This document shows positions 1-64,000 of a DNA stretch of 64,000 nucleotides, one piece after another. The notes below the pieces were generated by a model. That model was given only the letters and a program-made list of their open reading frames with translations, was not told the DNA's origin and ran no database searches. The position numbers and the translations under genes were made by a program. The DNA comes from Acuticoccus sediminis. Its GTDB lineage: Bacteria > Pseudomonadota > Alphaproteobacteria > Rhizobiales > Amorphaceae. Numbering within the stretch: position 1 is the first letter of the stretch; each line of letters begins with the position of its first letter. The DNA lies in contig NZ_QHHQ01000001.1 of NCBI RefSeq assembly GCF_003258595.1, positions 1,364,001 to 1,428,000 on the forward strand. The letters are read 5' to 3'.

Positions 1-643
1 GACGACCCTCCTCAACTCCGTCTCGCGGCGCATCGAGCCGACGTCGGGCACCGTCACCTACACGATGCGCGACGGCACCCCGCGCGACCTCGCGACGCTG
101 ACGGAGGCCGAGCGGCGGCATCTCGGCCGCACCGACTGGGGCTTCGTCCACCAGAACCCCGCCGACGGGCTGAGGATGAGCGTCTCCGCCGGCGGCAACG
201 TGGGCGAGCGGCTGATGGCGGTCGGCAGGCGTCACTACGGCGATATCCGGCAGGTCGCGGCGGACTGGCTGGAGCGGGTGGAGATCCCGGCCGACCGGAT
301 CGACGACGCGCCGCGGACCTTCTCGGGCGGCATGCGCCAGCGCCTGCAGATCGCGCGCAACCTCGTCACGCATCCGCGCCTCGTCTTCCTCGACGAACCG
401 ACGGGCGGGCTCGACGTCTCGGTGCAGGCGCGGGTCCTCGACGTGATGCGCCGCCTCGTCGCCGACATGGGGCTCTCGGCCATCCTTGTGACGCACGACC
501 TCGCCGTCGCCCGCCTGCTGGCGGACCGGATGATGGTGATGAAGGACGGCCACGTCGTGGAGGAGGGGCTGACCGAGCGCGTGCTGGAGGACCCTCAGCA
601 CCCCTACACCCAGCTCCTCGTCTCCTCGATCCTGGCAGTCTGA
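1..643 (+). CDS. phnK: PhnK, C-P lyase ABC-type ATPase (5' end cut by window)
   Basis: ATP-binding subunit associated with the carbon-phosphorus lyase core complex, which cleaves alkylphosphonates to release phosphate. The reading frame is open from base 2, and the first visible residues (TTLLN) sit just after the Walker A GK, so the start is outside the window. Visible motifs are the ABC signature FSGGMRQR, Walker B LVFLDEPTGGLD and the switch His in VTHDLAVAR. Calling it PhnK rather than a generic DppD/OppD-type ATPase rests on phnL following four bases downstream and on phnM further on; the end HPYTQLLVSSIL fits the family. The missing phnG-J genes would be expected just upstream of the window. 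Confidence 0.93.
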   Translation, partial: TTLLNSVSRRIEPTSGTVTYTMRDGTPRDLATLTEAERRHLGRTDWGFVHQNPADGLRMSVSAGGNVGERLMAVGRRHYGDIRQVAADWLERVEIPADRIDDAPRTFSGGMRQRLQIARNLVTHPRLVFLDEPTGGLDVSVQARVLDVMRRLVADMGLSAILVTHDLAVARLLADRMMVMKDGHVVEEGLTERVLEDPQHPYTQLLVSSILAV

Positions 644-647
644 CGGC

Positions 648-1358
648 ATGACGACGCAACCGACCGGCGGCGCGACGATCCTCGAGGTGGAGGGCCTCGC
701 CAAGACGTTCACCATGCATCTGCGCGGCGGGGTCCGCCTCCCGGTGGTCGCGGACGCCGCCTTCAGCGTGGCGGCGGGCGAGTGCGTCGTGCTGGGCGGC
801 CCGTCCGGGGCCGGCAAGAGCTCGGTCCTCAAGATCGTCGCCGGCACCTACGCGGCCAACCATGGCGCAGTGCGGGTGCGTCACCGGGGCGGGATGGTGG
901 ACACGACGCGCCTCTCCGCGCGCGAGATGGGCGCAGTGCGGCGCGAGACCATCGCCGACGTCACCCAGTTCCTGCGCGCCATCCCCCGCGTTCCGGCGAT
1001 CGACCTCGTGGCCGCGGCCGGCACCGGCGAGACGGCACGCGATGAGGCGGCGCACCTCCTGACGCGGCTCAACCTGCCGGAGCGGCTGTGGTCGCTGCCG
1101 CCGGCGACCTTCTCGGGCGGCGAGAAGCAGCGGGTGAACATCGCCGCCGGCTTCATCCGCCGCACGCCGCTCCTGCTGGTGGACGAGCCGACCGCGAGCC
1201 TCGACCACGCCAACCGCGAGGTCGTCGTCGAACTGATCCGCGAGAAGAAGGCCGCCGGAACCGCCGTTCTCGGCATCTTCCACGACCGCGACGTGCGCGA
1301 TGCGGTATGCGACCGCGTCGTCGACGTCACGAAATTCGCACCGGGGGACGCCGCGTGA
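648..1358 (+). CDS. phnL: PhnL, C-P lyase ABC-type ATPase
   Basis: Second ABC-type ATPase of the C-P lyase system, 236 residues, the usual family length. PhnL works with PhnG-K in converting phosphonates to ribose 1-methylphosphonate triphosphate; it is not thought to drive a transporter. Walker A GPSGAGKSS, signature FSGGEKQRVNIA and Walker B LLLVDEPTASLD are intact. The ATG lies 4 bases after the phnK stop. The last codons overlap the GTG start of the next gene (GTGA), so phnK, phnL and the acetyltransferase should be one translationally coupled operon. Confidence 0.95.
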   Translation: MTTQPTGGATILEVEGLAKTFTMHLRGGVRLPVVADAAFSVAAGECVVLGGPSGAGKSSVLKIVAGTYAANHGAVRVRHRGGMVDTTRLSAREMGAVRRETIADVTQFLRAIPRVPAIDLVAAAGTGETARDEAAHLLTRLNLPERLWSLPPATFSGGEKQRVNIAAGFIRRTPLLLVDEPTASLDHANREVVVELIREKKAAGTAVLGIFHDRDVRDAVCDRVVDVTKFAPGDAA

Positions 1359-1963
1359 AGCTGTCCGAGGCACCGACCATCCACCCCACCGCGACGGTGA
1401 CCGACACGACCATGGGGCGCTGGACCGATGTCGGCGCCTACACCGAGATCAGCGCGTCGAGCTTCGGCGACTACAGCTACATCGTCGACGACGGGCAGGT
1501 GCTGTTCTCGACGGTGAAGAAGTTCGCGTCGATCGCCTCGCACGTGCGGCTCAACCCCTCGAATCACCCGATCGAGCGGGCCGCCGCGCATCATTTCACC
1601 TACCGCTGCGCCGACTATTTCGAGGACGCCGAGCACGATACCGGCATCTTCGAGTGGCGCCGTGCCGATACCGTCACCATCGGCAACGACGTGTGGATCG
1701 GGCATGCGGCGACGGTGATGCCGGGCGTCACGGTGGGTGACGGGGCGGTCATCGGCTCGGGCGCGGTGGTGACGCGGGACGTCGCCCCGTACACGATCGT
1801 CACCGGCATCCCGGCGCGACCGTTGCGGCCGCGCTTCCCGGCCCGCATCGGCGAGCGGCTGATGGCGCTCGGCTGGTGGGACTGGAGCCATGAGCGCCTG
1901 CGCACCGCGCTCCCCGATTTCCAGGCGCTGCCGGTGGAGACCTTCCTCGAGAAGTACGAGTAG
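1355..1963 (+). CDS. Phosphonate-locus hexapeptide-repeat acetyltransferase
   Basis: Left-handed beta-helix acyltransferase of the kind found in C-P lyase operons (the 'transferase hexapeptide repeat, phosphonate metabolism' family). The GTG start overlaps the phnL stop as GTGA and gives 202 residues, typical for the family; starts further upstream would lie inside phnL. Hexapeptide turns are visible as VTIGNDVWIGHAA, VTVGDGAVIGSGA and the closing YTIVTGIPARPL. A role in acetylating phosphonates or C-P lyase intermediates is inferred from location; the substrate cannot be read from the sequence. It is followed by the reversed opsin-like gene after only 8 bases. Confidence 0.9.
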   Translation: MKLSEAPTIHPTATVTDTTMGRWTDVGAYTEISASSFGDYSYIVDDGQVLFSTVKKFASIASHVRLNPSNHPIERAAAHHFTYRCADYFEDAEHDTGIFEWRRADTVTIGNDVWIGHAATVMPGVTVGDGAVIGSGAVVTRDVAPYTIVTGIPARPLRPRFPARIGERLMALGWWDWSHERLRTALPDFQALPVETFLEKYE

Positions 1964-1971
1964 AACGCCGC

Positions 1972-3039
1972 TCAGGGGTCCTTCTTCTTCAGCCGCGCGG
2001 CGTTGGCGATCACGAGGAGCGCGCCGGCCACGAAGGCGATGGGGACGGCGTCGTCCTTGGTGAGCCGGCCAAACGGCGTGGCGGCGAGCTGGTCGGCGAT
2101 GCTGCGCCGTGGCGGGCGCTTGCGGCGCGGCGGCGGCGGGACGGGCTCCGGGGCTGGACGCCGCCGGTCGAGCCGGTCGAACGCGCGGCGCAGCACCGGC
2201 CGCGCGCCGGCGACGGCCCGCCGTGTCCGCGCCTCGCCTTGCCGCACGGCACCGCGCGTCGCCTCCGTACCCCGGTCGACGAGGTCGAGGAGGCGCTCGC
2301 GGGCCAGCGCTCGCGCCGACAGCGGGACCTTGCGCAGCGCCGGGGCGCCCTGCGCCGTCTCGGCGCTCGCCTCCAGCGCGACCAACCGCTCGTCCTCGAG
2401 GACCATCACAAGGCTGAACGCGGCCAGGGCGGTAAGGTCGACGAGACCGTAGAGCCCTTGCTGCGCGGCCGGTCCGATGAGGTCGAGGAGGCTCGGGCCG
2501 AGGAGGGCGATCGCCGGCCACATCGTCCACAGCACCATCAGGGTCCGCGCGTGCCGCTCGTAGACGTCGAGGCGCGCGGGGCCGCTCGCGACCGCGGCCT
2601 CGCGCACCGGGCCGCGCAGCAGCGCGAACATCAGCCCCATCGTGAGCAGCGAGACGACGAACCAGATCCACGCCGCCGCACCTGTCTGCCCGACCGCGAC
2701 GGCGCGCGTCGCCACCATCGCGACGTCGAGGAAGACGACCGTGAGCGCCGTCGGCAGCAGCGCCTGACCCGCCGGGACCGCGGTCGCGAGCAGGGACGCG
2801 GCGAGCACCGGCGTCGTGAGGAGCCAGATGACGTGGTGCGTGTCGACGGGGTGCGGGCCGACGTAGACCGCCGCGCCGCGCGCCATCACCACGTAGTAGA
2901 GCGCGGCCATCAGCGCAGCGCCGCCGTGAAGCGCCGTGCGGGCCGCCTGACGCGGCGTCGCGAAGCCGCCGAGGGCGAGGATCGCGACCGCGCCGATGGC
3001 GAGGCCGGCGGCGACGACCCATTCGATGGCGGCGCTCAT
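1972..3039 (-). CDS. Type 1 opsin-like seven-helix protein lacking the retinal lysine
   Basis: 355 residues. Seven hydrophobic helices fill residues 5-213, followed by a basic, Pro/Arg-rich segment (about 214-330) and an eighth hydrophobic segment (about 331-349) before KKKDP. Helices C, F and G can be aligned by eye to bacteriorhodopsin. IWLLTTP (71-77) matches DWLFTTP, so Asp85 becomes Ile71, Arg82 His68 and Asp96 Ser82. VLWTMWP (169-175) matches VLWSAYP. VDLTALAAF (200-208) matches LDVSAKVGF, so Asp212 is kept as Asp201 but the retinal lysine (Lys216) is Leu205, codon CTG. LDVAM (104-108) fits helix D around Asp115. It should not form a retinal Schiff base or pump protons by the known mechanism. 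The gene is reversed inside the phn locus. Function unknown; homology is my own alignment, not a search. Confidence 0.75.
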   Translation of the reverse strand: MSAAIEWVVAAGLAIGAVAILALGGFATPRQAARTALHGGAALMAALYYVVMARGAAVYVGPHPVDTHHVIWLLTTPVLAASLLATAVPAGQALLPTALTVVFLDVAMVATRAVAVGQTGAAAWIWFVVSLLTMGLMFALLRGPVREAAVASGPARLDVYERHARTLMVLWTMWPAIALLGPSLLDLIGPAAQQGLYGLVDLTALAAFSLVMVLEDERLVALEASAETAQGAPALRKVPLSARALARERLLDLVDRGTEATRGAVRQGEARTRRAVAGARPVLRRAFDRLDRRRPAPEPVPPPPRRKRPPRRSIADQLAATPFGRLTKDDAVPIAFVAGALLVIANAARLKKKDP

Positions 3040-3081
3040 CGCGCGGGTCCGCGGTGGACGGTGCGCCGCAATGTCGACGGA

Positions 3082-3099
3082 CTGTCACAATCATGTGTG
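3082..3099 (+). promoter_or_regulatory. Candidate Pho-type or palindromic operator ahead of DUF1045-phnM
   Basis: CTGTCACAATCATGTGTG contains one full Pho-box half (CTGTCAC) and a weak second half 11 bases on, about 120 bases before the DUF1045 start. The same bases contain a perfect inverted repeat, TCACA-6-TGTGA (3085-3100), which could instead be a repressor operator serving both divergent genes. A second small palindrome (TTGC-GTA-GCAA) lies around 3161-3171. The site sits where the downstream phn genes need their own promoter, because the reversed gene separates them from phnL. Confidence 0.3.
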
Positions 3100-3218
3100 A
3101 GATGACGGCTGCGGTGGTCTATCCCAGGCATCGCTCGCTCCCACACGCTCCGTATTGTTTGTTGCGTAGCAAACGAAGGTGCCCGGGATTGGTTCGCCTC
3201 ACAGCCGACGAAGGTTCG

Positions 3219-3893
3219 ATGCGTTACGCCGTCTATCTGACCCCGCCCGACGGGGCGCCCCTTGCCGAAGCCGCCGCCACGTGGCTCGGCCGGTCGCCGT
3301 TCCCGGGCCCGGCCGGGCCCGCCGCCGCGCCCGCCTTGGCGCTTCCCGAGGTGCCGGCGCGCTACGGCTTCCACGCCACCATGCGCGCCCCGTTCGTTCT
3401 GGCGGAAGGGCGCACCGAGGCCGACCTTCTCGCCGCCTTCGAGGCGTTCGCGGCGCAGCGCTCCGTCCTGCACCCTGTGCTCGCCATCGCGCCCCTGTCG
3501 CGCTTCGTCGCGTTCCGGTCCGACGATCCGGCGCTGAGCCGCGCGGCGCAGGAGACGGTGGAGGCGTTCGAGCCGCTGCGGGCGCCGCTGACCGAAGCGG
3601 ACCGCGCCCGGCGCAGCCCCGACAAGCTCACCAGCCGCGAACTGGATCTTCTCGAGCGCTGGGGATACCCCTACGTCATGGAACGTTTCGTGTTTCACAT
3701 GACCCTGTCCGGACCGGTGGGGGAGAGTTTAGACACCGTCACCGCCGCCGCCAAATCCCATTTCGGTGCGCTCGACGGTGCGCCTCACCCCCTCATTCTC
3801 GCCATCTATCGGGAGGATGAGCCGGGCGGCCCCTTCCATGTGATCGCGACGCAGAACGCCGCCGCCTCCTCCAACTCGGACCGATCCCGTTGA
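3219..3893 (+). CDS. DUF1045 phosphonate-operon 2H phosphoesterase-like protein
   Basis: Member of the DUF1045 family found in C-P lyase operons, here 224 residues. It carries the two His-x-Thr motifs of the 2H phosphoesterase superfamily: GFHATM near residue 50 and FHMTLSG near residue 163. The frame is open further upstream, but the ATG at 3219 begins the typical MRYAVYLTPP sequence. By analogy with the superfamily it may act on a cyclic ribose-phosphate intermediate of phosphonate breakdown; this is inference. The stop overlaps the TTG start of phnM (TTGA), so the two are coupled. Confidence 0.9.
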   Translation: MRYAVYLTPPDGAPLAEAAATWLGRSPFPGPAGPAAAPALALPEVPARYGFHATMRAPFVLAEGRTEADLLAAFEAFAAQRSVLHPVLAIAPLSRFVAFRSDDPALSRAAQETVEAFEPLRAPLTEADRARRSPDKLTSRELDLLERWGYPYVMERFVFHMTLSGPVGESLDTVTAAAKSHFGALDGAPHPLILAIYREDEPGGPFHVIATQNAAASSNSDRSR

Positions 3894-5020
3894 CCACGCT
3901 GACCAATGCCACTCTCGTCCTCCCCGATGAGGTGATCCGCGGCCACATCGTGCTCGAGGACGGGCGCATCGCCGCCATCGGCGAGGGCGACGCGCGCGGC
4001 GAGGACATTGAGGGCGACATCATCGTCCCCGGCCTGATCGAGCTGCACACCGACCACCTGGAGACCCACGTCGCGCCGCGCCCGAAGGTGCGCTGGAACG
4101 TGACGGCGGCGATCCAGGCGCACGACGCGCAGATCGCGGCATCCGGCATCACCACGGTGCTCGACGCGCTGCGGGTGGGCCTCGACGCGGACGCCGACAT
4201 CTCCTCGCAGGATTCGCGGAACTTCGCGGACGCGATCACCAGCGCCCAGAACGAGGGGCGGCTGAGGGCCGAGCATCACTTCCACCTCCGTTGCGAGGTG
4301 TCGGACGAGATGGCCGTCTCGGGCTTCGAGCTCTTCGACGACGTGCCCGAGGTGCGTCTCATCTCGCTGATGGACCACACGCCCGGCCAGCGGCAGTTCC
4401 GCTCGCTGGAGGCCTACCGGATCTACTTCCAGGGCAAGAGCGGCATGTCGGATCCCGAGTTCGAGCTGTTCCAGGCCGAGCGTCGGGCGCGGGCGGCGAT
4501 CTGGTCGGACAAGAACCGCAAGGCGCTGGCGGAGCGGGCCAGGGGACGCGGTGTCATCATCGCGAGCCACGACGACGCGACCACGGAGCATGTCGACGAG
4601 GCGATCCGCGACGGCGTGACGCTCGCCGAGTTCCCGACCACGGTGGAGGCAGCGGCGGCGTCGCGCGAGGCGGGGATGCAGATCCTGATGGGCGGTCCGA
4701 ACCTCGTTCGCGGCGGCTCCCACTCCGGCAACGTTTCGGCCGGGGAACTGGCGGACAAGGGGATGCTGGACATCCTGTCGTCGGACTACGTGCCGTTCTC
4801 GATGCTGCAGTCGGCGTTCGTCCTGTCGGACCGCGAGGGGTGGAGCCTGCCGGCGGCCGTCGCGACGGTGACGGCCAATCCGGCGCGCGCGCTGGACATG
4901 CCCGACCGCGGCACCCTCGTTGAGGGGCTCCGCGGCGATATCGTGCGGGTGCGCCGCACCGGCGCGGGCGAGATCCCGGTCGTGCGGAGCGTCTGGCGCG
5001 CGGGCGACCGCGTCCTCTAG
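3890..5020 (+). CDS. phnM: PhnM, ribose 1-methylphosphonate 5-triphosphate diphosphatase
   Basis: Amidohydrolase-fold enzyme that removes pyrophosphate from alpha-D-ribose 1-methylphosphonate 5-triphosphate before C-P bond cleavage. 376 residues, normal for PhnM. The start is TTG, overlapping the DUF1045 stop. Metal-site motifs are visible: LIELHTDHLETH near residue 50, HFHLRCE near 130 and ASHDDATTEH near 225. The C-terminal SDYVPFSMLQSAF and the ATVTANPARALDMPDRG run are typical. No phnN lies next to it, unlike many phn operons. Confidence 0.95.
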   Translation: MTTLTNATLVLPDEVIRGHIVLEDGRIAAIGEGDARGEDIEGDIIVPGLIELHTDHLETHVAPRPKVRWNVTAAIQAHDAQIAASGITTVLDALRVGLDADADISSQDSRNFADAITSAQNEGRLRAEHHFHLRCEVSDEMAVSGFELFDDVPEVRLISLMDHTPGQRQFRSLEAYRIYFQGKSGMSDPEFELFQAERRARAAIWSDKNRKALAERARGRGVIIASHDDATTEHVDEAIRDGVTLAEFPTTVEAAAASREAGMQILMGGPNLVRGGSHSGNVSAGELADKGMLDILSSDYVPFSMLQSAFVLSDREGWSLPAAVATVTANPARALDMPDRGTLVEGLRGDIVRVRRTGAGEIPVVRSVWRAGDRVL

Positions 5021-5024
5021 CCGT

Positions 5025-5041
5025 CGGCCGAGGGTCGGCCG
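5025..5041. terminator. Hairpin between convergent phnM and chemoreceptor gene
   Basis: CGGCCGA-GGG-TCGGCCG gives a perfect 7-bp stem with a 3-base loop, four bases after the phnM stop and just before the 3' end of the convergent chemoreceptor gene. There is no U-run on either strand, so efficiency is uncertain. Confidence 0.5.
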
Positions 5042-5058
5042 CCGCCCGCCCGGGCCGG

Positions 5059-7098
5059 TCAGGCGGCGCGGACCTCGGTGAGGAAGCTGGCGAACACGTC
5101 GCGGAGCTGGGTGGTGACGTCGCTCATCCGCGTTGCGGTATGCTGCACGTCGTGAGCGTCCGTCTGCGTCTTCGCCGCCGCGTCCACCACGCCGCTGACC
5201 GAGGCCGAGGCGGTCTCCGACCCCTTCGACGCGGCGTTGACGCCAGCGCCGATATCGCGTGTCGCCGCGCTCTGCTGCGCCATCACCGAGGAGATGCCGA
5301 GCGCGGATGAGCGCAGCGAGTCGAACCGCCCCAGGATGTCGTCGATGCCCTGAACGGCAGAGCGGGTGCCCTTCTGGATGTCGTCGATCTGCTTGGCGAT
5401 CTCGTTCGTCGCCGCAGCTGTCTGGTTGGCGAGGGCCTTCACCTCGTGCGCCACCACCGCGAAGCCGCGGCCCGCGGGACCGGCCCGCTCGGCCTCGATC
5501 GTCGCGTTGAGGGCGAGGAGGTTCGTCTGCTCTGCGATGTCGGCGATCATGGTCGCGACGTTGTTGATCGCCTCGGCCGCGCTTGCGAGGCCGGTGACCC
5601 GCGCCGACGTCTGCGTCACGGCCGTCGCCGCCTCGTCGGTCGCCTTCTGCGATGCGTTCACCTTGCTGGAGATCTCGTCGAACGAGCTGTGGAGCTGCTC
5701 GATCGCCGCGGCGACGCCCTGGACGGCCCGGGCGGCGGAGTCGGAGGAGGACTTCGCCTCGGTCGAGCCGCGGGCGGTGTGGTCGGCCGTCAGGGCGAGG
5801 TGTTCGGCGACCGACGCGAGGGCGTGGCTCATGTCGTCGAGGTCGGCGAGCGTGCGCTCCGCCCGCGACTGGAACTCGTTGATCGCCTCGTTGACGCGCC
5901 TTGCCCGCGCCTCGTCCTGGAGGTGGCGGTCGTGCTCCTTTCGGACGAGCGCCTTCCGCTCGTCCTCGCTGCGGCGCATGACGTCGAGCGCGCGGCCGAT
6001 GTCGCCGATCTCGTCGGTGCGGTTGGCCTCCTCGATGACGATGTCGGTCACGCCCTCGCTGACCATGCCGATGTGCGTGACGATTCGCCGGATCGGCCGC
6101 TTCAGCCGGTTAACGTTCAGGGCCGACACCAGCACGCAGACGACCGCCATGATGCCGTTGCCGGCGAGGACGAGGAGGAACTCCAGCCGTGCCGCGGCCG
6201 TGTGGTGCTGCGCCGAGGTGAGGAGGCTGCGGGCGGCGGCGTCCTCTACGTCCTTGAGGTCGTTGATGCGCGCGGTGGCCGCTGCGAACCATTGGGGTCC
6301 CGTGACACCGTCGAGGCTGCCCGAGGTGACGCTGGCGTGGGCGAGGTCGCGCAGGGCGTCGACGCGGTCCGAGGCCGGGCTGTCGAGCGCGTCGCGGAGG
6401 AGATCGAGCTCGGAGGGGCTCGCCTGCGTGTCGGCGAGGTCGATCAGGGCGTGCTGGGCGGCGCCGAGCTGGACGAACCGGCGGTAGAGGTCGGTCGAGA
6501 AGTAGCCCATGCCGAAGCCAGCGGCGCCGACTGCCCGCTCCAGCCCCGCCTTCTCCTTCGCGTCGAGGATGGCGACGTAGAAGTTGGCGGACCGGGCGGT
6601 GGCGAGGTCGTCCACGCCGTATGCGATGAGGCTGGTGGTGGCGAGGAGCTGGTCGATGATCCCGGTGTAGGCCTTCGCCATCTCGGGCGCCGTCAGGGTG
6701 AGGTCGCCGACCGCCTCGCGGGTGCGGGGGAGCGCCTGCAGCGCGGCCATGACGTTGCCCGTCTGCTCGGCCATCGTGCCGGAGTGCGTCTCCCTGGCCA
6801 TGGCGCCAGCGAGGTTCTGCTGCGCGGTGTCCGTCATCCGCTGCTGGTCGCCGATGAGCTTGCGGAACTCCTGGCCGCCGCCGGAACCGATGAAGCCCGC
6901 CGAAAGGCCGCGTTCCTTCTGGAGCTCGTGCGCGAGCGTGCCGAGAAGCGGTGCGAACTCGAGGCGCGCCTCGGCCTCCGCCGCCTCGTGCCACTTGCTG
7001 CTTTGTTCGCTCAGGATCCAGCCGCACACGGCCGTGAGGCCGACGAGAGGCACCATCGCGACGAGAAGAATCCGTGTGCCGAGCCGCATATTATGCAC
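5059..7098 (-). CDS. Methyl-accepting chemotaxis protein with NIT sensor domain
   Basis: 679-residue membrane chemoreceptor. Order: first membrane helix (about 8-29), periplasmic nitrate/nitrite-type (NIT) sensor domain with the hallmark [16 protein letters not shown] near residues 58-74, second membrane helix (about 305-328), HAMP (about 329-382) and an MCP signalling domain whose hairpin tip [18 protein letters not shown] lies around 520. The tip reads AGPAGRGF where AGEAGRGF is more usual. A NIT domain suggests response to nitrate or nitrite, but NIT domains also occur in receptors of unknown ligand. No che genes are nearby. Convergent with phnM. Confidence 0.92.
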
Positions 7099-7534
7099 CC
7101 ACAGGTCAATCGAGACGCTGACCCTGGATTAGCAGCGGACACTGGAGCGGGGCCGACTGCCGCGAGACGACCAGATCGGCGGGCGGGATAACACCTATTC
7201 GTCGCCTGACGGTCCGGGACGCCGGCGAGCGCCCGTCGGCTCCCGCCGGTACGCCGGCCCACCGCTGGTGCGGCGACGGTGGCCCGGTACCGGGAAGGCC
7301 CGCGACAGTGGCGGTTTCGCCGATGAAACCAATCCCTGAACAGACCGTTACATGGCTGGAAGGCTCCGCGATGCGGGCGCCGGCCGTGGCTCTCGCGGCC
7401 ATGCTTCGCGACCGGGGCTCGCACGAGCGCCCGTCGCAGGAGCCGCCCGGACGCCATGAGCCCCGAAAATTTCGAGCGACAGGGCGAGCAGGGCGCGTTC
7501 CGGCGCAGGACCGCCCGCCCGAAGAGGACACATC
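7099..7534. other. 436-bp gap between chemoreceptor gene and dps
   Basis: Divergent upstream region of both flanking genes. Open frames here are short, lack ribosome sites and have no recognisable domain. Promoters for both genes should lie here. I see no clear sigma-70 hexamer pair, no OxyR- or Fur-like palindrome that I trust, and no RNA gene. Confidence 0.6.
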
Positions 7535-8032
7535 ATGGCAAGCAAGAAGATGAAGATCCCCACCACCATCGATCTCGGCGACCAGACGCGCACGGCGATG
7601 GTCGGACTGCTGCAGGCGAACCTCGCCGACGGTATCGACCTTGTCTACCAGCTCAAGCAGGCGCACTGGACCGTGCGGGGCCCCAACTTCATCGGCTTCC
7701 ACGAGCTCCTCGACCAGCTCCACGAGCAGGTCGAGGACAAGGTGGACCTGACGGCCGAGCGGATCGCCGTGCTCGGCGGCCAGGCCGAGGGCACGGTGGA
7801 CGTCTCAGCCCAGACCTCGAGGCTGCCGAAGTACCCGCTCGACGCAGTGAAGATCGAGGACCACGTGGCGGCCGTCACGAAGTCGCTCGCGGCCTATGCG
7901 GAGAACGTGCGCAAGGCGATCGACGAGGCGAGCGAGGCGGGCGACGAAGGCACCGCGGACCTCTTCACCGAGATCAGCCGCGCGGCGGACCGCGCCCGCT
8001 GGTTCGTCGAGGCCCACAAGGTCGCGGCCTGA
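7535..8032 (+). CDS. dps: Dps, DNA-binding ferritin-like protein
   Basis: 165-residue dodecameric mini-ferritin that oxidises and stores iron and protects DNA in starvation or peroxide stress. The inter-subunit ferroxidase ligands are in place: H44, H56, D60, D71 and E75, with the same spacing (12, 4, 11, 4) as in E. coli Dps. The N-terminus is short but Lys-rich (MASKKMK), which could bind DNA. It has its own upstream region and a strong hairpin after the stop, so it is probably monocistronic. Confidence 0.96.
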   Translation: MASKKMKIPTTIDLGDQTRTAMVGLLQANLADGIDLVYQLKQAHWTVRGPNFIGFHELLDQLHEQVEDKVDLTAERIAVLGGQAEGTVDVSAQTSRLPKYPLDAVKIEDHVAAVTKSLAAYAENVRKAIDEASEAGDEGTADLFTEISRAADRARWFVEAHKVAA

Positions 8033-8057
8033 CTGCGACACGATAGGACGAAATGCC

Positions 8058-8082
8058 GGGCTCGTCGCAATGCGACGGGCCC
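8058..8082 (+). terminator. Rho-independent-like hairpin after dps
   Basis: GGGCTCGTCGCA and TGCGACGGGCCC form a 12-bp stem with one G-U pair, 25 bases after the dps stop. It is followed by GCTTTACGTTAC rather than a clean U-run. Confidence 0.65.
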
Positions 8083-8132
8083 GCTTTACGTTACAGCAAC
8101 CTCAACGGGGGCAAAAATAAATCGGGTGCATT

Positions 8133-9281
8133 GTGAGCATCCGATGGTTGGAGTGTCCCCGGTTGCGTCTCACCGATCTCCCCGCCGGCAGTGCCAGGGT
8201 GGTTCCCGGCACGCGTCCGATCTACATTCCCGGCCAGCGGCGCCCGCGGCGCCCGCTTCGTCCCGGACGTGCGCTCCTGAGGACAGGGCGCTGGACGGCT
8301 CGCATGTCGGCGCTCGCCGGGGTGCTGCTGGTGTCGATGGGGGCCGGCGTGGGCGAGCAGAGCGTCCTCGCCTCGCTGTCGGGCGGGCTGCCCTCATGGG
8401 CGCCGGCGCTGCAGGCCGCGGACCCGGGCGTCGCGCTGTCGCCGCACATGACCTTCCCGGACGGGACGGTTGCCGCGCTGCCGAGCCTCCTCAGCGACAT
8501 GCCGGCGGAGAAGGGGGACAGCCACATCGCTTCCAAGGCGCCGCTGGCGGCGACGGTCGCGCCGATAGACACCCTCCTCGCGGCCGCGAGCGCCGACACG
8601 CTGCCGCGGATGGCGTTCGTGAAGCCGCGCAAGGCCGAGACGGCGCCGCTGGCGAAGGGCAAGCCGCGGCCGTCCTCGCGCCTCGCCGAGGCGGCGCTCA
8701 CCTCCATGTACTCGGCCTACGCCCCGGAACGGGTGACCATCGAGACGCCGTTCGCGCTCCTCTTCCAGGACCCGAAAACCACGATCCCGACGCCCGGGCT
8801 GGCGCCGGGCCTGTCCGGCAACGGGCTCGACCACTGGTGGTCCGACCGGCCGCTGCCCAAGACGATCACCAGCGAGAAGTCCGTGAAGTGCCTTGCCGAG
8901 GCGATCTACTTCGAGGCGCGCGGCGAGACGGTCGCGGGGCAGGAGGCGGTGGCGCAGGTGGTGATCAACCGCGTCAAGAACCCGGCCTATCCCGACGACG
9001 TGTGCGCCGTCGTCTACCAGAACCGGCACTGGTACAACCGCTGCCAGTTCACCTTCGCCTGCGACCGGGTGAAGGACGTCGTGCGTGACCCCGAGGCCTG
9101 GGCGGTCGCCGAGGACATCGCCGGCCGCTACGCGCGCGGCGAGACCTGGCGGCCGGAAGTCGGCGCCGCGACGCACTACCATGCCGACAGCGTCAGCCCG
9201 AGCTGGGCCAACCTGATGCGGGCGGTGAAGACGATCGACCACCACACCTTCTACATGACCCTCGGCGGCGGCTGGACCTGA
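8133..9281 (+). CDS. SleB-family cell wall hydrolase
   Basis: 382 residues from a GTG start. It has a basic N-terminus, a probable membrane or signal segment (ALAGVLLVSMGAGVG, about 61-75), a low-complexity linker and a C-terminal hydrolase_2 (SleB) domain starting near residue 250. The domain is marked by CLAEAIYFEARGE, VVINRVKNP and the closing HTFYMTLGGGW. SleB-type enzymes are lytic transglycosylases or amidases; the Glu in IYFEARGE is the likely catalytic residue. In alphaproteobacteria such proteins are vegetative peptidoglycan hydrolases, not spore enzymes. An internal ATG at 8304, just before the hydrophobic segment, is an equally plausible start. Confidence 0.88.
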   Translation: MSIRWLECPRLRLTDLPAGSARVVPGTRPIYIPGQRRPRRPLRPGRALLRTGRWTARMSALAGVLLVSMGAGVGEQSVLASLSGGLPSWAPALQAADPGVALSPHMTFPDGTVAALPSLLSDMPAEKGDSHIASKAPLAATVAPIDTLLAAASADTLPRMAFVKPRKAETAPLAKGKPRPSSRLAEAALTSMYSAYAPERVTIETPFALLFQDPKTTIPTPGLAPGLSGNGLDHWWSDRPLPKTITSEKSVKCLAEAIYFEARGETVAGQEAVAQVVINRVKNPAYPDDVCAVVYQNRHWYNRCQFTFACDRVKDVVRDPEAWAVAEDIAGRYARGETWRPEVGAATHYHADSVSPSWANLMRAVKTIDHHTFYMTLGGGWT

Positions 9282-9525
9282 CGCCGCCGCGCGTCCCGCC
9301 GAAGCCGGACGCGCAGCCCCCCTGCCGGTGCCGCGAGGCCTGCCGGACGGCGAGGGCCGCGTGGCATTCATCCGGCCCGCCGGCGCGTAAAACGCGTGTC
9401 GCTACAGAGACTTTCAGTATTCGTTATGGACCCGCACACGAATTGTCATCGCGCCCGGGGACATGATTGCTTGCGCTAGCACATAATGGAGGCTATCTCG
9501 GCCGCTGATCACCGGAGGTTCAAGG

Positions 9526-10743
9526 ATGTCCCGATTCTCACTCCCGCTCGTCCTGGCCTGTGGCTCCGGTATTGCCATGATTTCACTGGGCGAGCGGTCG
9601 GCCTTCGGTCTCTTCCAGACGGACATCGTCGCCGCGCGCGAATGGGGACGTGAGACGTTCGCCTTCGCCTTCGCGCTGCAGAACCTCCTGTGGGGCATCG
9701 GCCAGCCGATCGCCGGCGCGCTGGCGGACCGCTACGGCACGCTGCGGGTCCTCGCGGCGGGCGGCGTCATGTACGCCGCCGCGCTCGCCGGGACCGTCTA
9801 CATGGAATCGGCCGTCGCGGTCACGATCATGTTCGGCGTGCTGCTGGGCCTTGCGATGTCGGCCTGCTCGTTCACGCTGGTGATCTCCGCCTTCGGGCGC
9901 ATCGTCTCGCCGGCGCAGCGTTCGCTCGCCTTCGGCGTCGGCACCGCGGCGGGCTCGCTCGGCATGTTCCTGTTTGGCCCGCTGGCGGCGGTGCTCCTCA
10001 ACTCAGTCGGGTGGGAGACCGGCCTCCTGGTGTTCGCGTCGATCGCGCTGCTGGTCGTGGTGTTCGCGATCCCGCTTCAGGGCAAGCCGGTGCCGGACAC
10101 GACGGGGCCGCAGCAGTCGCTCGGCGCCGCGCTGTCCGAGGCGCTGTCCTACCGCAGCTACGTGCTGCTGGTGTTCGGCTTCTTCGTCTGCGGCTTCCAC
10201 GTTGCCTTCATCATCGCGCACATGCCGTCGTACCTGATCGACCTCGGCATGGGCCCGGCGATCGGCGGCACCGCGATCGCACTCATCGGCCTCTTCAATG
10301 TCATCGGCTCGCTGGCGGCGGGCGCCATCGGGCAGCGCTACTCGAAGTCCTACTCGCTGGCGGTGCTCTACTTCCTGCGCTCGGTCGCCATCCTCGTGTT
10401 CGTGATGGTCCCGGTGACCGGGATGAGCGTCATCGTCTTCTCGTCGGTGATGGGCCTTCTGTGGCTCTCGACGGTGCCGCTGACGTCGGGTCTCGTGGCG
10501 GTGATGTTCGGGCCGCGCTACATGGCGACCCTCTTCGGGGTGGTGTTCCTGTCGCACCAGGTCGGATCGTTCCTGGGGGTGTGGCTCGGCGGCCTGATCT
10601 ACGCCGAGACGGGCTCTTACGACCTCCTCTGGTACATCGGCATCGCCCTCGGCCTCTTCGCCGCGGTGGTCCACATCCCGATCCGCGACGCGCCGGGACC
10701 GCGCCTCTCCGCCGCCTCCGCGACTGCGGCGGCCGCGGCCTGA
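9526..10743 (+). CDS. MFS transporter, monocarboxylate/OFA-like
   Basis: 405 residues with 12 predicted membrane helices. The N-terminal GERSAFGLF in helix 1 and ALADRYG in the loop 2-3 are typical of MFS carriers of the monocarboxylate and oxalate/formate-antiporter-like groups. A GGAGG ribosome site lies 8 bases before the ATG. It stands alone with a convergent thioesterase gene behind a shared hairpin. The substrate cannot be told from sequence; an organic acid is the best guess. Confidence 0.88.
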   Translation: MSRFSLPLVLACGSGIAMISLGERSAFGLFQTDIVAAREWGRETFAFAFALQNLLWGIGQPIAGALADRYGTLRVLAAGGVMYAAALAGTVYMESAVAVTIMFGVLLGLAMSACSFTLVISAFGRIVSPAQRSLAFGVGTAAGSLGMFLFGPLAAVLLNSVGWETGLLVFASIALLVVVFAIPLQGKPVPDTTGPQQSLGAALSEALSYRSYVLLVFGFFVCGFHVAFIIAHMPSYLIDLGMGPAIGGTAIALIGLFNVIGSLAAGAIGQRYSKSYSLAVLYFLRSVAILVFVMVPVTGMSVIVFSSVMGLLWLSTVPLTSGLVAVMFGPRYMATLFGVVFLSHQVGSFLGVWLGGLIYAETGSYDLLWYIGIALGLFAAVVHIPIRDAPGPRLSAASATAAAAA

Positions 10744-10770
10744 AGCCTTCCGCCCACCGCCATCCGATAA

Positions 10771-10805
10771 GCCGCCGGGCAGCCTAGAGGGCGCTGCCCG
10801 GCGGC
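10771..10805. terminator. Bidirectional hairpin between MFS and thioesterase genes
   Basis: GCCGCCGGGCAGC and GCTGCCCGGCGGC form a perfect 13-bp stem with a 9-base loop. The right arm is part of the last codons of the thioesterase gene. The position between two convergent genes supports a shared terminator. Confidence 0.75.
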
Positions 10806-11248
10806 ATGATCATGCAGGTCGACGTGCCGTGCGCGTAGACCTTTCCGTCGTCGTCGGCGAGCGTCGCCTCGGTCACGGCGACGCGCCGGCCGCGGGTGAC
10901 CATCCGTCCCGTCGCCGTCAGGGCGCGGCCGTCGGGGCGAATCGCGCGGGTGAGGTTCACCTTCAGTTCCAGCGTCGTGAAGAGCTCGCCCGGGGCGAGA
11001 GTGACGTGGGTGGCGCAGCCGAGCGCCGAATCGAGGATCGCCGAGGCCCATCCGCCGTGGACCGTGCCGAGCGGATTCATGAATTGATCGGTCGGGGTTC
11101 CGCGGAAGACCACGCGCTCGAGATCGGCGCTCACCAGCTCGAAATTCAACGTCTTCCCCATGGTTGGCATCCGATTTGGATCCGCAATCAGGGTGCGAAG
11201 CTGCTCCAGGCCGCTGGGGCCATTGTGCGCTCGGGGCTGGTCTTGCAT
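10784..11248 (-). CDS. PaaI-family hotdog thioesterase
   Basis: 154 residues, a single hotdog domain. The active-site segment GTVHGGWASAILDSALG (about residues 61-77) holds the HGG turn and the acidic residue of the PaaI/YdiI group, which hydrolyse acyl- or aryl-CoA thioesters. The ATG at 11248 was chosen because upstream codons in the frame run into the promoter of the divergent marR gene and look non-coding. The 49-bp divergent gap to marR suggests that the MarR protein controls this gene. Confidence 0.9.
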   Translation of the reverse strand: MQDQPRAHNGPSGLEQLRTLIADPNRMPTMGKTLNFELVSADLERVVFRGTPTDQFMNPLGTVHGGWASAILDSALGCATHVTLAPGELFTTLELKVNLTRAIRPDGRALTATGRMVTRGRRVAVTEATLADDDGKVYAHGTSTCMIMPPGSAL

Positions 11249-11297
11249 CCTATGTCCTCTTGTCGCCGACGGCCCAGCGGACGAATATAAGGGTCTG

Positions 11298-11816
11298 ATG
11301 ACTGATAAGCCGATCGAAATCGCATTGGAGGGGGCCAAGATGGCACCGGGCGTGAAATCGCTCCCGTGCACGTGCCTCCGTCTGCGCCGCATTGCCCGTC
11401 AGATCACCTCGATCTACGACGGTGCCCTGGCGGAGAATGGCGTCTCGATCGTGACCTACGCCGTTTTGTCGGCGCTGAGCCGCGAGGAGCCGCTCACCCT
11501 GTCCGCTCTTGCCGAGCGCGTGGGAACCGACCGTACGACGTTGTCGCGCACGGTCGAACGCATGCGCCAGGCCGAACTGGTGGCCGCCTCCCCGGGCGAC
11601 GACCGCCGCGAACGCCGCCTCAGCCTGACGGAGCATGGCCGCGAAACGGCCGCCGCTGCGCGAAGATCCTGGCGGGAGACGGAGGAGATGCTGGTCGAAC
11701 GCTACGGCGCCGAGCGCCTTGCGACGCTGCACCAGCTCCTCGCTGATCTCGAGCGGGCGGCCGAGACCGAGGAGGATACGCCCTGCCGAAGTGAGCCGCC
11801 GCTCGCCGGCTGCTGA
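11298..11816 (+). CDS. MarR-family transcriptional regulator
   Basis: 172 residues. The winged helix-turn-helix is clear: LTLSALAERVGTDRTTLSRT followed by VERMRQAELV and the wing region GDDRRERRLSLTEHG. N-terminal Cys residues in SLPCTCLRLRR could allow redox sensing, as in OhrR-like proteins, but this is inference. ATG 11298 has AAGGG upstream; an internal ATG at 11341 (MAPGVKSLPC) is possible. Divergent from the thioesterase gene, its likely target. Confidence 0.9.
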   Translation: MTDKPIEIALEGAKMAPGVKSLPCTCLRLRRIARQITSIYDGALAENGVSIVTYAVLSALSREEPLTLSALAERVGTDRTTLSRTVERMRQAELVAASPGDDRRERRLSLTEHGRETAAAARRSWRETEEMLVERYGAERLATLHQLLADLERAAETEEDTPCRSEPPLAGC

Positions 11817-11948
11817 GGTCGGGGACGCCACCGACATCAACGCACCCTGAGGTCGACCGGGTGCGGAGGGGATGCTCGGCCGTTGCAAGCGCTGGCACGC
11901 ATTCCCGCACCGGTTGACGTCGAGCGGGGCGCGTCGCTGCCGCCGGCC

Positions 11949-12605
11949 TCAGGCGCTTTCCCCGAGCCTCGTCTCGAGGTCGGCGAAGCGGGTGAGGTAT
12001 TCCGTCTCGGCCTTGCGGGTGGGCCAGGCGACGAGAAATTCCGCCACGGCCTCTGCGCTGACGGAGGGCGCGCCGAAGAAGCGCTGTGCTTCCTCCGGCG
12101 CGAACCCCGCGAGGGAGACCGCCTCGTGGTAGGCGGCCATGGTGTCGGCCGTCTTGATGAGGCGCTTGCAGCGGCCGCCGCTGTCGTAGGGGATCGCGAA
12201 GCGCAGGTGCACCGCGTGCTCCAGCCGCGCCTCCACCGTCTTGTACGCCTCGCCGATCACCGCCTTGAAGGGCGAGATCATGTCGCCGATGACGTACTCC
12301 GGCGCGTCGTGCAGCAGCGCGGCGAGTTGGTCGGCCGGGCTCGGCTCGGCGATCATGCCGAGGATGCGGTCCACCAGGAGCGAATGCTGCGCCACCGAGT
12401 AGGGGTGCTCGCCGACGGTCTGCCCGTTCCAGCGGGCGACGCGGGCGAGGCCGTGCGCGATGTCGCGGATCTCGATGTCGAGCGGGGAGGGGTCGAGCAG
12501 GTTGAGGCGCCGGCCCGAGAGCATCCGCTGCCAGGCGCGCGGCTGCGGCCTGGTCTGTGCCCTCGGCTTCGCCGCCTTCGCCTTGGTCCGGGCGGTGCCG
12601 CTCAA
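11949..12605 (-). CDS. HD-domain phosphohydrolase (YfbR-like)
   Basis: 218 residues with an HD domain: the metal ligands show in VAQHSLLVDR (near residue 73) and LLHDAPEYVIGDM (near 97), and a distal Asp in IKTADTMAAY (near 152). This is the YfbR-type 5'-deoxynucleotidase-like group of HD hydrolases, often acting on nucleotides. A Lys/Arg-rich, probably disordered N-terminus precedes the domain. The ATG overlaps the ygfZ stop by 4 bases (ATGA), so the two are co-translated. Confidence 0.87.
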   Translation of the reverse strand: MSGTARTKAKAAKPRAQTRPQPRAWQRMLSGRRLNLLDPSPLDIEIRDIAHGLARVARWNGQTVGEHPYSVAQHSLLVDRILGMIAEPSPADQLAALLHDAPEYVIGDMISPFKAVIGEAYKTVEARLEHAVHLRFAIPYDSGGRCKRLIKTADTMAAYHEAVSLAGFAPEEAQRFFGAPSVSAEAVAEFLVAWPTRKAETEYLTRFADLETRLGESA

Positions 12606-13396
12606 GCGCCCGCCCCTTCGTTCGCCTCCTCGCTGGCCAGCGAGAACGGGGCGCCGGGCGGCACGGTCAGGCGGACCGGCACGTCGCCGGCCTTGAGCTC
12701 GTCCTTGACCCGGTCGATCCGCACGATGGCGAGCCCGCCGGTCCCGACAACGGTGCCGAGGCGGCCGATGGCCCGGCCCCCGGCGGTGATCTCGGCGCCG
12801 GTCGCGGGGAGCGGCGCGTCGGCGGCGACGATGACGGTGCGCCGTCGGGCCGTGCCGCGGTGGCGCATGCGCGAGACGACCTCCTGGCCGACGAAGCAGC
12901 CCTTTTTGAAGTCCACCCCGCCGGTGAGGTCCATGTTGGCGTCGTGGGGGAAGGTGTCGCCGAGGATGAAGTCGATCACGGCGTCCGGCACGCCCGCCTC
13001 GATGCGCGCGGCATGGTAGGCGTCGGCGGCCGCCTCCTCGCCGGTGCCGATGCTGCGGCCGCCGATGCCGGGGGCGCGCGGATCGTCCGGCCCCTCGCCG
13101 AGGATGACGCCGGCGTCGGTCTCCTCGAACGTGATCGCGGCGCGCAGCTTGTACATGTTCAGCCGGCGCAGGATGTCGGCGAGCGCGCTGGTCGGCAGGT
13201 CGAGGAAGAGGTGGTCGTCGCGGGTATGCACGAAGAGGTCGGTGAGCACCTTGCCTTGCGGCGTCAGCAGCGCCCCGTAGGCGAGCGCGCCCGGCGCCAG
13301 ACCCTCGGTCGCGCAGGTCACGAGCCCGTCGAGGAAGGTGAGCCGGTCGCCGCCCGAAACTTTGACGACGCTTCGATCATTCAGGTGGATGGCCAC
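12602..13396 (-). CDS. ygfZ: YgfZ/CAF17 folate-binding protein for Fe-S assembly
   Basis: 264 residues, related to the T-protein of the glycine cleavage system (GcvT fold). The family signature KKGCFVGQEVVSRMRHRG is present near residues 163-180; its Cys is the conserved functional residue. YgfZ uses tetrahydrofolate in making or repairing Fe-S clusters of enzymes such as MiaB. It lies upstream of the HD-domain gene with a 4-base overlap. Confidence 0.92.
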   Translation of the reverse strand: MAIHLNDRSVVKVSGGDRLTFLDGLVTCATEGLAPGALAYGALLTPQGKVLTDLFVHTRDDHLFLDLPTSALADILRRLNMYKLRAAITFEETDAGVILGEGPDDPRAPGIGGRSIGTGEEAAADAYHAARIEAGVPDAVIDFILGDTFPHDANMDLTGGVDFKKGCFVGQEVVSRMRHRGTARRRTVIVAADAPLPATGAEITAGGRAIGRLGTVVGTGGLAIVRIDRVKDELKAGDVPVRLTVPPGAPFSLASEEANEGAGA

Positions 13397-13405
13397 GTTT
13401 GCCTC

Positions 13406-14176
13406 TCACTCCACGTCGCCTGCCGTGAAGTACCGCAGGCGGCCGGTCTTGGTGATTCCGACGCGGAAGAATGTGTATCGACCTTGGCGTTCCATTTCCT
13501 CGACGTCGATTGCGGTCAATATACGATAAAGTTCAACGAAATGGGGCGGCTTGAGTTCTTCAAGGGGCACTTCGGCAAAATAAGGCCACACGTAGGTTCC
13601 GTCACCTTCGATAAACACGTGGCCGGTTTCGAGGATTTCGGTAAGGATGGCGAGAATTTCGCGGCCCTCGGGGTCGCCTGACTGGGTCTTGAGAAAGTCC
13701 ACGGGATCGTCCACGGGCACCGTCGACGATACGACCGGGGGAAGGTCCTGCCCGGAGAAGATCGGACGCAGCGCTTCCACGTCGCCGGTGCGTGCGGCGT
13801 CCAGCAGCGCGGTGCGGGTTCTGGCGACTTCGGGCGGCAGAGTCTCGTCGCCCCAGACGACGTCGCCGATGCTGGCGCGGCCTTCCGGTGGCACGGGGAT
13901 TGCTTCCTGCTCGACCGAATGCGGGTCCTCCTCGATACCTTCCTCGACAGCCTCGGGTTTGTTGACCGTCGGCTTCAGCCGATCCGGCAGAGCGGACTTC
14001 GCTCCGGTCGTCGGCCGCATGGGACCGATCGTCGCGTGGAGCTCGAGTTGTTCGGGAGCTTCTGGAGCTTCGGCCACGGGCGCATACGCAAACGCGAAAG
14101 CGGTACCGATCGCAGGACAGACGAGGATCGCGGTTGCCACGGGCCGGGCGAGCCGACCGAACGCGCGTCGAGGCAT
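13406..14176 (-). CDS. Conserved alphaproteobacterial exported protein, unknown function
   Basis: 256 residues from the ATG at 14176, which begins a signal-like sequence (MPRRAFGRLARPVATAIL, then a hydrophobic run ending FAFAYA). The middle, about residues 33-110, is Pro/Glu-rich and probably disordered. The C-terminal 140 residues form the conserved part: DAARTGDVEALRPIF, then TQSGDPEGREILAILTE, YVWPYFAEVPLEELKPP and a closing FFRVGITKTGRLRYFTAGD. I recognise this as a conserved hypothetical of Hyphomicrobiales with no known role. It lies 9 bases upstream of ygfZ on the same strand. Confidence 0.8.
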   Translation of the reverse strand: MPRRAFGRLARPVATAILVCPAIGTAFAFAYAPVAEAPEAPEQLELHATIGPMRPTTGAKSALPDRLKPTVNKPEAVEEGIEEDPHSVEQEAIPVPPEGRASIGDVVWGDETLPPEVARTRTALLDAARTGDVEALRPIFSGQDLPPVVSSTVPVDDPVDFLKTQSGDPEGREILAILTEILETGHVFIEGDGTYVWPYFAEVPLEELKPPHFVELYRILTAIDVEEMERQGRYTFFRVGITKTGRLRYFTAGDVE

Positions 14177-14277
14177 ATGCCATCCGCTCCTTTCATCAGC
14201 GGGTCGACCATCACACGGCTTCGACCCATTTGCACCCTTCATGAGACAAGGACTCACGTCTTGACGGGCCGATCGGT

Positions 14278-14928
14278 TTGACCCCTCTCGCCTTCATTGC
14301 GCTCGGCATCCTCGGGGGTGTGTTCGTGACGGCTCCCGTCGGACCCGTCAACGTCATGATAATGCAGCGTGCCTTTCGCTACGGTTTCCCGATCGGCCTG
14401 GCGGCCGGCGTGGGCGCCTCGCTCGCCGACCTCCTGTTCGCGACGGCGGCCGTCTTTGGCGTATCGACTGTGTCGGCCTTCGTCGAGGGGCATTCGCGGA
14501 TCATCCAGCTCGTCGGGGGGATCCTCGTCGTCCTCTTCGGGGCCCGCATCCTGTGGCGCCAGCCCGGATTCGGGCAGCCGCTGCCGATGGAGGCCAAGCA
14601 GAAGGGCGCCGTCGGAACCGCACTCACGACCTTCTTCCTCACCTTGTGGAATCCCGCGACCATCTTCGGCTTTTTGGCCTATTTCGGGGCGCTCGGCGAG
14701 TGGGGGCCGGACCAGGGCGACATCATTGGAACGGCTCAGCTTTTGCTGGGCGTGGCGATGGGGACGATCGGCTGGTGGTGCGGCCTTGCCGCGCTGGTGA
14801 CACGCTTGCGGCTGCACCTCAACGAGTCCACCCTCAACAAGGTCAACGTCGTCGCCGGTGCGCTGCTCGTCGGCTTCGGCGCGCTGATCCTGGGCCGCTT
14901 GTCGGTGACGTACTTCAACGTCATCTGA
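14278..14928 (+). CDS. LysE-family translocator
   Basis: 216 residues with about six membrane helices. The LysE/RhtB signature is near the N-terminus: TAPVGPVNVMIMQRAFRYG, followed by LAAGVGASLADLLF. The family exports amino acids or related small molecules. The start is a TTG with a weak ribosome site; no ATG or other good start fits the first helix. Divergent from the unknown exported protein gene and followed after 43 bases by the SRAP gene on the same strand. Confidence 0.87.
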   Translation: MTPLAFIALGILGGVFVTAPVGPVNVMIMQRAFRYGFPIGLAAGVGASLADLLFATAAVFGVSTVSAFVEGHSRIIQLVGGILVVLFGARILWRQPGFGQPLPMEAKQKGAVGTALTTFFLTLWNPATIFGFLAYFGALGEWGPDQGDIIGTAQLLLGVAMGTIGWWCGLAALVTRLRLHLNESTLNKVNVVAGALLVGFGALILGRLSVTYFNVI

Positions 14929-14971
14929 CCGGTGGGGCCGGGCGGACCGGCCGCGAGCACGGAGGCCGCTC

Positions 14972-15718
14972 ATGTGCGGGCGCTACAATTTGACACTCCC
15001 GGTCGAGGCCGTGCGCCAGCTCTTCGCCGTGGTCAACGAGGTCGAGCCCTTCCCGCCGCGATACAACATCGCGCCGACGCAGCCTGTGCACGTGGTGCGC
15101 CACGGTCCGCACGGCCGCGAGCTGGTGCTGATGAAATGGGGCTTCATGCCGTCCTGGGTGAAGGACCCCGCGAAGTTTCCGCTCCTCATCAACGCCCGGT
15201 CCGAGACGGCGGCGGAGAAGCCCGCCTTCCGCAACGCCATGCGCCGGCGCCGCGTGCTGCTCCCGGCGACCGGCTACTACGAATGGAAGCGCGAGGGGAA
15301 CCGCAAGGTGCCGTTCGTCTTCGAGGCAGGCCATCCGATCGCGCTCGCCGGCATCTACGAAACCTGGCACGGGCCGAACGGGGAGGAGGTCGACACCGTC
15401 GCGGTCCTCACCGGCGAGGCGCTGGGCGTCGCGGCGGACTATCACGACCGGATGCCGCTCACCGTTCCGCCCGCCGATTTCGCCGAATGGCTGGACCCGG
15501 CCAACGACGACGCCGCCAAGGCTCTCGTCTGGACCGACCGGGACGACTACACGGCCCATCCGGTCTCCACGCTCCTCAGCAACGCCCGAAACGAGGGGGC
15601 GGGACTGATGACGCCCGATCCGGAGGGCCCGCCCGAGCCGCGCGCCGCGCGGCGCCGCCAGACGGAGCCGCCGCCTGCGGAGGCCGAGCCGGAGGAGGTG
15701 CAGCCGCGGCTCCTGTGA
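14972..15718 (+). CDS. SRAP / YedK-HMCES family abasic-site protein
   Basis: 248 residues. SRAP proteins form a covalent thiazolidine link to abasic sites in single-stranded DNA and shield them. All known catalytic residues are present: Cys2 (exposed after removal of Met1, MCGRYN), Asn74 and Arg76 in LLINARSET, Glu104 in TGYYEW and His158 in ADYHDRMPL. The C-terminal 40 residues are Pro/Glu/Arg-rich and probably disordered. No SOS box could be identified upstream with confidence. Confidence 0.93.
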   Translation: MCGRYNLTLPVEAVRQLFAVVNEVEPFPPRYNIAPTQPVHVVRHGPHGRELVLMKWGFMPSWVKDPAKFPLLINARSETAAEKPAFRNAMRRRRVLLPATGYYEWKREGNRKVPFVFEAGHPIALAGIYETWHGPNGEEVDTVAVLTGEALGVAADYHDRMPLTVPPADFAEWLDPANDDAAKALVWTDRDDYTAHPVSTLLSNARNEGAGLMTPDPEGPPEPRAARRRQTEPPPAEAEPEEVQPRLL

Positions 15719-15804
15719 CCCCGCGCCTCCCGTGAGGCGATCCCGTCGGGGACCCCCTCAGTGGCCGGGACGCGCGGCGCCCGGCGGTCCGGCTTCAGGC
15801 GCCG

Positions 15805-16716
15805 TCAGCGCAGGTTCTCGTTGAAGAAGGCGATGGTGCGGTCCTCGGCGAGCTTGGCCGCCTCGGCGTCGTAGCGGGGCGTCGTGTCGTTGTGGAAACC
15901 GTGGTTGACGCCCTCGTACATCTGCATCGTGTAGTTGACCCCGGCGGCATCGAGCGCGTCCTTGTAGGCGGGCCAGCCGGCGTTGATGCGCTCGTCCAGC
16001 GAGGCGTACTGGATGAGGAGGGGCGCCTTGATGTCCGCCACCTGCTCGGGCGCGGGCTGCCGGCCGTAGAACGGGACGCCCGCCGCGAGCTCAGGGTAGG
16101 CGACCGCGATCGCGTTGACCACGCCGCCGCCGTAGCAGAAGCCCACCGCGCCGACCTTGCTCGTGTCGTCCCGCCCGTCGAGGTACTCGAACGCGGCGAA
16201 GAAGTCGTTCATCAGCTTGGTGGTGTCGAGCTCGGCCTGCATCGCCCGGCCCTCGTCGTCGGTGCCCGGATAGCCGCCCTTCGGCGTCAGCCCGTCCGGC
16301 GCGAGCGCCAGGAAGCCGGCCCGCCCGAGGCGCCGCGCGACGTCCTTGATGTACGGGTTGAGGCCTCGGTTCTCGTGGATCACCAGGACCGCGGGCCCGG
16401 GCGCCTCGAAGTCGACCGGGGTGACGAGGTAGGCCTTGATCTCGCCGTGTCCGTTGGGGGACTGGTAGGTCACCCACTCGGTCTTGATCCACGGATCGTC
16501 CTCGGCGACCTGCTGGGCGAGGGCGTAGTCGGGCGAGAGCTGCCGCAGCAGCATCGCCGCGGTCACGCCGCCGACGGCATACTTGGCAGCGCGGTCGAGG
16601 AACTCCCGCTTCGTGAGCTTGCCGTGGGCGTAGTAGTCGTAAAGGTCCAGCAGCTCTTGCGGGAAGTCCTTGGCTGTCTTGCGTGCGGTCTGGCCGGCGG
16701 GGGCTTTGGCTTGCAT
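15805..16716 (-). CDS. Dienelactone hydrolase family protein
   Basis: 303 residues, alpha/beta hydrolase. A dienelactone-hydrolase triad is visible: Cys194 in GFCYGGG, Asp241 in ASLDERI and His272 in NHGFHND, with Glu115 in HENRG. The N-terminus (residues 1-65) contains a hydrophobic run ([10 protein letters not shown]) after [11 protein letters not shown], resembling the long leader found on exported relatives, although the two Arg are not adjacent as in a Tat signal. The substrate is unknown; no chlorocatechol genes lie nearby. Confidence 0.9.
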
Positions 16717-16817
16717 CGTGGCTTCTCCTCGTTTGCGCGAAAAGTTGCCTAACGGTGCAGCTTATGGCTACCGCACAAATCGCCGCGTCACGCTGTCATG
16801 AGCGCGGCTTCGGCCGC

Positions 16818-17429
16818 CTAGACGGCCAGCCCCGCGGCCTTGAGGTCCGCCCGCATCTGCTCGGGCGAGGTGAAGAGGTGGGCCTGCCAGCCGGCGCCAT
16901 TCGCCGCCTCCACGTTGGGGGCGGAATCGTCGAAGAAGATCGTCGCCGCCGGATCGAGGCCGAAGCGCTCGGCATGAAGGTCGAAGATCGCACGGTCGGG
17001 CTTGATGAGACCCACCTCGGCGGACACCGTCACGCCGCGCGGGCGGGTCAGGACGGGAAAGCGCTGCAACGCGATCTCGAACGTGTCGGCGGCGAAGTTG
17101 GTGAGCATCGTGACGTCGTGCCCGGCGTCGATCAGCGCCTCCATCATCGCCGGTGTTTCCGGCAGGAGGCCGGGCACCATCTCGCTCCAGCGCTCGCGGA
17201 AGGCGCGGATGAGGGGAGCCTCGTCCGGATACTGCTCGATGAGGGCGGCCTCCGCCTCGGCCCAGGGCCGTCCCCGGTCCTGCTCGACGTTCCACGCTGA
17301 CGTCGTGACGTTGTCGAGGAACCAGCGGCGCCGATCCGCGTCCGGAATGAGGGTGCGGTACGGTATTTCGGGGTCCCAGACCACGAGAACGCGGCCGATG
17401 TCGAAGACGATGTGACGGACGTCGGTCAT
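16818..17429 (-). CDS. HAD-superfamily hydrolase, YihX-like
   Basis: 203 residues. HAD motifs in order: [11 protein letters not shown] (nucleophile Asp10; the usual second Asp is Gly, as in the FDLGNV-type HADs), MLTNFA (motif II Thr), KPDRAIFD (motif III Lys) and [12 protein letters not shown] (motif IV). Such proteins dephosphorylate small sugar phosphates or dehalogenate short acids; the substrate cannot be told. Its start lies close to the FNR-like box at 17444-17457 and the divergent cytochrome gene. Confidence 0.88.
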
Positions 17430-17443
17430 TCCCCACCATTGCG

Positions 17444-17457
17444 CTGATGTGAATCAA
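17444..17457 (+). promoter_or_regulatory. FNR/FixK-like box upstream of cytochrome c gene
   Basis: CTGATGTGAATCAA matches the FNR/FixK consensus TTGAT-4-ATCAA at 9 of 10 defined positions. It is centred about 60 bases before the cytochrome c start and about 20 bases upstream of the divergent HAD gene start. This suggests oxygen-responsive control of the cytochrome gene. Confidence 0.5.
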
Positions 17458-17509
17458 GGAGATCGAGGCGCAGCCATGCCACCCTCACGCGCAAAACGGG
17501 AGTGGTCCG

Positions 17510-17848
17510 ATGCGCACGTCATCCATTTTGGCCGGCCTTTTTCTCACCGCTGTGACGCTCGGAGCTGTCTCGGCGGGCACGCCGGCTTCGGCGCAGGACC
17601 GCGCCGCCCGCGGCAAGGCGCTGGCGGAGACCTGGTGCGTGCGCTGCCACGCCATCGGCGAGCCGCAGCCGTCGGCCCTCTCCGACGCGCCATCCTTCGA
17701 GGCGCTCGCCAGCCAGCCCGGCTTCGGCAGCAAGCACCTCGCGAACGTGCTCGTCGCGCCGCACCCCGTGATGCCGGAGTTCCCGCTGACCAACGACGAC
17801 CTTGCCGCGCTCGAGGCTTACATGCAGTCTCTCACGGCGGCGAAATAG
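17510..17848 (+). CDS. Small periplasmic c-type cytochrome
   Basis: 112 residues. A Sec signal peptide (about 1-28, ending PASAQD) precedes one class I cytochrome c domain. Heme-attachment CVRCH is at residues 43-47, and the likely axial Met is Met88 in HPVMPEF. It stands alone with no oxidase or dehydrogenase partner adjacent, so it is probably a soluble electron carrier. The FNR-like site upstream suggests use under low oxygen. The ATG at 17510 is preceded by GGGAGTGG. Confidence 0.92.
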
Positions 17849-17904
17849 GCCCGCCGGGGACACGGCGCTCCGGGTCGGGACGGGACACGGGGCGTGCGTT
17901 CGCG

Positions 17905-17915
17905 AATGTTCGTTT
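17905..17915 (+). promoter_or_regulatory. GlpR-like half operator upstream of glpK
   Basis: AATGTTCGTTT matches the half-site of the E. coli GlpR operator (WATKTTCGWW). A further TTCG lies 10 bases before it, and a TTGACA hexamer overlaps its end (17914-17919). The site is about 60 bases before glpK. Suggestive only, because DeoR-family operators vary between groups. Confidence 0.25.
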
Positions 17916-17976
17916 GACACGCGGTTCAAGTTCGGCCCAGCCTGCACCACCCAAGGGCCAACCATTAGAACGCGAC

Positions 17977-19464
17977 ATGACCGCCCCTATCCTCGCCATC
18001 GACCAGGGCACGACCTCCACCCGCGCCATCGTCTTTTCAGGCGACCAGAAGATCATCGGCGTCGGCCAGCAGGAGTTCAAGCAGCACTTTCCCCGCTCGG
18101 GCTGGGTCGAGCACGACCTCGAGGACATCTGGGGGACGACGCTCGCGACCGTCCGCTCCGCCCTCGCCGAGGCCAAACTGGACGCCCCGCAGATCGCCGC
18201 GATCGGCATCACCAACCAGCGCGAGACGGTGGCGGTGTGGGAGCGGGCGACGCTGAAGCCGGTCCACCGCGCCATCGTCTGGCAGGACCGCCGCACCGCC
18301 GACAAGTGCGAGGCGCTGCGCGCGGAGGGGCTGGAGCCGATGGTGACCGAGAAGACCGGCCTCCTCCTCGACCCCTACTTCTCCGGCACCAAGCTCGCCT
18401 GGCTCCTCGACAACGTGGACGGGCTGCGCGCGCGGGCGGAGGCGGGGGAGGTGGTGTTCGGCACCATCGACACCTTCCTGATCGCCCGCCTCACCGGGCA
18501 CTTCGCGACCGACGTCACCAACGCCTCACGCACGCTTCTCTACGATATCGGCTCCGGCACCTGGGACGACGAGCTCTGCCGCATGCTGGGCGTGCCCCGG
18601 TCGATGCTGGCGGAGGTGCGGGACAATGCCGCCGACTACGGCACGACGCATCCCGCCCTCTTCGGCGCGGCCATCCCGGTCTACGGCGTCGCAGGCGACC
18701 AGCAGGCGGCGGTGATCGGCAATGCCTGCTTCCAGCCGGGGATGGTCAAATCGACGTACGGCACCGGCTGCTTCGCGCTGATCAACACGGGACCGGATCG
18801 CGTCGCCTCGCAGAACCGGCTGCTGACCACGGTGGCCTACCGGCTCGGCGGACGGACGAACTATGCGCTGGAAGGGGCGATCTTCGTGGCGGGCGCGGCG
18901 GTGCAGTGGCTGCGCGACGGGCTCGGCATCATCGACCACGCGGCGCAGTCCGGCGAGCTGGCGGCGAACGCCGACCCTAACCAGGACGTCGTCCTGGTGC
19001 CGGCCTTCGTCGGTCTCGGCGCGCCGCACTGGGACGCCAACGCGCGCGGCGCGATCTTCGGGATCACCCGCTCGACCGGCCCGGCGGAGCTCGCCAAGGC
19101 GGCGCTGGAGAGCGTCGCGCTGCAGACCCACGACCTCATCCGCGCCATGCACAAGGACTGGGCCGGCTCGCGCGACACGGTGCTGCGCGTCGACGGCGGC
19201 ATGGTCGCCTCGGACTGGGCGATGCAGCGCCTCGCCGACGTCCTCGGCGCGCCGGTGGACCGCCCGTCGATCAACGAGACGACGGCGCTGGGGGCCGCGT
19301 GGCTGGCGGGGATGCACGCCGGCGTCTGGCCGGGCCAGGAGGGGTTCGCCGCGGGCTGGCACCGTGACCGCCGGTTCGAGCCGCAGATGCCGGAGGCGGA
19401 CCGCTCCCGCCTCATCGGGCTCTGGAACGACGCCGTCTCGCGCACCCTGACCCGGGTCAACTGA
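17977..19464 (+). CDS. glpK: Glycerol kinase
   Basis: Phosphorylates glycerol to sn-glycerol 3-phosphate. 495 residues, the normal length. FGGY-kinase motifs are present: [16 protein letters not shown] at the N-terminus, [33 protein letters not shown], a central [12 protein letters not shown] and the second-domain [13 protein letters not shown]. The ATG at 17977 is chosen because upstream codons in the same frame cover the cytochrome gene. No glpF, glpD or glpR lies in the window, so this is a separate transcript. Confidence 0.96.
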
Positions 19465-19572
19465 GCCGGGCGAACCGGCCGTGGACGCGTCGACCGGCGC
19501 CGCCAGGGTCCACAGCGTGCCGAAAGCCTGAGGTGTTGGGATAGGCGGCCCCGACATCGACGAGGCCCGCCC

Positions 19573-21075
19573 GTGCACGCATCCGTCCTCGCCCTCGCGG
19601 CGACGCTTCTCGCCGCGCCGTCCGGCACCGGCCCCGCGCTCCTTCGTGGCGATCCGGGCGGGGCGGCGGCCGTGCTGACGGTCCAGTTCGGCGACAGCCC
19701 GCAGGAGCAGCGGCGCAAGGCGATCGAGCAGCGCCGCCGCGAGATCGACCGACTGCGCCACGCCGCCGAGCGCGAGCGGGAGGAGCGCCGCCGCCAGCGG
19801 CTCGAGGCGATGCGCGGCTCGCAGGAGGCCGGCGGCGCCGCGTGGAAGGCCGACGGACAGGTTCAGGGGAGCGTTGCCGGCGGAACCGGCGCCTACCATG
19901 CCGAGTCTTTTGCGGGCGGCGGGGAGGGCGCGCCGCGTGACAGCTTCGGCCGCCGCCACCTGGCATACCAGCTCGCGGCGGATCCGGACGGCGACCGGCG
20001 GGCGCGCCGCCTCGCGACGGCCTACGCCCCGGCCCGATCGGCCCTGACGCGGCACCTCCTGTCCCGGGGGCGGCGAGGCGACACGCAGGCCGCCCAGCTC
20101 GCCCGCGAGTACAATCAGCGCAGCTGGGAGCGTCAGGAGACCAAGCGGGCCGAGCAGGCGCCCACCGGCGAGCTGGGCCCCCTCGGCAAGCTGCGCTGGG
20201 GCGACCTCGTCCGCCGCGACAATGAATATTCCATCTTCCAGACCAACGACCTGCACCGGCTGGTCGCGAACCGGGACGACACCGACCGCTTCCGCTGGAA
20301 CGCGCTCTCCCTGCAGGAATACACCTTCGACAACGGCTGGACGGAGTCGGTGGCGTCCCGCCGGGACGGCAGCACCGTGCGAACGCTGCGCGACGCCGAG
20401 GACGTCCCCATCCGCCGCACCCGGACCGACGCGAACGGCGACGAGGTGACGCTCTTCAACAACCTGCCGTCCTGGTGGCAGGAAAAGTCGAGGATCGACG
20501 TGAACATCGGGGCGGAGGGCTTCGACACCGGGATCGGCGGCCAGGTCATCGACGGCGCCGTCTCGTCGCTGGACGAACTCTACAGGGCTGCGACGGCCGA
20601 GCCGCTCGGCAACCCGCGCCGGTCGTTCACGCTGAACCAGCTCCTCGTCAACGAGGGCCTGCGGGGGCTGATGCCGGGGATCGACGTCGACACGATCAAC
20701 TTCGAGACGAACTCGGCGGTCGTGTCGGAGGACGAGATGGCGGTGCTGGAGCTGATCGGCGCGGCGATCTCGGCGGCGGTGGCGGCCAACCCGCGCGAGG
20801 TCTTCCTCATCGAGGGCCACACGGACGCGAAGGGCGACGACCTCGACAACATGGAGCTGAGCGACCGGCGGGCCGAGGCTGTGGCGATGCTGCTCACCGA
20901 GGCCTTCAACATTCCGCCGGAGAACTTCGTCACCCACGGCTACGGCGAGGAGTTCCTGAAGGTGGAGACGCAGGACGAGGAGCGCCGCAACCGACGCGTC
21001 ACCATCCGCCGCATCACGCCGCTCCTGACCGAGGGGACGGAACTCTCCCCGATGGCGACGGCGCCGGACAGCTAG
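19573..21075 (+). CDS. OmpA-family peptidoglycan-associated protein with coiled-coil N-terminus
   Basis: 500 residues from a GTG start. A short hydrophobic signal-like N-terminus is followed by a highly charged Arg/Glu-rich helix (about 43-85, EQRRKAIEQRRREIDRLRH), a middle region without recognised domain and a C-terminal OmpA domain (about 375-490). The peptidoglycan-binding loop reads IEGHTDAKGDDLDNMELSDRRA, here given as its first part IEGHTDAKGDDLDN and the following ELSDRRA. The Asp that binds diaminopimelate and the Arg are in place. No beta-barrel is evident. It probably bridges envelope and wall; no partner genes nearby. Confidence 0.8.
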   Translation: MHASVLALAATLLAAPSGTGPALLRGDPGGAAAVLTVQFGDSPQEQRRKAIEQRRREIDRLRHAAEREREERRRQRLEAMRGSQEAGGAAWKADGQVQGSVAGGTGAYHAESFAGGGEGAPRDSFGRRHLAYQLAADPDGDRRARRLATAYAPARSALTRHLLSRGRRGDTQAAQLAREYNQRSWERQETKRAEQAPTGELGPLGKLRWGDLVRRDNEYSIFQTNDLHRLVANRDDTDRFRWNALSLQEYTFDNGWTESVASRRDGSTVRTLRDAEDVPIRRTRTDANGDEVTLFNNLPSWWQEKSRIDVNIGAEGFDTGIGGQVIDGAVSSLDELYRAATAEPLGNPRRSFTLNQLLVNEGLRGLMPGIDVDTINFETNSAVVSEDEMAVLELIGAAISAAVAANPREVFLIEGHTDAKGDDLDNMELSDRRAEAVAMLLTEAFNIPPENFVTHGYGEEFLKVETQDEERRNRRVTIRRITPLLTEGTELSPMATAPDS

Positions 21076-21177
21076 GCGCCGCGCGAACTCAGCCCGGAGC
21101 CAAGGTCGACGCGGCCCGGGCGACGGGCCGCATCATGGAGCGGGCCGCGCGGCACCGGGCCGCGCGGGAGAGGCGGG

Positions 21178-23490
21178 TTACGCCGCCTTGGTTTCGGCCT
21201 CGGAGATGAGGCGCCACAGGACGTCCGGGGTCGCCGGCATGTCGACGTGCGGCACGCCGCAGTTCGTCCACAGCGCGTTGCAGACGGCGTTCATCACGGC
21301 CGGAGCGGCGCCGATGGTACCGGCTTCACCCGCGCCCTTGATCCCCATCGCGTTGTGCTTGGACGGCACGTTGCGCGTCTCGAAGTGGAAGAACGGCACG
21401 TCGTCGGCGCGCGGCACGCAGTAGTCGAGCAGCGAGGCCGAGAGGAGCTGGCCCTCGTCGTCATAGACCGTCCGCTCGTAGAGCGCCTGGCCGATGCCCT
21501 GAACGATACCGCCGTGGACCTGGCCCTGCAGCAGCATCGGGTTCACCGTCGCGCCGAAGTCGTCGACGATGACGTACCGCAGCAGCGTCACCTTGCCCGT
21601 CGCCTTGTCGATCTCGAGCTCGCAGATGTGCGTGCCGTTCGGGAAGGTCGGCTCGTCCTGCTGGACGCGGCCCTCGCTGGTGAGGCCGCCCGCCGAGGCG
21701 GCGAGCTCGGCGAAGGTCACCGAGCGGTCGGTGCCGACGATGCGCACGGACCCGGCGTCGAACTCCAGGTCGTCGGCGGAAGCCTCGAGCCTGTCGGAGG
21801 CGAGTTCCTTCAGCTTGGTCGACATCTCCACCGACGCGACGTCCACCGAGGGAAGGCCGAGCGGGATGGAGCGCGAGCCGCCCGTGCCGCCGCCGGTCTT
21901 CACCCGGTCGGTGTCGCCCTGGATGACGGTGATGTCGGCCGGGTCGACGCCGAGACGGTCGGCGATGATCTGCGTGTAGGACGTCGCGTGGCCCTGACCG
22001 TTGGTCTGTGTGCCGATGAGGAGCGTCATCTTGCCGTCGGGGGCGAGCTCGATCTCGGCCCGCTCGGAACCCGGGAAGGCACAGGCCTCGATGTAGGTGG
22101 CCATGCCGATGCCGCGGATCGCGCCGCGTGCCTCGCTCTCGGCCTTGCGGCCGGAGAAGCCGGCCCAGTCGATGACCTCCATCGCGCGGGACATGTGTCC
22201 GTCGAACTCGCCGGTGTCGTAGGTGCGGCCCGCGGCGGTCTTGAAGGGCATCTCCTCCGGCTTGATGAAGTTGCGCCGGCGGATCTCCTCCGGGGTGAGG
22301 CCCATGATGCGCGCCGCCTCGTCGACGAGACGCTCCACCGTGTAGGCGGCCTCCGGACGGCCCGCGCCGCGGTAGGCGTCGGTCGGCACCGTGTGGGTGT
22401 AGACGCCCTTCACCGCGACATACATCACCGGGAAGGCGTAGACGCCGGGCGCCATCGAGGAGCCGACGAACGGAATGTGCGGCGCGAACTGGGCCAGGTA
22501 ACCGCCCATGTTGGCCTTGAGGTCGACGCGCAGGGCGAGGAACTTGCCGTCGTCGTCCATCGCGATCTCGGCGGTGGTGACGTTGTCGCGGCCCTGGCTG
22601 TCGGACATGTAGGCTTCCGAGCGCCCGCAGATCCACTTCACCGGCGTCCCGCCGAGGAGCTTCGCCGCATACATCACGGCCGGGTACTCGGGGTAGACGA
22701 AGATCTTCGTGCCGAAGCCGCCGCCGACGTCCGGCGTGACGACGCGGATGTTGGCCTCGTCCGTCTTCAGGATCTCGGCGAGGACGCCGCGCATGCCGTG
22801 GCCGCCCTGGGTGCCGGCGGTGAGCGTGTAGCGGCCGGTCGCCGGATCGAACTCACCGAGCGCGCCGCGCGTCTCCATGTAGTTGGTGACGAGGCGGTTG
22901 TTGCGCAGCTCCAGCTTGGCGAAGCGGGTGGCCCTGGCGAAGGCTTCCTCGGTGCCCTCGCTGTTGCCGACGCCGTAGCGGAAGGCGAGGTTCGAGCCGT
23001 GGTCCGGCCAGACCAACGGTGCGCCGTCCTCGAGCGCCGCGGCGGCGTCGGTGACGCTGTCGGTCGCGTTCCACTCGATGTCGATCATCTCGGCCGCGTC
23101 GTTGGCGGCAGCGACGCTGTCGGCGACGATGAGCGCGACCGGGTCGCCGATGTGGCGCACCTCGTCCTTGGCGAGCACGTAGCGCGGGTAGACCGCGGTC
23201 GGCGTGCCGTCTTCCTGCTTGTAGGCCGCGCGGCAGGGCAGCGGGGCCATGGTATCGGCGAGGTCGGCGTAGGTCATGACGAGGCGCACGCCGGGGGCGG
23301 ACTTCGCGGCGTCGACGTCGTTGATCGTGAAGGTGCCGGCGGCGATGGGGGAGCGCAGGACCACGCCGTAGAGCGTCCCCTCCGGGGTTACGTCGGCGGT
23401 GTAGCGGCCATGGCCCGTGATGAGGGCCTGATCCTCCACACGCAGGGCGGACGCACCCATCCCGAACTTCGCCATCGTCATATCGTTCAT
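21178..23490 (-). CDS. Molybdenum hydroxylase large subunit (form II CoxL / xanthine dehydrogenase family)
   Basis: 770 residues, the molybdopterin-cytosine-dinucleotide subunit of the xanthine dehydrogenase/CO dehydrogenase family. Motifs include GGGFGTKIFVYPEY (about 250), AYRGAGRPEA (about 371), which marks form II rather than the CO-oxidising form I (AYRCSFR), GTQTNGQGHATS (about 490) and the catalytic Glu in GAGEAGTIG (about 720). The usual medium FAD and small 2Fe-2S subunits are not adjacent on either side, so partners must be encoded elsewhere. The substrate is probably an N-heterocycle or aldehyde and is not CO. Confidence 0.9.
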   Translation of the reverse strand: MNDMTMAKFGMGASALRVEDQALITGHGRYTADVTPEGTLYGVVLRSPIAAGTFTINDVDAAKSAPGVRLVMTYADLADTMAPLPCRAAYKQEDGTPTAVYPRYVLAKDEVRHIGDPVALIVADSVAAANDAAEMIDIEWNATDSVTDAAAALEDGAPLVWPDHGSNLAFRYGVGNSEGTEEAFARATRFAKLELRNNRLVTNYMETRGALGEFDPATGRYTLTAGTQGGHGMRGVLAEILKTDEANIRVVTPDVGGGFGTKIFVYPEYPAVMYAAKLLGGTPVKWICGRSEAYMSDSQGRDNVTTAEIAMDDDGKFLALRVDLKANMGGYLAQFAPHIPFVGSSMAPGVYAFPVMYVAVKGVYTHTVPTDAYRGAGRPEAAYTVERLVDEAARIMGLTPEEIRRRNFIKPEEMPFKTAAGRTYDTGEFDGHMSRAMEVIDWAGFSGRKAESEARGAIRGIGMATYIEACAFPGSERAEIELAPDGKMTLLIGTQTNGQGHATSYTQIIADRLGVDPADITVIQGDTDRVKTGGGTGGSRSIPLGLPSVDVASVEMSTKLKELASDRLEASADDLEFDAGSVRIVGTDRSVTFAELAASAGGLTSEGRVQQDEPTFPNGTHICELEIDKATGKVTLLRYVIVDDFGATVNPMLLQGQVHGGIVQGIGQALYERTVYDDEGQLLSASLLDYCVPRADDVPFFHFETRNVPSKHNAMGIKGAGEAGTIGAAPAVMNAVCNALWTNCGVPHVDMPATPDVLWRLISEAETKAA

Positions 23491-23656
23491 GCGTTATCCC
23501 CGTGCGAGCGTGGTGGCGGAGCGTGCTGGGTTCCACCGGCCGATGCCGTGCCGCCCCAGCCCTCGTTTTGTTCGGACCCTAGCCTCGACAAATCGATTGC
23601 GCCACCACGCATATACTCTTTGTTGCAGTGCGTTGCCGCCGCGGACGGTCCGGCCG

Positions 23657-25264
23657 TCAGACCGCGCGAAGGTGGGCGAGGAGCCGGGCCGTGGAGCCGT
23701 CGAGCTCCGGGCTCGTCTCGCCCTTGACCGCCGGGAGCAGTACGCCGGCCAGCTCCTTGCCGAGCTCCACGCCCCACTGGTCGAACGAGTTGATGTCCCA
23801 CAGGACGCCCTGCACGAAGACCTTGTGCTCGTAGAAGGCGAGGAGCCGCCCGAGCGTGAACGGGTCCAGTGTCCTGTAGGCGATGGTGTTGGACGGGCGG
23901 TTGCCGGGGAACACCCGGTGCGGCGCGAGGCGGTCCGCCTCGGCGGCGTCCATCCCCTTGGCGAGGAGCTGCTCGCGCGCCTCCTCGAGGGTGCGGCCGC
24001 GCATCAGGGCCTGCGTCTGCGCCAGCGCGTTGGCGACGAGCTTGGCGTGATGGTCGGACAGCGCCTCGTGCGGCTGCGCGGCGACGAGGATGTCCACCGG
24101 GACGACGTCGGTGCCCTGGTGGAGGAGCTGGTAGAAGGCGTGCTGCCCGTTGGTGCCCGGCTCGCCGAAGATCACCGGGCCGGTGGGGCTCGTCACCGGC
24201 GAGCCGTCGCGGTGAACGCGCTTGCCGTTCGATTCCATGTCCACCTGCTGCAGGTGCGCGGCGAACTCGATGAGGCGCTGGTCGTAGGGCAGGATCGCGT
24301 AGGCGCCGTAGCCGAGGTAGGTGCGGTACCAGTCGCCGAGGAGGCCCATGACGACGGGGATGTTCTCCTCCAGCGGGCGGGTGCGGAAGTGCTCGTCAGC
24401 CGCGGCGCCGCCGGCGAGGAACTGGCGGAAGTTGGTGCCGCCGATCGCGATGGCGACGGAGAGGCCGATGGCGGACCACACCGAGTATCGCCCGCCGACC
24501 CAGTCCCAGAAGCCGAACACGCGGTCCTCGCCGATGCCGAACTCGGCCACCTTGTCGAGGGCGGTGGAGATCGCCGCGAAGTGGGCGCCGACGGCGTCCT
24601 CGCCGAGGTTGTCGACGATCCACTGCCGCGCGGTGGCCGCGTTGGTCATCGTCTCCTGCGTCGTGAACGTCTTGGAGGCGATGAGGAAGAGCGTGCGCGC
24701 CGGGTTGAGGCCGGCGAGCGTGTCGGCGATGTCCGCCCCGTCGACGTTGGCGACGAAATGCACCTTCGGCCCGCCCTCCCGGTAGGGGGAGAGGGCGCGC
24801 ACCGCCATGCGGGGGCCGAGGTCCGATCCGCCGATGCCGATGTTGACGACGTCGCTGAACGGTGCGCCGTCGGCGGCGGCTATGGTCCCGCCGCGCACCC
24901 CGTCGGCGAACGCGACGACGCGGTCCAGGACCTCCTTCACCTCGCCGGTGACGTCCTTGCCGGCGACCTGAAACGGTCCGGGATCGCGCAGCGCCACGTG
25001 CAGGACGGCGCGGCCCTCGGTGAGGTTGATGGGCTCGCCCGCGAACATCGCGTCGCGCATTGCCTCGAGACCGGCGGCCCGGGCGCGCTCCATCAGGAGG
25101 CGCATCGTCTCGGCGGTGACGATGTTCTTCGAGTAGTCGAGGAGGAGGTCCCCCTCCTCGAGGGAGAAGCGGCCCGCACGGCCGGGGTCGCTGGCGAAGG
25201 CGTCGCGCAGGTGGAACCCGTCGAGGCTCTTCAGATGGTCGGTGAGAGCATCGGACATGGGCAT
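23657..25264 (-). CDS. pgi: Glucose-6-phosphate isomerase
   Basis: Interconverts glucose 6-phosphate and fructose 6-phosphate. 535 residues, normal for bacterial PGI. Signatures present: [15 protein letters not shown] (about 142-156), [36 protein letters not shown] and the closing [19 protein letters not shown] 25264 has GGAGCGG 8 bases upstream. It is 13 bases downstream of the agt gene on the same strand, so it could be read together with agt and plcP. Confidence 0.97.
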
Positions 25265-25277
25265 GCGGACCGCTCCG

Positions 25278-26306
25278 TTAGTTGCTGTTGGCGATTGCCA
25301 GGTCGTTGGCCTTCTGGAGGTTTTCCCAGAACTGCTTGACGCTCGACTCCCACGAGAACTCCTCGGCGTAGGCGCGGCAGCGGTCGCGCGGGATGTCCAG
25401 CGCGTCGAGGCAGGCCTGCCGCAGGTCCCAGTTGAGGGCGCCCGTCTGCGAATCGGCGATGACGTCGAGCGGCCCCATGGTGGGGAAGGCGGCCACCGGG
25501 ACGCCGCAGGCGAGCGCCTCCATCTGGACGAGGCCCCAGGTGTCGGTGAGGCTCGGGAAGACGAAGACGTCGGCCGAAGTGTAGTGCGCGGTCAGCTCCT
25601 CGCCCAGCCGGTTGCCGGTGAAGACCGCCTCGGGATAGCGCGCCTTGAGGTCGGGCAGCGCCGGCCCGTCGCCGACCACCAGCTTGGTGCCCGGCAGGTC
25701 GAGCTTGAGGAAGGCGTCGATGTTCTTCTCCACCGACACGCGGCCGACGTAGAGGAAGACCGGCTTCGGCAGGTCCGGCAGCGCCGGCGGCACGTCCGGG
25801 TTGAAGGTGACGGTGTCGACGCCGCGCACCCAGCGGACCAGCCGGCGGAAGCCGCGCGCCGCGAGCTCGCGCTCCAGCGTCGTGTTGGACACCATGCAGC
25901 ACACGCCCGCGTTGTGGAACGAGCGCACGAAGGCGTAGGACCAGGAGAGCGGCACCGGCGCACGCGCCCGGACGTACTCCGGAAAGCGCGTGTGGTAGCT
26001 CGTGGTGTAGCCGATGTCGTTCTTGCGGCACCACCGCCGCGCGATCATCCCGAGCGGGCCTTCGGTGGCGATGTGCACGTAGTCCGGCTGGATGTCGTCG
26101 ATCACCCGGGACACGCGCCACGGCGGCGTCACCGCGAGGCGGATTTCCGGATAGGTCGGCATCGGGACCGTCCGGTACTCCTGCGGCGTGACCATGTACA
26201 CCTCGATGCCGAGCTTCTCGAGCTCCTGGCGGGTGGTGTCGAGCGTGCGGACCACGCCGTTCACCTGCGGATGCCAGGCATCCGTCACGAGGGCGAGCTT
26301 GGTCAT
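25278..26306 (-). CDS. agt: GT4 glycosyltransferase, probable Agt (diacylglycerol glycosyltransferase)
   Basis: 342 residues, GT-B fold family 4. The N-terminal acceptor domain begins [16 protein letters not shown]; the donor domain shows [12 protein letters not shown] and [19 protein letters not shown]. The gene lies 19 bases after a metallophosphoesterase gene; this pairing is known in alphaproteobacteria as plcP-agt, where PlcP makes diacylglycerol from phospholipid and Agt adds glucose or glucuronic acid to make phosphorus-free glycolipids in phosphate starvation. The general GT4 call is firm; Agt is inferred from context and from the conserved [15 protein letters not shown] segment. Confidence 0.78.
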
Positions 26307-26325
26307 CGCCCGTTCTCCAAAAATG

Positions 26326-27168
26326 TCATGCGGCCTGCGAGCGCGACGCTGCCGCGATGTCGGGTCGGCTCGGCTGCCGCTCGGCGAGACGGGTCCAGCG
26401 GATCAGCTCGAAGGTGCCGTCCTCGTGCTCGGCCACGGCGGTGCAGCTCTCCACCCAGTCTCCGGTGTTGATATAGCGCGTACCGTGCATGTCGTGCATC
26501 GTCGCATGGTGAATGTGGCCGCACACGACACCGTCGGCACCGCGACGCTTGGCCTCGGTCGACAGCGCCTCCTCGAACTTGCCGATGAAGGAGACGGCGT
26601 TTTTCACCTTCAGCTTCGCCCAGGCCGACAGCGACCAGTAGGTGAGGCCGAGCTTGCGGCGCACGATGTTGATCCAGGTGTTGGTGGCGAGCGTCGTGAC
26701 GTAGGCCCAGTCGCCGAGGAGGGCCAGCCACTTCGCATGACGCACGACGACGTCGAACTGGTCGCCGTGAATGATGAGAAGTTTCTTCCCGTCCGCCGTG
26801 GTGTGGATTGCGGAGTCGACGACCTCGACGCCGCCGAAGTGCGTGCCGACATAGTCCCGCAGGAATTCGTCATGGTTTCCGGGCAGGTAGACGATGTCCG
26901 CGCCCTTGCGGCCCTTGCGCAGGATCTTCTGGACGACGTCGTTGTGCGTCTGCGGCCAGTACCAGGTCTTCTTCAGCCGCCAGCCGTCGATGATGTCGCC
27001 GACGAGGTAGATCTTTTCCGCATCGTGGTGACGCAGGAAGTCCAACAAGAGCTCGGCCTGACAACCCCGCGTTCCGAGATGGATGTCGGAAAGGAAGAGC
27101 GTGCGGAACTTGCGCACATCCGGTTCGTCCTCGGAGCCCATTTCCGACCTCGTGCCGTAGCGCTTCAT
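26326..27168 (-). CDS. plcP: PlcP-type metallophosphoesterase (phospholipase C-like; LpxH-related)
   Basis: 280 residues, calcineurin-like phosphoesterase. Metal ligands visible: SDIHLG (Asp28, His30), GDIIDGW (Asp58), GNHDE (Asn98, His99), HGDQFD (His134) and CGHIHHA. It belongs to the LpxH-like group, often annotated as UDP-2,3-diacylglucosamine diphosphatase. The GT4 partner directly downstream and a Pho-box-like site upstream favour PlcP, which releases diacylglycerol from phosphatidylcholine and phosphatidylethanolamine under phosphate limitation. An LpxH role is not excluded, although alphaproteobacteria mostly use LpxI for that step. A second ATG lies at codon 10. Confidence 0.75.
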   Translation of the reverse strand: MKRYGTRSEMGSEDEPDVRKFRTLFLSDIHLGTRGCQAELLLDFLRHHDAEKIYLVGDIIDGWRLKKTWYWPQTHNDVVQKILRKGRKGADIVYLPGNHDEFLRDYVGTHFGGVEVVDSAIHTTADGKKLLIIHGDQFDVVVRHAKWLALLGDWAYVTTLATNTWINIVRRKLGLTYWSLSAWAKLKVKNAVSFIGKFEEALSTEAKRRGADGVVCGHIHHATMHDMHGTRYINTGDWVESCTAVAEHEDGTFELIRWTRLAERQPSRPDIAAASRSQAA

Positions 27169-27249
27169 CGATCTGTGGCGCCTGCTAGCATACCTATTTG
27201 GTGTATGAACAGAGCACTACCATCCCAGTCCCAGCCTAACAGATCCACT

Positions 27250-27267
27250 GTGACATGCAGTGGACAG
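27250..27267 (-). promoter_or_regulatory. Candidate Pho box upstream of plcP-agt
   Basis: On the minus strand CTGTCCA-CTGC-ATGTCAC gives two 7-base repeats with an 11-base period, close to the PhoB consensus CTGTCAT-4-CTGTCAC. It lies 82-99 bases upstream of the plcP start. It also overlaps a CCACTG/CAGTGG inverted repeat (27245-27263) and lies 60 bases before the divergent DUF1489 gene. Confidence 0.5.
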
Positions 27268-27326
27268 TGGGCATCACTGGTGTGCACGATCTTGCCGGAT
27301 CAGCCGGTCGAGCCTACCCAGACGAC

Positions 27327-27749
27327 ATGACGGTGCATCTTCTCAAGCTCTGTGTCGGCGTGACCTCCATCGACGAGCTTCGGCAGTCGGCGGAGCGGCG
27401 TGGTGGTGCCGATCCCTCCGGGGCCATGCGAATCACCACGCGAATGGCGCCCAAGCGCGCCGACGAGGTGCTCGACGAGGGAAGCCTCTACTGGGTCATC
27501 AAGGGCAGCGTGCAGGCGCGCCAGCGGGTCGTCGGCATCGAGCCGTTCACCGACGGCGCCGGCGTCGGCCGGGTCCATATCTTGCTGGAGCCGGACGTCG
27601 TCGCCGTGCGGCCGCGCCCGTGCCGTGCGTTCCAGGGGTGGCGGTACCTGCGCGCCGACGAGGCGCCGGCGGACTTCTCCCTCGCCGCCGTGGACGAGGC
27701 GATGCCCGCCGCCATGCGCCGCGATCTCCTGGAACTCTGCCTGATCTGA
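27327..27749 (+). CDS. DUF1489 family protein
   Basis: 140 residues; a conserved single-domain protein of alphaproteobacteria with unknown function. Diagnostic runs are VHLLKLCVGVTSIDEL at the N-terminus, ITTRMAPKRADEVLDEG, SLYWVIKG and the C-terminal FQGWRYL. The ATG at 27327 begins the family's usual sequence; the frame is open upstream but those codons lie in the promoter region shared with plcP. No signal peptide or membrane helix. Confidence 0.9.
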   Translation: MTVHLLKLCVGVTSIDELRQSAERRGGADPSGAMRITTRMAPKRADEVLDEGSLYWVIKGSVQARQRVVGIEPFTDGAGVGRVHILLEPDVVAVRPRPCRAFQGWRYLRADEAPADFSLAAVDEAMPAAMRRDLLELCLI

Positions 27750-28159
27750 CTTGCGGCCGCGCCGAACGGCCCGCGCCGTCAAGATGCTGCGACCACAGAT
27801 GAATTCCGTTCCGCCCCCGCCGCCGTTTCGACGGGATGGGCGTACGCGGGAGTGGCCTCAGCCACGCGGCAACGAGCCGGCACGCGGTCACGCGCCGTCG
27901 ATCGAGCGCGGCTCACACCGCCAAGTCGGCGAAAACCGTACAGTGGCTCTGTCGTAGCGATCGGCTGGTTTGGCGCCGGCTATCGGGATGACTGCGGCCA
28001 TCCGGGACGCGGCCATCCGGGGTATCCGAACGGGGAGCGCCGTCGTGCCCGCGGCATGCCATGCCGCTTGCCGGCCCGGTTCGCAGGTGCGCGTCCCGCT
28101 CTGGGCCGGGCAGGGGGGCCGGAGCGGGGCGGGACCGCCCGTCCGCTCCGGCGCTTGGC
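27750..28159. other. 410-bp convergent gap between DUF1489 and DUF4167 genes
   Basis: No convincing gene. Short open frames on both strands are Arg-rich and lack ribosome sites. The right end holds a strong hairpin serving the DUF4167 gene. A short direct repeat, GCGGCCATCCGGG (28000-28012, imperfect copy at 28012), is present. No RNA gene was recognised. Confidence 0.6.
28118..28152 (-). terminator. Terminator hairpin downstream of DUF4167 gene
   Basis: GCCGGAGCGG and CCGCTCCGGC form a perfect 10-bp outer stem, and GGGC/GCCC can pair inside. It starts 8 bases after the DUF4167 stop. The strand beyond it is C-rich rather than U-rich. Confidence 0.65.
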
Positions 28160-28981
28160 TCAGTTCGGCTCGCCGGTCTCGGCGGCCGGTTGCGGGGCGG
28201 CGTCCGACGCGGCCTCGCTGCGGCGCGTCCGCGGAGTGCGGGTGCGCGTCGTGGTGGTGGTGCTGCTGCTGCGCCGACGCGGAGTCTTCGGCTTGGCGGC
28301 CTTCTTCGGCTTGGCCTCGGAGGCGTCGCCCTCGGCGTCGGAGCTCTCGTTGTCCGAGGCGCTCGAGTCGTCGTCCGAAGTGTACTCGCCGGCGGCTTCC
28401 ATCTCTACCGGAGACGCCGTCACGACCGGTTGCGGCGCGCGGCCGGGATCGGCCGTAGTGGACGGGCCGTCGTCGTCCTCGTCGTCGCTCGGGGCGGCGT
28501 GCCTGCCGTTCGCCCCGTTGCCGTTGCCGTTACCGTTGCGGTGGTGCGAGTGGGACGGGGCGTCGTCATGGTCGTCGTCGCGGTTGTGGGCGTGGTTGCC
28601 GTTGACGCGAATCGCGCGGCGCATGCCTTCGTCGTCGTCTTCCATCCCGTCGTAGCCGTTGATGGAAGGCTGGTCGCCGCCGCGGCCGCCGCGGTCGTCG
28701 TCCCGTCGGTCGCGCGGTTGCGGCTGACCGGACTGCTCGTAGGCAGCCGCGACGATCCGGTAGTAATGTTCGGCGTGTTGGAAATAGTTTTCAGCCATCA
28801 CGCGGTCGCCCGAAGATTGGGCGTCGCGCGCGAGCTGGGCGTACTTGTCAGCCACCTGCAAAGCCGAACCCCGGATCTTCACGTCGGGGCCGTTCGACTC
28901 GTAGGAGCGTGACAGCGGATTGCCGCCGCCCTTGCTCCGGCTGCGACCACGAAGACGCTTGCTCGGGTTGTTTGGTCTCAT
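28160..28981 (-). CDS. DUF4167 domain protein
   Basis: 273 residues. The conserved DUF4167 block is residues 1-80: RLRGRSRSKGGGNPLSRSYE, then VKIRGSALQVADKY and a helix with ENYFQHAEHYYRI. The rest is low complexity: Asp/Arg/Gly-rich, an Asn-Gly repeat (NGNGNGNGANG), acidic Ser/Asp/Glu stretches and a C-terminal basic Lys/Thr/Arg part. The Arg-rich start and disordered acidic tail suggest nucleic-acid or ribosome association, which is inference. Its place just downstream of prmC-prfA is conserved in Hyphomicrobiales. ATG 28981 begins the conserved block; upstream codons look non-coding. Confidence 0.9.
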   Translation of the reverse strand: MRPNNPSKRLRGRSRSKGGGNPLSRSYESNGPDVKIRGSALQVADKYAQLARDAQSSGDRVMAENYFQHAEHYYRIVAAAYEQSGQPQPRDRRDDDRGGRGGDQPSINGYDGMEDDDEGMRRAIRVNGNHAHNRDDDHDDAPSHSHHRNGNGNGNGANGRHAAPSDDEDDDGPSTTADPGRAPQPVVTASPVEMEAAGEYTSDDDSSASDNESSDAEGDASEAKPKKAAKPKTPRRRSSSTTTTTRTRTPRTRRSEAASDAAPQPAAETGEPN

Positions 28982-29390
28982 CAGCTCGCTTCTCGATCCG
29001 GAACATACGGATGAACACGGACACGAGCGCCCCGGCAGCGCAGTACGCTGCCAATGCGTTGCCATGGACCCCGAAATCGCGGGATCCAATAGCCTCATCC
29101 GGTTCGGTTCGGAACGCCGCCTCAGCAGCGAACCACACTTAATCCGCCCAAACGACGACGGAGACCGTTCGCCCCCTCCGGGGTCGGTAACCTGATCGTC
29201 GCCAGGATGGCGTCAGTGATAACGACGCCCCGCTCACGGGGCAGGCACACGATGCGGAGCCTTTTCCAGTCACGGGCCATAAGCCCGGGGATGCGGCTGC
29301 CGCTCGGCCGACGGCGCCACGTTAGCGGGTCACCGTTGCCTTTCCAATACTTAATTATGATGCCGGGCGATGTTTTCGCAACTGTGGCGC
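28982..29390. other. 409-bp gap between prmC and DUF4167 genes
   Basis: Leader and promoter region for the DUF4167 gene on the minus strand. It contains one perfect small hairpin, GCCCCG-CTCA-CGGGGC (29227-29242), and a more AT-rich patch (29345-29365). No coding frame with a ribosome site or recognisable domain and no tRNA. The hairpin could terminate prmC or be part of a leader RNA. Confidence 0.55.
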
Positions 29391-30278
29391 TCAAACCATA
29401 CTGCGCCGGAGGGACACGGCCCTCGCATCACCATTAAGATCGTCCGCTACGGCCACGACTTCAAGCCCTCGCCGCTCAGCCTCGTAAATTACGGCGTCTC
29501 GGGCCGCCGGGTCGATCTCCACAACGAGGGTGCCGCCCGGCCGCAGCATCGTCGGCACCTGGTCGAAAACGGCGCGATATGCGTTCAACCCGTCCACACC
29601 GCCGTCGAGTGCCAGCCGTGGGTCGAAATCACGCACCGTCGGCTCCAGCGTCGCGATGTCGGCAGTGGTCACGTACGGCGGGTTCGAGACCACGAGGTCG
29701 AAGGTCTGCGCCAGCGCCGCCCCGAAGTTCGCCTGCACGAACGATGACCGGCCGTCGAGGTTGTGCCGCTCGGCGTTGCGCCGCGCCTCGATCAGCGCCT
29801 TGTAGGAAATGTCGACGCCAACCCCATAGGCGGCCAGTCTCTCCGACAGGATGGAGAGGAGAATCGCACCGGTGCCGACACCGAGGTCGGCGATGAGCGT
29901 CGGCGCCTCGGGCGGATAGAGCGCCGTCAGCGCGAGCTCGACGACCGTCTCGGTCTCCGGTCGCGGCTCCAGCGTGTCGTCGGAGACGCGAAGGTCCAGC
30001 GACCAGAAGGCCCGGCGGCCGAGGATGCGGCCGATGGACCGACCCGCGAGCCGCTCCCGCGCGCGGCGCTCCAGCTCGGCGATCTGGTCCGCGTCGATGG
30101 TGAGGCGCGGATTGGCGATCAGTTGAGTCGTCGTCACGTCCAGGGTTTCGGTGACGAGGAGGCGCGCGTCGAGGTCGGGGGTCGAGATTTCCGCTTCGCG
30201 GAAGACGCGCCGGAGCGTATTGTAGAGGTTGCCGAGTTCCGGCTCGCCGGTGAAGATCGGTTCCGCTCGGTCAGGCAT
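29391..30278 (-). CDS. prmC: PrmC (HemK), release-factor glutamine N5-methyltransferase
   Basis: Methylates the Gln of the GGQ motif in peptide release factors. 295 residues. The N-terminal helical domain is followed by a Rossmann methyltransferase: SAM motif [11 protein letters not shown] (about 130-140) and the catalytic NPPY at 199-202. The ATG at 30278 overlaps the prfA stop by 8 bases (ATGCCTGA), matching the substrate-enzyme pairing; an ATG 24 bases upstream is less likely. Confidence 0.95.
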
Positions 30279-31332
30279 CGGCTTCAGCGAGCAGTTTTGC
30301 ATTGTGATCGGTCGCCAGTGCGTCGATCACCTCGCCGAGACCTGCGCCGGACAGGATTTCATCGAGCTTGTACAGCGTCAGGTTGATCCGGTGGTCCGTT
30401 ACGCGCCCCTGCGGGAAGTTGTAGGTGCGGATGCGCTCGGAGCGGTCGCCGGACCCGACCTGCGTCCTGCGGTCCGCGGCGCGCGATTCGGCCGCCTCGC
30501 GGCGATGCATGTCGTAGAGCCGGGCGCGCAGAACCTCCATCGCCCGGGCGCGGTTCTGGTGCTGCGACTTCTCCGACGACGTGACCACGATCCCGGTCGG
30601 CAGGTGGGTGATCCGCACCGCCGAATCGGTGGTGTTGACGTGCTGCCCGCCGGCGCCGGACGCCCGCATCGTGTCGATGCGGATGTCGTTGGCGGGGATG
30701 TCGATGTCGACCTCCTCGGCCTCCGGGAGCACGGCGACGGTGGCGGCGGAGGTGTGGATGCGCCCCCCCGATTCGGTCGCGGGGACGCGCTGCACGCGGT
30801 GGACGCCCGATTCCCACTTCAGCCTGGCGAAGACGCTGTCGCCGCGCACGGCGGCGATGATCTCCTTGTAGCCGCCGGCGTCGCCTTCCGAGAGGCTCAT
30901 CACCTCGACCCGCCAGCCGTTGTCGGACGCGAACCGCTCGTACATGCGGAAGAGGTCGCCGGCGAAGAGCGCGGCCTCCTGACCGCCGGTCCCGGCGCGC
31001 ACCTCGAGGATGGCGCTCTTGCTGTCGGCCTCGTCCTTGGGGAGGAGGGCGACGCGGATCTCGTCGGAAATCGACTCGATGCGCCTCAGGACCGTCGGCC
31101 GCTCGGCCTCTGCCAGCTCCGCGAGCTCGTCGCCCGAGCGCAGCATCTCGTCGATGCCGGCGAGCTCCTTCTCCGCATCGCGGAGGGCGGAGACGGACCG
31201 GACGAGGGGTTCCAGTTCGGCATACTCCCGCGACAGGCGGACGAACTCGTCAGCCGCGGGGCCGGATGCCATGCGTTGTTCCAAGATGTTAAAGCGGTCG
31301 ACGACTTCGTCGAGCCGCTGCCGAAGCGCCAT
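30271..31332 (-). CDS. prfA: Peptide chain release factor 1
   Basis: Terminates translation at UAA and UAG. 353 residues. The codon-recognition tripeptide PAT is at 184-186 and the peptidyl-transferase GGQ at 228-230 in GAGGQHVN. Directly upstream of prmC with an 8-base overlap, and 15 bases downstream of ptsP on the same strand. Confidence 0.97.
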
Positions 31333-31347
31333 GAGTTCGTTTGGGTC

Positions 31348-33630
31348 CTAGACCGGAATGTCGTGTGCGTCCGCAAATCGCGACAGCAGATGACGAATGT
31401 CGTCGCTTCCGCGTCCGGGTTCAAGTCTTGGCCACAGGCGTGCGCGCAACCGTCCCAAGTCCGTGGCGCGAATGGCGGTTTTCACAGGGCCGATGGCGGC
31501 CGGCGGCATCGAGAGCTCGGTGTAGCCGATGCCCATCAGGCACAGCGCTTCCAGCGGCCGGCTGGCGAGATCGCCGCACACGGTGACCGGCACGTTCGCC
31601 TCGCGGCAGGCGTCGGCGATCCGCTTCAGGATTCGCACGAACGACTGCGACAGGGTGTCGAACCGCCCCGCGACGCGCACGTTCGAGCGGTCCGCCGCCA
31701 TCGCGAACTGGTAGAGGTCGTTGGTACCGACCGAGACGAAGTCGACCACCGCCAGCAGCTCCTCCAGCTCGAAGAGCAGGGAGGGGGTCTCCAGCATCAC
31801 GCCGAGCTTCAGCGTGTCCGGCAGCTGGTAGCCGTGCTGGTGCAGGAAGCGGCGCTCGCGGTCGACGAGGGCGCGGCTCGCGTTGAACTCGTCCACGGTG
31901 GTGACCATCGGGAACATGAGCTTCAGCTCGCGCCCGGCCGAGGCCTTGAGGAGCGCGCGGATCTGCGAGCGCAGGAGGCCCGGGCGGTCGAGGCCGAGGC
32001 GGATCGCGCGCCAGCCCATGGCCGGGTTCTCCTCCTCCATCGTGCGCAGGTACGGCAGCACCTTGTCGCCACCAACGTCGAGCGAGCGGAAGGAGACGGG
32101 GCGGCCCTCGGCCTCCTCGTAGATCTTGCGGTAGAGCTGCTCCTGCTCGCGCGGGCGCGGCAGGGTCGGCGAGAGCATGAAGAGGACTTCGGTGCGGAAG
32201 AGGCCGACGCCGGCGGCTCCCGACTCGCGAAGGTGCGGCATGTCCGCCAGCATGCCGGCGTTCATCGACAGCGTGACCTCGACGCCGTCGCGCGTGACGG
32301 CGGGGAGGTTCCGGAGGCGCCGGTACTGGGCCTGGCGCCGCGCCCGGAAGCGCACCTTCTCGGCGAACACGTTCTCGACGTCCGCCGAGGGGCGGATGTG
32401 GACGTCCCCGCCGTCCGCGTCGACGATGATCGCCTCGCCGGACTCCACCATGGAGGTGACTCCGGACGCCTGGCCGATCGTCGGGATTCCGAGCGCGCGG
32501 GCTATCAGGGTGACGTGGCTCGCCGGGCTGCCCTCTTCCATGATGAGGCCGCGGATGCGCGCGCGGTCGTAGTCGAGCAGCTCGGCCGCGCCCATCGTGC
32601 GGGCGACGATGATCGCGTCCCCCGTCACCTGCGCCAGCGACGTGGAGGAGCGGCCCATCAGCTCCCTGAGGAGGCGGTTGGCGATGTCGTCGAGGTCGTG
32701 CAGCCGTTCGCGCACCAGGCGGTCGGTGGAGCGCATGAGGCGGGCGCGGTTGTCCGACTGGACGCGCTCGACCGCGGCCTCGGCGGTCAGGCCGGAGCGG
32801 ACGACGTCGGCCATCTTGCGGGCCCAGCCGCGATCCTCGGCGATCATCAGGAACGCTTCGAGGACGTCGCGCGGCGCGCTCTCGGCCTGCACCTCGTCGC
32901 GCGACAGGTGGGCGACGAGGTTGCCGCGAATCTTGTCGAGCGCGGTCTCGAGGCGCGACAGCTCGAAGTCCACGTCGTCCGTCAGCAGGCGGGTGACGAT
33001 GACGCGCGGCTCGTGCAGCACCGCCCGGCCGAGGCCCACGCCTTCACACAGCGCCACGCCCGACACATGGAGCTGGCGCTTTATGTCGAGCGCCGCGGTC
33101 GGCTGCGGGATCTTCTCGAGATCGCCGGTCCCGGCGATCTCGGCGATCACCATCGCAGTGGTCTGCAGCGCCTCCACTTCCTCGTTGTCGTAGCGCTTGG
33201 GCGCGCGGTTCTGGACCGTGAGCACGCCGATCATGCGGCCGGCCCGCAGCACCGGGACGCCGAGGAAGGTGTTGAAGTCGTCCTCGCCGATCTCCGGCAG
33301 GTAGGCGAACGAGGGGTGAGCGCGCGGATTGGTGATGTTGAGGGGCTGCGCGGTCTTGGCGACACGGCCGACGAGGCCCTCGCCGACGCGCAGTCCCGCG
33401 CGGTGCACCGCCGAGGCGTTGAGGCCGTGCGTCGCGTAGAGTTCCAGCACGCCGTCGGCGCGCAGCACGTAGAGCGACGACACCTCGGCGACCATGTTGT
33501 CGGCGATGATGCGCACGATCCGGTCGAGACGGTCCTGCGCGTCCATCGGCGCAGCCATCACGGCGTGCAATTGCTTGATGAGCTGTCGCGGGCCGGCGAG
33601 CGTGTCGCGCATCGGTCCTCCCTTCGTCAC
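31348..33630 (-). CDS. ptsP: PtsP, enzyme I of the nitrogen phosphotransferase system
   Basis: 760 residues. An N-terminal GAF domain (about 20-170) is followed by the phosphotransferase enzyme I core. The phosphorylated His is near residue 372 in GSPASHVTLIARALG; the C-terminal PEP-binding barrel carries GIGLFRTEVLFM-like GVGLFRTEVLFM, FRSLDVGGDK and GTNDLYQFAMAADR. PtsP passes phosphate from PEP to NPr and EIIA-Ntr, a regulatory relay for nitrogen, carbon and potassium. GAF may sense glutamine or 2-oxoglutarate. ATG 33612 (MRDTLAG) is a second possible start. Confidence 0.95.
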   Translation of the reverse strand: MTKGGPMRDTLAGPRQLIKQLHAVMAAPMDAQDRLDRIVRIIADNMVAEVSSLYVLRADGVLELYATHGLNASAVHRAGLRVGEGLVGRVAKTAQPLNITNPRAHPSFAYLPEIGEDDFNTFLGVPVLRAGRMIGVLTVQNRAPKRYDNEEVEALQTTAMVIAEIAGTGDLEKIPQPTAALDIKRQLHVSGVALCEGVGLGRAVLHEPRVIVTRLLTDDVDFELSRLETALDKIRGNLVAHLSRDEVQAESAPRDVLEAFLMIAEDRGWARKMADVVRSGLTAEAAVERVQSDNRARLMRSTDRLVRERLHDLDDIANRLLRELMGRSSTSLAQVTGDAIIVARTMGAAELLDYDRARIRGLIMEEGSPASHVTLIARALGIPTIGQASGVTSMVESGEAIIVDADGGDVHIRPSADVENVFAEKVRFRARRQAQYRRLRNLPAVTRDGVEVTLSMNAGMLADMPHLRESGAAGVGLFRTEVLFMLSPTLPRPREQEQLYRKIYEEAEGRPVSFRSLDVGGDKVLPYLRTMEEENPAMGWRAIRLGLDRPGLLRSQIRALLKASAGRELKLMFPMVTTVDEFNASRALVDRERRFLHQHGYQLPDTLKLGVMLETPSLLFELEELLAVVDFVSVGTNDLYQFAMAADRSNVRVAGRFDTLSQSFVRILKRIADACREANVPVTVCGDLASRPLEALCLMGIGYTELSMPPAAIGPVKTAIRATDLGRLRARLWPRLEPGRGSDDIRHLLSRFADAHDIPV

Positions 33631-34490
33631 CCGTGTCTGTCAGCGCCAACCGGGCATGTCCGGCTCGTGCCGGAGGTCGCGTTCCTCGAATATTCTCCTG
33701 AGGCCAAGCTGTCTATTTGATTGGCCCGGGGCACTTCATATCCGCCGCGACCTTCGCCAGCAATGGTTGCGTTCGCCTCCCGCGACGGTCGCCCTTCTCG
33801 CGCCATGGCGGCGGGATCGAAGAGGATGCAACGAATGCGCGAGTTTAGCTTCGGACGGTCGAGCATTGGTCATGCGTGTCACGATGCAATCCGAATACCG
33901 TGTCGGCGGCCGCAAATATCGTTAGGAATGGAATGCCATGCCTCCCCTGAGCTCTTGCAGGAATGCAGGCTGTTGGGGGTCGAATTCATCGCCCCCGCCC
34001 CGGCTGCGGCAAGAGCGACTGTCGCACCCGTGAGGAGGGTCCGCGAGCACTTTCGGCCGGCGCCGGGTACACCAGACGAAAAAATTTCGCGCACGGCGGT
34101 CTCGCCCGTGCATCGGGGCCAGATCGGCAGGGGAGAGGGGATGATGGGGAGCCTCCCGACGCATCGCCCGATCAATCAGAGGTAGGTCTCTGGCCGCCGG
34201 TCACATTGCGCAACAACGTCTTTCACCAGCACGTGGCCACGATCGGCCAGCCGGTGGACCATCGCATTGATCGCGCAGCCAGAATCCGGAGATGCGTGTC
34301 CCGGAAACGCGGTCGGCGGAGAATGGTTCCGCCCAACGTCAAAAAATAAAAATTTTCACAAGACTGAATTCGCAGCGACCGTGAGGGGCTGCGCTCCGCC
34401 ATGGTCGTCTGCCGCCGTCCAGGCGGTCGGCAGACGCGCGGCGGGCCGTCCCGGCGGAGGCGCGCGGCGCGCCTCCGGACGGGCCGCCGG
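33631..34490. other. 860-bp gene-poor gap between lysC and ptsP
   Basis: The largest gap in the window. It is less GC-rich than its surroundings and lacks convincing genes. Features seen: a strong small hairpin GGGGG-T-CGA-ATTCA-TCG-CCCCC (33975-33996), an A/T block around 34340-34362 on the far side of the lysC terminator, and a perfect GTCTGCCG/CGGCAGAC inverted repeat (about 34407-34435). A 98-codon minus-strand frame (33879-34175) contains a hydrophobic run but no family signature. The ptsP promoter should lie near the right-hand start of ptsP, that is, at 33631 upward. No tRNA or known RNA family recognised. Confidence 0.55.
34441..34487 (-). terminator. Large hairpin downstream of lysC
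   Basis: Two stacked 10-bp stems: 34455-34464 with 34468-34477 (perfect) and 34441-34450 with 34478-34487 (one mismatch), separated by a 4-base bulge. It begins 4 bases after the lysC stop. No immediate U-run follows; an A/T block appears about 80 bases further. Confidence 0.7.
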
Positions 34491-35729
34491 TCAGGCAGCG
34501 GCCTTGTCGAGGCCGTAGACGGAGTGGAGCGTGCGGACCGCGAGCTCGGTATAGGCCGAATCGATCAGCACCGAGATCTTGATCTCCGACGTGGTGATCG
34601 CGCGGATATTGATCGACCGCTCCGCCAGCGCCCTGAACGCCGTCGCGGCGACGCCGGCGTGGCTGCGCATGCCGATGCCGATCACCGACACCTTCACCAC
34701 GTCGCGGTCGCCGATGATCTTGCCGAAGCCCAGCTTGTCGCGCTGCGCCTCGAGCGTCGCCAGGGCCCGCTCGTAGTCGGCCTCGGGGATGGTGAAGGTG
34801 ATGTCGGTCGTGGACCCGTCGTCCGAGATGTTCTGGACGATCATGTCCACGTTGATGCCCGCCTCGGCGAGCGGCCCGAACACCTTGTAGGCGACGCCCG
34901 GGGAATCGGGAACGTCGCGCAAGGTGACCTGGGCCTCGTCCTTGGCGTAGGCGATGGAGGTGACGGTTTCCTGTTCCATATCGTCCATCTCGGCGGTGAT
35001 CAGCGTGCCTTCGGGCGGCAAGGCGGGGTCGGCGAAGGAGGAGCACACGAGGACGGGCACTTCGTGCACCATCGCGAGCTCCACCGAGCGCACATGGAGG
35101 ACCTTCGCGCCCAGCGAGGCCATCTCCAGCATTTCCTCGTGCGACACGCGCGGCAGCCGGCGTGCCGACTTCACGATGCGCGGGTCGGTCGTGTAGACGC
35201 CGTCGACGTCCGTATAGATATCACAGCGGTCCGCCTTCAGCGCGGCCGCCATCGCGACGGCGGTGGTGTCGGAGCCGCCGCGTCCCAGAGTGGTGATGCG
35301 GTTCATCGACGAGATGCCCTGGAAGCCGGCGATTACCGCCACCTGTCCCTGCGCAAGGCGCTCGCGCAGCACGTCGGCATCGATCGAGTTGACGCGTGCG
35401 GCGCCGTGGGCGTCGTCGGTGCGGGTTTTAATCTGCCAGCCCTGCCAGGAACGCGCGTCGATTCCCATCGACTGGAGCACGATCGCGAGGAGACCCGAGG
35501 TGACGTTCTCACCGGAGGAGACGATGGCGTCGTATTCGCGCGCATCGTGCAGCGGTGAGGCGTCCCGGCAGAGGGCGACGAGACGGTTCGTCTCCCCCGC
35601 CATGGCCGAAACGACAACGGCCACCTCGTTCCCCGCTTTAATCTCGCGCTCCACGTGACGTGCGACGTTGCGGATGCGGTCGAGGTCGGCGACGGACGTG
35701 CCGCCGAATTTCATAACGATGCGGGCCAT
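34491..35729 (-). CDS. lysC: Aspartate kinase
   Basis: Phosphorylates aspartate in the first step to lysine, methionine and threonine. 412 residues, monofunctional. The kinase domain opens with IVMKFGGTSVADLDRI and carries GRGGSDTTAVAMAAAL near residue 150. Two ACT domains follow from about residue 265, the site of feedback control by lysine or threonine. Divergent from ubiG over 78 bases, an arrangement typical of Hyphomicrobiales. Confidence 0.97.
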   Translation of the reverse strand: MARIVMKFGGTSVADLDRIRNVARHVEREIKAGNEVAVVVSAMAGETNRLVALCRDASPLHDAREYDAIVSSGENVTSGLLAIVLQSMGIDARSWQGWQIKTRTDDAHGAARVNSIDADVLRERLAQGQVAVIAGFQGISSMNRITTLGRGGSDTTAVAMAAALKADRCDIYTDVDGVYTTDPRIVKSARRLPRVSHEEMLEMASLGAKVLHVRSVELAMVHEVPVLVCSSFADPALPPEGTLITAEMDDMEQETVTSIAYAKDEAQVTLRDVPDSPGVAYKVFGPLAEAGINVDMIVQNISDDGSTTDITFTIPEADYERALATLEAQRDKLGFGKIIGDRDVVKVSVIGIGMRSHAGVAATAFRALAERSINIRAITTSEIKISVLIDSAYTELAVRTLHSVYGLDKAAA

Positions 35730-35807
35730 GGGGGCGGTTTCAGATGTTGCGTATTGAGTGGAGGCCGCTAGCTAGCAGGGTCAGCCACGAACAACAACGG
35801 TTAGCCC

Positions 35808-36554
35808 ATGTCCACCATCGATGTCGCCGAAGTCGACAAGTTCGATCGCCTCGCCGCCGAGTGGTGGAATCCGAACGGCAAGATGAAGCCGCTGCACAAG
35901 TTCAACCCGGTGCGGCTGACCTACCTGCGGCAGACGCTGTGCCGGCATTTCGACCGCGATCCCAAGCTGGAGGCGCCGCTGGCGGGGCTCAGGATCGCCG
36001 ACATCGGCTGCGGCGGCGGGCTGCTGTCCGAGCCGCTCGCCCGGATGGGCGCCGACGTCGTCGGCGTCGACGCGGCGCGGACCAACATCGAGGTCGCCCG
36101 GATCCATGCCGGGCAGAGCGGCGTCGCGGTCGACTACCGCAACACCACCGCCGAGGACATGGTCGCCGCCGGCGAGACCTTCGATGCGGTGCTCGCGATG
36201 GAGATCGTCGAGCACGTCGCCGACGTCGACGCGTTCGTCGCCGCCTGCGCCGCGATGGTGCGGCCCGAGGGGCTCACGGTGTTCGCGACCATCAACCGGA
36301 CGCCGAAGGCCTTCGCCCTTGCGATCGTCGGGGCGGAATATGTCCTGCGCTGGCTGCCGCGCGGCACGCACCAGTTCCACAAGCTGGTGCGGCCGGTGGA
36401 GCTGGAGCGCGCGCTTGAGGCCAACGGCCTGTCGCCGCGCCAGCCGGTCGGCGTGGTCTTCAACCCGATCCGCGACGAGTGGAGTCTCGGCCAGGACACG
36501 GACGTCAACTACATGATCCTGGCGGTGAAGCCGGCAGAGGGCCAGGTCGTCTGA
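35808..36554 (+). CDS. ubiG: UbiG, ubiquinone biosynthesis O-methyltransferase
   Basis: SAM-dependent enzyme performing both O-methylations of ubiquinone biosynthesis. 248 residues. The UbiG start [19 protein letters not shown] is followed by SAM motif [16 protein letters not shown] (about 64-78), [11 protein letters not shown] and the membrane-contact segment [14 protein letters not shown]. Single gene divergent from lysC. Confidence 0.96.
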
Positions 36555-36652
36555 CCGCGGGAGCGGCGGGACCGGCCCCGCGACCCTGACCGTGGACGCC
36601 GCCGCCGGACCGGGCGCCCCAGCGGACGCGGCCCGGCACGCGCGGCGGTGCG

Positions 36653-37669
36653 TCAGTCCTTGGTGACGTTCGCCTTGATCCACTCCTCGATCTTGGCCGC
36701 CACCGCGTCGGAGTTCTTGTCCATCATCAGCATGTGGCTGTTGCCGGTGAGGCCTTCCTCCGGCAGCGGCATCCACGTGACGGTGCCGCCCGCGCCCTCG
36801 ATGGCATCGGCCCAGGCGCGGCTCGCCGCCTGGAACGTCGGCCAGGGCTTCATGTCCATGTAGTCGCCCCAGACCATCAGGTGCGGCACGTTCGCCACCC
36901 TGGAGGCGTCCGCCTCCTCGGCCTTGGGCGCGCCGGACGGCTCGATCGCGACCAGCGCCTTGACGAGGTCCGGGTTGGCGAGCGCGGCGTTGTAGCCGAA
37001 GTTGCCGCCCTGGCTGTGCACGACGACGATGCACGGGCAGACCTTCTCGACGAGCGCGTTGTAGGCCGCCTGGGTGCGCACGTCGTTGGAGACCCAGCGC
37101 GGCACGGACTGCTTGGTGAACTGGTTGTAGGCCTCCAGCGGGAACTGCGTGCCGTCCATCGCGACGCGCTTCGCGGGGTCGATGTCCCAGCCGTCCTGCG
37201 GGCCGATGCGGAAGAGGTGCCAGCCCTCCTTCATGGTGCGGAAGAGCGGCGGGCCGTCGTAGATCTCGGGATAGCGCGCCCAGGAGGAGCGCCCGCGCTC
37301 GACGGCGTCGGAGACGTAGACGTCGTGGCCCGCCTCGAGGAAGAACTGCTGCCAGCCGGGATCGCCGTCCGGCTTGGTCTCCCACGTGACGCCGGTGAGG
37401 CCGCCACCGTGCCACATCAGGACGGGAAGGCCCGTAGGCTCGGCGAGCTTGACGTACTGCACGTACATCTGACCGACGTTGAAGTTGCCGTTGGGGTCGA
37501 CCTCGATCGGCTTCATCCCCTTGGTGAAGCTGATCATCTGCTTGTCGAGGCCGGACAGCTCGACCACCTCGCCGCCGACGTGGAAGCTGCCGATCTCCTT
37601 GACGCGGTAGTCCGCCGCCGCGGGGCCTGCGAGCGCGATGGCCCCGACGAGTGCCAGGATCGATCTCAT
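36653..37669 (-). CDS. Exported alpha/beta hydrolase (esterase-like)
   Basis: 338 residues. A Sec signal peptide (1-19, ending PAAAD) supports the ATG at 37669. Alpha/beta-hydrolase features: oxyanion HGGG at 87-90, nucleophile Ser219 in VVVHSQGGNFG and a probable catalytic His in TGNSHMLMMD near 310. A cap-like insert rich in aromatic residues (about 125-200) precedes the nucleophile. Periplasmic hydrolysis of an ester or amide is likely; the substrate is unknown. Convergent with ubiG. Confidence 0.87.
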   Translation of the reverse strand: MRSILALVGAIALAGPAAADYRVKEIGSFHVGGEVVELSGLDKQMISFTKGMKPIEVDPNGNFNVGQMYVQYVKLAEPTGLPVLMWHGGGLTGVTWETKPDGDPGWQQFFLEAGHDVYVSDAVERGRSSWARYPEIYDGPPLFRTMKEGWHLFRIGPQDGWDIDPAKRVAMDGTQFPLEAYNQFTKQSVPRWVSNDVRTQAAYNALVEKVCPCIVVVHSQGGNFGYNAALANPDLVKALVAIEPSGAPKAEEADASRVANVPHLMVWGDYMDMKPWPTFQAASRAWADAIEGAGGTVTWMPLPEEGLTGNSHMLMMDKNSDAVAAKIEEWIKANVTKD

Positions 37670-37787
37670 GACGTTTTCTCCCGAGGCCCGGCTCTGCACG
37701 GCCGGGCCTTGCTCTTGTCGGTTGCGCTCATGCAACCGATTCGGGAGATCGTCAGACGCGCTTAATGGCGAGTCAATATCTGATTAA

Positions 37788-38969
37788 TTAAGCGGCAGCG
37801 CGTTTTTCCAGGAAGTCGCCCATGCGCCCCATCGCCTCCAGGATCCGGTCCTTGGCGGCGGCGTAGGACACACGGACGTAGCCCTCGCCGAGGGTGCCGA
37901 AGTCGGGGCCGCCGATGAGCGCGACGCCGGTCTCGGTGAGGAGCGCGTCGGCCAGCGCCTTCGCCTTCCACCCGGTCTCCTTGATGTTCGGGAACGCGTA
38001 GAACGCGCCCTTCGGCGTCGCGCAGGAGACTCCGGGCAGGGCGTTGAGCGCGGCGACCACGGCCTTGCGGCGGTCGTCGAACGCCTCGACCATGCGGGTC
38101 ACGTCGTCCTGCGGGCCGGTCAGCGCCGCGATGCCGGCGTACTGGGTCGGCGCGTTGACGCAGGACCAGGCGTTGACGGCAAGCTTGCGCACCTTGTCGT
38201 AGAGCGGCTTTGGCCACAGCGACCAGCCGAGGCGCCAGCCGGTCATCGCGTACGTCTTGGAGAAGCCGTCGAGCAGGATCAGCCGGTCGCGCAGCTCCGG
38301 GAAGGACGCCAGCGAGACGTGCGGCAGCCCGTCGTACGTCATGCGCGAGTAGATCTCGTCCGACATCACCGCCACGTTGGGGTGCTGGTTCAGGATCTCG
38401 ACGAGCCGCCTCACGTCATCCGGCGGCGTCACGCCTCCCGTGGGGTTGGCGGGCGAGTTGATGATGACGAGGCGCGTCTTGTCGGTGATGCGCTCGGCGA
38501 CGTCGTCCGGTGAGAAGGCGAAGCCGTTCTCTTCCTTGATGGGGATCGGGATCGGCGTCGCACCGGTGTACTCGATCATCGAGCGGTAGATCGGGAAGCC
38601 CGGGTCCGGATAGAGGATCTCCGCGCCCGGCTCGCCGAACAGGATGATCGCGAGGTACATCGTCACCTTGCCGCCCGGCACGACGAGGATGTCGTCGGGG
38701 CTGGTGTCGACGCCGGAGCGCATGGTCATGTCGGCGGCGATCGCCTCGCGCAGCTGCGGGATGCCGGTGGCGGGCGTGTAGCCGTGGTGGCCGTCCCGCA
38801 ACGCCTTCACCGCCGCCTCGACGATGTGCGAGGGCGTCGGGAAGTCCGGCTGGCCGATGCCGAGGTTGATGATGTCGCGGCCCTGCGCGGCGAGGGCGTT
38901 GGCCTTGGCGAGGACCGCGAAAGCGTTCTCCTCGCCGATCCGGTCGAAGCCCGGGGTCGTCGTCAGCAT
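37788..38969 (-). CDS. PLP-dependent class I/II aminotransferase
   Basis: 393 residues, fold type I aminotransferase of the aspartate/aromatic group. Signatures: LGIGQPDFPTP at the N-terminus, INSPANPTGGV near 170, and the PLP-lysine motif DGFSKTYAMTGWRLGW near 235. Residues VPGGKVTMYLA replace the more usual GxxQA phosphate-contact segment with GGK, as in some alanine or LL-DAP-type relatives. Substrate not assignable. Upstream of the exported hydrolase on the same strand with a 118-base gap. Confidence 0.9.
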   Translation of the reverse strand: MLTTTPGFDRIGEENAFAVLAKANALAAQGRDIINLGIGQPDFPTPSHIVEAAVKALRDGHHGYTPATGIPQLREAIAADMTMRSGVDTSPDDILVVPGGKVTMYLAIILFGEPGAEILYPDPGFPIYRSMIEYTGATPIPIPIKEENGFAFSPDDVAERITDKTRLVIINSPANPTGGVTPPDDVRRLVEILNQHPNVAVMSDEIYSRMTYDGLPHVSLASFPELRDRLILLDGFSKTYAMTGWRLGWSLWPKPLYDKVRKLAVNAWSCVNAPTQYAGIAALTGPQDDVTRMVEAFDDRRKAVVAALNALPGVSCATPKGAFYAFPNIKETGWKAKALADALLTETGVALIGGPDFGTLGEGYVRVSYAAAKDRILEAMGRMGDFLEKRAAA

Positions 38970-38996
38970 GTTGTTTCCTTCCTCTCCGGCCCGGTT

Positions 38997-39599
38997 CTAG
39001 TCCTGCGGGCTCCTATTGCGCCAGACGATCCCCTCGACCTTGATCCGGCGCGACGGATCGGCGGGGCGTTCGACGGCGAAGCCGTACGCATCGAGCGTGC
39101 TCGCGACGGCGGCGGCGATGGTCATCGGGTCGGCGGCCGGGTCGGTCGCGCCGAAGGCAAGCCAGAGTATGCCGGTTTCGATCGCGTCCGCGACGTCCTG
39201 CTCGTGGTAGAAGGTCCAGCCCTTCACCCCGGAGTCCGGGCCGCCCATCTCGTCGTAGATCTCGGCGACGTCGGCCATCCCGTCGGACTGGGTGTAGCCG
39301 GCGCGGTGCAGCGCGAGGATGCCGTCCTTCTCGAGCTGGTCGAATGCGGCCATCAGCCGGGTGACGTCGGTGATGGCCGGCCAGTCGCTCTCGGCGCCTC
39401 GCTTCAGGCCCCAGGCCTCGTCGAGGGCGTCTTCGATGAAGCGGCGGTCGTCGGCGGACAGCGCGTGCGCGTCGTCGACGAGTTCGAGGATTTCCTCCCG
39501 GACTTCCTCGGGGGATTCGAACCCGCCCCAGACGGCGTATTTGATCTCGGTTTCGAGACCCGTTCGATCGGACTCGGTCATTTCGTTGCGGTAAAGCAT
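38997..39599 (-). CDS. DUF6891 family protein
   Basis: 200 residues. Recognised by the pattern KYAVWGGFESPEEVREEI near the N-terminus, ALHRAGYTQSDGMADV in the middle, WTFYHEQDVADAI and LAFGATDP. The family is cytoplasmic and uncharacterised. The ATG at 39599 was chosen: it gives the common length, and upstream codons overlap the transporter gene. It is 7 bases downstream of the DMT transporter, so marR, the transporter and this gene probably form one operon. Confidence 0.85.
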   Translation of the reverse strand: MLYRNEMTESDRTGLETEIKYAVWGGFESPEEVREEILELVDDAHALSADDRRFIEDALDEAWGLKRGAESDWPAITDVTRLMAAFDQLEKDGILALHRAGYTQSDGMADVAEIYDEMGGPDSGVKGWTFYHEQDVADAIETGILWLAFGATDPAADPMTIAAAVASTLDAYGFAVERPADPSRRIKVEGIVWRNRSPQD

Positions 39600-39606
39600 T
39601 CGTGTT

Positions 39607-40521
39607 CTAGTGTACTGCCGGATCGCGCTGGGCGATGACTTGGCCCCGGATCCGCTCGCGATGGAGCACATATAGGCCCGCGCCAGCGATAATCGCCGTT
39701 CCAACGAACGTCCAGACGTCCGGAATTTGATGGAAGATCGCCCAGCCGAACAGAATCATCCACATGATCTGCGCGTAGATGAAGGGCGCCAGCGTCGAGG
39801 CGCTGGTGAAGCGATGGGCGACCGTGAGGGCGAAATGCCCCGACGCGCCGAAGAAACCCATCATCAGGGCGAGGACCCACTGCCATCCGTCGAGGGCGGC
39901 GAGCGCGCTCGGCCCCACGGGGAGGAGCACGACGACGCCGACGACGGCCGACAGCATCAGGAGGCTCGCCGAATTCTCGGTGCGATGCATCCGCCGCGTC
40001 AAAACGACGTAGAGCGAATAGTTGATCATGCCGCAGATCGACAGCATCGCCGCCCAGTGCATCGCCCCCGTTCCGGGGCGCAGCACGACGAGGACGCCGA
40101 TGAAGCCGACGCCGACCGCCGCCCAGCGCCGGATGCCGACCTTCTCGCCGAGCAGCGGCCCCGCGAGCGCGGTCACCACGAGCGGCGCGGTGAACATGAT
40201 CGCGCTGGTCTCGGCGAGCTGAAGATACCGCAGCGCCCAGAAGTTGAAGAACGTCGAGGCCAGCAGCGTCAGCCCGCGCAGGGCCTGCATGAAGGGGTGC
40301 TTGGTCTTGAACGGCGACCAGTCCCGCCAGACGCGCAGGAACAGCGCCGCGAGGATCAGGTGCGCGGTATAGCGCAGCCACGCGATGTGCGCGGCGTCCA
40401 TGGTCTGGCCGAGCCACTTGGCGGTGGTGTCGAGGCACGCGAACATCGACACCGCGTAGACCATCAGGATGATACCGCGGATGTTGGCGCCGGCCTCGGT
40501 CGTTGCTGGAGGAAGAGGCAC
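39607..40521 (-). CDS. DMT-superfamily (EamA) transporter
   Basis: 304 residues with ten predicted membrane helices in two EamA repeats. The first repeat holds SMFACLDTTAKWLGQ and RYLQLAETSAIMFTAPLVV, the second FTSASTLAPFIYAQIMW. Such proteins export amino acids, drugs or metabolites. Its ATG directly abuts the stop of the upstream MarR gene with no spacer, so regulation by that MarR is likely. Confidence 0.9.
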   Translation of the reverse strand: MPLPPATTEAGANIRGIILMVYAVSMFACLDTTAKWLGQTMDAAHIAWLRYTAHLILAALFLRVWRDWSPFKTKHPFMQALRGLTLLASTFFNFWALRYLQLAETSAIMFTAPLVVTALAGPLLGEKVGIRRWAAVGVGFIGVLVVLRPGTGAMHWAAMLSICGMINYSLYVVLTRRMHRTENSASLLMLSAVVGVVVLLPVGPSALAALDGWQWVLALMMGFFGASGHFALTVAHRFTSASTLAPFIYAQIMWMILFGWAIFHQIPDVWTFVGTAIIAGAGLYVLHRERIRGQVIAQRDPAVH

Positions 40522-41013
40522 CTACTCGGCGGCCTCCTCGACGTCGAGCAGATCGTCGATGTCGTCGGGCGTCTCGATGCCGTTGGCGGCGAGGAGGTTC
40601 TTTTCCATCTTTTTCAAAAACTTGCGGATCCGCTTGCGGTCCTTGTCGTCGAATCCCGCGAGCGCCTCCTTCTCGACCCGCTTCCACATCTTGTCGATGT
40701 CGCCGATCAGGGCGCGTCCGGTCTCGGTCAGAGAGACGCGGGCGAGGCGGCCGTCGACCTCGGACGTCTGGCGCAGCACGAAGCCGTTGGCGGCGAGGCG
40801 CGTGACCATCTTCGTGACCGTCGGCGGCTGGACGCCGAGCTCGGCGGCGAGCGCGGACATCGTCTTGCCGTCACTGTCGGCCAGGGCCTTCAGGACGTTT
40901 TCCTGGCCCGGGTAGAGCCCGATCGAGGACAGGTGGGCGCCCGCACGCGCACGCTGGGCTTTCGCCGCGCGCGCGAGGCGATGCGTTGCGGATTTGGAAT
41001 GATCGAACGGCAT
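40522..41013 (-). CDS. MarR-family transcriptional regulator
   Basis: 163 residues. Winged HTH: SALAAELGVQPPTVTKMVTR followed by LAANGFVLRQTSEVDGRLARVSLT, here the wing with Asp-Gly-Arg. N- and C-terminal helices form the dimer interface; the C-terminus is acidic. First gene of an operon with the DMT transporter and DUF6891, so probably its autorepressor. It starts with HLSSIGLYPGQENVL, typical for MarR proteins sensing small aromatic ligands. Confidence 0.92.
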   Translation of the reverse strand: MPFDHSKSATHRLARAAKAQRARAGAHLSSIGLYPGQENVLKALADSDGKTMSALAAELGVQPPTVTKMVTRLAANGFVLRQTSEVDGRLARVSLTETGRALIGDIDKMWKRVEKEALAGFDDKDRKRIRKFLKKMEKNLLAANGIETPDDIDDLLDVEEAAE

Positions 41014-41220
41014 CGGTGCCCTCTCGACGCGCGGCCTCTGCCGGAGGGCGGCAGTCGTGCATCGCTGGTGCCATACGACCCCTGAGACGCAACTTCAAGG
41101 GAGCGGCGACGAACTTTGGCGCCAAATTTCAGACCTGCAAGGTTGCCATGCCCGCCGGAAATCGGCGGGGATCCGTGCAACTCTTTGCGGTTGCAGAGCG
41201 ATCCCGGCGGCCCGGCGAAG

Positions 41221-41808
41221 CTAGAAGCCGGCGATCAGCCGCTCGACGCGCCGGACGAGGGCGGCGCGGTCGGCGTCGCTGGCACTGTCGATCCGGTGAA
41301 GCGCCACGTAGTCCGTGCGGCAGCGCCGGTGGCAGAGGGCCCTCATCCCGCGCAGCAGCGTACGCCGGCCCGGCTCGCCGACGAGCTTGGAGTACAGGAA
41401 CGGCGCCCCCGCCGTCGTCACCACGGAGAGCCGGCGGATGTGCTGCAGCGTGCCGCGCATCGGCTCGGTGGCCGTCGGCAGGGCGAAGGTCGCGTGCGGG
41501 ACAAGGACCCGGTCGAGCCAGCCCTTCAGCATCGCCGGCAACCCGAACCACCAGGTCGGGTAGTGGAAGACGACCGCTTCGCACCAGCGCAGGTTCGCAA
41601 GGTGCGGCGCGACGGGGACCTCGTTGTCGCCGGGCGTGTGGTAGCCGAGCCGCTCGGTGCGATCCATCACCGGGTCGAACCCCTCCGCGTAGAGGTCGGT
41701 CACGCGGACCTCGTGGCCGGCGCGGCCGAGCGCGGCGATGCTGGTAGCGGCGAGGTGCTGCGTGAAGCTCTCCGGGTTGGGATGGCAGACGACGACGAGG
41801 ACGCGCAT
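41221..41808 (-). CDS. NAD(P)H-dependent flavodoxin-fold oxidoreductase
   Basis: 195 residues, KefF/MdaB/quinone-reductase family. The N-terminal FMN-phosphate loop reads VVCHPNPESFTQHLA, and the flavin/quinone-site segment is FHYPTWWFGLPAMLKGWLDRV. The start ATG shares one base with the stop of the FAD-oxidoreductase gene. It is the last gene of the catabolic run and could recycle electrons or reduce a quinoid product; this is inference from position. Confidence 0.9.
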   Translation of the reverse strand: MRVLVVVCHPNPESFTQHLAATSIAALGRAGHEVRVTDLYAEGFDPVMDRTERLGYHTPGDNEVPVAPHLANLRWCEAVVFHYPTWWFGLPAMLKGWLDRVLVPHATFALPTATEPMRGTLQHIRRLSVVTTAGAPFLYSKLVGEPGRRTLLRGMRALCHRRCRTDYVALHRIDSASDADRAALVRRVERLIAGF

Positions 41809-43196
41809 CAGGCCGAGAGGCTCGGGAAGAGGTAGGGCCGCCCGTAGTCGAAGTCCGGGTCGTCCCAGGCGATCATCTTGCCGGGGTTGAGGAGCCCCTT
41901 GGGGTCGGAGCGGCGCTTGAAGCCGAGCTGGAGCGGGTCGGTCTGCTTCATTCCGCCTTCCTCCAGCGTGTACCGGTGGGGGTTGAAGATCGGGCAGCCG
42001 TTGTCCTCGTGGAGGGCGATGATCTCGTCCAGCCGCTCCTCCGTCGTGAACCGCACCAGGGGGAGGCCGAAGCAGCCGACCGCGCCGTCGAAGCGCACGA
42101 ACTCGAGGTGCGTGGGTGCCTCCTCGCCCAGGAGGGCCGACATCTTCAGCACCTTCCCGGCGATCCCGGGCTGCGGGTAGAGGACCTGGAGATAGGTGAT
42201 GTCCGGGTCCATCCGCAGCGCGCGCAGCGTCGTGTGGTTCCAGGAGAGCTCGAACGCCGGCGGCAGGCGGCTCCTCGCCTCCGCCTCCAGCGTGTCGGTG
42301 CGCAGGACGACGCGCCCTCCGGCGCGTTTGCCGAGCGCGGCGACGTCGCCGGCCGCGAAGGAGGCCGCGATCGTCACCACGAACGCCTCGCCGTCCGGCA
42401 GGTAGGGCTTGTGGCGGCGCAGGTACGGTGCGATCGCCGCGTCCATCACCGCGACGTTCTTGAGGAGGAGGCCGTCCGCCGCGGCGAGCGCCTCGCCATG
42501 GTGGACCGCGGCCTCCAGCGTCGGGAAGGCGGTGATGAGGTCGACCCATTCGACCGCGGGCGCCAGCGGCATCTCCACCTCGGTGATGACCCCGGTGGTG
42601 CCGTAGGCGTGGCTGACGCGGTTGATGTCGCGGCCGGAGAGGTCGAGCACGGTGGGGATGGAGCCGTCCATCGCCGCCATCTTCACCCGCACGATGTTGC
42701 CGACGTCCCGCAGGCCGCCCCAGCGCACCGAGCCGACGCCGCCCGACCCGCCGGCGATGAACCCGCCGATCGACGCGGTGTGGTAGGTCGACGGGAACAT
42801 CCGCAGCTCCTGCCCGGTCGGGCGGGTGACCTTGTCGATGTCCGCGAGGATCGCGCCCGGCTCGGCGACCACCGTCCCGTTCTTAACCTCGATGACGCGG
42901 TTCATGTTGCAAAGGTCGAGGACGAGGCCGCCGGCGAGCGGCATCGCCTGGCCGTAGTTCCCGGTGCCCGAGCCGCGCACCGTCAGCGGCACCTCGTTCT
43001 TGAAGCAGGCGCCGACCACGAGGAGCAGCTCGTCCTCGTTGCGCGGGCGCGCGACGATGTCGGCCTTCACGCTGTCGAGCTGGCGCTTGAGGACCGGGGA
43101 GTACCAGTAGAAGTCCCGGCTCTTCTGCAGGACGAGTTGCGGGTTTTCTTCGGTCGGGACCTCCGCGATATCGATTTTCAGCGCGGCAAGGTCCAT
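41808..43196 (-). CDS. FAD-binding oxidoreductase (GlcD/VAO-type)
   Basis: 462 residues. A PCMH-type FAD domain spans about 50-235: RGSGTGNYGQAMPLAGGL and the pyrophosphate-binding STYHTASIGGFIAGGSGGVG are plain. The C-terminal half is a substrate cap related to glycolate-oxidase GlcD. It probably oxidises an alcohol, hydroxy acid or amine. The start overlaps the end of the amidohydrolase gene by 19 bases, placing it in the same transcript. Confidence 0.9.
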   Translation of the reverse strand: MDLAALKIDIAEVPTEENPQLVLQKSRDFYWYSPVLKRQLDSVKADIVARPRNEDELLLVVGACFKNEVPLTVRGSGTGNYGQAMPLAGGLVLDLCNMNRVIEVKNGTVVAEPGAILADIDKVTRPTGQELRMFPSTYHTASIGGFIAGGSGGVGSVRWGGLRDVGNIVRVKMAAMDGSIPTVLDLSGRDINRVSHAYGTTGVITEVEMPLAPAVEWVDLITAFPTLEAAVHHGEALAAADGLLLKNVAVMDAAIAPYLRRHKPYLPDGEAFVVTIAASFAAGDVAALGKRAGGRVVLRTDTLEAEARSRLPPAFELSWNHTTLRALRMDPDITYLQVLYPQPGIAGKVLKMSALLGEEAPTHLEFVRFDGAVGCFGLPLVRFTTEERLDEIIALHEDNGCPIFNPHRYTLEEGGMKQTDPLQLGFKRRSDPKGLLNPGKMIAWDDPDFDYGRPYLFPSLSA

Positions 43197-44434
43197 CGGT
43201 CATCCAATTCGCGATAATCGGGCAAAGGGGCGTCCAAAACGGCGCCGTTCCTGATCACGGTACGATCGACCTGCGGTCGTGCAAAGAGCTCGGTCCAACG
43301 TCTGGCTCGAAAGATCGTGAGGTCCGCGACGGCGCCCGGAGCCACCTTGTCCCGGTCCGGCAGGCCCATGATCGCCGCCGGGGTCGCGCTGAAGGCGAGC
43401 GGCCACTCGCCGACGGGGTGGTCGAGGTGGAGGAGCCGCGTCGCCTCGCGCCAGACCTCGGCCATGTCGAGGTCGCCGTAGGCGTAGAACGGGTCGCGCG
43501 TATTGTCCGAGGCGACGGCGACCGGGATGCCGCGAGCGGCCATCTCGTGCACCAGGGTGCCGCCGCGGATGCGCGGCGTGCGCCCCGCGACGCGGTCCTG
43601 GAGATAGAGGTTGCAGAGCGGAAGGGAGACGATGGCGAGCCCGGCCTCGGCGACGGCGTCGAGCGTGCGGTCCGCCTCGCCGTCGTCCATCGTCATCAGG
43701 GTGCAGCAGTGGCCGCAGGTGATCGTGCCGGAGAAGCCGATCCGGGTGGCCTCCGCCGCGATCAGCGCGAGGTCGTTGCGGGTCGGGTCGAGCGCCTCGT
43801 CGACGTGGAGGTCGACGTCGAGACCGCGCGCCTCCGCCTCCTCCAGAAGGGCGCGCAGCTTCGCCTCGCGGCCCGACACCGTGTACATCACCGCGCCGAC
43901 GATGCCGCCGTGTTCGGTCACGTGGTCGAAGTGCGGGCCGAGGTCGTCGGGCAGGAGGTCGATGGGGTTGAGGCTGCAGCCCTGGAGGGTCATGCGCCCG
44001 GCCCATCGTTCGCGCATCTCGGCGAACACGGGCCAGGAGATGCGGTCCTGCGGCGCGATGGAATCGATGTGCGTGCGGATGGCGGCGGTGCCGTGGGCGT
44101 AGGCGGCGCGCAGGGCGAAGTCCATCCGCGCCGCCACGTCGTCCGCGCTCCAGAAGGCGGCGCGGTCGCGGCCTGTCGCCGCCATGGCGCCGGCGAAGGT
44201 GCCGTCGGGGTTGGGCGTGCGTGGCCAGACGTGGCCCTTGTCGAGGTGGGTGTGCATGTCGACGAACGCCGGGACGACGATGCCGCCGGCACAGTCCCGC
44301 GCGCCGATCAGGCTGCCGGACGCCGGCTCCACCGACGCAATGCGCGCGCCGTCGAGCGTGATGTCGAAGAGGGCGAGGTCCTCTCCGTCACCGTCCTGAA
44401 ACGCGGCTGGGATCGCCGCGTTCGCCAATCTCAC
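43178..44434 (-). CDS. Amidohydrolase, cytosine deaminase-like
   Basis: 418 residues from the GTG at 44434, which overlaps the permease stop (GTGA); an ATG at 44464 is the alternative. Metal-dependent amidohydrolase motifs: FVDMHTHLDKGHVWPRTPNP near residue 60 (first two His), DLHVDEALDP near 205, GHCCTLM near 235 and SDNTRDPFY near 305, matching the cytosine deaminase/TRZ-ATZ layout. It may deaminate or hydrolyse an imported N-heterocycle. It sits between importer genes and two oxidoreductases. Confidence 0.9.
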   Translation of the reverse strand: MRLANAAIPAAFQDGDGEDLALFDITLDGARIASVEPASGSLIGARDCAGGIVVPAFVDMHTHLDKGHVWPRTPNPDGTFAGAMAATGRDRAAFWSADDVAARMDFALRAAYAHGTAAIRTHIDSIAPQDRISWPVFAEMRERWAGRMTLQGCSLNPIDLLPDDLGPHFDHVTEHGGIVGAVMYTVSGREAKLRALLEEAEARGLDVDLHVDEALDPTRNDLALIAAEATRIGFSGTITCGHCCTLMTMDDGEADRTLDAVAEAGLAIVSLPLCNLYLQDRVAGRTPRIRGGTLVHEMAARGIPVAVASDNTRDPFYAYGDLDMAEVWREATRLLHLDHPVGEWPLAFSATPAAIMGLPDRDKVAPGAVADLTIFRARRWTELFARPQVDRTVIRNGAVLDAPLPDYRELDDRWTLPR

Positions 44435-45291
44435 CGACGCCCCTCCATCGCACTCTCGTGCCATCGTCCCAGGATCCTGTTCGAGACGATGCTCAGGATC
44501 ACGTAGATCGCGACGCCGGTGGCCGAGATCAATGCGAGCGCCGCAAAGAGGCGCGGGATCTTGAGCTGGTAGCCCGCCTCGATGATGCGCGTCGCGAGGC
44601 CGGAGCCGAAGCCGGACGTGCCGGCGACGAACTCCGCCACGACGGCGCCGACCAGCGCGAGGCCGCCGGAGATCCTGAGCCCGCCGAGGAAATAGGGGAG
44701 GGCGGCGGGGAGCAGCAGGTGGCGCAGGGTCTGCCACCGCGAGGCGCCGTAGAGGCGGTAGAGGTCGCGCAGGTTCCGGTCCGCCGACATGAGGCCGAGC
44801 GTCGTGTTCGACAGGATCGGGAAGAAGGCGATGATCCACGCGCACAGCAGGATCTTCGCGAGGTGATTGTCGATGTAGATGTTGATGAGCGGGAACACGG
44901 CCACGATCGGCGTCACCTGCACCACCACCGCGATCGGAAAGATCGAATATTCGATCACCCGCGACTGGGTCAGGACGACCGCGAGGAAGACGCCGCCGAT
45001 CACCGCCAGCGCCAGCGCCGCGAGGGTCACGGCGAGCGTCGTCGCGAGCGACGGGAGGAGGAGGGCGCGCTCGTCGACCAGCGTCTTGAGGACGAGGCCG
45101 GGCGAGGGGAGGATGTAGGGCGGGATCTCGTTCGCCTTCACCGTCCAGTCCCAGAGGTAGACGAGGCCGGAGATGACGAGGATCGGCAGGATCGTGCGCA
45201 GCGCCCGGTCGAGCGCCTTGCGGCGCGGCGCCGACCAGAGGCCGCGTGCGCCCTCGCGGGGGATATGGGCGACGGAATAGTCCTCGCTCAT
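44431..45291 (-). CDS. ABC transporter permease (TauC/SsuC type)
   Basis: 286 residues with about six membrane helices. The permease EAA loop is LYGASRWQTLRHLLLPAALPYF near residue 195, given in part as LYGASRWQTLRHLLLP. Belongs to the nitrate/sulfonate/taurine/thiamine-precursor importer group. The ATG overlaps the ATPase stop by 4 bases and its stop overlaps the amidohydrolase start. Confidence 0.93.
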   Translation of the reverse strand: MSEDYSVAHIPREGARGLWSAPRRKALDRALRTILPILVISGLVYLWDWTVKANEIPPYILPSPGLVLKTLVDERALLLPSLATTLAVTLAALALAVIGGVFLAVVLTQSRVIEYSIFPIAVVVQVTPIVAVFPLINIYIDNHLAKILLCAWIIAFFPILSNTTLGLMSADRNLRDLYRLYGASRWQTLRHLLLPAALPYFLGGLRISGGLALVGAVVAEFVAGTSGFGSGLATRIIEAGYQLKIPRLFAALALISATGVAIYVILSIVSNRILGRWHESAMEGRR

Positions 45292-46097
45292 GCGCCCCCC
45301 ATCGCGCGCGACAGGGCGTCGGAGGTGGCGCGTGCGAAGTCGGCGTAGTGCGCGCTCATGCGGAAGTTCGGGCTCCTCGGCGACGGCTCGTCGATGGCGA
45401 TCTCCTCGGCGATCCGGCCGGGCCGCGAGGTCATGACGGCGATCCGGGTGGAGAGGTAGACGGATTCGAAGACCGAGTGCGTGACGAAGATGATCGTCCA
45501 GCCGCGCTCCTTCCAGAGCCGCAGGAGGTCGTCGTTCAGCTTGAAGCGGGTGATCTCGTCGAGCGCGGCGAACGGCTCGTCCATCAGCAGGACGGTCGGG
45601 TCGGTGGCGAGCGCCCGCGCGATCGACACGCGCATCTTCATGCCGCCCGAAAGCTCGCGCGGGTAGGCCCGGTGAAAGTCCTGGAGGCCGACGCTCTCCA
45701 GCGCCTCGACGATGCGCGGCTCGGCCTCCCTGGCCGACATGCCCTTGAGGCGCAGCGGCAGCCAGACATTGTCGTAGACGCGCGCCCACGGCATCAGCGT
45801 CGGCTCCTGGAAGACGAAGCCGATGTCACGCGGGCGCCGCTCGCCGCCCCAGGCGATCCGACCCGTCGTCGGCCTGTCGAGCCCGGCGATGAGCCGCAGG
45901 ACCGTCGACTTGCCGCAGCCGGACGGCCCGAGGAGGCTCAGGAACTCGCCCCGCGCCACGCAGAGGTCGACGTCCGAGAGGGCGACGGTGCCGCTCTCGA
46001 ACTTCTTCCCGACGCCCGAGAGGGAGACGATGGTGGACCCGTTGGGGACGGTCCCGGCCGCGCCCCCCCGGGAAACTGCTCCGTTGGACTGAACCAA
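45288..46097 (-). CDS. ABC transporter ATP-binding protein (TauB/SsuB type)
   Basis: 269 residues. Walker A GPSGCGKST, Q-loop FVFQEPTLMPWARV, signature LSGGMKMRVSIARAL and Walker B VLLMDEPFAALDEITR are complete, with the switch His in VTHSVFESVYLS. Located between the binding protein (4 bases upstream) and the permease (4-base overlap). Confidence 0.95.
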   Translation of the reverse strand: MVQSNGAVSRGGAAGTVPNGSTIVSLSGVGKKFESGTVALSDVDLCVARGEFLSLLGPSGCGKSTVLRLIAGLDRPTTGRIAWGGERRPRDIGFVFQEPTLMPWARVYDNVWLPLRLKGMSAREAEPRIVEALESVGLQDFHRAYPRELSGGMKMRVSIARALATDPTVLLMDEPFAALDEITRFKLNDDLLRLWKERGWTIIFVTHSVFESVYLSTRIAVMTSRPGRIAEEIAIDEPSPRSPNFRMSAHYADFARATSDALSRAMGGA

Positions 46098-46101
46098 GGT
46101 A

Positions 46102-47109
46102 CTACTTCGTCAGCTCCGCCTTGAGGTCGAGCCCGACGCCCTTGTTGACGAAGTCGAGCGTGAAGGTCTTGGAGATGTCGATCCCCTCCGGCGAGACGTT
46201 GGCGGCGACCATCTTGTCGTAGAAGCCCTGGATGTGCTCGGCCGACATGGCGCCGATGCCCTGCTCCAGCGCCTCGCCGGAATCGACGATGCCGTACTCC
46301 TTCATCTTCTCGATCGAGAAATCGATCTGCGCCTGGGTCATGTCCGGGTTGGCCTTCAGGATCATGGCGTTGCCGGCGGACGGGTCACCGTAGAGGTACT
46401 TCGTCCAGCCGAGCGCCGACGCGTCGACGAAGCACTGCACCGCCTCGGGACTGGCATCGATGAACTTCGACATGACCTCGACCGTCGTGGCGTAGGTGTC
46501 GAAGCCGTAGTCGGCGATAAGGAAGATGGTGGGCACGAACCCGCCTTCCTGCTCGACCGCGAACGGCTCGGACGTCACGTAGCCCTGCTGGCCGGACTTC
46601 TTGTCGGCGAGGAAGGGGGCGGGGTTGAACGTGTAGGGTTTGCGCTGCTCGACGCTGAAGCCGTACGCGTCGATCATCCACTGGAAGTACGACTGGAAGC
46701 CCTGCTCGCCGATGAAGAGCGTCGGGATCTCGGTGAGGCTCTCCCAGGTGTCGAAGCCCTCGCCCGGGTGGGTCATGATCACCTGCGGCTCCTTCTGGAA
46801 GTGCGCCGCAACGATCTTCAGCGGTATCCCCTCGTTGGCCGCGTTGAAGACCTCGAGGAGGTTGCCGCCCATGTGGAACTGGATCTTGCCCGCGAGCAGC
46901 AACGCGCGGTTGTTCACCTGCGGTCCGCCGGGGGCTATCGTGACGTCGAGGCCGCATTCCTTGTAGGTGCCGTCGGCGAGCGCCTGATAGTAGCCGCCAT
47001 GCTCGGCCTGGGGCAGCCAGTTGGTGCCGAAGGTGACAGGCGTCAGGTCCTGCGCTGCCGCGGGCAGCGCGACCGTCAGGAACGCGACCGTCAGAATGGT
47101 CCGTGTCAT
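46102..47109 (-). CDS. ABC transporter substrate-binding protein (TauA/NMT1 type)
   Basis: 335 residues with a Sec signal peptide (1-19, ending PAAAQD) that fixes the ATG at 47109. The NMT1/ThiY-like core shows TFGTNWLPQAEHGGYYQALA and PGGPQVNNRALLLAGKIQFH, here split to keep motifs short. Members bind taurine, sulfonates, nitrate or hydroxymethylpyrimidine. No TPP-type riboswitch is seen in the leader, and with an amidohydrolase in the operon an N-containing ring compound is the best guess. Confidence 0.9.
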   Translation of the reverse strand: MTRTILTVAFLTVALPAAAQDLTPVTFGTNWLPQAEHGGYYQALADGTYKECGLDVTIAPGGPQVNNRALLLAGKIQFHMGGNLLEVFNAANEGIPLKIVAAHFQKEPQVIMTHPGEGFDTWESLTEIPTLFIGEQGFQSYFQWMIDAYGFSVEQRKPYTFNPAPFLADKKSGQQGYVTSEPFAVEQEGGFVPTIFLIADYGFDTYATTVEVMSKFIDASPEAVQCFVDASALGWTKYLYGDPSAGNAMILKANPDMTQAQIDFSIEKMKEYGIVDSGEALEQGIGAMSAEHIQGFYDKMVAANVSPEGIDISKTFTLDFVNKGVGLDLKAELTK

Positions 47110-47293
47110 CGTCTCTCTCCCCGGAGCCGGACGGTGGCTCCCTTGGCTCCGTGCCTCTTCGCCGCTGGCGGGTCCGGCGGAAAGGACCCTCCCGCCGGCC
47201 GGGCATCGGCCACCTCCGCGTGCAACGTTCGTGCCGTTCGGGCTCCGATCACACGCATGGGATCGACGCCGCCCCCATGCTATCAGGTGGACG

Positions 47294-47677
47294 ATGAAGC
47301 GCCATACACCCGCCACCATTCGACGCCCGTTCGCGAACTATCCCCACGCGGTGGAGGTGCCGGCGGGGATGCGCCTCCTCGTCCTGTCGGGCCAGCTCGG
47401 CATCGCGCCGGACGAGACCGTGCCGCAGGGCGCGGAGGCACAGGCCGAGCGGTGTTTCGCCAACATCGCCGCGATCCTCGCCGAGGCGGGGGCAGGCCCC
47501 GGCGACGTCGTCAGGCTCAACGCCTACGTCACCGGACGGGAGCACCTTCCCGGTTACATGGCCGCGCGCGACCGCTTCGTCGCCGACCCCGCGCCGGCGT
47601 CCACGCTGATGATCGTCTCCGGCTTCTCGCGCGAGGAGTTCGTGGTCGAGGTCGAGGCGCTCGCGGCGCTGCCCTGA
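47294..47677 (+). CDS. RidA family protein
   Basis: 127 residues, YjgF/YER057c/UK114 fold. LLVLSGQLGIAPDE, CFANIAAILAEAGAGPGDVV and LNAYVTGREHLPGYMAARD are typical. Classical RidA has a catalytic Arg near residue 105 in IEVDAIA; here the segment is EFVVEVEALAALP without that Arg, so it is an Rid-subfamily member, perhaps acting on other imines or hydrolysing carbamoyl-type products. Divergent from the Tau-type importer and upstream of creatininase. Confidence 0.9.
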   Translation: MKRHTPATIRRPFANYPHAVEVPAGMRLLVLSGQLGIAPDETVPQGAEAQAERCFANIAAILAEAGAGPGDVVRLNAYVTGREHLPGYMAARDRFVADPAPASTLMIVSGFSREEFVVEVEALAALP

Positions 47678-47809
47678 GGGCGCGCGCCGGCGCCGGTCGG
47701 CGAGCGTGGCCGCCGTCGAGGCAGGGACGGGGCGGCCGGGCGGGAGAGGCCAAGGTTGCGGCTTGCCGAGACGGGGTCTAAGGCGGTTCTCCCTTATGGA
47801 GACGTCACC

Positions 47810-48613
47810 ATGATCTCGCCGCGCCCGTTCTGGGCGGACATGACCGCCTTCGACTTCCCCGACGATCCGCAGGAGTGGATCGCCGTCGTCCCCACCGCCG
47901 CGATCGAGCAGCACGGCCCGCACCTGCCGCTGGGCACCGACGCGATCATCGCCGAGGGGATGGTGAGGACGGTGGTGGACCGTCTCCCGGGCGACATTCC
48001 GGCGACCTTCCTGCCGGTGCAGAGCGTCGGCAAGTCCAACGAGCACATCGACTTCCGTGGCACCCTCACGCTCACCTGGGAAACCGCGATCCGCGCCTGG
48101 ATCGAGATCGGCGAGTCGGTTGCCCGGGCCGGCCTGAGGCGGATCGTCTTCGCCAACTCCCACGGCGGCAACATCGCGCTCCTCGACGTCATCACCCGCG
48201 AGCTGCGCGTGCGCTTCGACATGCTCGCCGTCCACGCCAACTGGATGCGCTTCGGCGACGCCGACCTGATCGGCGAGGAGGAGCGGGCCATCGGCATCCA
48301 CGGCGGCACCCTCGAGACGGCACTCATCCGGCACTTCCGTCCCGAGCTGGTGCGGGAGGAGGAGGCCCGGTCCTTCCCGAGCGCGCAGTCCCGATTCACC
48401 ACGGAATTCAATCATCTCGTCGCGCATGGCCGCCAGCCCTTCGCATGGAAGGCCGGGGACCTGTCGCCGCACGGCGTCGTCGGTGATGCGAGCGTAGGCA
48501 ACGCCGATCTCGGCCGCCGCCTCGCAGAGCATCAGGCCGACGCCTTCATCGAGCTGCTGCGCGACGTTTCGCGCGCGGACCTCGCGGTTCTGCTGGGGAA
48601 ACGCGGCGTCTGA
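47810..48613 (+). CDS. Creatininase family protein
   Basis: 267 residues. The dinuclear metal site of creatininase-type amidohydrolases is in place: Glu33 and His35 in AIEQHGPHLP, Asp44 in PLGTDA, His118 in NSHGGN and Glu169 in GIHGGTLETA. The family opens cyclic amides such as creatinine, or acts on formamide-type intermediates in riboflavin, mycofactocin and pyrimidine pathways. With RidA just upstream and an amidohydrolase across the divergent gap, breakdown of a cyclic nitrogen compound fits. ATG 47810 starts the conserved part. Confidence 0.92.
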   Translation: MISPRPFWADMTAFDFPDDPQEWIAVVPTAAIEQHGPHLPLGTDAIIAEGMVRTVVDRLPGDIPATFLPVQSVGKSNEHIDFRGTLTLTWETAIRAWIEIGESVARAGLRRIVFANSHGGNIALLDVITRELRVRFDMLAVHANWMRFGDADLIGEEERAIGIHGGTLETALIRHFRPELVREEEARSFPSAQSRFTTEFNHLVAHGRQPFAWKAGDLSPHGVVGDASVGNADLGRRLAEHQADAFIELLRDVSRADLAVLLGKRGV

Positions 48614-48747
48614 ACGCCCCCGACTTTCCATAAGTACAGATTTTACACATGCATAAGCAAACGGCTGGACGCCCTCCTCGCCGGGCGACTAGTCTTGCAA
48701 CCACACATTCGCGCGGCGACGCGAAGTCCAATAATGGGGAGCATCCG

Positions 48748-50349
48748 ATGAGACGCATTTTGCTCGGCACCGCAGCGGTCGTAGCCCTGACGAGTGCCGC
48801 GTTTGCGCAGGACGAGAAGACATTCTCCTACGCTTTCCAGGGCGAACTGAAGTCGCTCGACCAGTACACCCTCAACGAGACGTTTTCCCTCGGCACGCTC
48901 GGCAACGTCTACGAGGGCCTCATCAAGCGTGACGGGGACCTCAACATCATTCCCGGCCTCGCCGAGAGCTGGGAGATCGTCGACGACACCACCTGGCGTT
49001 TCCACCTGCGCAAGGGCGTGAAGTTCCACAACGGCAACGACTTCACCGCCGAGGACGTCGTCTTCTCCGCCGACCGCGTCCGCTCCCAGGGGTCCGACCT
49101 CACCACCCGCATCCCCAAGGATGCCAAGTTCGAGGCGGTCGACGACTACACCGTCGACGTCCACCTCTCGAGCCCCAACCCCATCCTCCACTACGAGTGG
49201 GGCACCTGGGGCATCATGGACAAGGACTGGGCCGAGGAGAACGACGCCGTCGCCGTGACCTCCGCCACCTCCGCCGGCGAGGACAACCAGAACTACGCCG
49301 CGCTCCATGCCAACGGCACCGGCCCGTTCAAGATCGTCAGCCACGAGGCGGGCGTGCAGACGGTGTTCGAGGCCAACAAGGACTGGTGGGACTGGGACAA
49401 CCGCGACTTCAACATCGACAAGGTCGTCTTCACCCCGATCGCCCAGGACGCGACGCGCGTGAACGCGCTGCTGTCGGGCCAGATCGACATGGCCTACCCG
49501 ATCCCGGTGCAGGACATCCCGCGCGTCGACTCGAACCCGGGGACCGACGTCCTCACCGGACCGGAGCTGCGCACGATCTTCCTCGGCTTCGACCAGATGC
49601 GCGACGAGCTGAAGTCCTCGTCGGTGAAGGGCAAGAACCCGTTCAAGGACGTCCGGGTGCGCAAGGCCTTCTACCAGGCGATCGACATCGAGGCGATCAA
49701 GAAGAAGATCATGCGCGACCTGTCGAGCCCGGCGGCCCTGATGATCGCGCCGCAGCTCTACTCCAAGTCGGATCAGTTCAAGCGCTATCCGTATGATCCG
49801 AAGGCGGCCAAGGCCCTCCTCGAGGAGGCAGGCTACGGCGACGGCTTCACCGTGATGATGGACTGCCCCAACGACCGGTACGTCAACGACGAGCAGATCT
49901 GCCAGGCCATCTCGGCGATGCTGGCGAAGATCGGCATCACCATCGAGCCGAACTTCCAGCCCAAGACGCAGTATTTCGCCAAGGTGCTGGCCTCCAACAA
50001 GTACGACACCTCGTTCTACCTGCTGGGCTGGACGCCGGGGTCGCTCGACAGCTGGAACGTCCTCTACAACCTCAACAACTGCCGCAACGAGGACGGCACC
50101 GAGGGTGGGGCGTTCAACCTCGGCGGCTACTGCAACAAGGACCTCGACGCGCTCACCGCGAAGATCCTGACCGAAAACGATCCGGACACGCGCGACGAGC
50201 TGATCGGCGACGCGTTCACGATCATCCACGACGATGTGGCGCACATCCCGCTGCATCAGCAGGGCCTGGCGTGGGGCAAGTCGACCAACATCGACCTCGT
50301 CCAGCGCGCCGACAACGAGCTGATGTTCTACCACATCAAGAAGAACTAA
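48748..50349 (+). CDS. Dpp/Opp-type ABC transporter substrate-binding protein
   Basis: 533 residues, SBP family 5. Signal peptide 1-21 (ending AAFAQD) and a GGGGAG ribosome site set the start at 48748. Core motifs: NVYEGLIKRDGDLNIIPGLA, RKGVKFHNGNDFTAEDVVFS and VRKAFYQAIDIEAI. Cluster 5 proteins bind peptides, nickel, opines, glutathione or other small ligands. First gene of the importer operon that contains a homocysteine S-methyltransferase. Confidence 0.94.
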   Translation: MRRILLGTAAVVALTSAAFAQDEKTFSYAFQGELKSLDQYTLNETFSLGTLGNVYEGLIKRDGDLNIIPGLAESWEIVDDTTWRFHLRKGVKFHNGNDFTAEDVVFSADRVRSQGSDLTTRIPKDAKFEAVDDYTVDVHLSSPNPILHYEWGTWGIMDKDWAEENDAVAVTSATSAGEDNQNYAALHANGTGPFKIVSHEAGVQTVFEANKDWWDWDNRDFNIDKVVFTPIAQDATRVNALLSGQIDMAYPIPVQDIPRVDSNPGTDVLTGPELRTIFLGFDQMRDELKSSSVKGKNPFKDVRVRKAFYQAIDIEAIKKKIMRDLSSPAALMIAPQLYSKSDQFKRYPYDPKAAKALLEEAGYGDGFTVMMDCPNDRYVNDEQICQAISAMLAKIGITIEPNFQPKTQYFAKVLASNKYDTSFYLLGWTPGSLDSWNVLYNLNNCRNEDGTEGGAFNLGGYCNKDLDALTAKILTENDPDTRDELIGDAFTIIHDDVAHIPLHQQGLAWGKSTNIDLVQRADNELMFYHIKKN

Positions 50350-50352
50350 GAT

Positions 50353-50378
50353 GGGGGCGGGGCGGCCCGGCCGCCCCC
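50353..50378 (+). terminator. Intra-operon hairpin after the binding-protein gene
   Basis: GGGGCGGCC and GGCCGCCCC pair over 9 bases with a very short loop, 10 bases after the stop of the binding-protein gene and 20 before the permease start. Such hairpins commonly protect the binding-protein mRNA and lower read-through into permease genes. Confidence 0.6.
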
Positions 50379-50397
50379 TTCCCGCGCGAGGCCTGAC

Positions 50398-51375
50398 TTG
50401 ATCGCGTTCATTATCCGCCGCCTCGTCCAAGCCGTCATCGTCATGGTGGTGGTGGCGCTCATTGCGTTCAGCATGTTCCGCTTCGTGGGCGATCCGATCA
50501 ACCAGATGGTGGGGATCGAGACCACGCCCGCTCAGCGCGAAGATCTCAGGGAGCGGCTCGGCCTCAACGCGCCGGTGCCGGTGCAGTTCTGGCGCTTCAT
50601 CTCCAAGGCCGCGCAGGGTGACTTCGGCATCTCCTACCAGTTCAAGCAGCCGGTGGCCGACCTCCTCGCCGCCCGCGCCCCCGCGACGCTGGAGCTGTCC
50701 CTCGTCTCGGCGCTCTTCGCGCTCCTGGTGGGGATCCCGATGGGCGTCTACACGGGGCTCCGACGAACGGCGCCGCTGTCGAAGCTCTTCCTCACCGTGT
50801 CGCTCGTCGGCATCTCCCTGCCGCCGTTCCTGATCGGCATCCTGCTCATCTTCATCTTCTCGGTCAGCCTGCACTGGCTGCCGTCGTTCGGACGCGGTCA
50901 GGTGGTCGACCTCGGCTTCTGGACCACGGGGCTGCTGACGGCGAGCGGGCTCAAGGCGATCATCCTCCCCGCGATCACGCTCGGCCTCTTCCAGATGACG
51001 CTGATCATGCGCCTCGTGCGCTCGGAGATGCTGGAGGTGATGCGCTCCGATTACATCCGCTTCGCCAGAGCGCGCGGGCTGAGGGCGCGCAGCATCAACT
51101 TCGGCCATGCGCTGAAGAACACTCTGGTCCCGGTCATCACCATCACCGGCCTTCAGCTCGGCTCGGTCATCGCCTTCGCCATCATCACCGAGACGGTGTT
51201 CCAGTGGCCGGGGATGGGGCTCCTCTTCCTGCAGGCGGTGCAGAACGTCGACATTCCCATCATGGCCGCCTACCTGCTGCTGATCGCCTTCCTCTTCGTG
51301 GTCATCAACCTCGTCGTCGACCTCCTCTACGTGGCGGTGGATCCGCGCATCCGCCTGTCGGGGCGGGCGGCATGA
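50398..51375 (+). CDS. ABC transporter permease (DppB type)
   Basis: 325 residues with six membrane helices. The N-terminal MIAFIIRRLVQAVIVMVVVA and RERLGLNAPVPVQFW are typical of DppB, and the EAA loop reads YIRFARARGLRARSINFGHA. The start is TTG, 48 bases after the binding-protein stop. The stop overlaps the next ATG (ATGA). Confidence 0.94.
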   Translation: MIAFIIRRLVQAVIVMVVVALIAFSMFRFVGDPINQMVGIETTPAQREDLRERLGLNAPVPVQFWRFISKAAQGDFGISYQFKQPVADLLAARAPATLELSLVSALFALLVGIPMGVYTGLRRTAPLSKLFLTVSLVGISLPPFLIGILLIFIFSVSLHWLPSFGRGQVVDLGFWTTGLLTASGLKAIILPAITLGLFQMTLIMRLVRSEMLEVMRSDYIRFARARGLRARSINFGHALKNTLVPVITITGLQLGSVIAFAIITETVFQWPGMGLLFLQAVQNVDIPIMAAYLLLIAFLFVVINLVVDLLYVAVDPRIRLSGRAA

Positions 51376-52358
51376 GCGTCGAGGCCGACCCCGCGCCGAT
51401 CGAGCCCGAGGCACGGGCGACGACGGCCGCCGTCACCGCCCGCCCGCGCGGCCTCGTCGGACGCACCTTCGACTCCGACCTCTGGTACTCCTTCCGCCGC
51501 TCGCCGGTGACCGTGCTGGCGGCGATCGCGACCATCGCCATCTTCGCCTCGGCGCTCGCCGCCCCGTGGCTCGCCCCGCACGACCCGTTCGACCTCGCCT
51601 CGCTGTCGCTCCTCGACAGCCTGACACCTCCGGTCTGGATGGACGGCGGCAATCCGGATTTCCTCCTCGGCACCGACGACCAGGGCCGCGACCTGTTGTC
51701 GGCGATCCTCTACGGCACGCGGATCTCGCTCACCGTCGGGTTCGCCTCGGTGGCGTTCGCGGCGATCCTGGGGATCTCGCTCGGGCTTCTGGCGGGCTAC
51801 GTCGGCGGTGCGGTCGATACCGTCATCATGCGCATCGCCGACGTGCAGCTCACCTTCCCGGCGATCCTCATCGCGCTCCTGATCGACGGCACGGCACGGG
51901 GCCTCTTTCCGCACATGAGCCGGGAGGATTCGGCGTTCTACGTCCTCACCCTCTCCATCGGCCTCTCGTTCTGGGTGCAGTACGCGCGGACCGTGCGCGG
52001 CTCCACGCTGGTCGAGGCCAACAAGGAGTACGTGATGGCCGCGCGCCTTATCGGCCTCTCGAAACTTACCATCATGGTTCGGCATGTGCTGCCGAACGTG
52101 CTGGGACCGGTGCTCGTCATCGCCACCATCAACCTCGCGCTGGCGATCATCCTGGAGGCGACGCTCTCCTTCCTCGGCGTCGGCGTGCCGCCGACGGAGC
52201 CTTCGCTCGGCACCCTGATCCGGGTCGGGCAGGACTACCTGTTCTCCGGGGAGTGGTGGATCACGATGTTCCCCGGCGCCATGCTCGCCGCCCTCGTCCT
52301 CGCCGTGAACCTCCTCGGCGACTGGCTGCGCGACGCGCTCAATCCGCGCCTGCGATGA
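51372..52358 (+). CDS. ABC transporter permease (DppC type)
   Basis: 328 residues. N-terminal cytoplasmic extension of about 40 residues, then a first helix (TVLAAIATIAIFASALAAP), PHDPF, LLGTDDQGRDLLSAILYGTR and the EAA loop EYVMAARLIGLSKLTIMVRH, all typical of DppC/OppC. Start overlaps the DppB stop. Downstream gene after 49 bases is the homocysteine S-methyltransferase. Confidence 0.94.
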   Translation: MSVEADPAPIEPEARATTAAVTARPRGLVGRTFDSDLWYSFRRSPVTVLAAIATIAIFASALAAPWLAPHDPFDLASLSLLDSLTPPVWMDGGNPDFLLGTDDQGRDLLSAILYGTRISLTVGFASVAFAAILGISLGLLAGYVGGAVDTVIMRIADVQLTFPAILIALLIDGTARGLFPHMSREDSAFYVLTLSIGLSFWVQYARTVRGSTLVEANKEYVMAARLIGLSKLTIMVRHVLPNVLGPVLVIATINLALAIILEATLSFLGVGVPPTEPSLGTLIRVGQDYLFSGEWWITMFPGAMLAALVLAVNLLGDWLRDALNPRLR

Positions 52359-52407
52359 CCCCGCGCAGCGCCCGCGTCCCCTCGCGACCCGAAAAGGAGC
52401 ATCGCTG

Positions 52408-53298
52408 ATGGTACGACTACTCGACGGAGGAATGGGTCAGGAGCTGCGCCGGCGCGCGGTCGGCCCGACGGATTCCCTCATCTTTTCCGCCCGCGCGCTG
52501 ATCGAAACGCCGCACGCCGTCCAGTCGGTGCACGAGGACTACCTCCGGGCCGGCGCCGACGTCATCACCGCGCACACCTACGTCACCAACCGCTGGCGCC
52601 TGCGCCAGGAGAAGCTCGACGACGACTGGGCGCGCATCAACGCGATCGCCTGCGACCTCGCCGACGCGGCGCGCGAGGCGGTCAATCCCGGGGCGCTCGT
52701 CGCAGGCTCGGTGCCGCCGCTGCGCCAGGCCTATCAGGCGGACTTCGTTCCCACGGCGACGCTCGACGCCGAGTATGCCGAGCACGTCCTCCTCCTCGCA
52801 CCGCGCGTCGACTTCTTCCTGTGCGAGACGCTGTCGACCTCGGCGGAGGCGATCGCCGCTGCGCGGGCCGTCGCGTCCGTCGATCGCCGCGCCTGGATCT
52901 CCTTCACGCTCGAGGAGGAGGGACCGCCGCGGCTGCGGGGAGGGGAGCCGCTCGCCGTCGCGGTCGCGGCGATTGCCGGGGCGGGACCGCTGCCTGTCGA
53001 CGCGATCCTCGTCAACTGCACCACGCCGGAGGCCGTCGGCTTCGCCGTCGCCGAGCTCGCCGCGCTCGAACTCCCCGTGCCGTACGGCGGGTACGCCAAC
53101 GGCTTCGGCCCGGTTCCCGGCGACTTCGGGCTGACGAGCGGCGTCTCCGACCTCGTGGAGCGCAACGACCTCGATCCGGACACCTACGCCAGTCACGTCG
53201 CCCGCTGGATGGCCAACGGCGCCACCATCGTCGGCGGCTGCTGCCAGATCGGACCGCCCCACATCGCGCGCCTGAGGGAGCTGATCGACCAGCCATGA
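52408..53298 (+). CDS. Homocysteine S-methyltransferase family protein (MmuM-like)
   Basis: 296 residues, TIM barrel with N-terminal LLDGGMGQEL and the three zinc-binding Cys: Cys204 in VNCTTPEA and Cys278-Cys279 in GGCCQIGP. The family transfers methyl from S-methylmethionine, betaine or SAM to homocysteine. It lies between the permease and ATPase genes, its stop overlapping the ATPase start (ATGA), so it is part of the importer transcript. That suggests the imported ligand is a methyl donor or gives one on breakdown. Confidence 0.92.
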   Translation: MVRLLDGGMGQELRRRAVGPTDSLIFSARALIETPHAVQSVHEDYLRAGADVITAHTYVTNRWRLRQEKLDDDWARINAIACDLADAAREAVNPGALVAGSVPPLRQAYQADFVPTATLDAEYAEHVLLLAPRVDFFLCETLSTSAEAIAAARAVASVDRRAWISFTLEEEGPPRLRGGEPLAVAVAAIAGAGPLPVDAILVNCTTPEAVGFAVAELAALELPVPYGGYANGFGPVPGDFGLTSGVSDLVERNDLDPDTYASHVARWMANGATIVGGCCQIGPPHIARLRELIDQP

Positions 53299-54311
53299 GC
53301 GACACCGGACACGTCGAGCCCGTCCTCTCCGTCCGCCGTCTCAAGGTGGAGTTCCCGACCCGTCGCGGCGTGCTGCGGGCGATCGACGACATCTCGTTCG
53401 ACATCGCCCCGGGGGAGGTGCTCGGCGTGGTCGGCGAGTCCGGCGCGGGCAAGTCGCTGACGGGGGCGGCCATCATCGGCCTCCTCGACCCGCCGGGCCG
53501 GATCGCGGAGGGGCAGATCCTGCTGGAGGGCAAGCGCATCGACGACCTGCCGCCTGAGGCGATGCGCAGGATCCGCGGCCGGCGCATCGGCATGGTGTTC
53601 CAGGACCCGCTGACGAGCCTCAACCCGCTCTACACCGTCGGCCGCCAGATCACCGAGACGATCCGCACCCACCTCGGGCTCGGCCAGAGGGCGGCGCGCA
53701 AGCGGGCGATCCAGCTCCTCGACGAGGTCGGCATCCCGGCCGCCGGCAGCCGCATCGACGCCTACCCGCACCAGTTCTCCGGCGGCATGCGCCAGCGCGT
53801 CGTCATCGCCCTCGCGCTGGCGGCGGACCCGGTGATGGTGATCGCCGACGAGCCGACCACCGCGCTCGACGTCTCGGTGCAGGCCCAGATCATCGGCGTC
53901 CTGAAGCGCATGTGCCGCGAGCACGGCGCCTCGGTCATGCTGATCACCCACGACATGGGCGTGATTGCCGAGACCGCCGACAGGGTGTGCGTCCTCTACT
54001 CGGGCCGCATCGCCGAGATCGGGCCGGTGCGCGACGTGGTGCAGCACCCGCAGCACCCCTACACGGCGGGCCTGATGGGCTCGATCCCCAAGCTCGACCA
54101 CGCCGACCCGCGGCTGAAGCAGATCCCCGGCTCGATGCCGCGCCTCGACCGGATCCCGGCCGGCTGCCCGTTCAATCCGCGCTGCTCCGAGGCGTTCGCC
54201 AAGTGCATCCTGTCGCGGCCAGAGCCGATGCCGGTCGACAACTCCCGCGTCGCCTGCTGGCTGCGCGAGCCGCCGGTCGACGCCACGACGCGGTGGGAGG
54301 AGCCGGCATGA
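53295..54311 (+). CDS. ABC transporter ATP-binding protein (DppD type)
   Basis: 338 residues. Walker A GESGAGKSL, Q-loop MVFQDPLTSLNPLYTV, signature FSGGMRQRVVIALAL, Walker B VIADEPTTALDVSVQ. The C-terminal oligopeptide-transporter extension carries PFNPRCSEAFAKC with Cys residues that in DppD-type ATPases can hold an Fe-S cluster. Overlaps the genes on both sides by 4 bases. Confidence 0.95.
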   Translation: MSDTGHVEPVLSVRRLKVEFPTRRGVLRAIDDISFDIAPGEVLGVVGESGAGKSLTGAAIIGLLDPPGRIAEGQILLEGKRIDDLPPEAMRRIRGRRIGMVFQDPLTSLNPLYTVGRQITETIRTHLGLGQRAARKRAIQLLDEVGIPAAGSRIDAYPHQFSGGMRQRVVIALALAADPVMVIADEPTTALDVSVQAQIIGVLKRMCREHGASVMLITHDMGVIAETADRVCVLYSGRIAEIGPVRDVVQHPQHPYTAGLMGSIPKLDHADPRLKQIPGSMPRLDRIPAGCPFNPRCSEAFAKCILSRPEPMPVDNSRVACWLREPPVDATTRWEEPA

Positions 54312-55363
54312 GCGAGGTCGCCGCCACCACCGCGACCGACTGGACCGCGGCGGCCATCGCGCCGGCCGCCACCAACCCGGGCGAGGTCATCGTCAGGGTC
54401 GAGCACCTGTCCAAGGTGTTCGACGTGTCGGCACCCTGGCTCGACCGGGTGGTGAACTTCCAGAAGAAGCAGCTCCTTCAGGCGGTGTCGGACGTCTCGT
54501 TCGAGATCCGCCATGGCGAGACCTTCGCACTGGTCGGCGAGTCCGGGTCGGGGAAGTCGACGATCGCCAAGATCGTCGTCGGCCTGCTGTCGGCCACCCG
54601 TGGGGAGGTCGTGGTGGAGGGGGTCCCGGTGGGGCGCGATTCTGCCGCGCTGCGCCAGCTCCGGCGGCGGATGCAGATGATCTTCCAGGACCCCTACGCG
54701 AGCCTCAATCCGCGCATGCGGGTGGACAGGATCATTGCCGAGCCGATCCGCGCCTTCGGCCGCGCCAAGGGGCGCAGCGTGCCGGAACTGGTGGCGGAGA
54801 TCCTCACCGGCGTCGGCCTCGACCCGCGCGACGGGCAGAAGTTCCCGCACGAGTTCTCCGGCGGGCAGCGCCAGCGCATCTGCATCGCCCGGGCGATGGC
54901 CTCGAGCCCGACCTTCCTCGTCTGCGACGAGCCCACGTCGGCGCTCGACGTCTCGGTGCAGGCGCAGATCCTCAACCTGATGCGCGACCTCCAGGACGCG
55001 GAGGATCTCACCTACCTCTTCATCAGCCACGACCTCGCGGTCGTGCGGCATATGGCGACGCGAATCGGCGTCCTCTACCTCGGCAGGCTGGCCGAGGTGG
55101 CGCCGGCCAAGGGCCTCTTCGAGACGCCGCGCCACCCTTATACGCAGATGCTCCTCGGCGCGGTGCCGGACCTCGACATGTCGGGCCGCGAGAGGGTCCC
55201 GGTCGTGGGCGAGATCGCCAACCCGATCAGCCCGCCGCCCGGCTGCGCCTTCCACCCGCGCTGCCCGCTCGCCAACGAGCGCTGCCGTGTCGAGCGGCCG
55301 GAGCTGCTGGCGGCGGGGCCGGGCATGGCCGCCTGCCACGCGGTGGAGGAGGGGCGCGCCTGA
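54308..55363 (+). CDS. ABC transporter ATP-binding protein (DppF type)
   Basis: 351 residues. Walker A GESGSGKST, Q-loop MIFQDPYASLNPRMRV, signature FSGGQRQRICIARAM, Walker B LVCDEPTSALDVSVQ, and the oligopeptide C-terminal extension FHPRCPLANERCRVERPE. Last gene of the importer operon. With DppD it forms the heterodimeric ATPase pair. Confidence 0.95.
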   Translation: MSEVAATTATDWTAAAIAPAATNPGEVIVRVEHLSKVFDVSAPWLDRVVNFQKKQLLQAVSDVSFEIRHGETFALVGESGSGKSTIAKIVVGLLSATRGEVVVEGVPVGRDSAALRQLRRRMQMIFQDPYASLNPRMRVDRIIAEPIRAFGRAKGRSVPELVAEILTGVGLDPRDGQKFPHEFSGGQRQRICIARAMASSPTFLVCDEPTSALDVSVQAQILNLMRDLQDAEDLTYLFISHDLAVVRHMATRIGVLYLGRLAEVAPAKGLFETPRHPYTQMLLGAVPDLDMSGRERVPVVGEIANPISPPPGCAFHPRCPLANERCRVERPELLAAGPGMAACHAVEEGRA

Positions 55364-55487
55364 CCGCGCGCGTCCGCCGGCATGACCGCGCGACCGGTTG
55401 TTTGGCCGGCGCGCCCGTGTTAGGCGCCTCGGCCATGACCGAGAGCCCCATTCGCTGACGGGCCGGCCGTTGCCAGAGCCACCGACC

Positions 55488-56039
55488 ATGCACGGGCGTC
55501 CGCCTCCTCCCGACCTCGTCATCCGCCCCGAAACCGAAAACGACGACGACGCCGTCGAGGCGATCTACCGCGTCGCGTTCGGCCCGGGCCGCTATTCGCG
55601 AACCGCCTACCGGCTGCGCGAGGGGATCGCGCACGACCCGCGCGTCTCCTTCGTGGCCGACCGCAGCGGGCTGGTCATCGGGGCGATCCGCCAGACGGCG
55701 GTGATGGTGGGGGGACGGCCGGCCTACCTTCTCGGCCCGCTGGCGGTCGCCGAGACGGCGGCCAAGCAGGGCATCGGCCGGACGCTGCTCACCCGCTCCA
55801 TCGAGGCCGCCGCGGCAACGATGGCCGATGCACTGGTTCTCGTCGGCGACCCGGCGTTCTACGCGCCGTCCGGCTTCGAGCAGGTGTGGGACGAGATCGT
55901 CATGCCGGGCCCGGTCGAGCGGCACCGGCTGATGCAGCGGCCGATGCGCGGGCGCGTGCACGGCAGGCTCCTGGCCGATCCATGGCCGGAGGTGGCGCCG
56001 GAGCCGCTCGCCCCGCGGGAGGCGCCGGCGGCGACCTGA
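55488..56039 (+). CDS. GNAT-family N-acetyltransferase
   Basis: 183 residues. The fold starts at LVIRPETENDDDAVEAIYR; the acetyl-CoA loop is KQGIGRTLLTRSIEAA near residue 97, preceded by AYLLGPLAVAET. The region ALVLVGDPAFYAPSGF is typical of YhbS-like acetyltransferases. The ATG at 55488 begins the conserved part. Convergent with the cbiM-like gene. The substrate is unknown. Confidence 0.9.
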   Translation: MHGRPPPPDLVIRPETENDDDAVEAIYRVAFGPGRYSRTAYRLREGIAHDPRVSFVADRSGLVIGAIRQTAVMVGGRPAYLLGPLAVAETAAKQGIGRTLLTRSIEAAAATMADALVLVGDPAFYAPSGFEQVWDEIVMPGPVERHRLMQRPMRGRVHGRLLADPWPEVAPEPLAPREAPAAT

Positions 56040-56113
56040 GCGAGGAGGGGGGCCGTGGGTGGGCCCGTCCTCGCTTCGACACGGGGCCGAAGAAGAAGGG
56101 CCGGACGAAGAAA

Positions 56114-56135
56114 GGCGGGTGCCGGAGCACCCGCC
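56114..56135 (-). terminator. Terminator of the cbiM-like gene
   Basis: GGCGGGTGC-CGGA-GCACCCGCC forms a perfect 9-bp stem with a tetraloop. On the minus strand it is followed by TTTCTTCGTCC and then further pyrimidine-rich DNA, so it fits an intrinsic terminator 9 bases after the cbiM-like stop. Confidence 0.75.
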
Positions 56136-56143
56136 GGGCGGCC

Positions 56144-56824
56144 TCAGGCCGGGCTGTAGACGCGGCGGTTGACCAGCGCGGTACCGCCGAGGAGGCTGGC
56201 GCCGGTCTTTGCGGCGGCGAGCACCGCGAGGTCGGCCAGCGGCTCGATCAGCACCACCAGCATGTATGCGCCGCCGAAGCTCGCGACATTGGCGAGGTTC
56301 TCGGCGCCGAAGCCCTGGCCGTAGAACGCCCAGAAGGCGACCCAGGCGACGATGCCGCCCTGGTAGGCCGTCGACAGCGCCAGCGCCTGAGCGTAGCTCA
56401 CCTCGACGTAAGGGGTCTTCGCCGGGATGATCCGCTTGGCGAGCAGGCTGACCGCGCCGAGCGGCACGATGAGCGTCGTGACGTTGATGAAGTACTGCGG
56501 CAGGTCGTACGGGGCGAAGAAGAGGCCCTGGATGAGGAGGCCGCCGGCGAGGCCGATGGCCGCCGGACCGGCGCCGAAGATCAGGAAGATCGTCGAGCCG
56601 AGGATGAGGTGCACCTCGGAGACGCCGACCGGATAGTGCGGCAGCACCTCGAAGAAGACGAAGACCGCGATGGTCGCGAGGACGGATCGCGTGAGGAAGG
56701 CGACCGGGCCGTCCTGGCGGATCGTGTCGAGCGCGAGCTTCGCGCCGATGACGGCCGAAGCCGCCGCTGTTCCGACGGCAAGCGCCATCTTGGCGCCGTA
56801 GACGACGCCGGGTTCGATATGCAT
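56144..56824 (-). CDS. cbiM: CbiM-like cobalt transport permease (ECF S component), solitary
   Basis: 226 residues with about six or seven membrane helices. The N-terminal MHIEPG carries the His of the CbiM/NikM metal-binding terminus, which requires the start at 56824. Further support: FFEVLPHYPVGVSEVHLILG, a CbiM-like central segment. It lies under a cobalamin riboswitch. No cbiN, cbiQ or cbiO is adjacent, so it either uses a shared energising module from elsewhere or works alone. Cobalt uptake for B12 synthesis is the likely role. Confidence 0.88.
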   Translation of the reverse strand: MHIEPGVVYGAKMALAVGTAAASAVIGAKLALDTIRQDGPVAFLTRSVLATIAVFVFFEVLPHYPVGVSEVHLILGSTIFLIFGAGPAAIGLAGGLLIQGLFFAPYDLPQYFINVTTLIVPLGAVSLLAKRIIPAKTPYVEVSYAQALALSTAYQGGIVAWVAFWAFYGQGFGAENLANVASFGGAYMLVVLIEPLADLAVLAAAKTGASLLGGTALVNRRVYSPA

Positions 56825-56887
56825 GGTTCCACCTTTCTGCACCCACCGTGCAAACGGGGTTCGAGGACGCGGGCGGGAGCCCGCACG

Positions 56888-57056
56888 GCCGATGGCAGGT
56901 GTCCTGGCTTGCGGGTCGCTGCTCGATCCCACCTTCCCAGCCGCGCCCTTCGGGGTGCCGCCAGTGGTGTCACGGGATGTCGCTCGCCGCTCACAGTTGC
57001 GGGGGCAGCCACGGATTCGGTCCCTGTTGGGTACGCCACACCGTGTTCCCTTTTCA
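56888..57056 (-). promoter_or_regulatory. Cobalamin riboswitch
   Basis: On the minus strand the conserved B12 elements occur in order: AAAAGGGAACACGGTG (5' side, 57040-57056), CCGAATCCGTGGCTGCCCCC then GCAACTGTGAGCGG, CACTGGCGGCACCCCG, GGGAAGG and the B12 box AAGCCAGGACACCTGCC (56894-56910). A hairpin GCGGGC-TCCC-GCCCGC (56869-56884) lies just after it and AAAGGTGG precedes the cbiM ATG, so the expression platform is in the next 60 bases. High B12 should lower cbiM expression. Confidence 0.93.
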
Positions 57057-57268
57057 CCCGCCCCATGCGTCTGCCGGAGCGGGAGCCATCGCGGGACAAA
57101 ATCCCGCAGGCGGGTCCAGGATGCAAGCCTTAGTTCCCGGGACGGTGATCACGGCCGCGCTGTCGGTGGACACGGCGCGACGAAGCTAACGATAACGCAT
57201 AGGCTGCTCTTTCCATTTTGCGTCGGCGGACGGTAACGTCGCGTGACATCACAACAGACGAGCCCGAC

Positions 57269-58342
57269 ATGACGCGTTTTGCGCCACTCCTCGCTTTGAC
57301 CGCCGCCGCCGCTCTGATGACCGGCCCCGCCAGCGCTCAGGACCCGACGAAGGCCTGCTTCGTCTACGTCGGCTCGATCGGTGACTTCGGCTGGACCTAC
57401 CAGCACGACCAGGGCCGCCTCGCCGTCGAGGCCGCGTACGGCGACAAGGTCGAGACCGCGTATCTGGAGAACGTCGCCGAGGGGGCGGACGCGGAGCGGG
57501 CGATCGAGCGTCTGGCACGGTCGGGCTGCGACATCGTCTTCACGACGTCGTTCGGCTTCATGGACGCCACCAACCGCGTCGCCCGCCGCTTCCCGGACAT
57601 CAAGTTCGAGCACGCGACCGGCTACAAGCGCGAGTATCCGAACGTCTCGACATACAATTCGAAGTTCTACGAGGGCCGCTACGTGATCGGCCAGATCGCG
57701 GCGCAGGTGTCGAAGACCGGCACCGCCGGCTACATCGCCTCCTTCCCGATCCCCGAGGTCGTGCGCGGCATCAACGCCTTCCTCCTCGGCGCGCAGTCCG
57801 TGGACCCGGACTTCAAGCTGAAGGTCATCTGGGTGAACACCTGGTTCGACCCGCCGCGGGAGGCGGACGCGGCGCGCGCGCTGATCGACCAGGGGGTCGA
57901 CATCATCACCCAGCACACCGATTCGACCGCGCCGATGCAGGTTGCGGCCGAGCGCGGCGTGCATGCCTTCGGCCAGGCCTCCGACCAGATCGAGTTCGGC
58001 CCCGAGACGCAGCTCACCGCGATCGTCGACGACTGGGCGCCCTACTACATCGAGGAGGTGGGCGCGGTGATGAACGGCACCTGGAAGCAGCAGGACACCT
58101 GGCACGGCCTCGCCGAGGGCAACGTCTCCATGGCGCCCTACACCAACATGCCGCCCGAGGTCGCCGCGAAGGCCGAAGAGACGGCGAACGCGATCGCCTC
58201 CGGCGCGCTCGAGCCGTTCACCGGCCCGATCAACAAGCAGGACGGCTCGGTGTGGCTGGCGGAGGGGCAGGAGGCGAGCGACGGCGAACTCCTCGGCCTC
58301 AACTTCTACATCGAAGGCGTCGACGGGCAGCTACCGCAGTAA
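57269..58342 (+). CDS. BMP-family ABC transporter substrate-binding protein (orphan)
   Basis: 357 residues; signal peptide 1-24 (ending PASAQD) supports ATG 57269. BMP/PnrA family: ACFVYVGSIGDFGWTYQHDQ at the N-terminus, FTTSFGFMDA, FPDIKFEHATGYK and QHTDSTAPMQVAAERG. Family members bind purine nucleosides or, in this subgroup, other ligands. The ATPase and permease genes that normally accompany it are absent on both sides. A palindrome follows the gene. Confidence 0.92.
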   Translation: MTRFAPLLALTAAAALMTGPASAQDPTKACFVYVGSIGDFGWTYQHDQGRLAVEAAYGDKVETAYLENVAEGADAERAIERLARSGCDIVFTTSFGFMDATNRVARRFPDIKFEHATGYKREYPNVSTYNSKFYEGRYVIGQIAAQVSKTGTAGYIASFPIPEVVRGINAFLLGAQSVDPDFKLKVIWVNTWFDPPREADAARALIDQGVDIITQHTDSTAPMQVAAERGVHAFGQASDQIEFGPETQLTAIVDDWAPYYIEEVGAVMNGTWKQQDTWHGLAEGNVSMAPYTNMPPEVAAKAEETANAIASGALEPFTGPINKQDGSVWLAEGQEASDGELLGLNFYIEGVDGQLPQ

Positions 58343-58357
58343 TCGCCCGGACGACCA

Positions 58358-58383
58358 CGGGTCAGGACGATCGTCCTGACCCG
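58358..58383 (+). terminator. Perfect 26-bp palindrome after the BMP-type gene
   Basis: CGGGTCAGGACGA followed directly by TCGTCCTGACCCG, 13-base arms with no spacer, 15 bases after the stop. It can fold as a terminator hairpin with a small loop; no U-run follows. An operator for the next gene is an alternative. Confidence 0.55.
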
Positions 58384-58526
58384 CGCAGCGCCTGTGGCCA
58401 AACGGCCGCCGGCGCTTGCCGTGCGTTTCAGACGAGACATACTTTGGCATCGCCGCCCTCGACATCGCCGGGGGCGGATGGCCCGGGCGACCGTGCCGCG
58501 CGCCGGAGGGAGGAGAGTCGGGCACC

Positions 58527-59441
58527 ATGCGCCTCGCGCTGATCACGCCGAGCTTCAGCCGAGACCACCCGCTGTGCGTCGACCTCTGCCGCTCGATCGA
58601 CACCTACCTCGCCGACGACATCGAGCACGTCCTCATCGTCCCGGAGGCGGACAAGGCCCTGTTCGCCCCGCTCGCCGGCCCTCGCCGGCGCATCATGACG
58701 GACGAGGAGGTGCTGCCGACGACGCTCTGGAAGCTGCCGCTCCCGACCCGGATCGGCATCCCCGGCGTCTGGCACAAGCGCATCCGCACGCTCTACCTGA
58801 CGCCGAAGCTCAGGGTGACGCGCGGCTGGCTGGTCCAGCAGGTGGTCAAGATGTCGGCGCACCGGGTGTCGGACGCGGAGGGCTTCGTCTTCGTCGACTC
58901 CGACATCGCCTTCGTGCGCCCCTTCGGCACGGACACGTTCGTCCGGGACGGCAAGCTGCGCTTCCTGTACGAGCCGGACTGCATCTACCAGTGGGTGGAC
59001 CAGTACACGCGGTGGCAGGACGTCGCCTGCGATCTCCTCGGCATCGACCGCTTCCCGTTCGCCAACGACAACTACATCGGTGCCGGGATCTGCTGGCGGC
59101 GGGACCGTCTCGCCGAGGTGCGCGACCGGATCGAGGCGACCGCCGGGCGCCCCTACCACGAGGTGCTCCTCGGTCAGACCTCGTTCGCCGAATACGTCAT
59201 CTACGGCACCTACTGCCGGCACGTGATCAAGGGCGACACGGGCCACTACGAGACGCCGCGGAGCTTCTGCCTCGGCGACTGGGTGTTCGACACGTCCGAC
59301 CCGTCCGGCTATTCGGCGTTCGTCAACGGGCTGGCCGACGACCACGTCGCGGTCCTCATCCAGTCGACGAACGAATGGCCGACCGAGCGGCGGCGCGCGG
59401 CGATCGACGCGATCCGCCAGAACGCCGGGCTCGCGGCATGA
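58527..59441 (+). CDS. DUF6492 family protein (glycosyltransferase-like)
   Basis: 304 residues. It opens with MRLALITPSFSRDHPLCVDL and has a DxD-type element in FVFVDSDIAFVRPF (Asp124, Asp126), LYEPDCIYQWVDQYTRW and FANDNYIGAGICWRRD, as expected for a GT-A-like nucleotide-sugar enzyme. The DUF6492 group is found near polysaccharide genes but is not characterised. GGGAGGAG lies upstream of the ATG. The stop overlaps the next gene's start (ATGA), so the two proteins are made together. Confidence 0.82.
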   Translation: MRLALITPSFSRDHPLCVDLCRSIDTYLADDIEHVLIVPEADKALFAPLAGPRRRIMTDEEVLPTTLWKLPLPTRIGIPGVWHKRIRTLYLTPKLRVTRGWLVQQVVKMSAHRVSDAEGFVFVDSDIAFVRPFGTDTFVRDGKLRFLYEPDCIYQWVDQYTRWQDVACDLLGIDRFPFANDNYIGAGICWRRDRLAEVRDRIEATAGRPYHEVLLGQTSFAEYVIYGTYCRHVIKGDTGHYETPRSFCLGDWVFDTSDPSGYSAFVNGLADDHVAVLIQSTNEWPTERRRAAIDAIRQNAGLAA

Positions 59442-60253
59442 GCGGGCGGGCGGTGCGCGCGGCCACCCGCCGCGTCCTGCGCCGCCTCGCGCTCGCCCTG
59501 GCGGTCGTCGCCGGTGCCACGCAGCCCCTGCTGGCGCAGACGCCCTATTCGAACGCGGAGCTGATCGACGGCTTCATGCTGACGGTCTTCGGCGCGGAGG
59601 TCGGCAACACGGCGCGCGATCTCGAGGCGGCGAGCGTCGTCAAGAAGTTCGAAGGGCCGGTCCATTACTCCATCGTCTCGATGGCCAACGAGGACTACTC
59701 GGGGAGCGTCCGCGCGTTCCTGCGCGACCTGTCGCGCGCCGTCGACGGGCTGACGCTGAGCGAGGCGGCGGCGCCCCGGATGGCCGACATGGTCATCTTC
59801 ATGGTCGACCGGAACGACTACGTGCCGACGATCCGCAGCGAGGTCTGGCCGGGCGTCGATACCGGGTTCCTCGAGGAGAACGCCTGCTCGGCGGTGATCG
59901 CGGCGCGCCCGTCCGGCATCGAGCGGGCGTTCGTCTTCCTCGTCGCGGACGAGGGCTTCGTGCCGCTCTCCCACTGCATGGTCGAGGAGATCTCGCAAAG
60001 CCTCGGGCCCGCCAACGACAGCGACGACCTGCCGGACTCGATCTTCAACGACTCGTCCGAGGTGAACGTCTTCGGTGTGTTCGACTGGTATATCCTGAAC
60101 ATGCTGTACGACCCGCGGGTGCGTCCGGGCATGCGGATCGACGAAGTCGCCGCCGTCCTGCCGGATGTGATCGCCGATGCGAGGACCCGGCTGCCGTCAA
60201 TCATGGCGACGCGCCCGGCCATTGCAGCTCACGCATCTTTTACCCCGCCGTAA
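59438..60253 (+). CDS. DUF2927 exported protein
   Basis: 271 residues with an Arg-rich signal peptide (RRLALALAVVAGATQPLLAQ, ending near residue 34). The DUF2927 core contains FEGPVHYSIVSM, FLRDLSRAVDGLTLSEA, then CMVEEISQSLGPANDSDDLP, SIFND and MLYDPRVRPGM. The family is found in alphaproteobacteria and has no known activity; the conserved His, Cys and Asp do not define an enzyme class for me. Co-translated with the DUF6492 gene. Confidence 0.82.
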   Translation: MSGRAVRAATRRVLRRLALALAVVAGATQPLLAQTPYSNAELIDGFMLTVFGAEVGNTARDLEAASVVKKFEGPVHYSIVSMANEDYSGSVRAFLRDLSRAVDGLTLSEAAAPRMADMVIFMVDRNDYVPTIRSEVWPGVDTGFLEENACSAVIAARPSGIERAFVFLVADEGFVPLSHCMVEEISQSLGPANDSDDLPDSIFNDSSEVNVFGVFDWYILNMLYDPRVRPGMRIDEVAAVLPDVIADARTRLPSIMATRPAIAAHASFTPP

Positions 60254-60379
60254 CTATTTCGCCACAATCGCCGGAAATTAAACTTCCTCTCGCCACTGTG
60301 AGTAGGAGTTCTGACCCAGGGCGAACATATCATGGTGGCGTATGCGAAGAGCAGTCCGCAGAGCGAGGGGTTGTGCCGT

Positions 60380-61222
60380 ATGTCCAAACGTTACCGTTAT
60401 CTGACGAGCGGCGCGATCGGCGCCGCGCTCATGCTGGGCTCGATCTATCCCGCAGCCGCGGACAGTGAGCGAGCCTGGTGGATCCAGACGCTGCGCGAAC
60501 ACCAGATGCAGAACGGCACGACCGTCGGCGTGACGCCGACGACGCAGAGGCGCGCCGCCGTCGCCGCGTCGCCCGTCGGCCGTGCGCCCGCCTCGACGAC
60601 GGTGACGTCGGTCACCCGGCCGCGGGGCAATGTGAGCGCCGTCGCGGCCGCCCAGTCCGCCCCGGTCTACCGGATGGTGGGCGGGCGCGTCATGCCGCTC
60701 GAGCCGACCGTCGCCGAGCAGCAGCGCACGATCATCCATCAGGCCGCCGTCGCGCCGGCCGCCCCGTCGCTGCAGATCGACCCGCAGTTCCTGCCGACGG
60801 AAGTCTCCTTCAGCGGCTACGCGCCGGGCACGATCGTCATCGACACGGAGGAGAAGTACCTCTACCTCGCGATGCCCGGCGGTGTTGCCAAGCGCTACGG
60901 CGTCGGCGTCGGCCGCCCCGGCTTCCAGTGGGCCGGGACGCACCGCATCTCCCGCAAGGCCGAGTGGCCGGGCTGGACCCCGCCGCCGCAGATGCGCAAG
61001 CGCCAGCCCGAGCTGCCCGCCTACATGGAAGGGGGGCCGAACAACCCGCTCGGCGCGCGCGCCATGTATCTCGGGTCGAGCCTCTACCGCATCCATGGCT
61101 CCAACGCGCCCTGGACGATCGGCCACGAGGTGTCTTCCGGCTGCATCCGTATGCGCAACGAGGACGTCGTGGACCTCTACGAGCGCGTAAAGGTCGGCAC
61201 CAAGGTCGTGGTCATCCGCTGA
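60380..61222 (+). CDS. L,D-transpeptidase (YkuD/ErfK family)
   Basis: 280 residues. Signal peptide MSKRYRYLTSGAIGAALM to PAAADS, Ala/Thr-rich linker, then a YkuD domain from about 140. Catalytic residues: His239 in RIHGSN and Cys255 in SSGCIRMRNED, with Arg257. Such enzymes make 3-3 peptidoglycan crosslinks or anchor lipoproteins or outer-membrane proteins. GAGGGG precedes ATG 60380; an in-frame ATG at 60332 would extend the N-terminus by 16 residues and spoil the signal peptide. Confidence 0.93.
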   Translation: MSKRYRYLTSGAIGAALMLGSIYPAAADSERAWWIQTLREHQMQNGTTVGVTPTTQRRAAVAASPVGRAPASTTVTSVTRPRGNVSAVAAAQSAPVYRMVGGRVMPLEPTVAEQQRTIIHQAAVAPAAPSLQIDPQFLPTEVSFSGYAPGTIVIDTEEKYLYLAMPGGVAKRYGVGVGRPGFQWAGTHRISRKAEWPGWTPPPQMRKRQPELPAYMEGGPNNPLGARAMYLGSSLYRIHGSNAPWTIGHEVSSGCIRMRNEDVVDLYERVKVGTKVVVIR

Positions 61223-61240
61223 GCGGTTGCAAAAATGACG

Positions 61241-61282
61241 GTCGGTCTGCGCCGCAGGCCGACACCGCCCTGTTTCAGGGCG
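61241..61282 (+). terminator. Tandem hairpins after the L,D-transpeptidase gene
   Basis: GTCGGTCTGCG pairs with CGCAGGCCGAC across an overlapping loop (61241-61263), and CGCCCTG-TTT-CAGGGCG (61266-61282) is a perfect 7-bp hairpin. Together they separate the transpeptidase from the crp-type gene. Neither is followed by a strong U-run. Confidence 0.6.
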
Positions 61283-61373
61283 TTCAAGCGATATTCTTCA
61301 TTGCATAGTGACGTAACACTTTCTTAATGTGGCACCGCCGCTGCGGGGGAGCGGTGCTAATCGGCGAGGCATA

Positions 61374-62060
61374 ATGCGCGTCAATCCGCAAGTTCTGTCC
61401 CAGAGTGTCGCCCTCGATGGACTGCCGGAAGAGCTCGCGGAAGAGCTGACCAAGGTCGCCCGCACGCGCCCCGTCAAATCCGGCCAGTCCGTATTCGAGG
61501 CCGGCGACCCGGGCGATGGCTTCTACGCTCTTCTGGAGGGCTCTCTTCGCGTCATCCTGCGCGGCGAGGAGCACGAGCAGGTGCTCGCCCTGCTGTCGCC
61601 CGGCGCGATCTTCGGGGAGATGTCGCTGTTCGACGGCGAGCCGCGCTCGGCCAGCGTCGTGGCGGCCAAGCCGTCGCGCGTCGCGTTCTTCGACAAGTCA
61701 GCGGTCTACCGGTTCGCCGACGACCACCCGGCCGTCTACCGGCACATGCTGGCGATCGTCGGCAAGCGCCTTCGCGCGTCCAACGCGTCGCTGGCGGCGC
61801 GCTCGCTGCTCCCCCTGTCGGGGCGCGTGGCGCAGACGCTGCTGCACCTCGCCGACCTCTTCGGCAAGGATGTCGGCCAGGGGCGCACGCTGGTTCACCA
61901 CAAGATCAGCCAGGCCGATCTCGCCGCCATGGTCGGCGCGGCCCGCGAGAACGTCTCGCGCGTCCTCAACGACTGGAAGCGCGAGGGGCACATCAGCCGG
62001 ATCTCCGGCTACTACTGCATCGAGGAGGCCTCGGTGCTGCGGGCCCTCGCGACCATCTAG
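61374..62060 (+). CDS. Crp/Fnr-family transcriptional regulator
   Basis: 228 residues. Cyclic-nucleotide-binding domain (about 12-125) with GEMSLFDGEPRSASV at 81-95, similar to the cAMP-phosphate pocket; dimer helix about 115-145; HTH about 172-200, ISQADLAAMVGAARENVSRV. The N-terminal Cys cluster of oxygen-sensing Fnr is absent (the only visible Cys is at 215), so it is not an Fe-S Fnr. Recognition helix ARENVSRVLNDW is Crp-like. The ATG at 61374 follows a TAA-rich leader; the ligand is not known. Confidence 0.92.
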   Translation: MRVNPQVLSQSVALDGLPEELAEELTKVARTRPVKSGQSVFEAGDPGDGFYALLEGSLRVILRGEEHEQVLALLSPGAIFGEMSLFDGEPRSASVVAAKPSRVAFFDKSAVYRFADDHPAVYRHMLAIVGKRLRASNASLAARSLLPLSGRVAQTLLHLADLFGKDVGQGRTLVHHKISQADLAAMVGAARENVSRVLNDWKREGHISRISGYYCIEEASVLRALATI

Positions 62061-62066
62061 CCGCGC

Positions 62067-62094
62067 GGCACGGCCCGGGAGGCTCCGGCGTGCC
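62067..62094 (+). terminator. Hairpin after the Crp-type gene
   Basis: GGCACG and CGTGCC pair around an inner CGG/CCG stem, 7 bases after the stop codon. GC-rich, with no U-run. Confidence 0.45.
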
Positions 62095-62124
62095 CGGGAT
62101 CGGGCTTGGGGACGCCCCGACTGC

Positions 62125-62274
62125 CGGGCGGCCGACGAGACGCGGCCGACCGGTCCGGACAGGGCGGGCGCCCCGGATCCACACGTCGCGGAGACCCTTC
62201 TGGAGGAGGATGGTGGTGAGTGTCGCCGTCGTGATCCCCCGGAGGATCTGGCGCGTGTCGGCGTCGGTCGTCAT
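62125..62274 (-). pseudogene. 5' fragment of an RraA-family gene
   Basis: From ATG 62274 the frame reads 50 residues that match the N-terminal part of RraA-like / 4-hydroxy-4-methyl-2-oxoglutarate aldolase proteins: ILRGITTATLTTILLQKGLR, then DVWIRGARPVRTGRPRLVG. In intact proteins this is followed by a FTLRFIPARED-like run and another 150 residues. Here the sequence changes to unrelated Pro/Gly-rich codons and runs into the crp terminator. So the 3' three-quarters of the gene are missing; no further fragments are visible nearby. Confidence 0.65.
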
Positions 62275-62420
62275 GCCGCTGTCCCTTGACCGTCGCCCGG
62301 TGTCCCCGGCGACCGGTCGGCCTCGGTCGATCCATATCGCTCAGAAGCGGGGGAGGACGGGAGGCGGCTGCGGCGGTCCCGCCATCGCGACGGCGGGACA
62401 GGCGGCTGCAAGCGGCGGGG

Positions 62421-62552
62421 TTAGAAGGGGAAGGCGTTGATTCCGGCGGTGAGGCTTCCGACCACCAGCGCCAGCAGGATCAAATATTCGGGCAGCGAGG
62501 ACTGGGTCTTTTCCGGCTGGGTCTGTTCGATGGGGTCGTGATCTTGCGGCAT
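62421..62552 (-). CDS. 43-residue single-helix membrane protein
   Basis: A short gene with a clear ribosome site (AGAGGAAG, 5 bases before the ATG). The protein has a polar, acidic N-terminus rich in Gln, Glu and Asp (residues 1-19), then one hydrophobic helix (about 20-40, LPEYLILLALVVGSLTAGIN) and ends AFPF. The N-terminal charge predicts an outside or periplasmic tail uncertainly. No family recognised. It lies 146 bases upstream of the RraA fragment on the same strand. Confidence 0.6.
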   Translation of the reverse strand: MPQDHDPIEQTQPEKTQSSLPEYLILLALVVGSLTAGINAFPF

Positions 62553-63052
62553 TGATCTTCCTCTATTCGCCACAACAACGGCAACGCGCACAAATGGTTT
62601 CACGCTCAGCGCAATAAATCGGTATACGTTGGAATGAGGGGTCCCATCCGTCCAAACCCCGATAATCGCGCACGAACCCTAGAGCTTTGCGCGCGCAGGG
62701 GACAGATGAGTTCGTCCCTATACACGATCGGCGTCGTTGGGTGGTGAAGATCCCGTAAAGGGTTTCCGGCCGAATGGAACCTGTTTCTTTATCTCCGGGG
62801 CGTCTCGCCTGTGGATACTTAAAAATGTTTCGGTTCGGAGATGTGCCGGTAGCACCTCCGCCGGCGCCGGGCCAGTCGCGAGCGTGGGGGAACCGCCCCG
62901 CCGGCCCCATTCCGGGCGCCAGTGCGGCGTCTGGGTGACACATCTGCCGGTCCCGCGCTCTCCAGACGGCACGCCCTCACACCTTGCGAACCCGCAAGGC
63001 CTATGGTCAGGCTTCCAATCAAGCGAAAAAATGCTCGCCTGAGGAGCCTCCA
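62553..63052. other. 500-bp gap before the LivK-like gene
   Basis: More AT-rich than the flanks. It should hold divergent promoters for the small membrane protein and the LivK-like gene. Open frames present are Cys/Pro/Arg-rich with no family signature. No tRNA, no known riboswitch and no strong palindrome was recognised. An A/T patch, CTTAAAAATG (62818-62827), and the ribosome site GAGGAG before 63053 are the clearest signals. Confidence 0.55.
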
Positions 63053-64000
63053 ATGAAGACCACACTCATGGCGCTGGCCAGCGCCGCCGCCCTTGCCGCC
63101 GCGTCGCCCGCCCTCGCCGACGACGCGAAGATCGGCATCCTTCTCGGTTTCACCGGCCCGCTGGAAAGCCTCTCGCCCGCCATGGCGCTGGGGGCCGAGC
63201 TGGCGATCGCCGAAGTTAACGAGTCGGGCAATTTCATGGACGGCGGGTCCGTCACGTCTGTCCGCGGCGACGACACCTGCATCGACGCCGGGGCCGCCAC
63301 CACGGCCGGCGAGCGTCTCGTGACCTCCGAAGGCGTCAACGGCATCATGGGCGCCATGTGCTCGGGTGTGACCGGCGCCGTGCTGCAGAACGTCGCGATC
63401 CCGAACGGGATGGTGATGATCTCGCCGTCGGCCACCTCGCCGGCGCTGACCTCGGTGGAGGACAACGGCCTCTTCTTCCGGACGGCCCCGTCCGACGCGC
63501 GCCAGGGCGTCATCGTCGCCGACATCCTCGCCGATCATGACGTGAAGAGCGCCGCGCTCACCTTCACCAACAACGACTACGGCAAGGGCCTCGCCGACTC
63601 GATCGCCGCCGCCGCCGAGGCGAAGGGCATCGAGATCACGATCAACGCCCCGCACGAGGACGGCAAGGGCGACTACTCGGCCGAGGTCGCCGCGCTCGCC
63701 TCCGCGGGCGGCGACATCCTGATCGTCGCCGGCTACCTCGACCAGGGCGGCCGCGGCATCATCCAGGCGTCGCTGGACTCCGGCGCGTTCGACACCTTCT
63801 TCCTGCCGGACGGCATGGTCGGCGACGCGCTCGTCGAGGCCATTGGCGACGACCTCGACGGCTCCTACGGCGTGCTGCCGGGCTCCGACTCCGAGGGCTC
63901 GCAGATCTTCGCCGGCCTCGCCGAGAAGGCCGGCAACGTCACCGGCGTCTACGCGCCCGAGTCCTACGACGCGGCCGCGCTGATGCTGATGGCCATGCAG
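63053..64000 (+). CDS. LivK-type branched-chain amino acid ABC binding protein (3' end cut by window)
   Basis: At least 316 residues, open to the window end. Signal peptide 1-23 (ending PALADD) and GAGGAG upstream of the ATG support the start. Periplasmic binding protein type 1 features: IGILLGFTGPLESLSPAMAL, TSEGVNGIMGAMCSG and FTNNDYGKGLADSIAAA. The family binds branched-chain amino acids, urea, amides or aromatic acids. Liv permease and ATPase genes would be expected beyond the window. Confidence 0.93.
   Translation, partial: MKTTLMALASAAALAAASPALADDAKIGILLGFTGPLESLSPAMALGAELAIAEVNESGNFMDGGSVTSVRGDDTCIDAGAATTAGERLVTSEGVNGIMGAMCSGVTGAVLQNVAIPNGMVMISPSATSPALTSVEDNGLFFRTAPSDARQGVIVADILADHDVKSAALTFTNNDYGKGLADSIAAAAEAKGIEITINAPHEDGKGDYSAEVAALASAGGDILIVAGYLDQGGRGIIQASLDSGAFDTFFLPDGMVGDALVEAIGDDLDGSYGVLPGSDSEGSQIFAGLAEKAGNVTGVYAPESYDAAALMLMAMQ

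Follow-up and report, generated by a model that had tools for sequence, protein, structure and literature searches.

A Lysine-Less Type-1 Opsin Homologue Encoded beside Phosphonate Genes in Acuticoccus

Results

An opsin gene at a phosphonate locus

The window, a stretch of 64,000 nucleotides from Acuticoccus sediminis (contig NZ_QHHQ01000001.1, positions 1,364,001 to 1,428,000), carries near its start an uninterrupted reverse-strand reading frame of 355 codons that encodes an opsin-like protein of 355 residues (Table 1). Gene order in this genome (G000) runs phnG-H-I-J, a GNAT-like gene, phnK-L, an LbH acetyltransferase gene, the opsin gene on the opposite strand, and DUF1045-phnM. The initial annotation had placed the opsin within C-P lyase genes, and that setting is borne out by Pfam, which identifies PhnG, PhnI, PhnJ and DUF1045. 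We placed phnH, phnK, phnL and phnM by gene order together with tblastn, and these four names are what we presume the genes to be from their order; likewise, the amidohydrolase gene that follows DUF1045 is taken to be phnM from its setting. The opsin gene is transcribed away from DUF1045-phnM and has no operon in common with a phn gene.

Table 1. Features of the opsin locus, in window coordinates.
Feature	Position	Strand	Basis
phnK-type ABC ATPase, cut by the window start	1..643	+	gene order
phnL-type ABC ATPase	648..1358	+	Pfam ABC_tran; phn name from gene order
Hexapeptide (LbH) acetyltransferase, convergent with the opsin gene, ends 8 bp apart	1346..1963	+	Pfam, tblastn
Lysine-less type-1 opsin gene, 355 aa	1972..3039	-	ORF, Pfam, predicted fold
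Candidate eighth membrane segment, C-terminal and hydrophobic, residues 332-350	1990..2046	-	hydropathy, alignment
Basic linker, residues 223-331, poorly conserved	2047..2373	-	composition, alignment
LEDERL, cytoplasmic end of helix G, residues 214-219; LEDxxL in 5 of 6 homologues	2383..2400	-	alignment
Seven-helix opsin core, residues 1-216	2392..3039	-	AlphaFold2 model, Foldseek
Model helices, residues 2-23, 29-53, 67-87, 95-117, 120-152, 154-180, 190-231		-	AlphaFold2
Leu205 codon CTG, K216 position	2425..2427	-	sequence, alignment
Helix E/F cytoplasmic loop region, residues 142-166, reads SGPARLDVYERHA	2542..2616	-	alignment
Helix C, residues 67-87; His68, Ile71, Trp72 and Ser82 at the R82, D85, W86 and D96 positions	2779..2841	-	alignment
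Operator-like site GTCACA-N6-TGTGAG between the opsin and DUF1045 starts	3084..3101	.	comparison with relatives
DUF1045 gene, divergent from the opsin gene	3219..3893	+	Pfam
phnM-type amidohydrolase	3890..5020	+	Pfam Amidohydro_3
NIT-HAMP-MCP chemotaxis receptor, on the strand of the opsin gene	5059..7098	-	Pfam

Sites similar to the operator-like sequence between the two divergent genes occur in three other opsin-bearing genomes (G003, A. yangtzensis and A. mangrovi) and in the opsin-less genome G004, with a weaker one in G005, and none is evident in G006 and G001. Match counts for the site are not above those in shuffled sequence in either locus L017 or the window, so only its recurrence in relatives speaks for it, and since it is also present in the opsin-less G004 it may serve DUF1045-phnM first. 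A search allowing as many as two mismatches found no second copy before phnG. With its arms six bases apart, the inverted repeat is to our eye closer in form to a dyad than to the direct repeats of PhoB. A scan of positions 1900-3300 for sigma-70 promoters and terminators gave none.

The protein is a type-1 opsin homologue without the retinal lysine

The initial annotation had read the frame as an opsin-like seven-helix protein, to be checked by profile search and by structural superposition, and both lines of evidence agree with that reading. Bac_rhodopsin (PF01036) is the sole Pfam family matched, over residues 5-213 (E 1.8e-18; 67.3 bits against a cut-off of 24.6), with no competing family at E up to 10, and a search of NCBIfam returned no family. 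A phmmer search of PDB sequences matched xenorhodopsin 7zmy at 3.9e-14. We computed an AlphaFold2 model from four input sequences, namely the window opsin, its A. yangtzensis and A. mangrovi homologues and one Methylobacterium-like rhodopsin from a viral-contig record. Mean pLDDT over the whole protein is 75.6, the core helices being well predicted and the C-terminal part less certain. When this model was compared with the PDB using Foldseek, all of the best 50 matches listed were type-1 rhodopsins, with TMt of 0.79-0.91 in the ten best; the top match was the glycilhalorhodopsin of Salinarimonas soli (8xx8; E 1.9e-10, TMt 0.79), and xenorhodopsin gave TMt of 0.88-0.91. One of the four inputs is a canonical rhodopsin that could steer the predicted fold, and the sequence matches stand independently of it. 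Modelling from the window protein alone gave a poor result (pLDDT 53.5), which was left out of the fold comparison.

Using position numbers that we take to be those of bacteriorhodopsin, the alignment places His68 at R82, Ile71 at D85, Ser82 at D96, Asp201 at D212 and Leu205 at K216, the position of the retinal Schiff-base lysine. Every one of these assignments had been made in the initial annotation, and all are right. The DLTA-L of the window protein aligns with the DLTA-K of a Methylobacterium rhodopsin whose gene adjoins a Brp/Blh gene, and the pocket residues Trp72, Trp171, Pro175 and Asp201 are retained. On these sequence comparisons we regard the protein as a type-1 opsin homologue without the lysine, that is, an Rh-noK in the broad sense. 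With leucine at position 205, it almost certainly carries no covalently bound retinal.

The basic tail and additional C-terminal segment that had been noted initially are likewise present, both here and in five relatives. The linker of the window protein has 26 K+R and 13 D+E over 109 residues; among the six homologues it is 76-117 residues long and shows little conservation. The hydrophobic segment that follows (mean hydropathy 1.93 over 19 residues in the window protein) occurs in all six, with mean hydropathies of 1.55-1.93 and three or four basic residues after it. Because basic residues flank the segment on both sides, it is only a candidate membrane crossing.

Homologues in Acuticoccus and beyond

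A genome search with the window opsin gave matches in five of the eight Acuticoccus genomes, its own included, and a sixth, very divergent copy (G006) was recovered at the same locus by tblastn and found again with a profile to which its own sequence had been added. The named carriers are Acuticoccus yangtzensis JL1095 (G007) and A. mangrovi B2012 (G002). Homologues in four sister species are 37-52% identical to the window protein over its full length and occupy the same place, and that of the fifth species is 26% identical. None has an internal stop, the frames being open over 321-363 codons in six species, and GC3 of the gene is 0.79-0.94 in the five genomes for which it was computed. Stop-free homologues at the same place in sister species make it apparent that the observation is more than chance. 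Four of the homologues (G002, G003, G005 and G007) score above the PF01036 cut-off; the G006 protein on its own has no match to that profile. By Pfam and tblastn, the opsin is absent from G001 and G004, in both of which the DUF1045-phnM locus is intact. A candidate tail-only remnant in G001 (L032 5445-5888) did not score above other frames of that locus with a profile of the six tails and was rejected.

The initial annotation asked whether orthologues keep Leu205, and the answer is divided: the lysine is missing from all six homologues, whereas leucine itself is not conserved, the residues being L, F, F, R, R and C, the sixth in a very divergent protein. In 28 of 28 comparison rhodopsins, counted after removal of near-duplicate rows (L013, L038, L039, L042, L055 and L060), the position is lysine; 26 of these 28 were also among the 32 rows of an earlier alignment, all of which bear lysine. 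D212 and W182 are each retained in five of the six homologues. The D85 position reads I, V, L, A, D and D, the last being unsure along with the helix C alignment of the G006 protein, and the G122 position reads R, R, L, F, G and A, a larger residue in four of six. The A. mangrovi homologue (L006 1243-2205, reverse strand) has arginine and aspartate at R82 and D85 and arginine in place of the retinal lysine, so charge was lost there by another way than in the window protein.

We also searched more widely. A profile search of 297 genomes of the order, a sample from a larger group, returned the six Acuticoccus proteins and four weak matches in other genera, one with the lysine and three lysine-less but proteorhodopsin-like (DFLNR). 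The latter three (L074, L076 and L077, from G587, G015 and G091, all other Hyphomicrobiales genera) have glycine at the D85 position (HYxGW) and form a further group of lysine-less proteins within the order; the tree described below, which contains two of them, separates these from the Acuticoccus proteins. A smaller search of 150 genomes of the order also found canonical rhodopsins (DFVNK) in G062 and G098 and, in G118, a stretch scoring 20.5 bits that contains a stop. At class level, 385 genomes were searched and loci were taken from the best 30 of 39 matches, a choice by score that favours canonical forms. Genome contigs scanned with the window protein alone as the query gave no match. Viral contigs gave none with a family alignment or a proteorhodopsin as the query and one Methylobacterium-like rhodopsin with a third query, and tblastn against plasmids gave three distant canonical rhodopsins.

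Retinal supply

The Acuticoccus genomes each have one Bac_rhodopsin match or none (one in A. sediminis), so that a second such gene was found in none of the eight. We searched for a retinal route through the Brp/Blh family (PF15461) alone, which gave no match in the opsin-bearing genomes G000, G002, G003, G005 and G007; as positive controls, two proteorhodopsin genomes gave 185 bits. The plasmid rhodopsins of Methylobacterium and Pantoea adjoin Brp/Blh genes. The window opsin is very probably independent of light.

Conservation of the phosphonate neighbourhood

A survey of the phn neighbourhood in relatives, as proposed initially, showed part of it to be constant and part not. The opsin gene, DUF1045 and phnM lie together in all six opsin-bearing genomes, whereas the phnG-L core adjoins the opsin in only four of them and was not found in the stretches around the opsin locus in G005 and G006. 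For G001, G004 and G006, the sequence examined extends only some 1 to 4 kb beyond phnM, so that absences noted in these genomes carry little weight. DUF1045 and phnM are the sole neighbours present at all six opsin loci. In the opsin-less G004, DUF1045 starts about 150 bp after the LbH gene.

Beyond phnM, the NIT-HAMP-MCP gene is present in three of the six opsin-bearing genomes (G000, G003 and G007), where it is two genes from the opsin rather than adjacent to it. In G005, some 3 kb beyond phnM, there is a gene for a different kind of MCP, one with an sCache sensor. In the same genome, genes for an NMT1-type binding protein and an ABC permease follow the opsin gene on its strand (L020 8512-11526); an NMT1-type binding protein is also encoded on the opsin strand in G006 (L034 10220-13757), and a homologue of it near phn genes in G002 and G004. 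The LbH acetyltransferase of A. yangtzensis (L019 10185-10786) gives a match split into two adjoining parts, suggesting a frameshift or a sequencing error. An acetyltransferase-like gene, which we take to be of the GNAT type, lies between phnJ and phnK in A. sediminis (L017 8334-8870) and A. mangrovi (L021 7320-7802), and one of the same type adjoins DUF1045 in G001 (L032 5931-6416); none was found in the locus stretches of the other five Acuticoccus genomes. There is no flotillin among those of the opsin neighbours that were given to Pfam.

Constraint lies on the cytoplasmic side

In the comparison rhodopsins, mean pairwise identity is 0.82 at 20 pocket positions and 0.45 over the rest of the core. 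The corresponding values for the six homologues are 0.34 and 0.38. With the halves of the core defined by a topology assumed from bacteriorhodopsin and the model, identity among the six homologues is 0.442 in the cytoplasmic half and 0.317 in the extracellular half, while the comparison rhodopsins lean the opposite way (0.456 and 0.518, respectively). The difference in the homologues was reached by 6 of 20000 permutations and 4 of 222 circular shifts, and the same test without the G006 protein gave 7 of 20000 and 7 of 222. By hand count, 32 of the 44 positions that are invariant in five homologues fall in the cytoplasmic half. Invariant cytoplasmic motifs include LGGxxTxRQ in the A/B loop, TAxPxG in the C/D loop, PxRxxxYxRHA in the E/F loop and LEDxxL at the end of helix G; the E/F loop region is among the best conserved stretches, reading GHPVRxxLYxRHA in four of five homologues. 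These alignments indicate that constraint has moved from the retinal pocket to the cytoplasmic face, opposite to the pattern in the comparison rhodopsins. Such one-sided conservation could also be the residue of structural constraint combined with decay of the pocket.

Phylogeny and rate of evolution

The six Acuticoccus proteins cluster together (99/100) in a tree built from 26 opsins, although the placement of the G006 protein, on a branch of 2.85, is unsure. The group is nested with glycilhalorhodopsin, DTG, SpaR, Methylobacterium and Pantoea rhodopsins (86/94) and lies apart from two proteorhodopsin-like lysine-less proteins, so that the lysine was lost separately from that pair; published ORP, Rh-noK and FArhodopsin sequences stood outside the tree. 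On a tree of phnM and DUF1045, three of whose five inner forks are open, the distribution of the opsin needs two changes, and losses in G001 and G004 are likely. With two of eight species lacking it at an intact DUF1045-phnM locus, the opsin is dispensable in the genus.

Crude dN/dS values for G000, G003 and G007, obtained with our own NG86 script from three genomes with strong GC3 bias, are 0.51-0.57 for the opsin core and 0.48-0.61 for its tail. Values for the neighbouring genes are 0.15-0.17 for phnM, 0.16-0.31 for phnL, 0.27 for LbH (one pair), 0.29-0.40 for DUF1045 and 0.32-0.50 for NIT-MCP. The opsin is thus the highest of the seven gene parts in these three genomes, at about three times phnM, and by these estimates the gene is evolving fast yet is not free of constraint.

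Discussion

We tentatively favor the view that the window protein is a type-1 opsin that has given up retinal for good and may serve as a light-independent membrane adaptor or receptor acting through its cytoplasmic face, a function that we infer. The loss of retinal has good support: sequences and model show the opsin fold, a replaced lysine and an unconserved pocket in the six homologues, and a retained cytoplasmic face and C-terminal hydrophobic segment. The light-independent sensor or scaffold suggested as a possibility in the initial annotation is compatible with these data. In the reading we favor, the cytoplasmic surface of the protein, made up of the A/B, C/D and E/F loops and the LEDxxL end of helix G, would dock a soluble partner, and the basic tail together with the last hydrophobic segment would tie the docked complex to the membrane. 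The most economical partner would be a product of the adjoining DUF1045-phnM unit, since these are the sole neighbors present in all six genomes. Judging from where constraint lies, action by cytoplasmic docking has about an even chance of being correct. That the docking partner belongs to phosphonate metabolism is drawn from gene order; this is the weakest step and we consider it doubtful.

A conserved cytoplasmic side would also be expected of a ligand receptor whose emptied retinal cavity binds a periplasmic small molecule, such as a phosphonate or another nutrient, and which signals through a transducer. The same proposal has been made for haloarchaeal opsin-related proteins (ORPs), many of which are encoded beside MCP transducers, by Becker et al. 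(2016; PMC4915679), and an MCP gene is found within about 5 kb in four of the six opsin-bearing genomes (NIT-HAMP-MCP in G000, G003 and G007; sCache MCP in G005). However, cavity and extracellular positions are the variable ones in the Acuticoccus proteins, which makes a common ligand unlikely, and both MCPs have sensor domains of their own, of different kinds. Furthermore, G000, G003 and G007 group together in the phnM and DUF1045 tree, so the NIT-MCP association represents one event; no MCP was found in the G002 stretch, and the G006 contig stops about 1 kb past phnM. Because a NIT-MCP transducer would hold in one clade only, we rank this explanation as a rival, the foremost one, and think it rather unlikely.

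The opsin might instead be a relic under weak constraint that is on its way out of the genus. Its dN/dS is the highest of the seven gene parts, it is absent from two of eight species and the G006 branch is very long. On the other hand, the frame is open over 321-363 codons in six species with GC3 of 0.79-0.94, dN/dS is below 1 and the C-terminal segment is retained in all six proteins, and decay seems quite unlikely to us. A carrier or channel, in which the seven-helix bundle passes a small solute (phosphonate, phosphate or a counter-ion) without light, would fit with nearest solved relatives that include ion pumps, namely glycilhalorhodopsin 8xx8, the inward proton pump xenorhodopsin 7zmy and cyanobacterial chloride importers, and with the NMT1-type binding protein and ABC permease encoded after the opsin, on its strand, in G005. 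Yet R82 and D85 occur together in the G002 protein alone, the invariant positions cluster at the cytoplasmic end and do not line a path across the membrane, and the G005 ABC system has its own permease. We consider transport very unlikely. Finally, a photoreceptor that still holds retinal or another chromophore in its pocket without a Schiff base is extremely unlikely, for although Trp72, Trp171, Pro175 and Asp201 are kept in the window protein, the G122 position carries a larger residue in four of six homologues, none of the six retains K216, Brp/Blh gave no match in the five genomes searched, and two haloarchaeal ORPs showed no retinal band (PMC4915679).

Returning to a retinal-free adaptor, a fuller form of the proposal would be that of a genus-level opsin that has abandoned light and been turned into a docking protein at the membrane, serving phosphonate or phosphorus metabolism. 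Its cavity would have been released from selection, its cytoplasmic face and its tail with an eighth membrane segment would be the working surface, and it would be expressed in common with DUF1045-phnM through the divergent promoter. Taken with all of its parts, this fuller form is unlikely.

Such a case is useful because few lysine-less opsins have a known job, though about 600 Rh-noK are counted among 5,558 known microbial rhodopsin genes in PMC7714340. In Acuticoccus, the opsin is the sole rhodopsin found in its genome, Brp/Blh was not found, and the neighbors name a pathway. Two named species carry the gene, and two opsin-less sister genomes are natural controls. The shift of constraint from the pocket to the cytoplasmic face makes the role of a blind opsin experimentally approachable.

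Lysine-less opsins are a known class, as the initial annotation stated, and are represented by the retinal-free haloarchaeal ORPs of Becker et al. (2016; PMC4915679). The annotation also held that, to its knowledge, one with a basic tail, an extra C-terminal membrane segment and a C-P lyase setting was undescribed, and in agreement with this no paper on an opsin in a phosphonate setting, or on Acuticoccus together with either rhodopsin or phosphonate, was among the matches listed in a literature search whose coverage left most subscription journals outside. As described in PMC4915679, the ORPs resemble the Acuticoccus proteins in having a type-1 fold with the lysine replaced (by Arg in group A, by Leu or another hydrophobic residue in group B), a lost pocket and retained signaling-side residues, and they also occur in species without retinal genes. 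They differ in being closest to sensory opsins and mostly encoded beside MCP transducers (15 of 16 in group A and 17 of 32 in group B), whereas the Acuticoccus opsin groups with the DTG/glycilhalorhodopsin type, has a tail with an extra hydrophobic segment and lies in a phn region. A core profile gave 91 bits for the bacterial rhodopsin 8xx8 against 55.5 for sensory rhodopsin II.

Rh-noK (Yamauchi et al. 2019, as cited in PMC10308929 and PMC7714340) is also a bacterial rhodopsin homologue without the lysine. According to those secondary accounts, the betaproteobacterial Rh-noK is related to xanthorhodopsin and stands in tandem with a proteorhodopsin, whereas no other rhodopsin was found in the Acuticoccus genome. 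By the account in PMC10308929, a lysine has been put back into Rh-noK to test its pocket for retinal. In most freshwater FArhodopsins the lysine is replaced by Q, T, L or R, and FArhodopsins are thought to be retinal-less and have a conserved neighborhood; however, they belong to the proteorhodopsin family, are linked to flotillin and, in the single-cell genomes analysed in PMC10308929, always occur with a bona fide proteorhodopsin. The Acuticoccus opsin, by contrast, lies apart from the proteorhodopsins included in a tree composed of sequences other than FArhodopsins, has phn neighbors and has no partner rhodopsin. Glycilhalorhodopsin 8xx8, from Salinarimonas soli of the same order (Hyphomicrobiales), is the best match by both profile and fold, and its helix G reads DLASKAAYG where the A. 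mangrovi opsin has DVASRAAYG. Glycilhalorhodopsin and the DTG and SpaR rhodopsins (7w74 and 8anq) nevertheless keep the retinal lysine, and the solved chains of all three are 238-263 residues long and thus without a tail of the Acuticoccus length. The lysine-less opsins of yeast, fungal ORPs that regulate the plasma-membrane H+-ATPase in the account summarized in PMC7714340, may by analogy offer a model for a role other than light sensing, but they arose by a separate loss of the lysine according to PMC4915679, and they are fungal and without a phosphonate link. The class of the Acuticoccus opsin is therefore a known one; its origin, its tail and its phn setting are what is new here.
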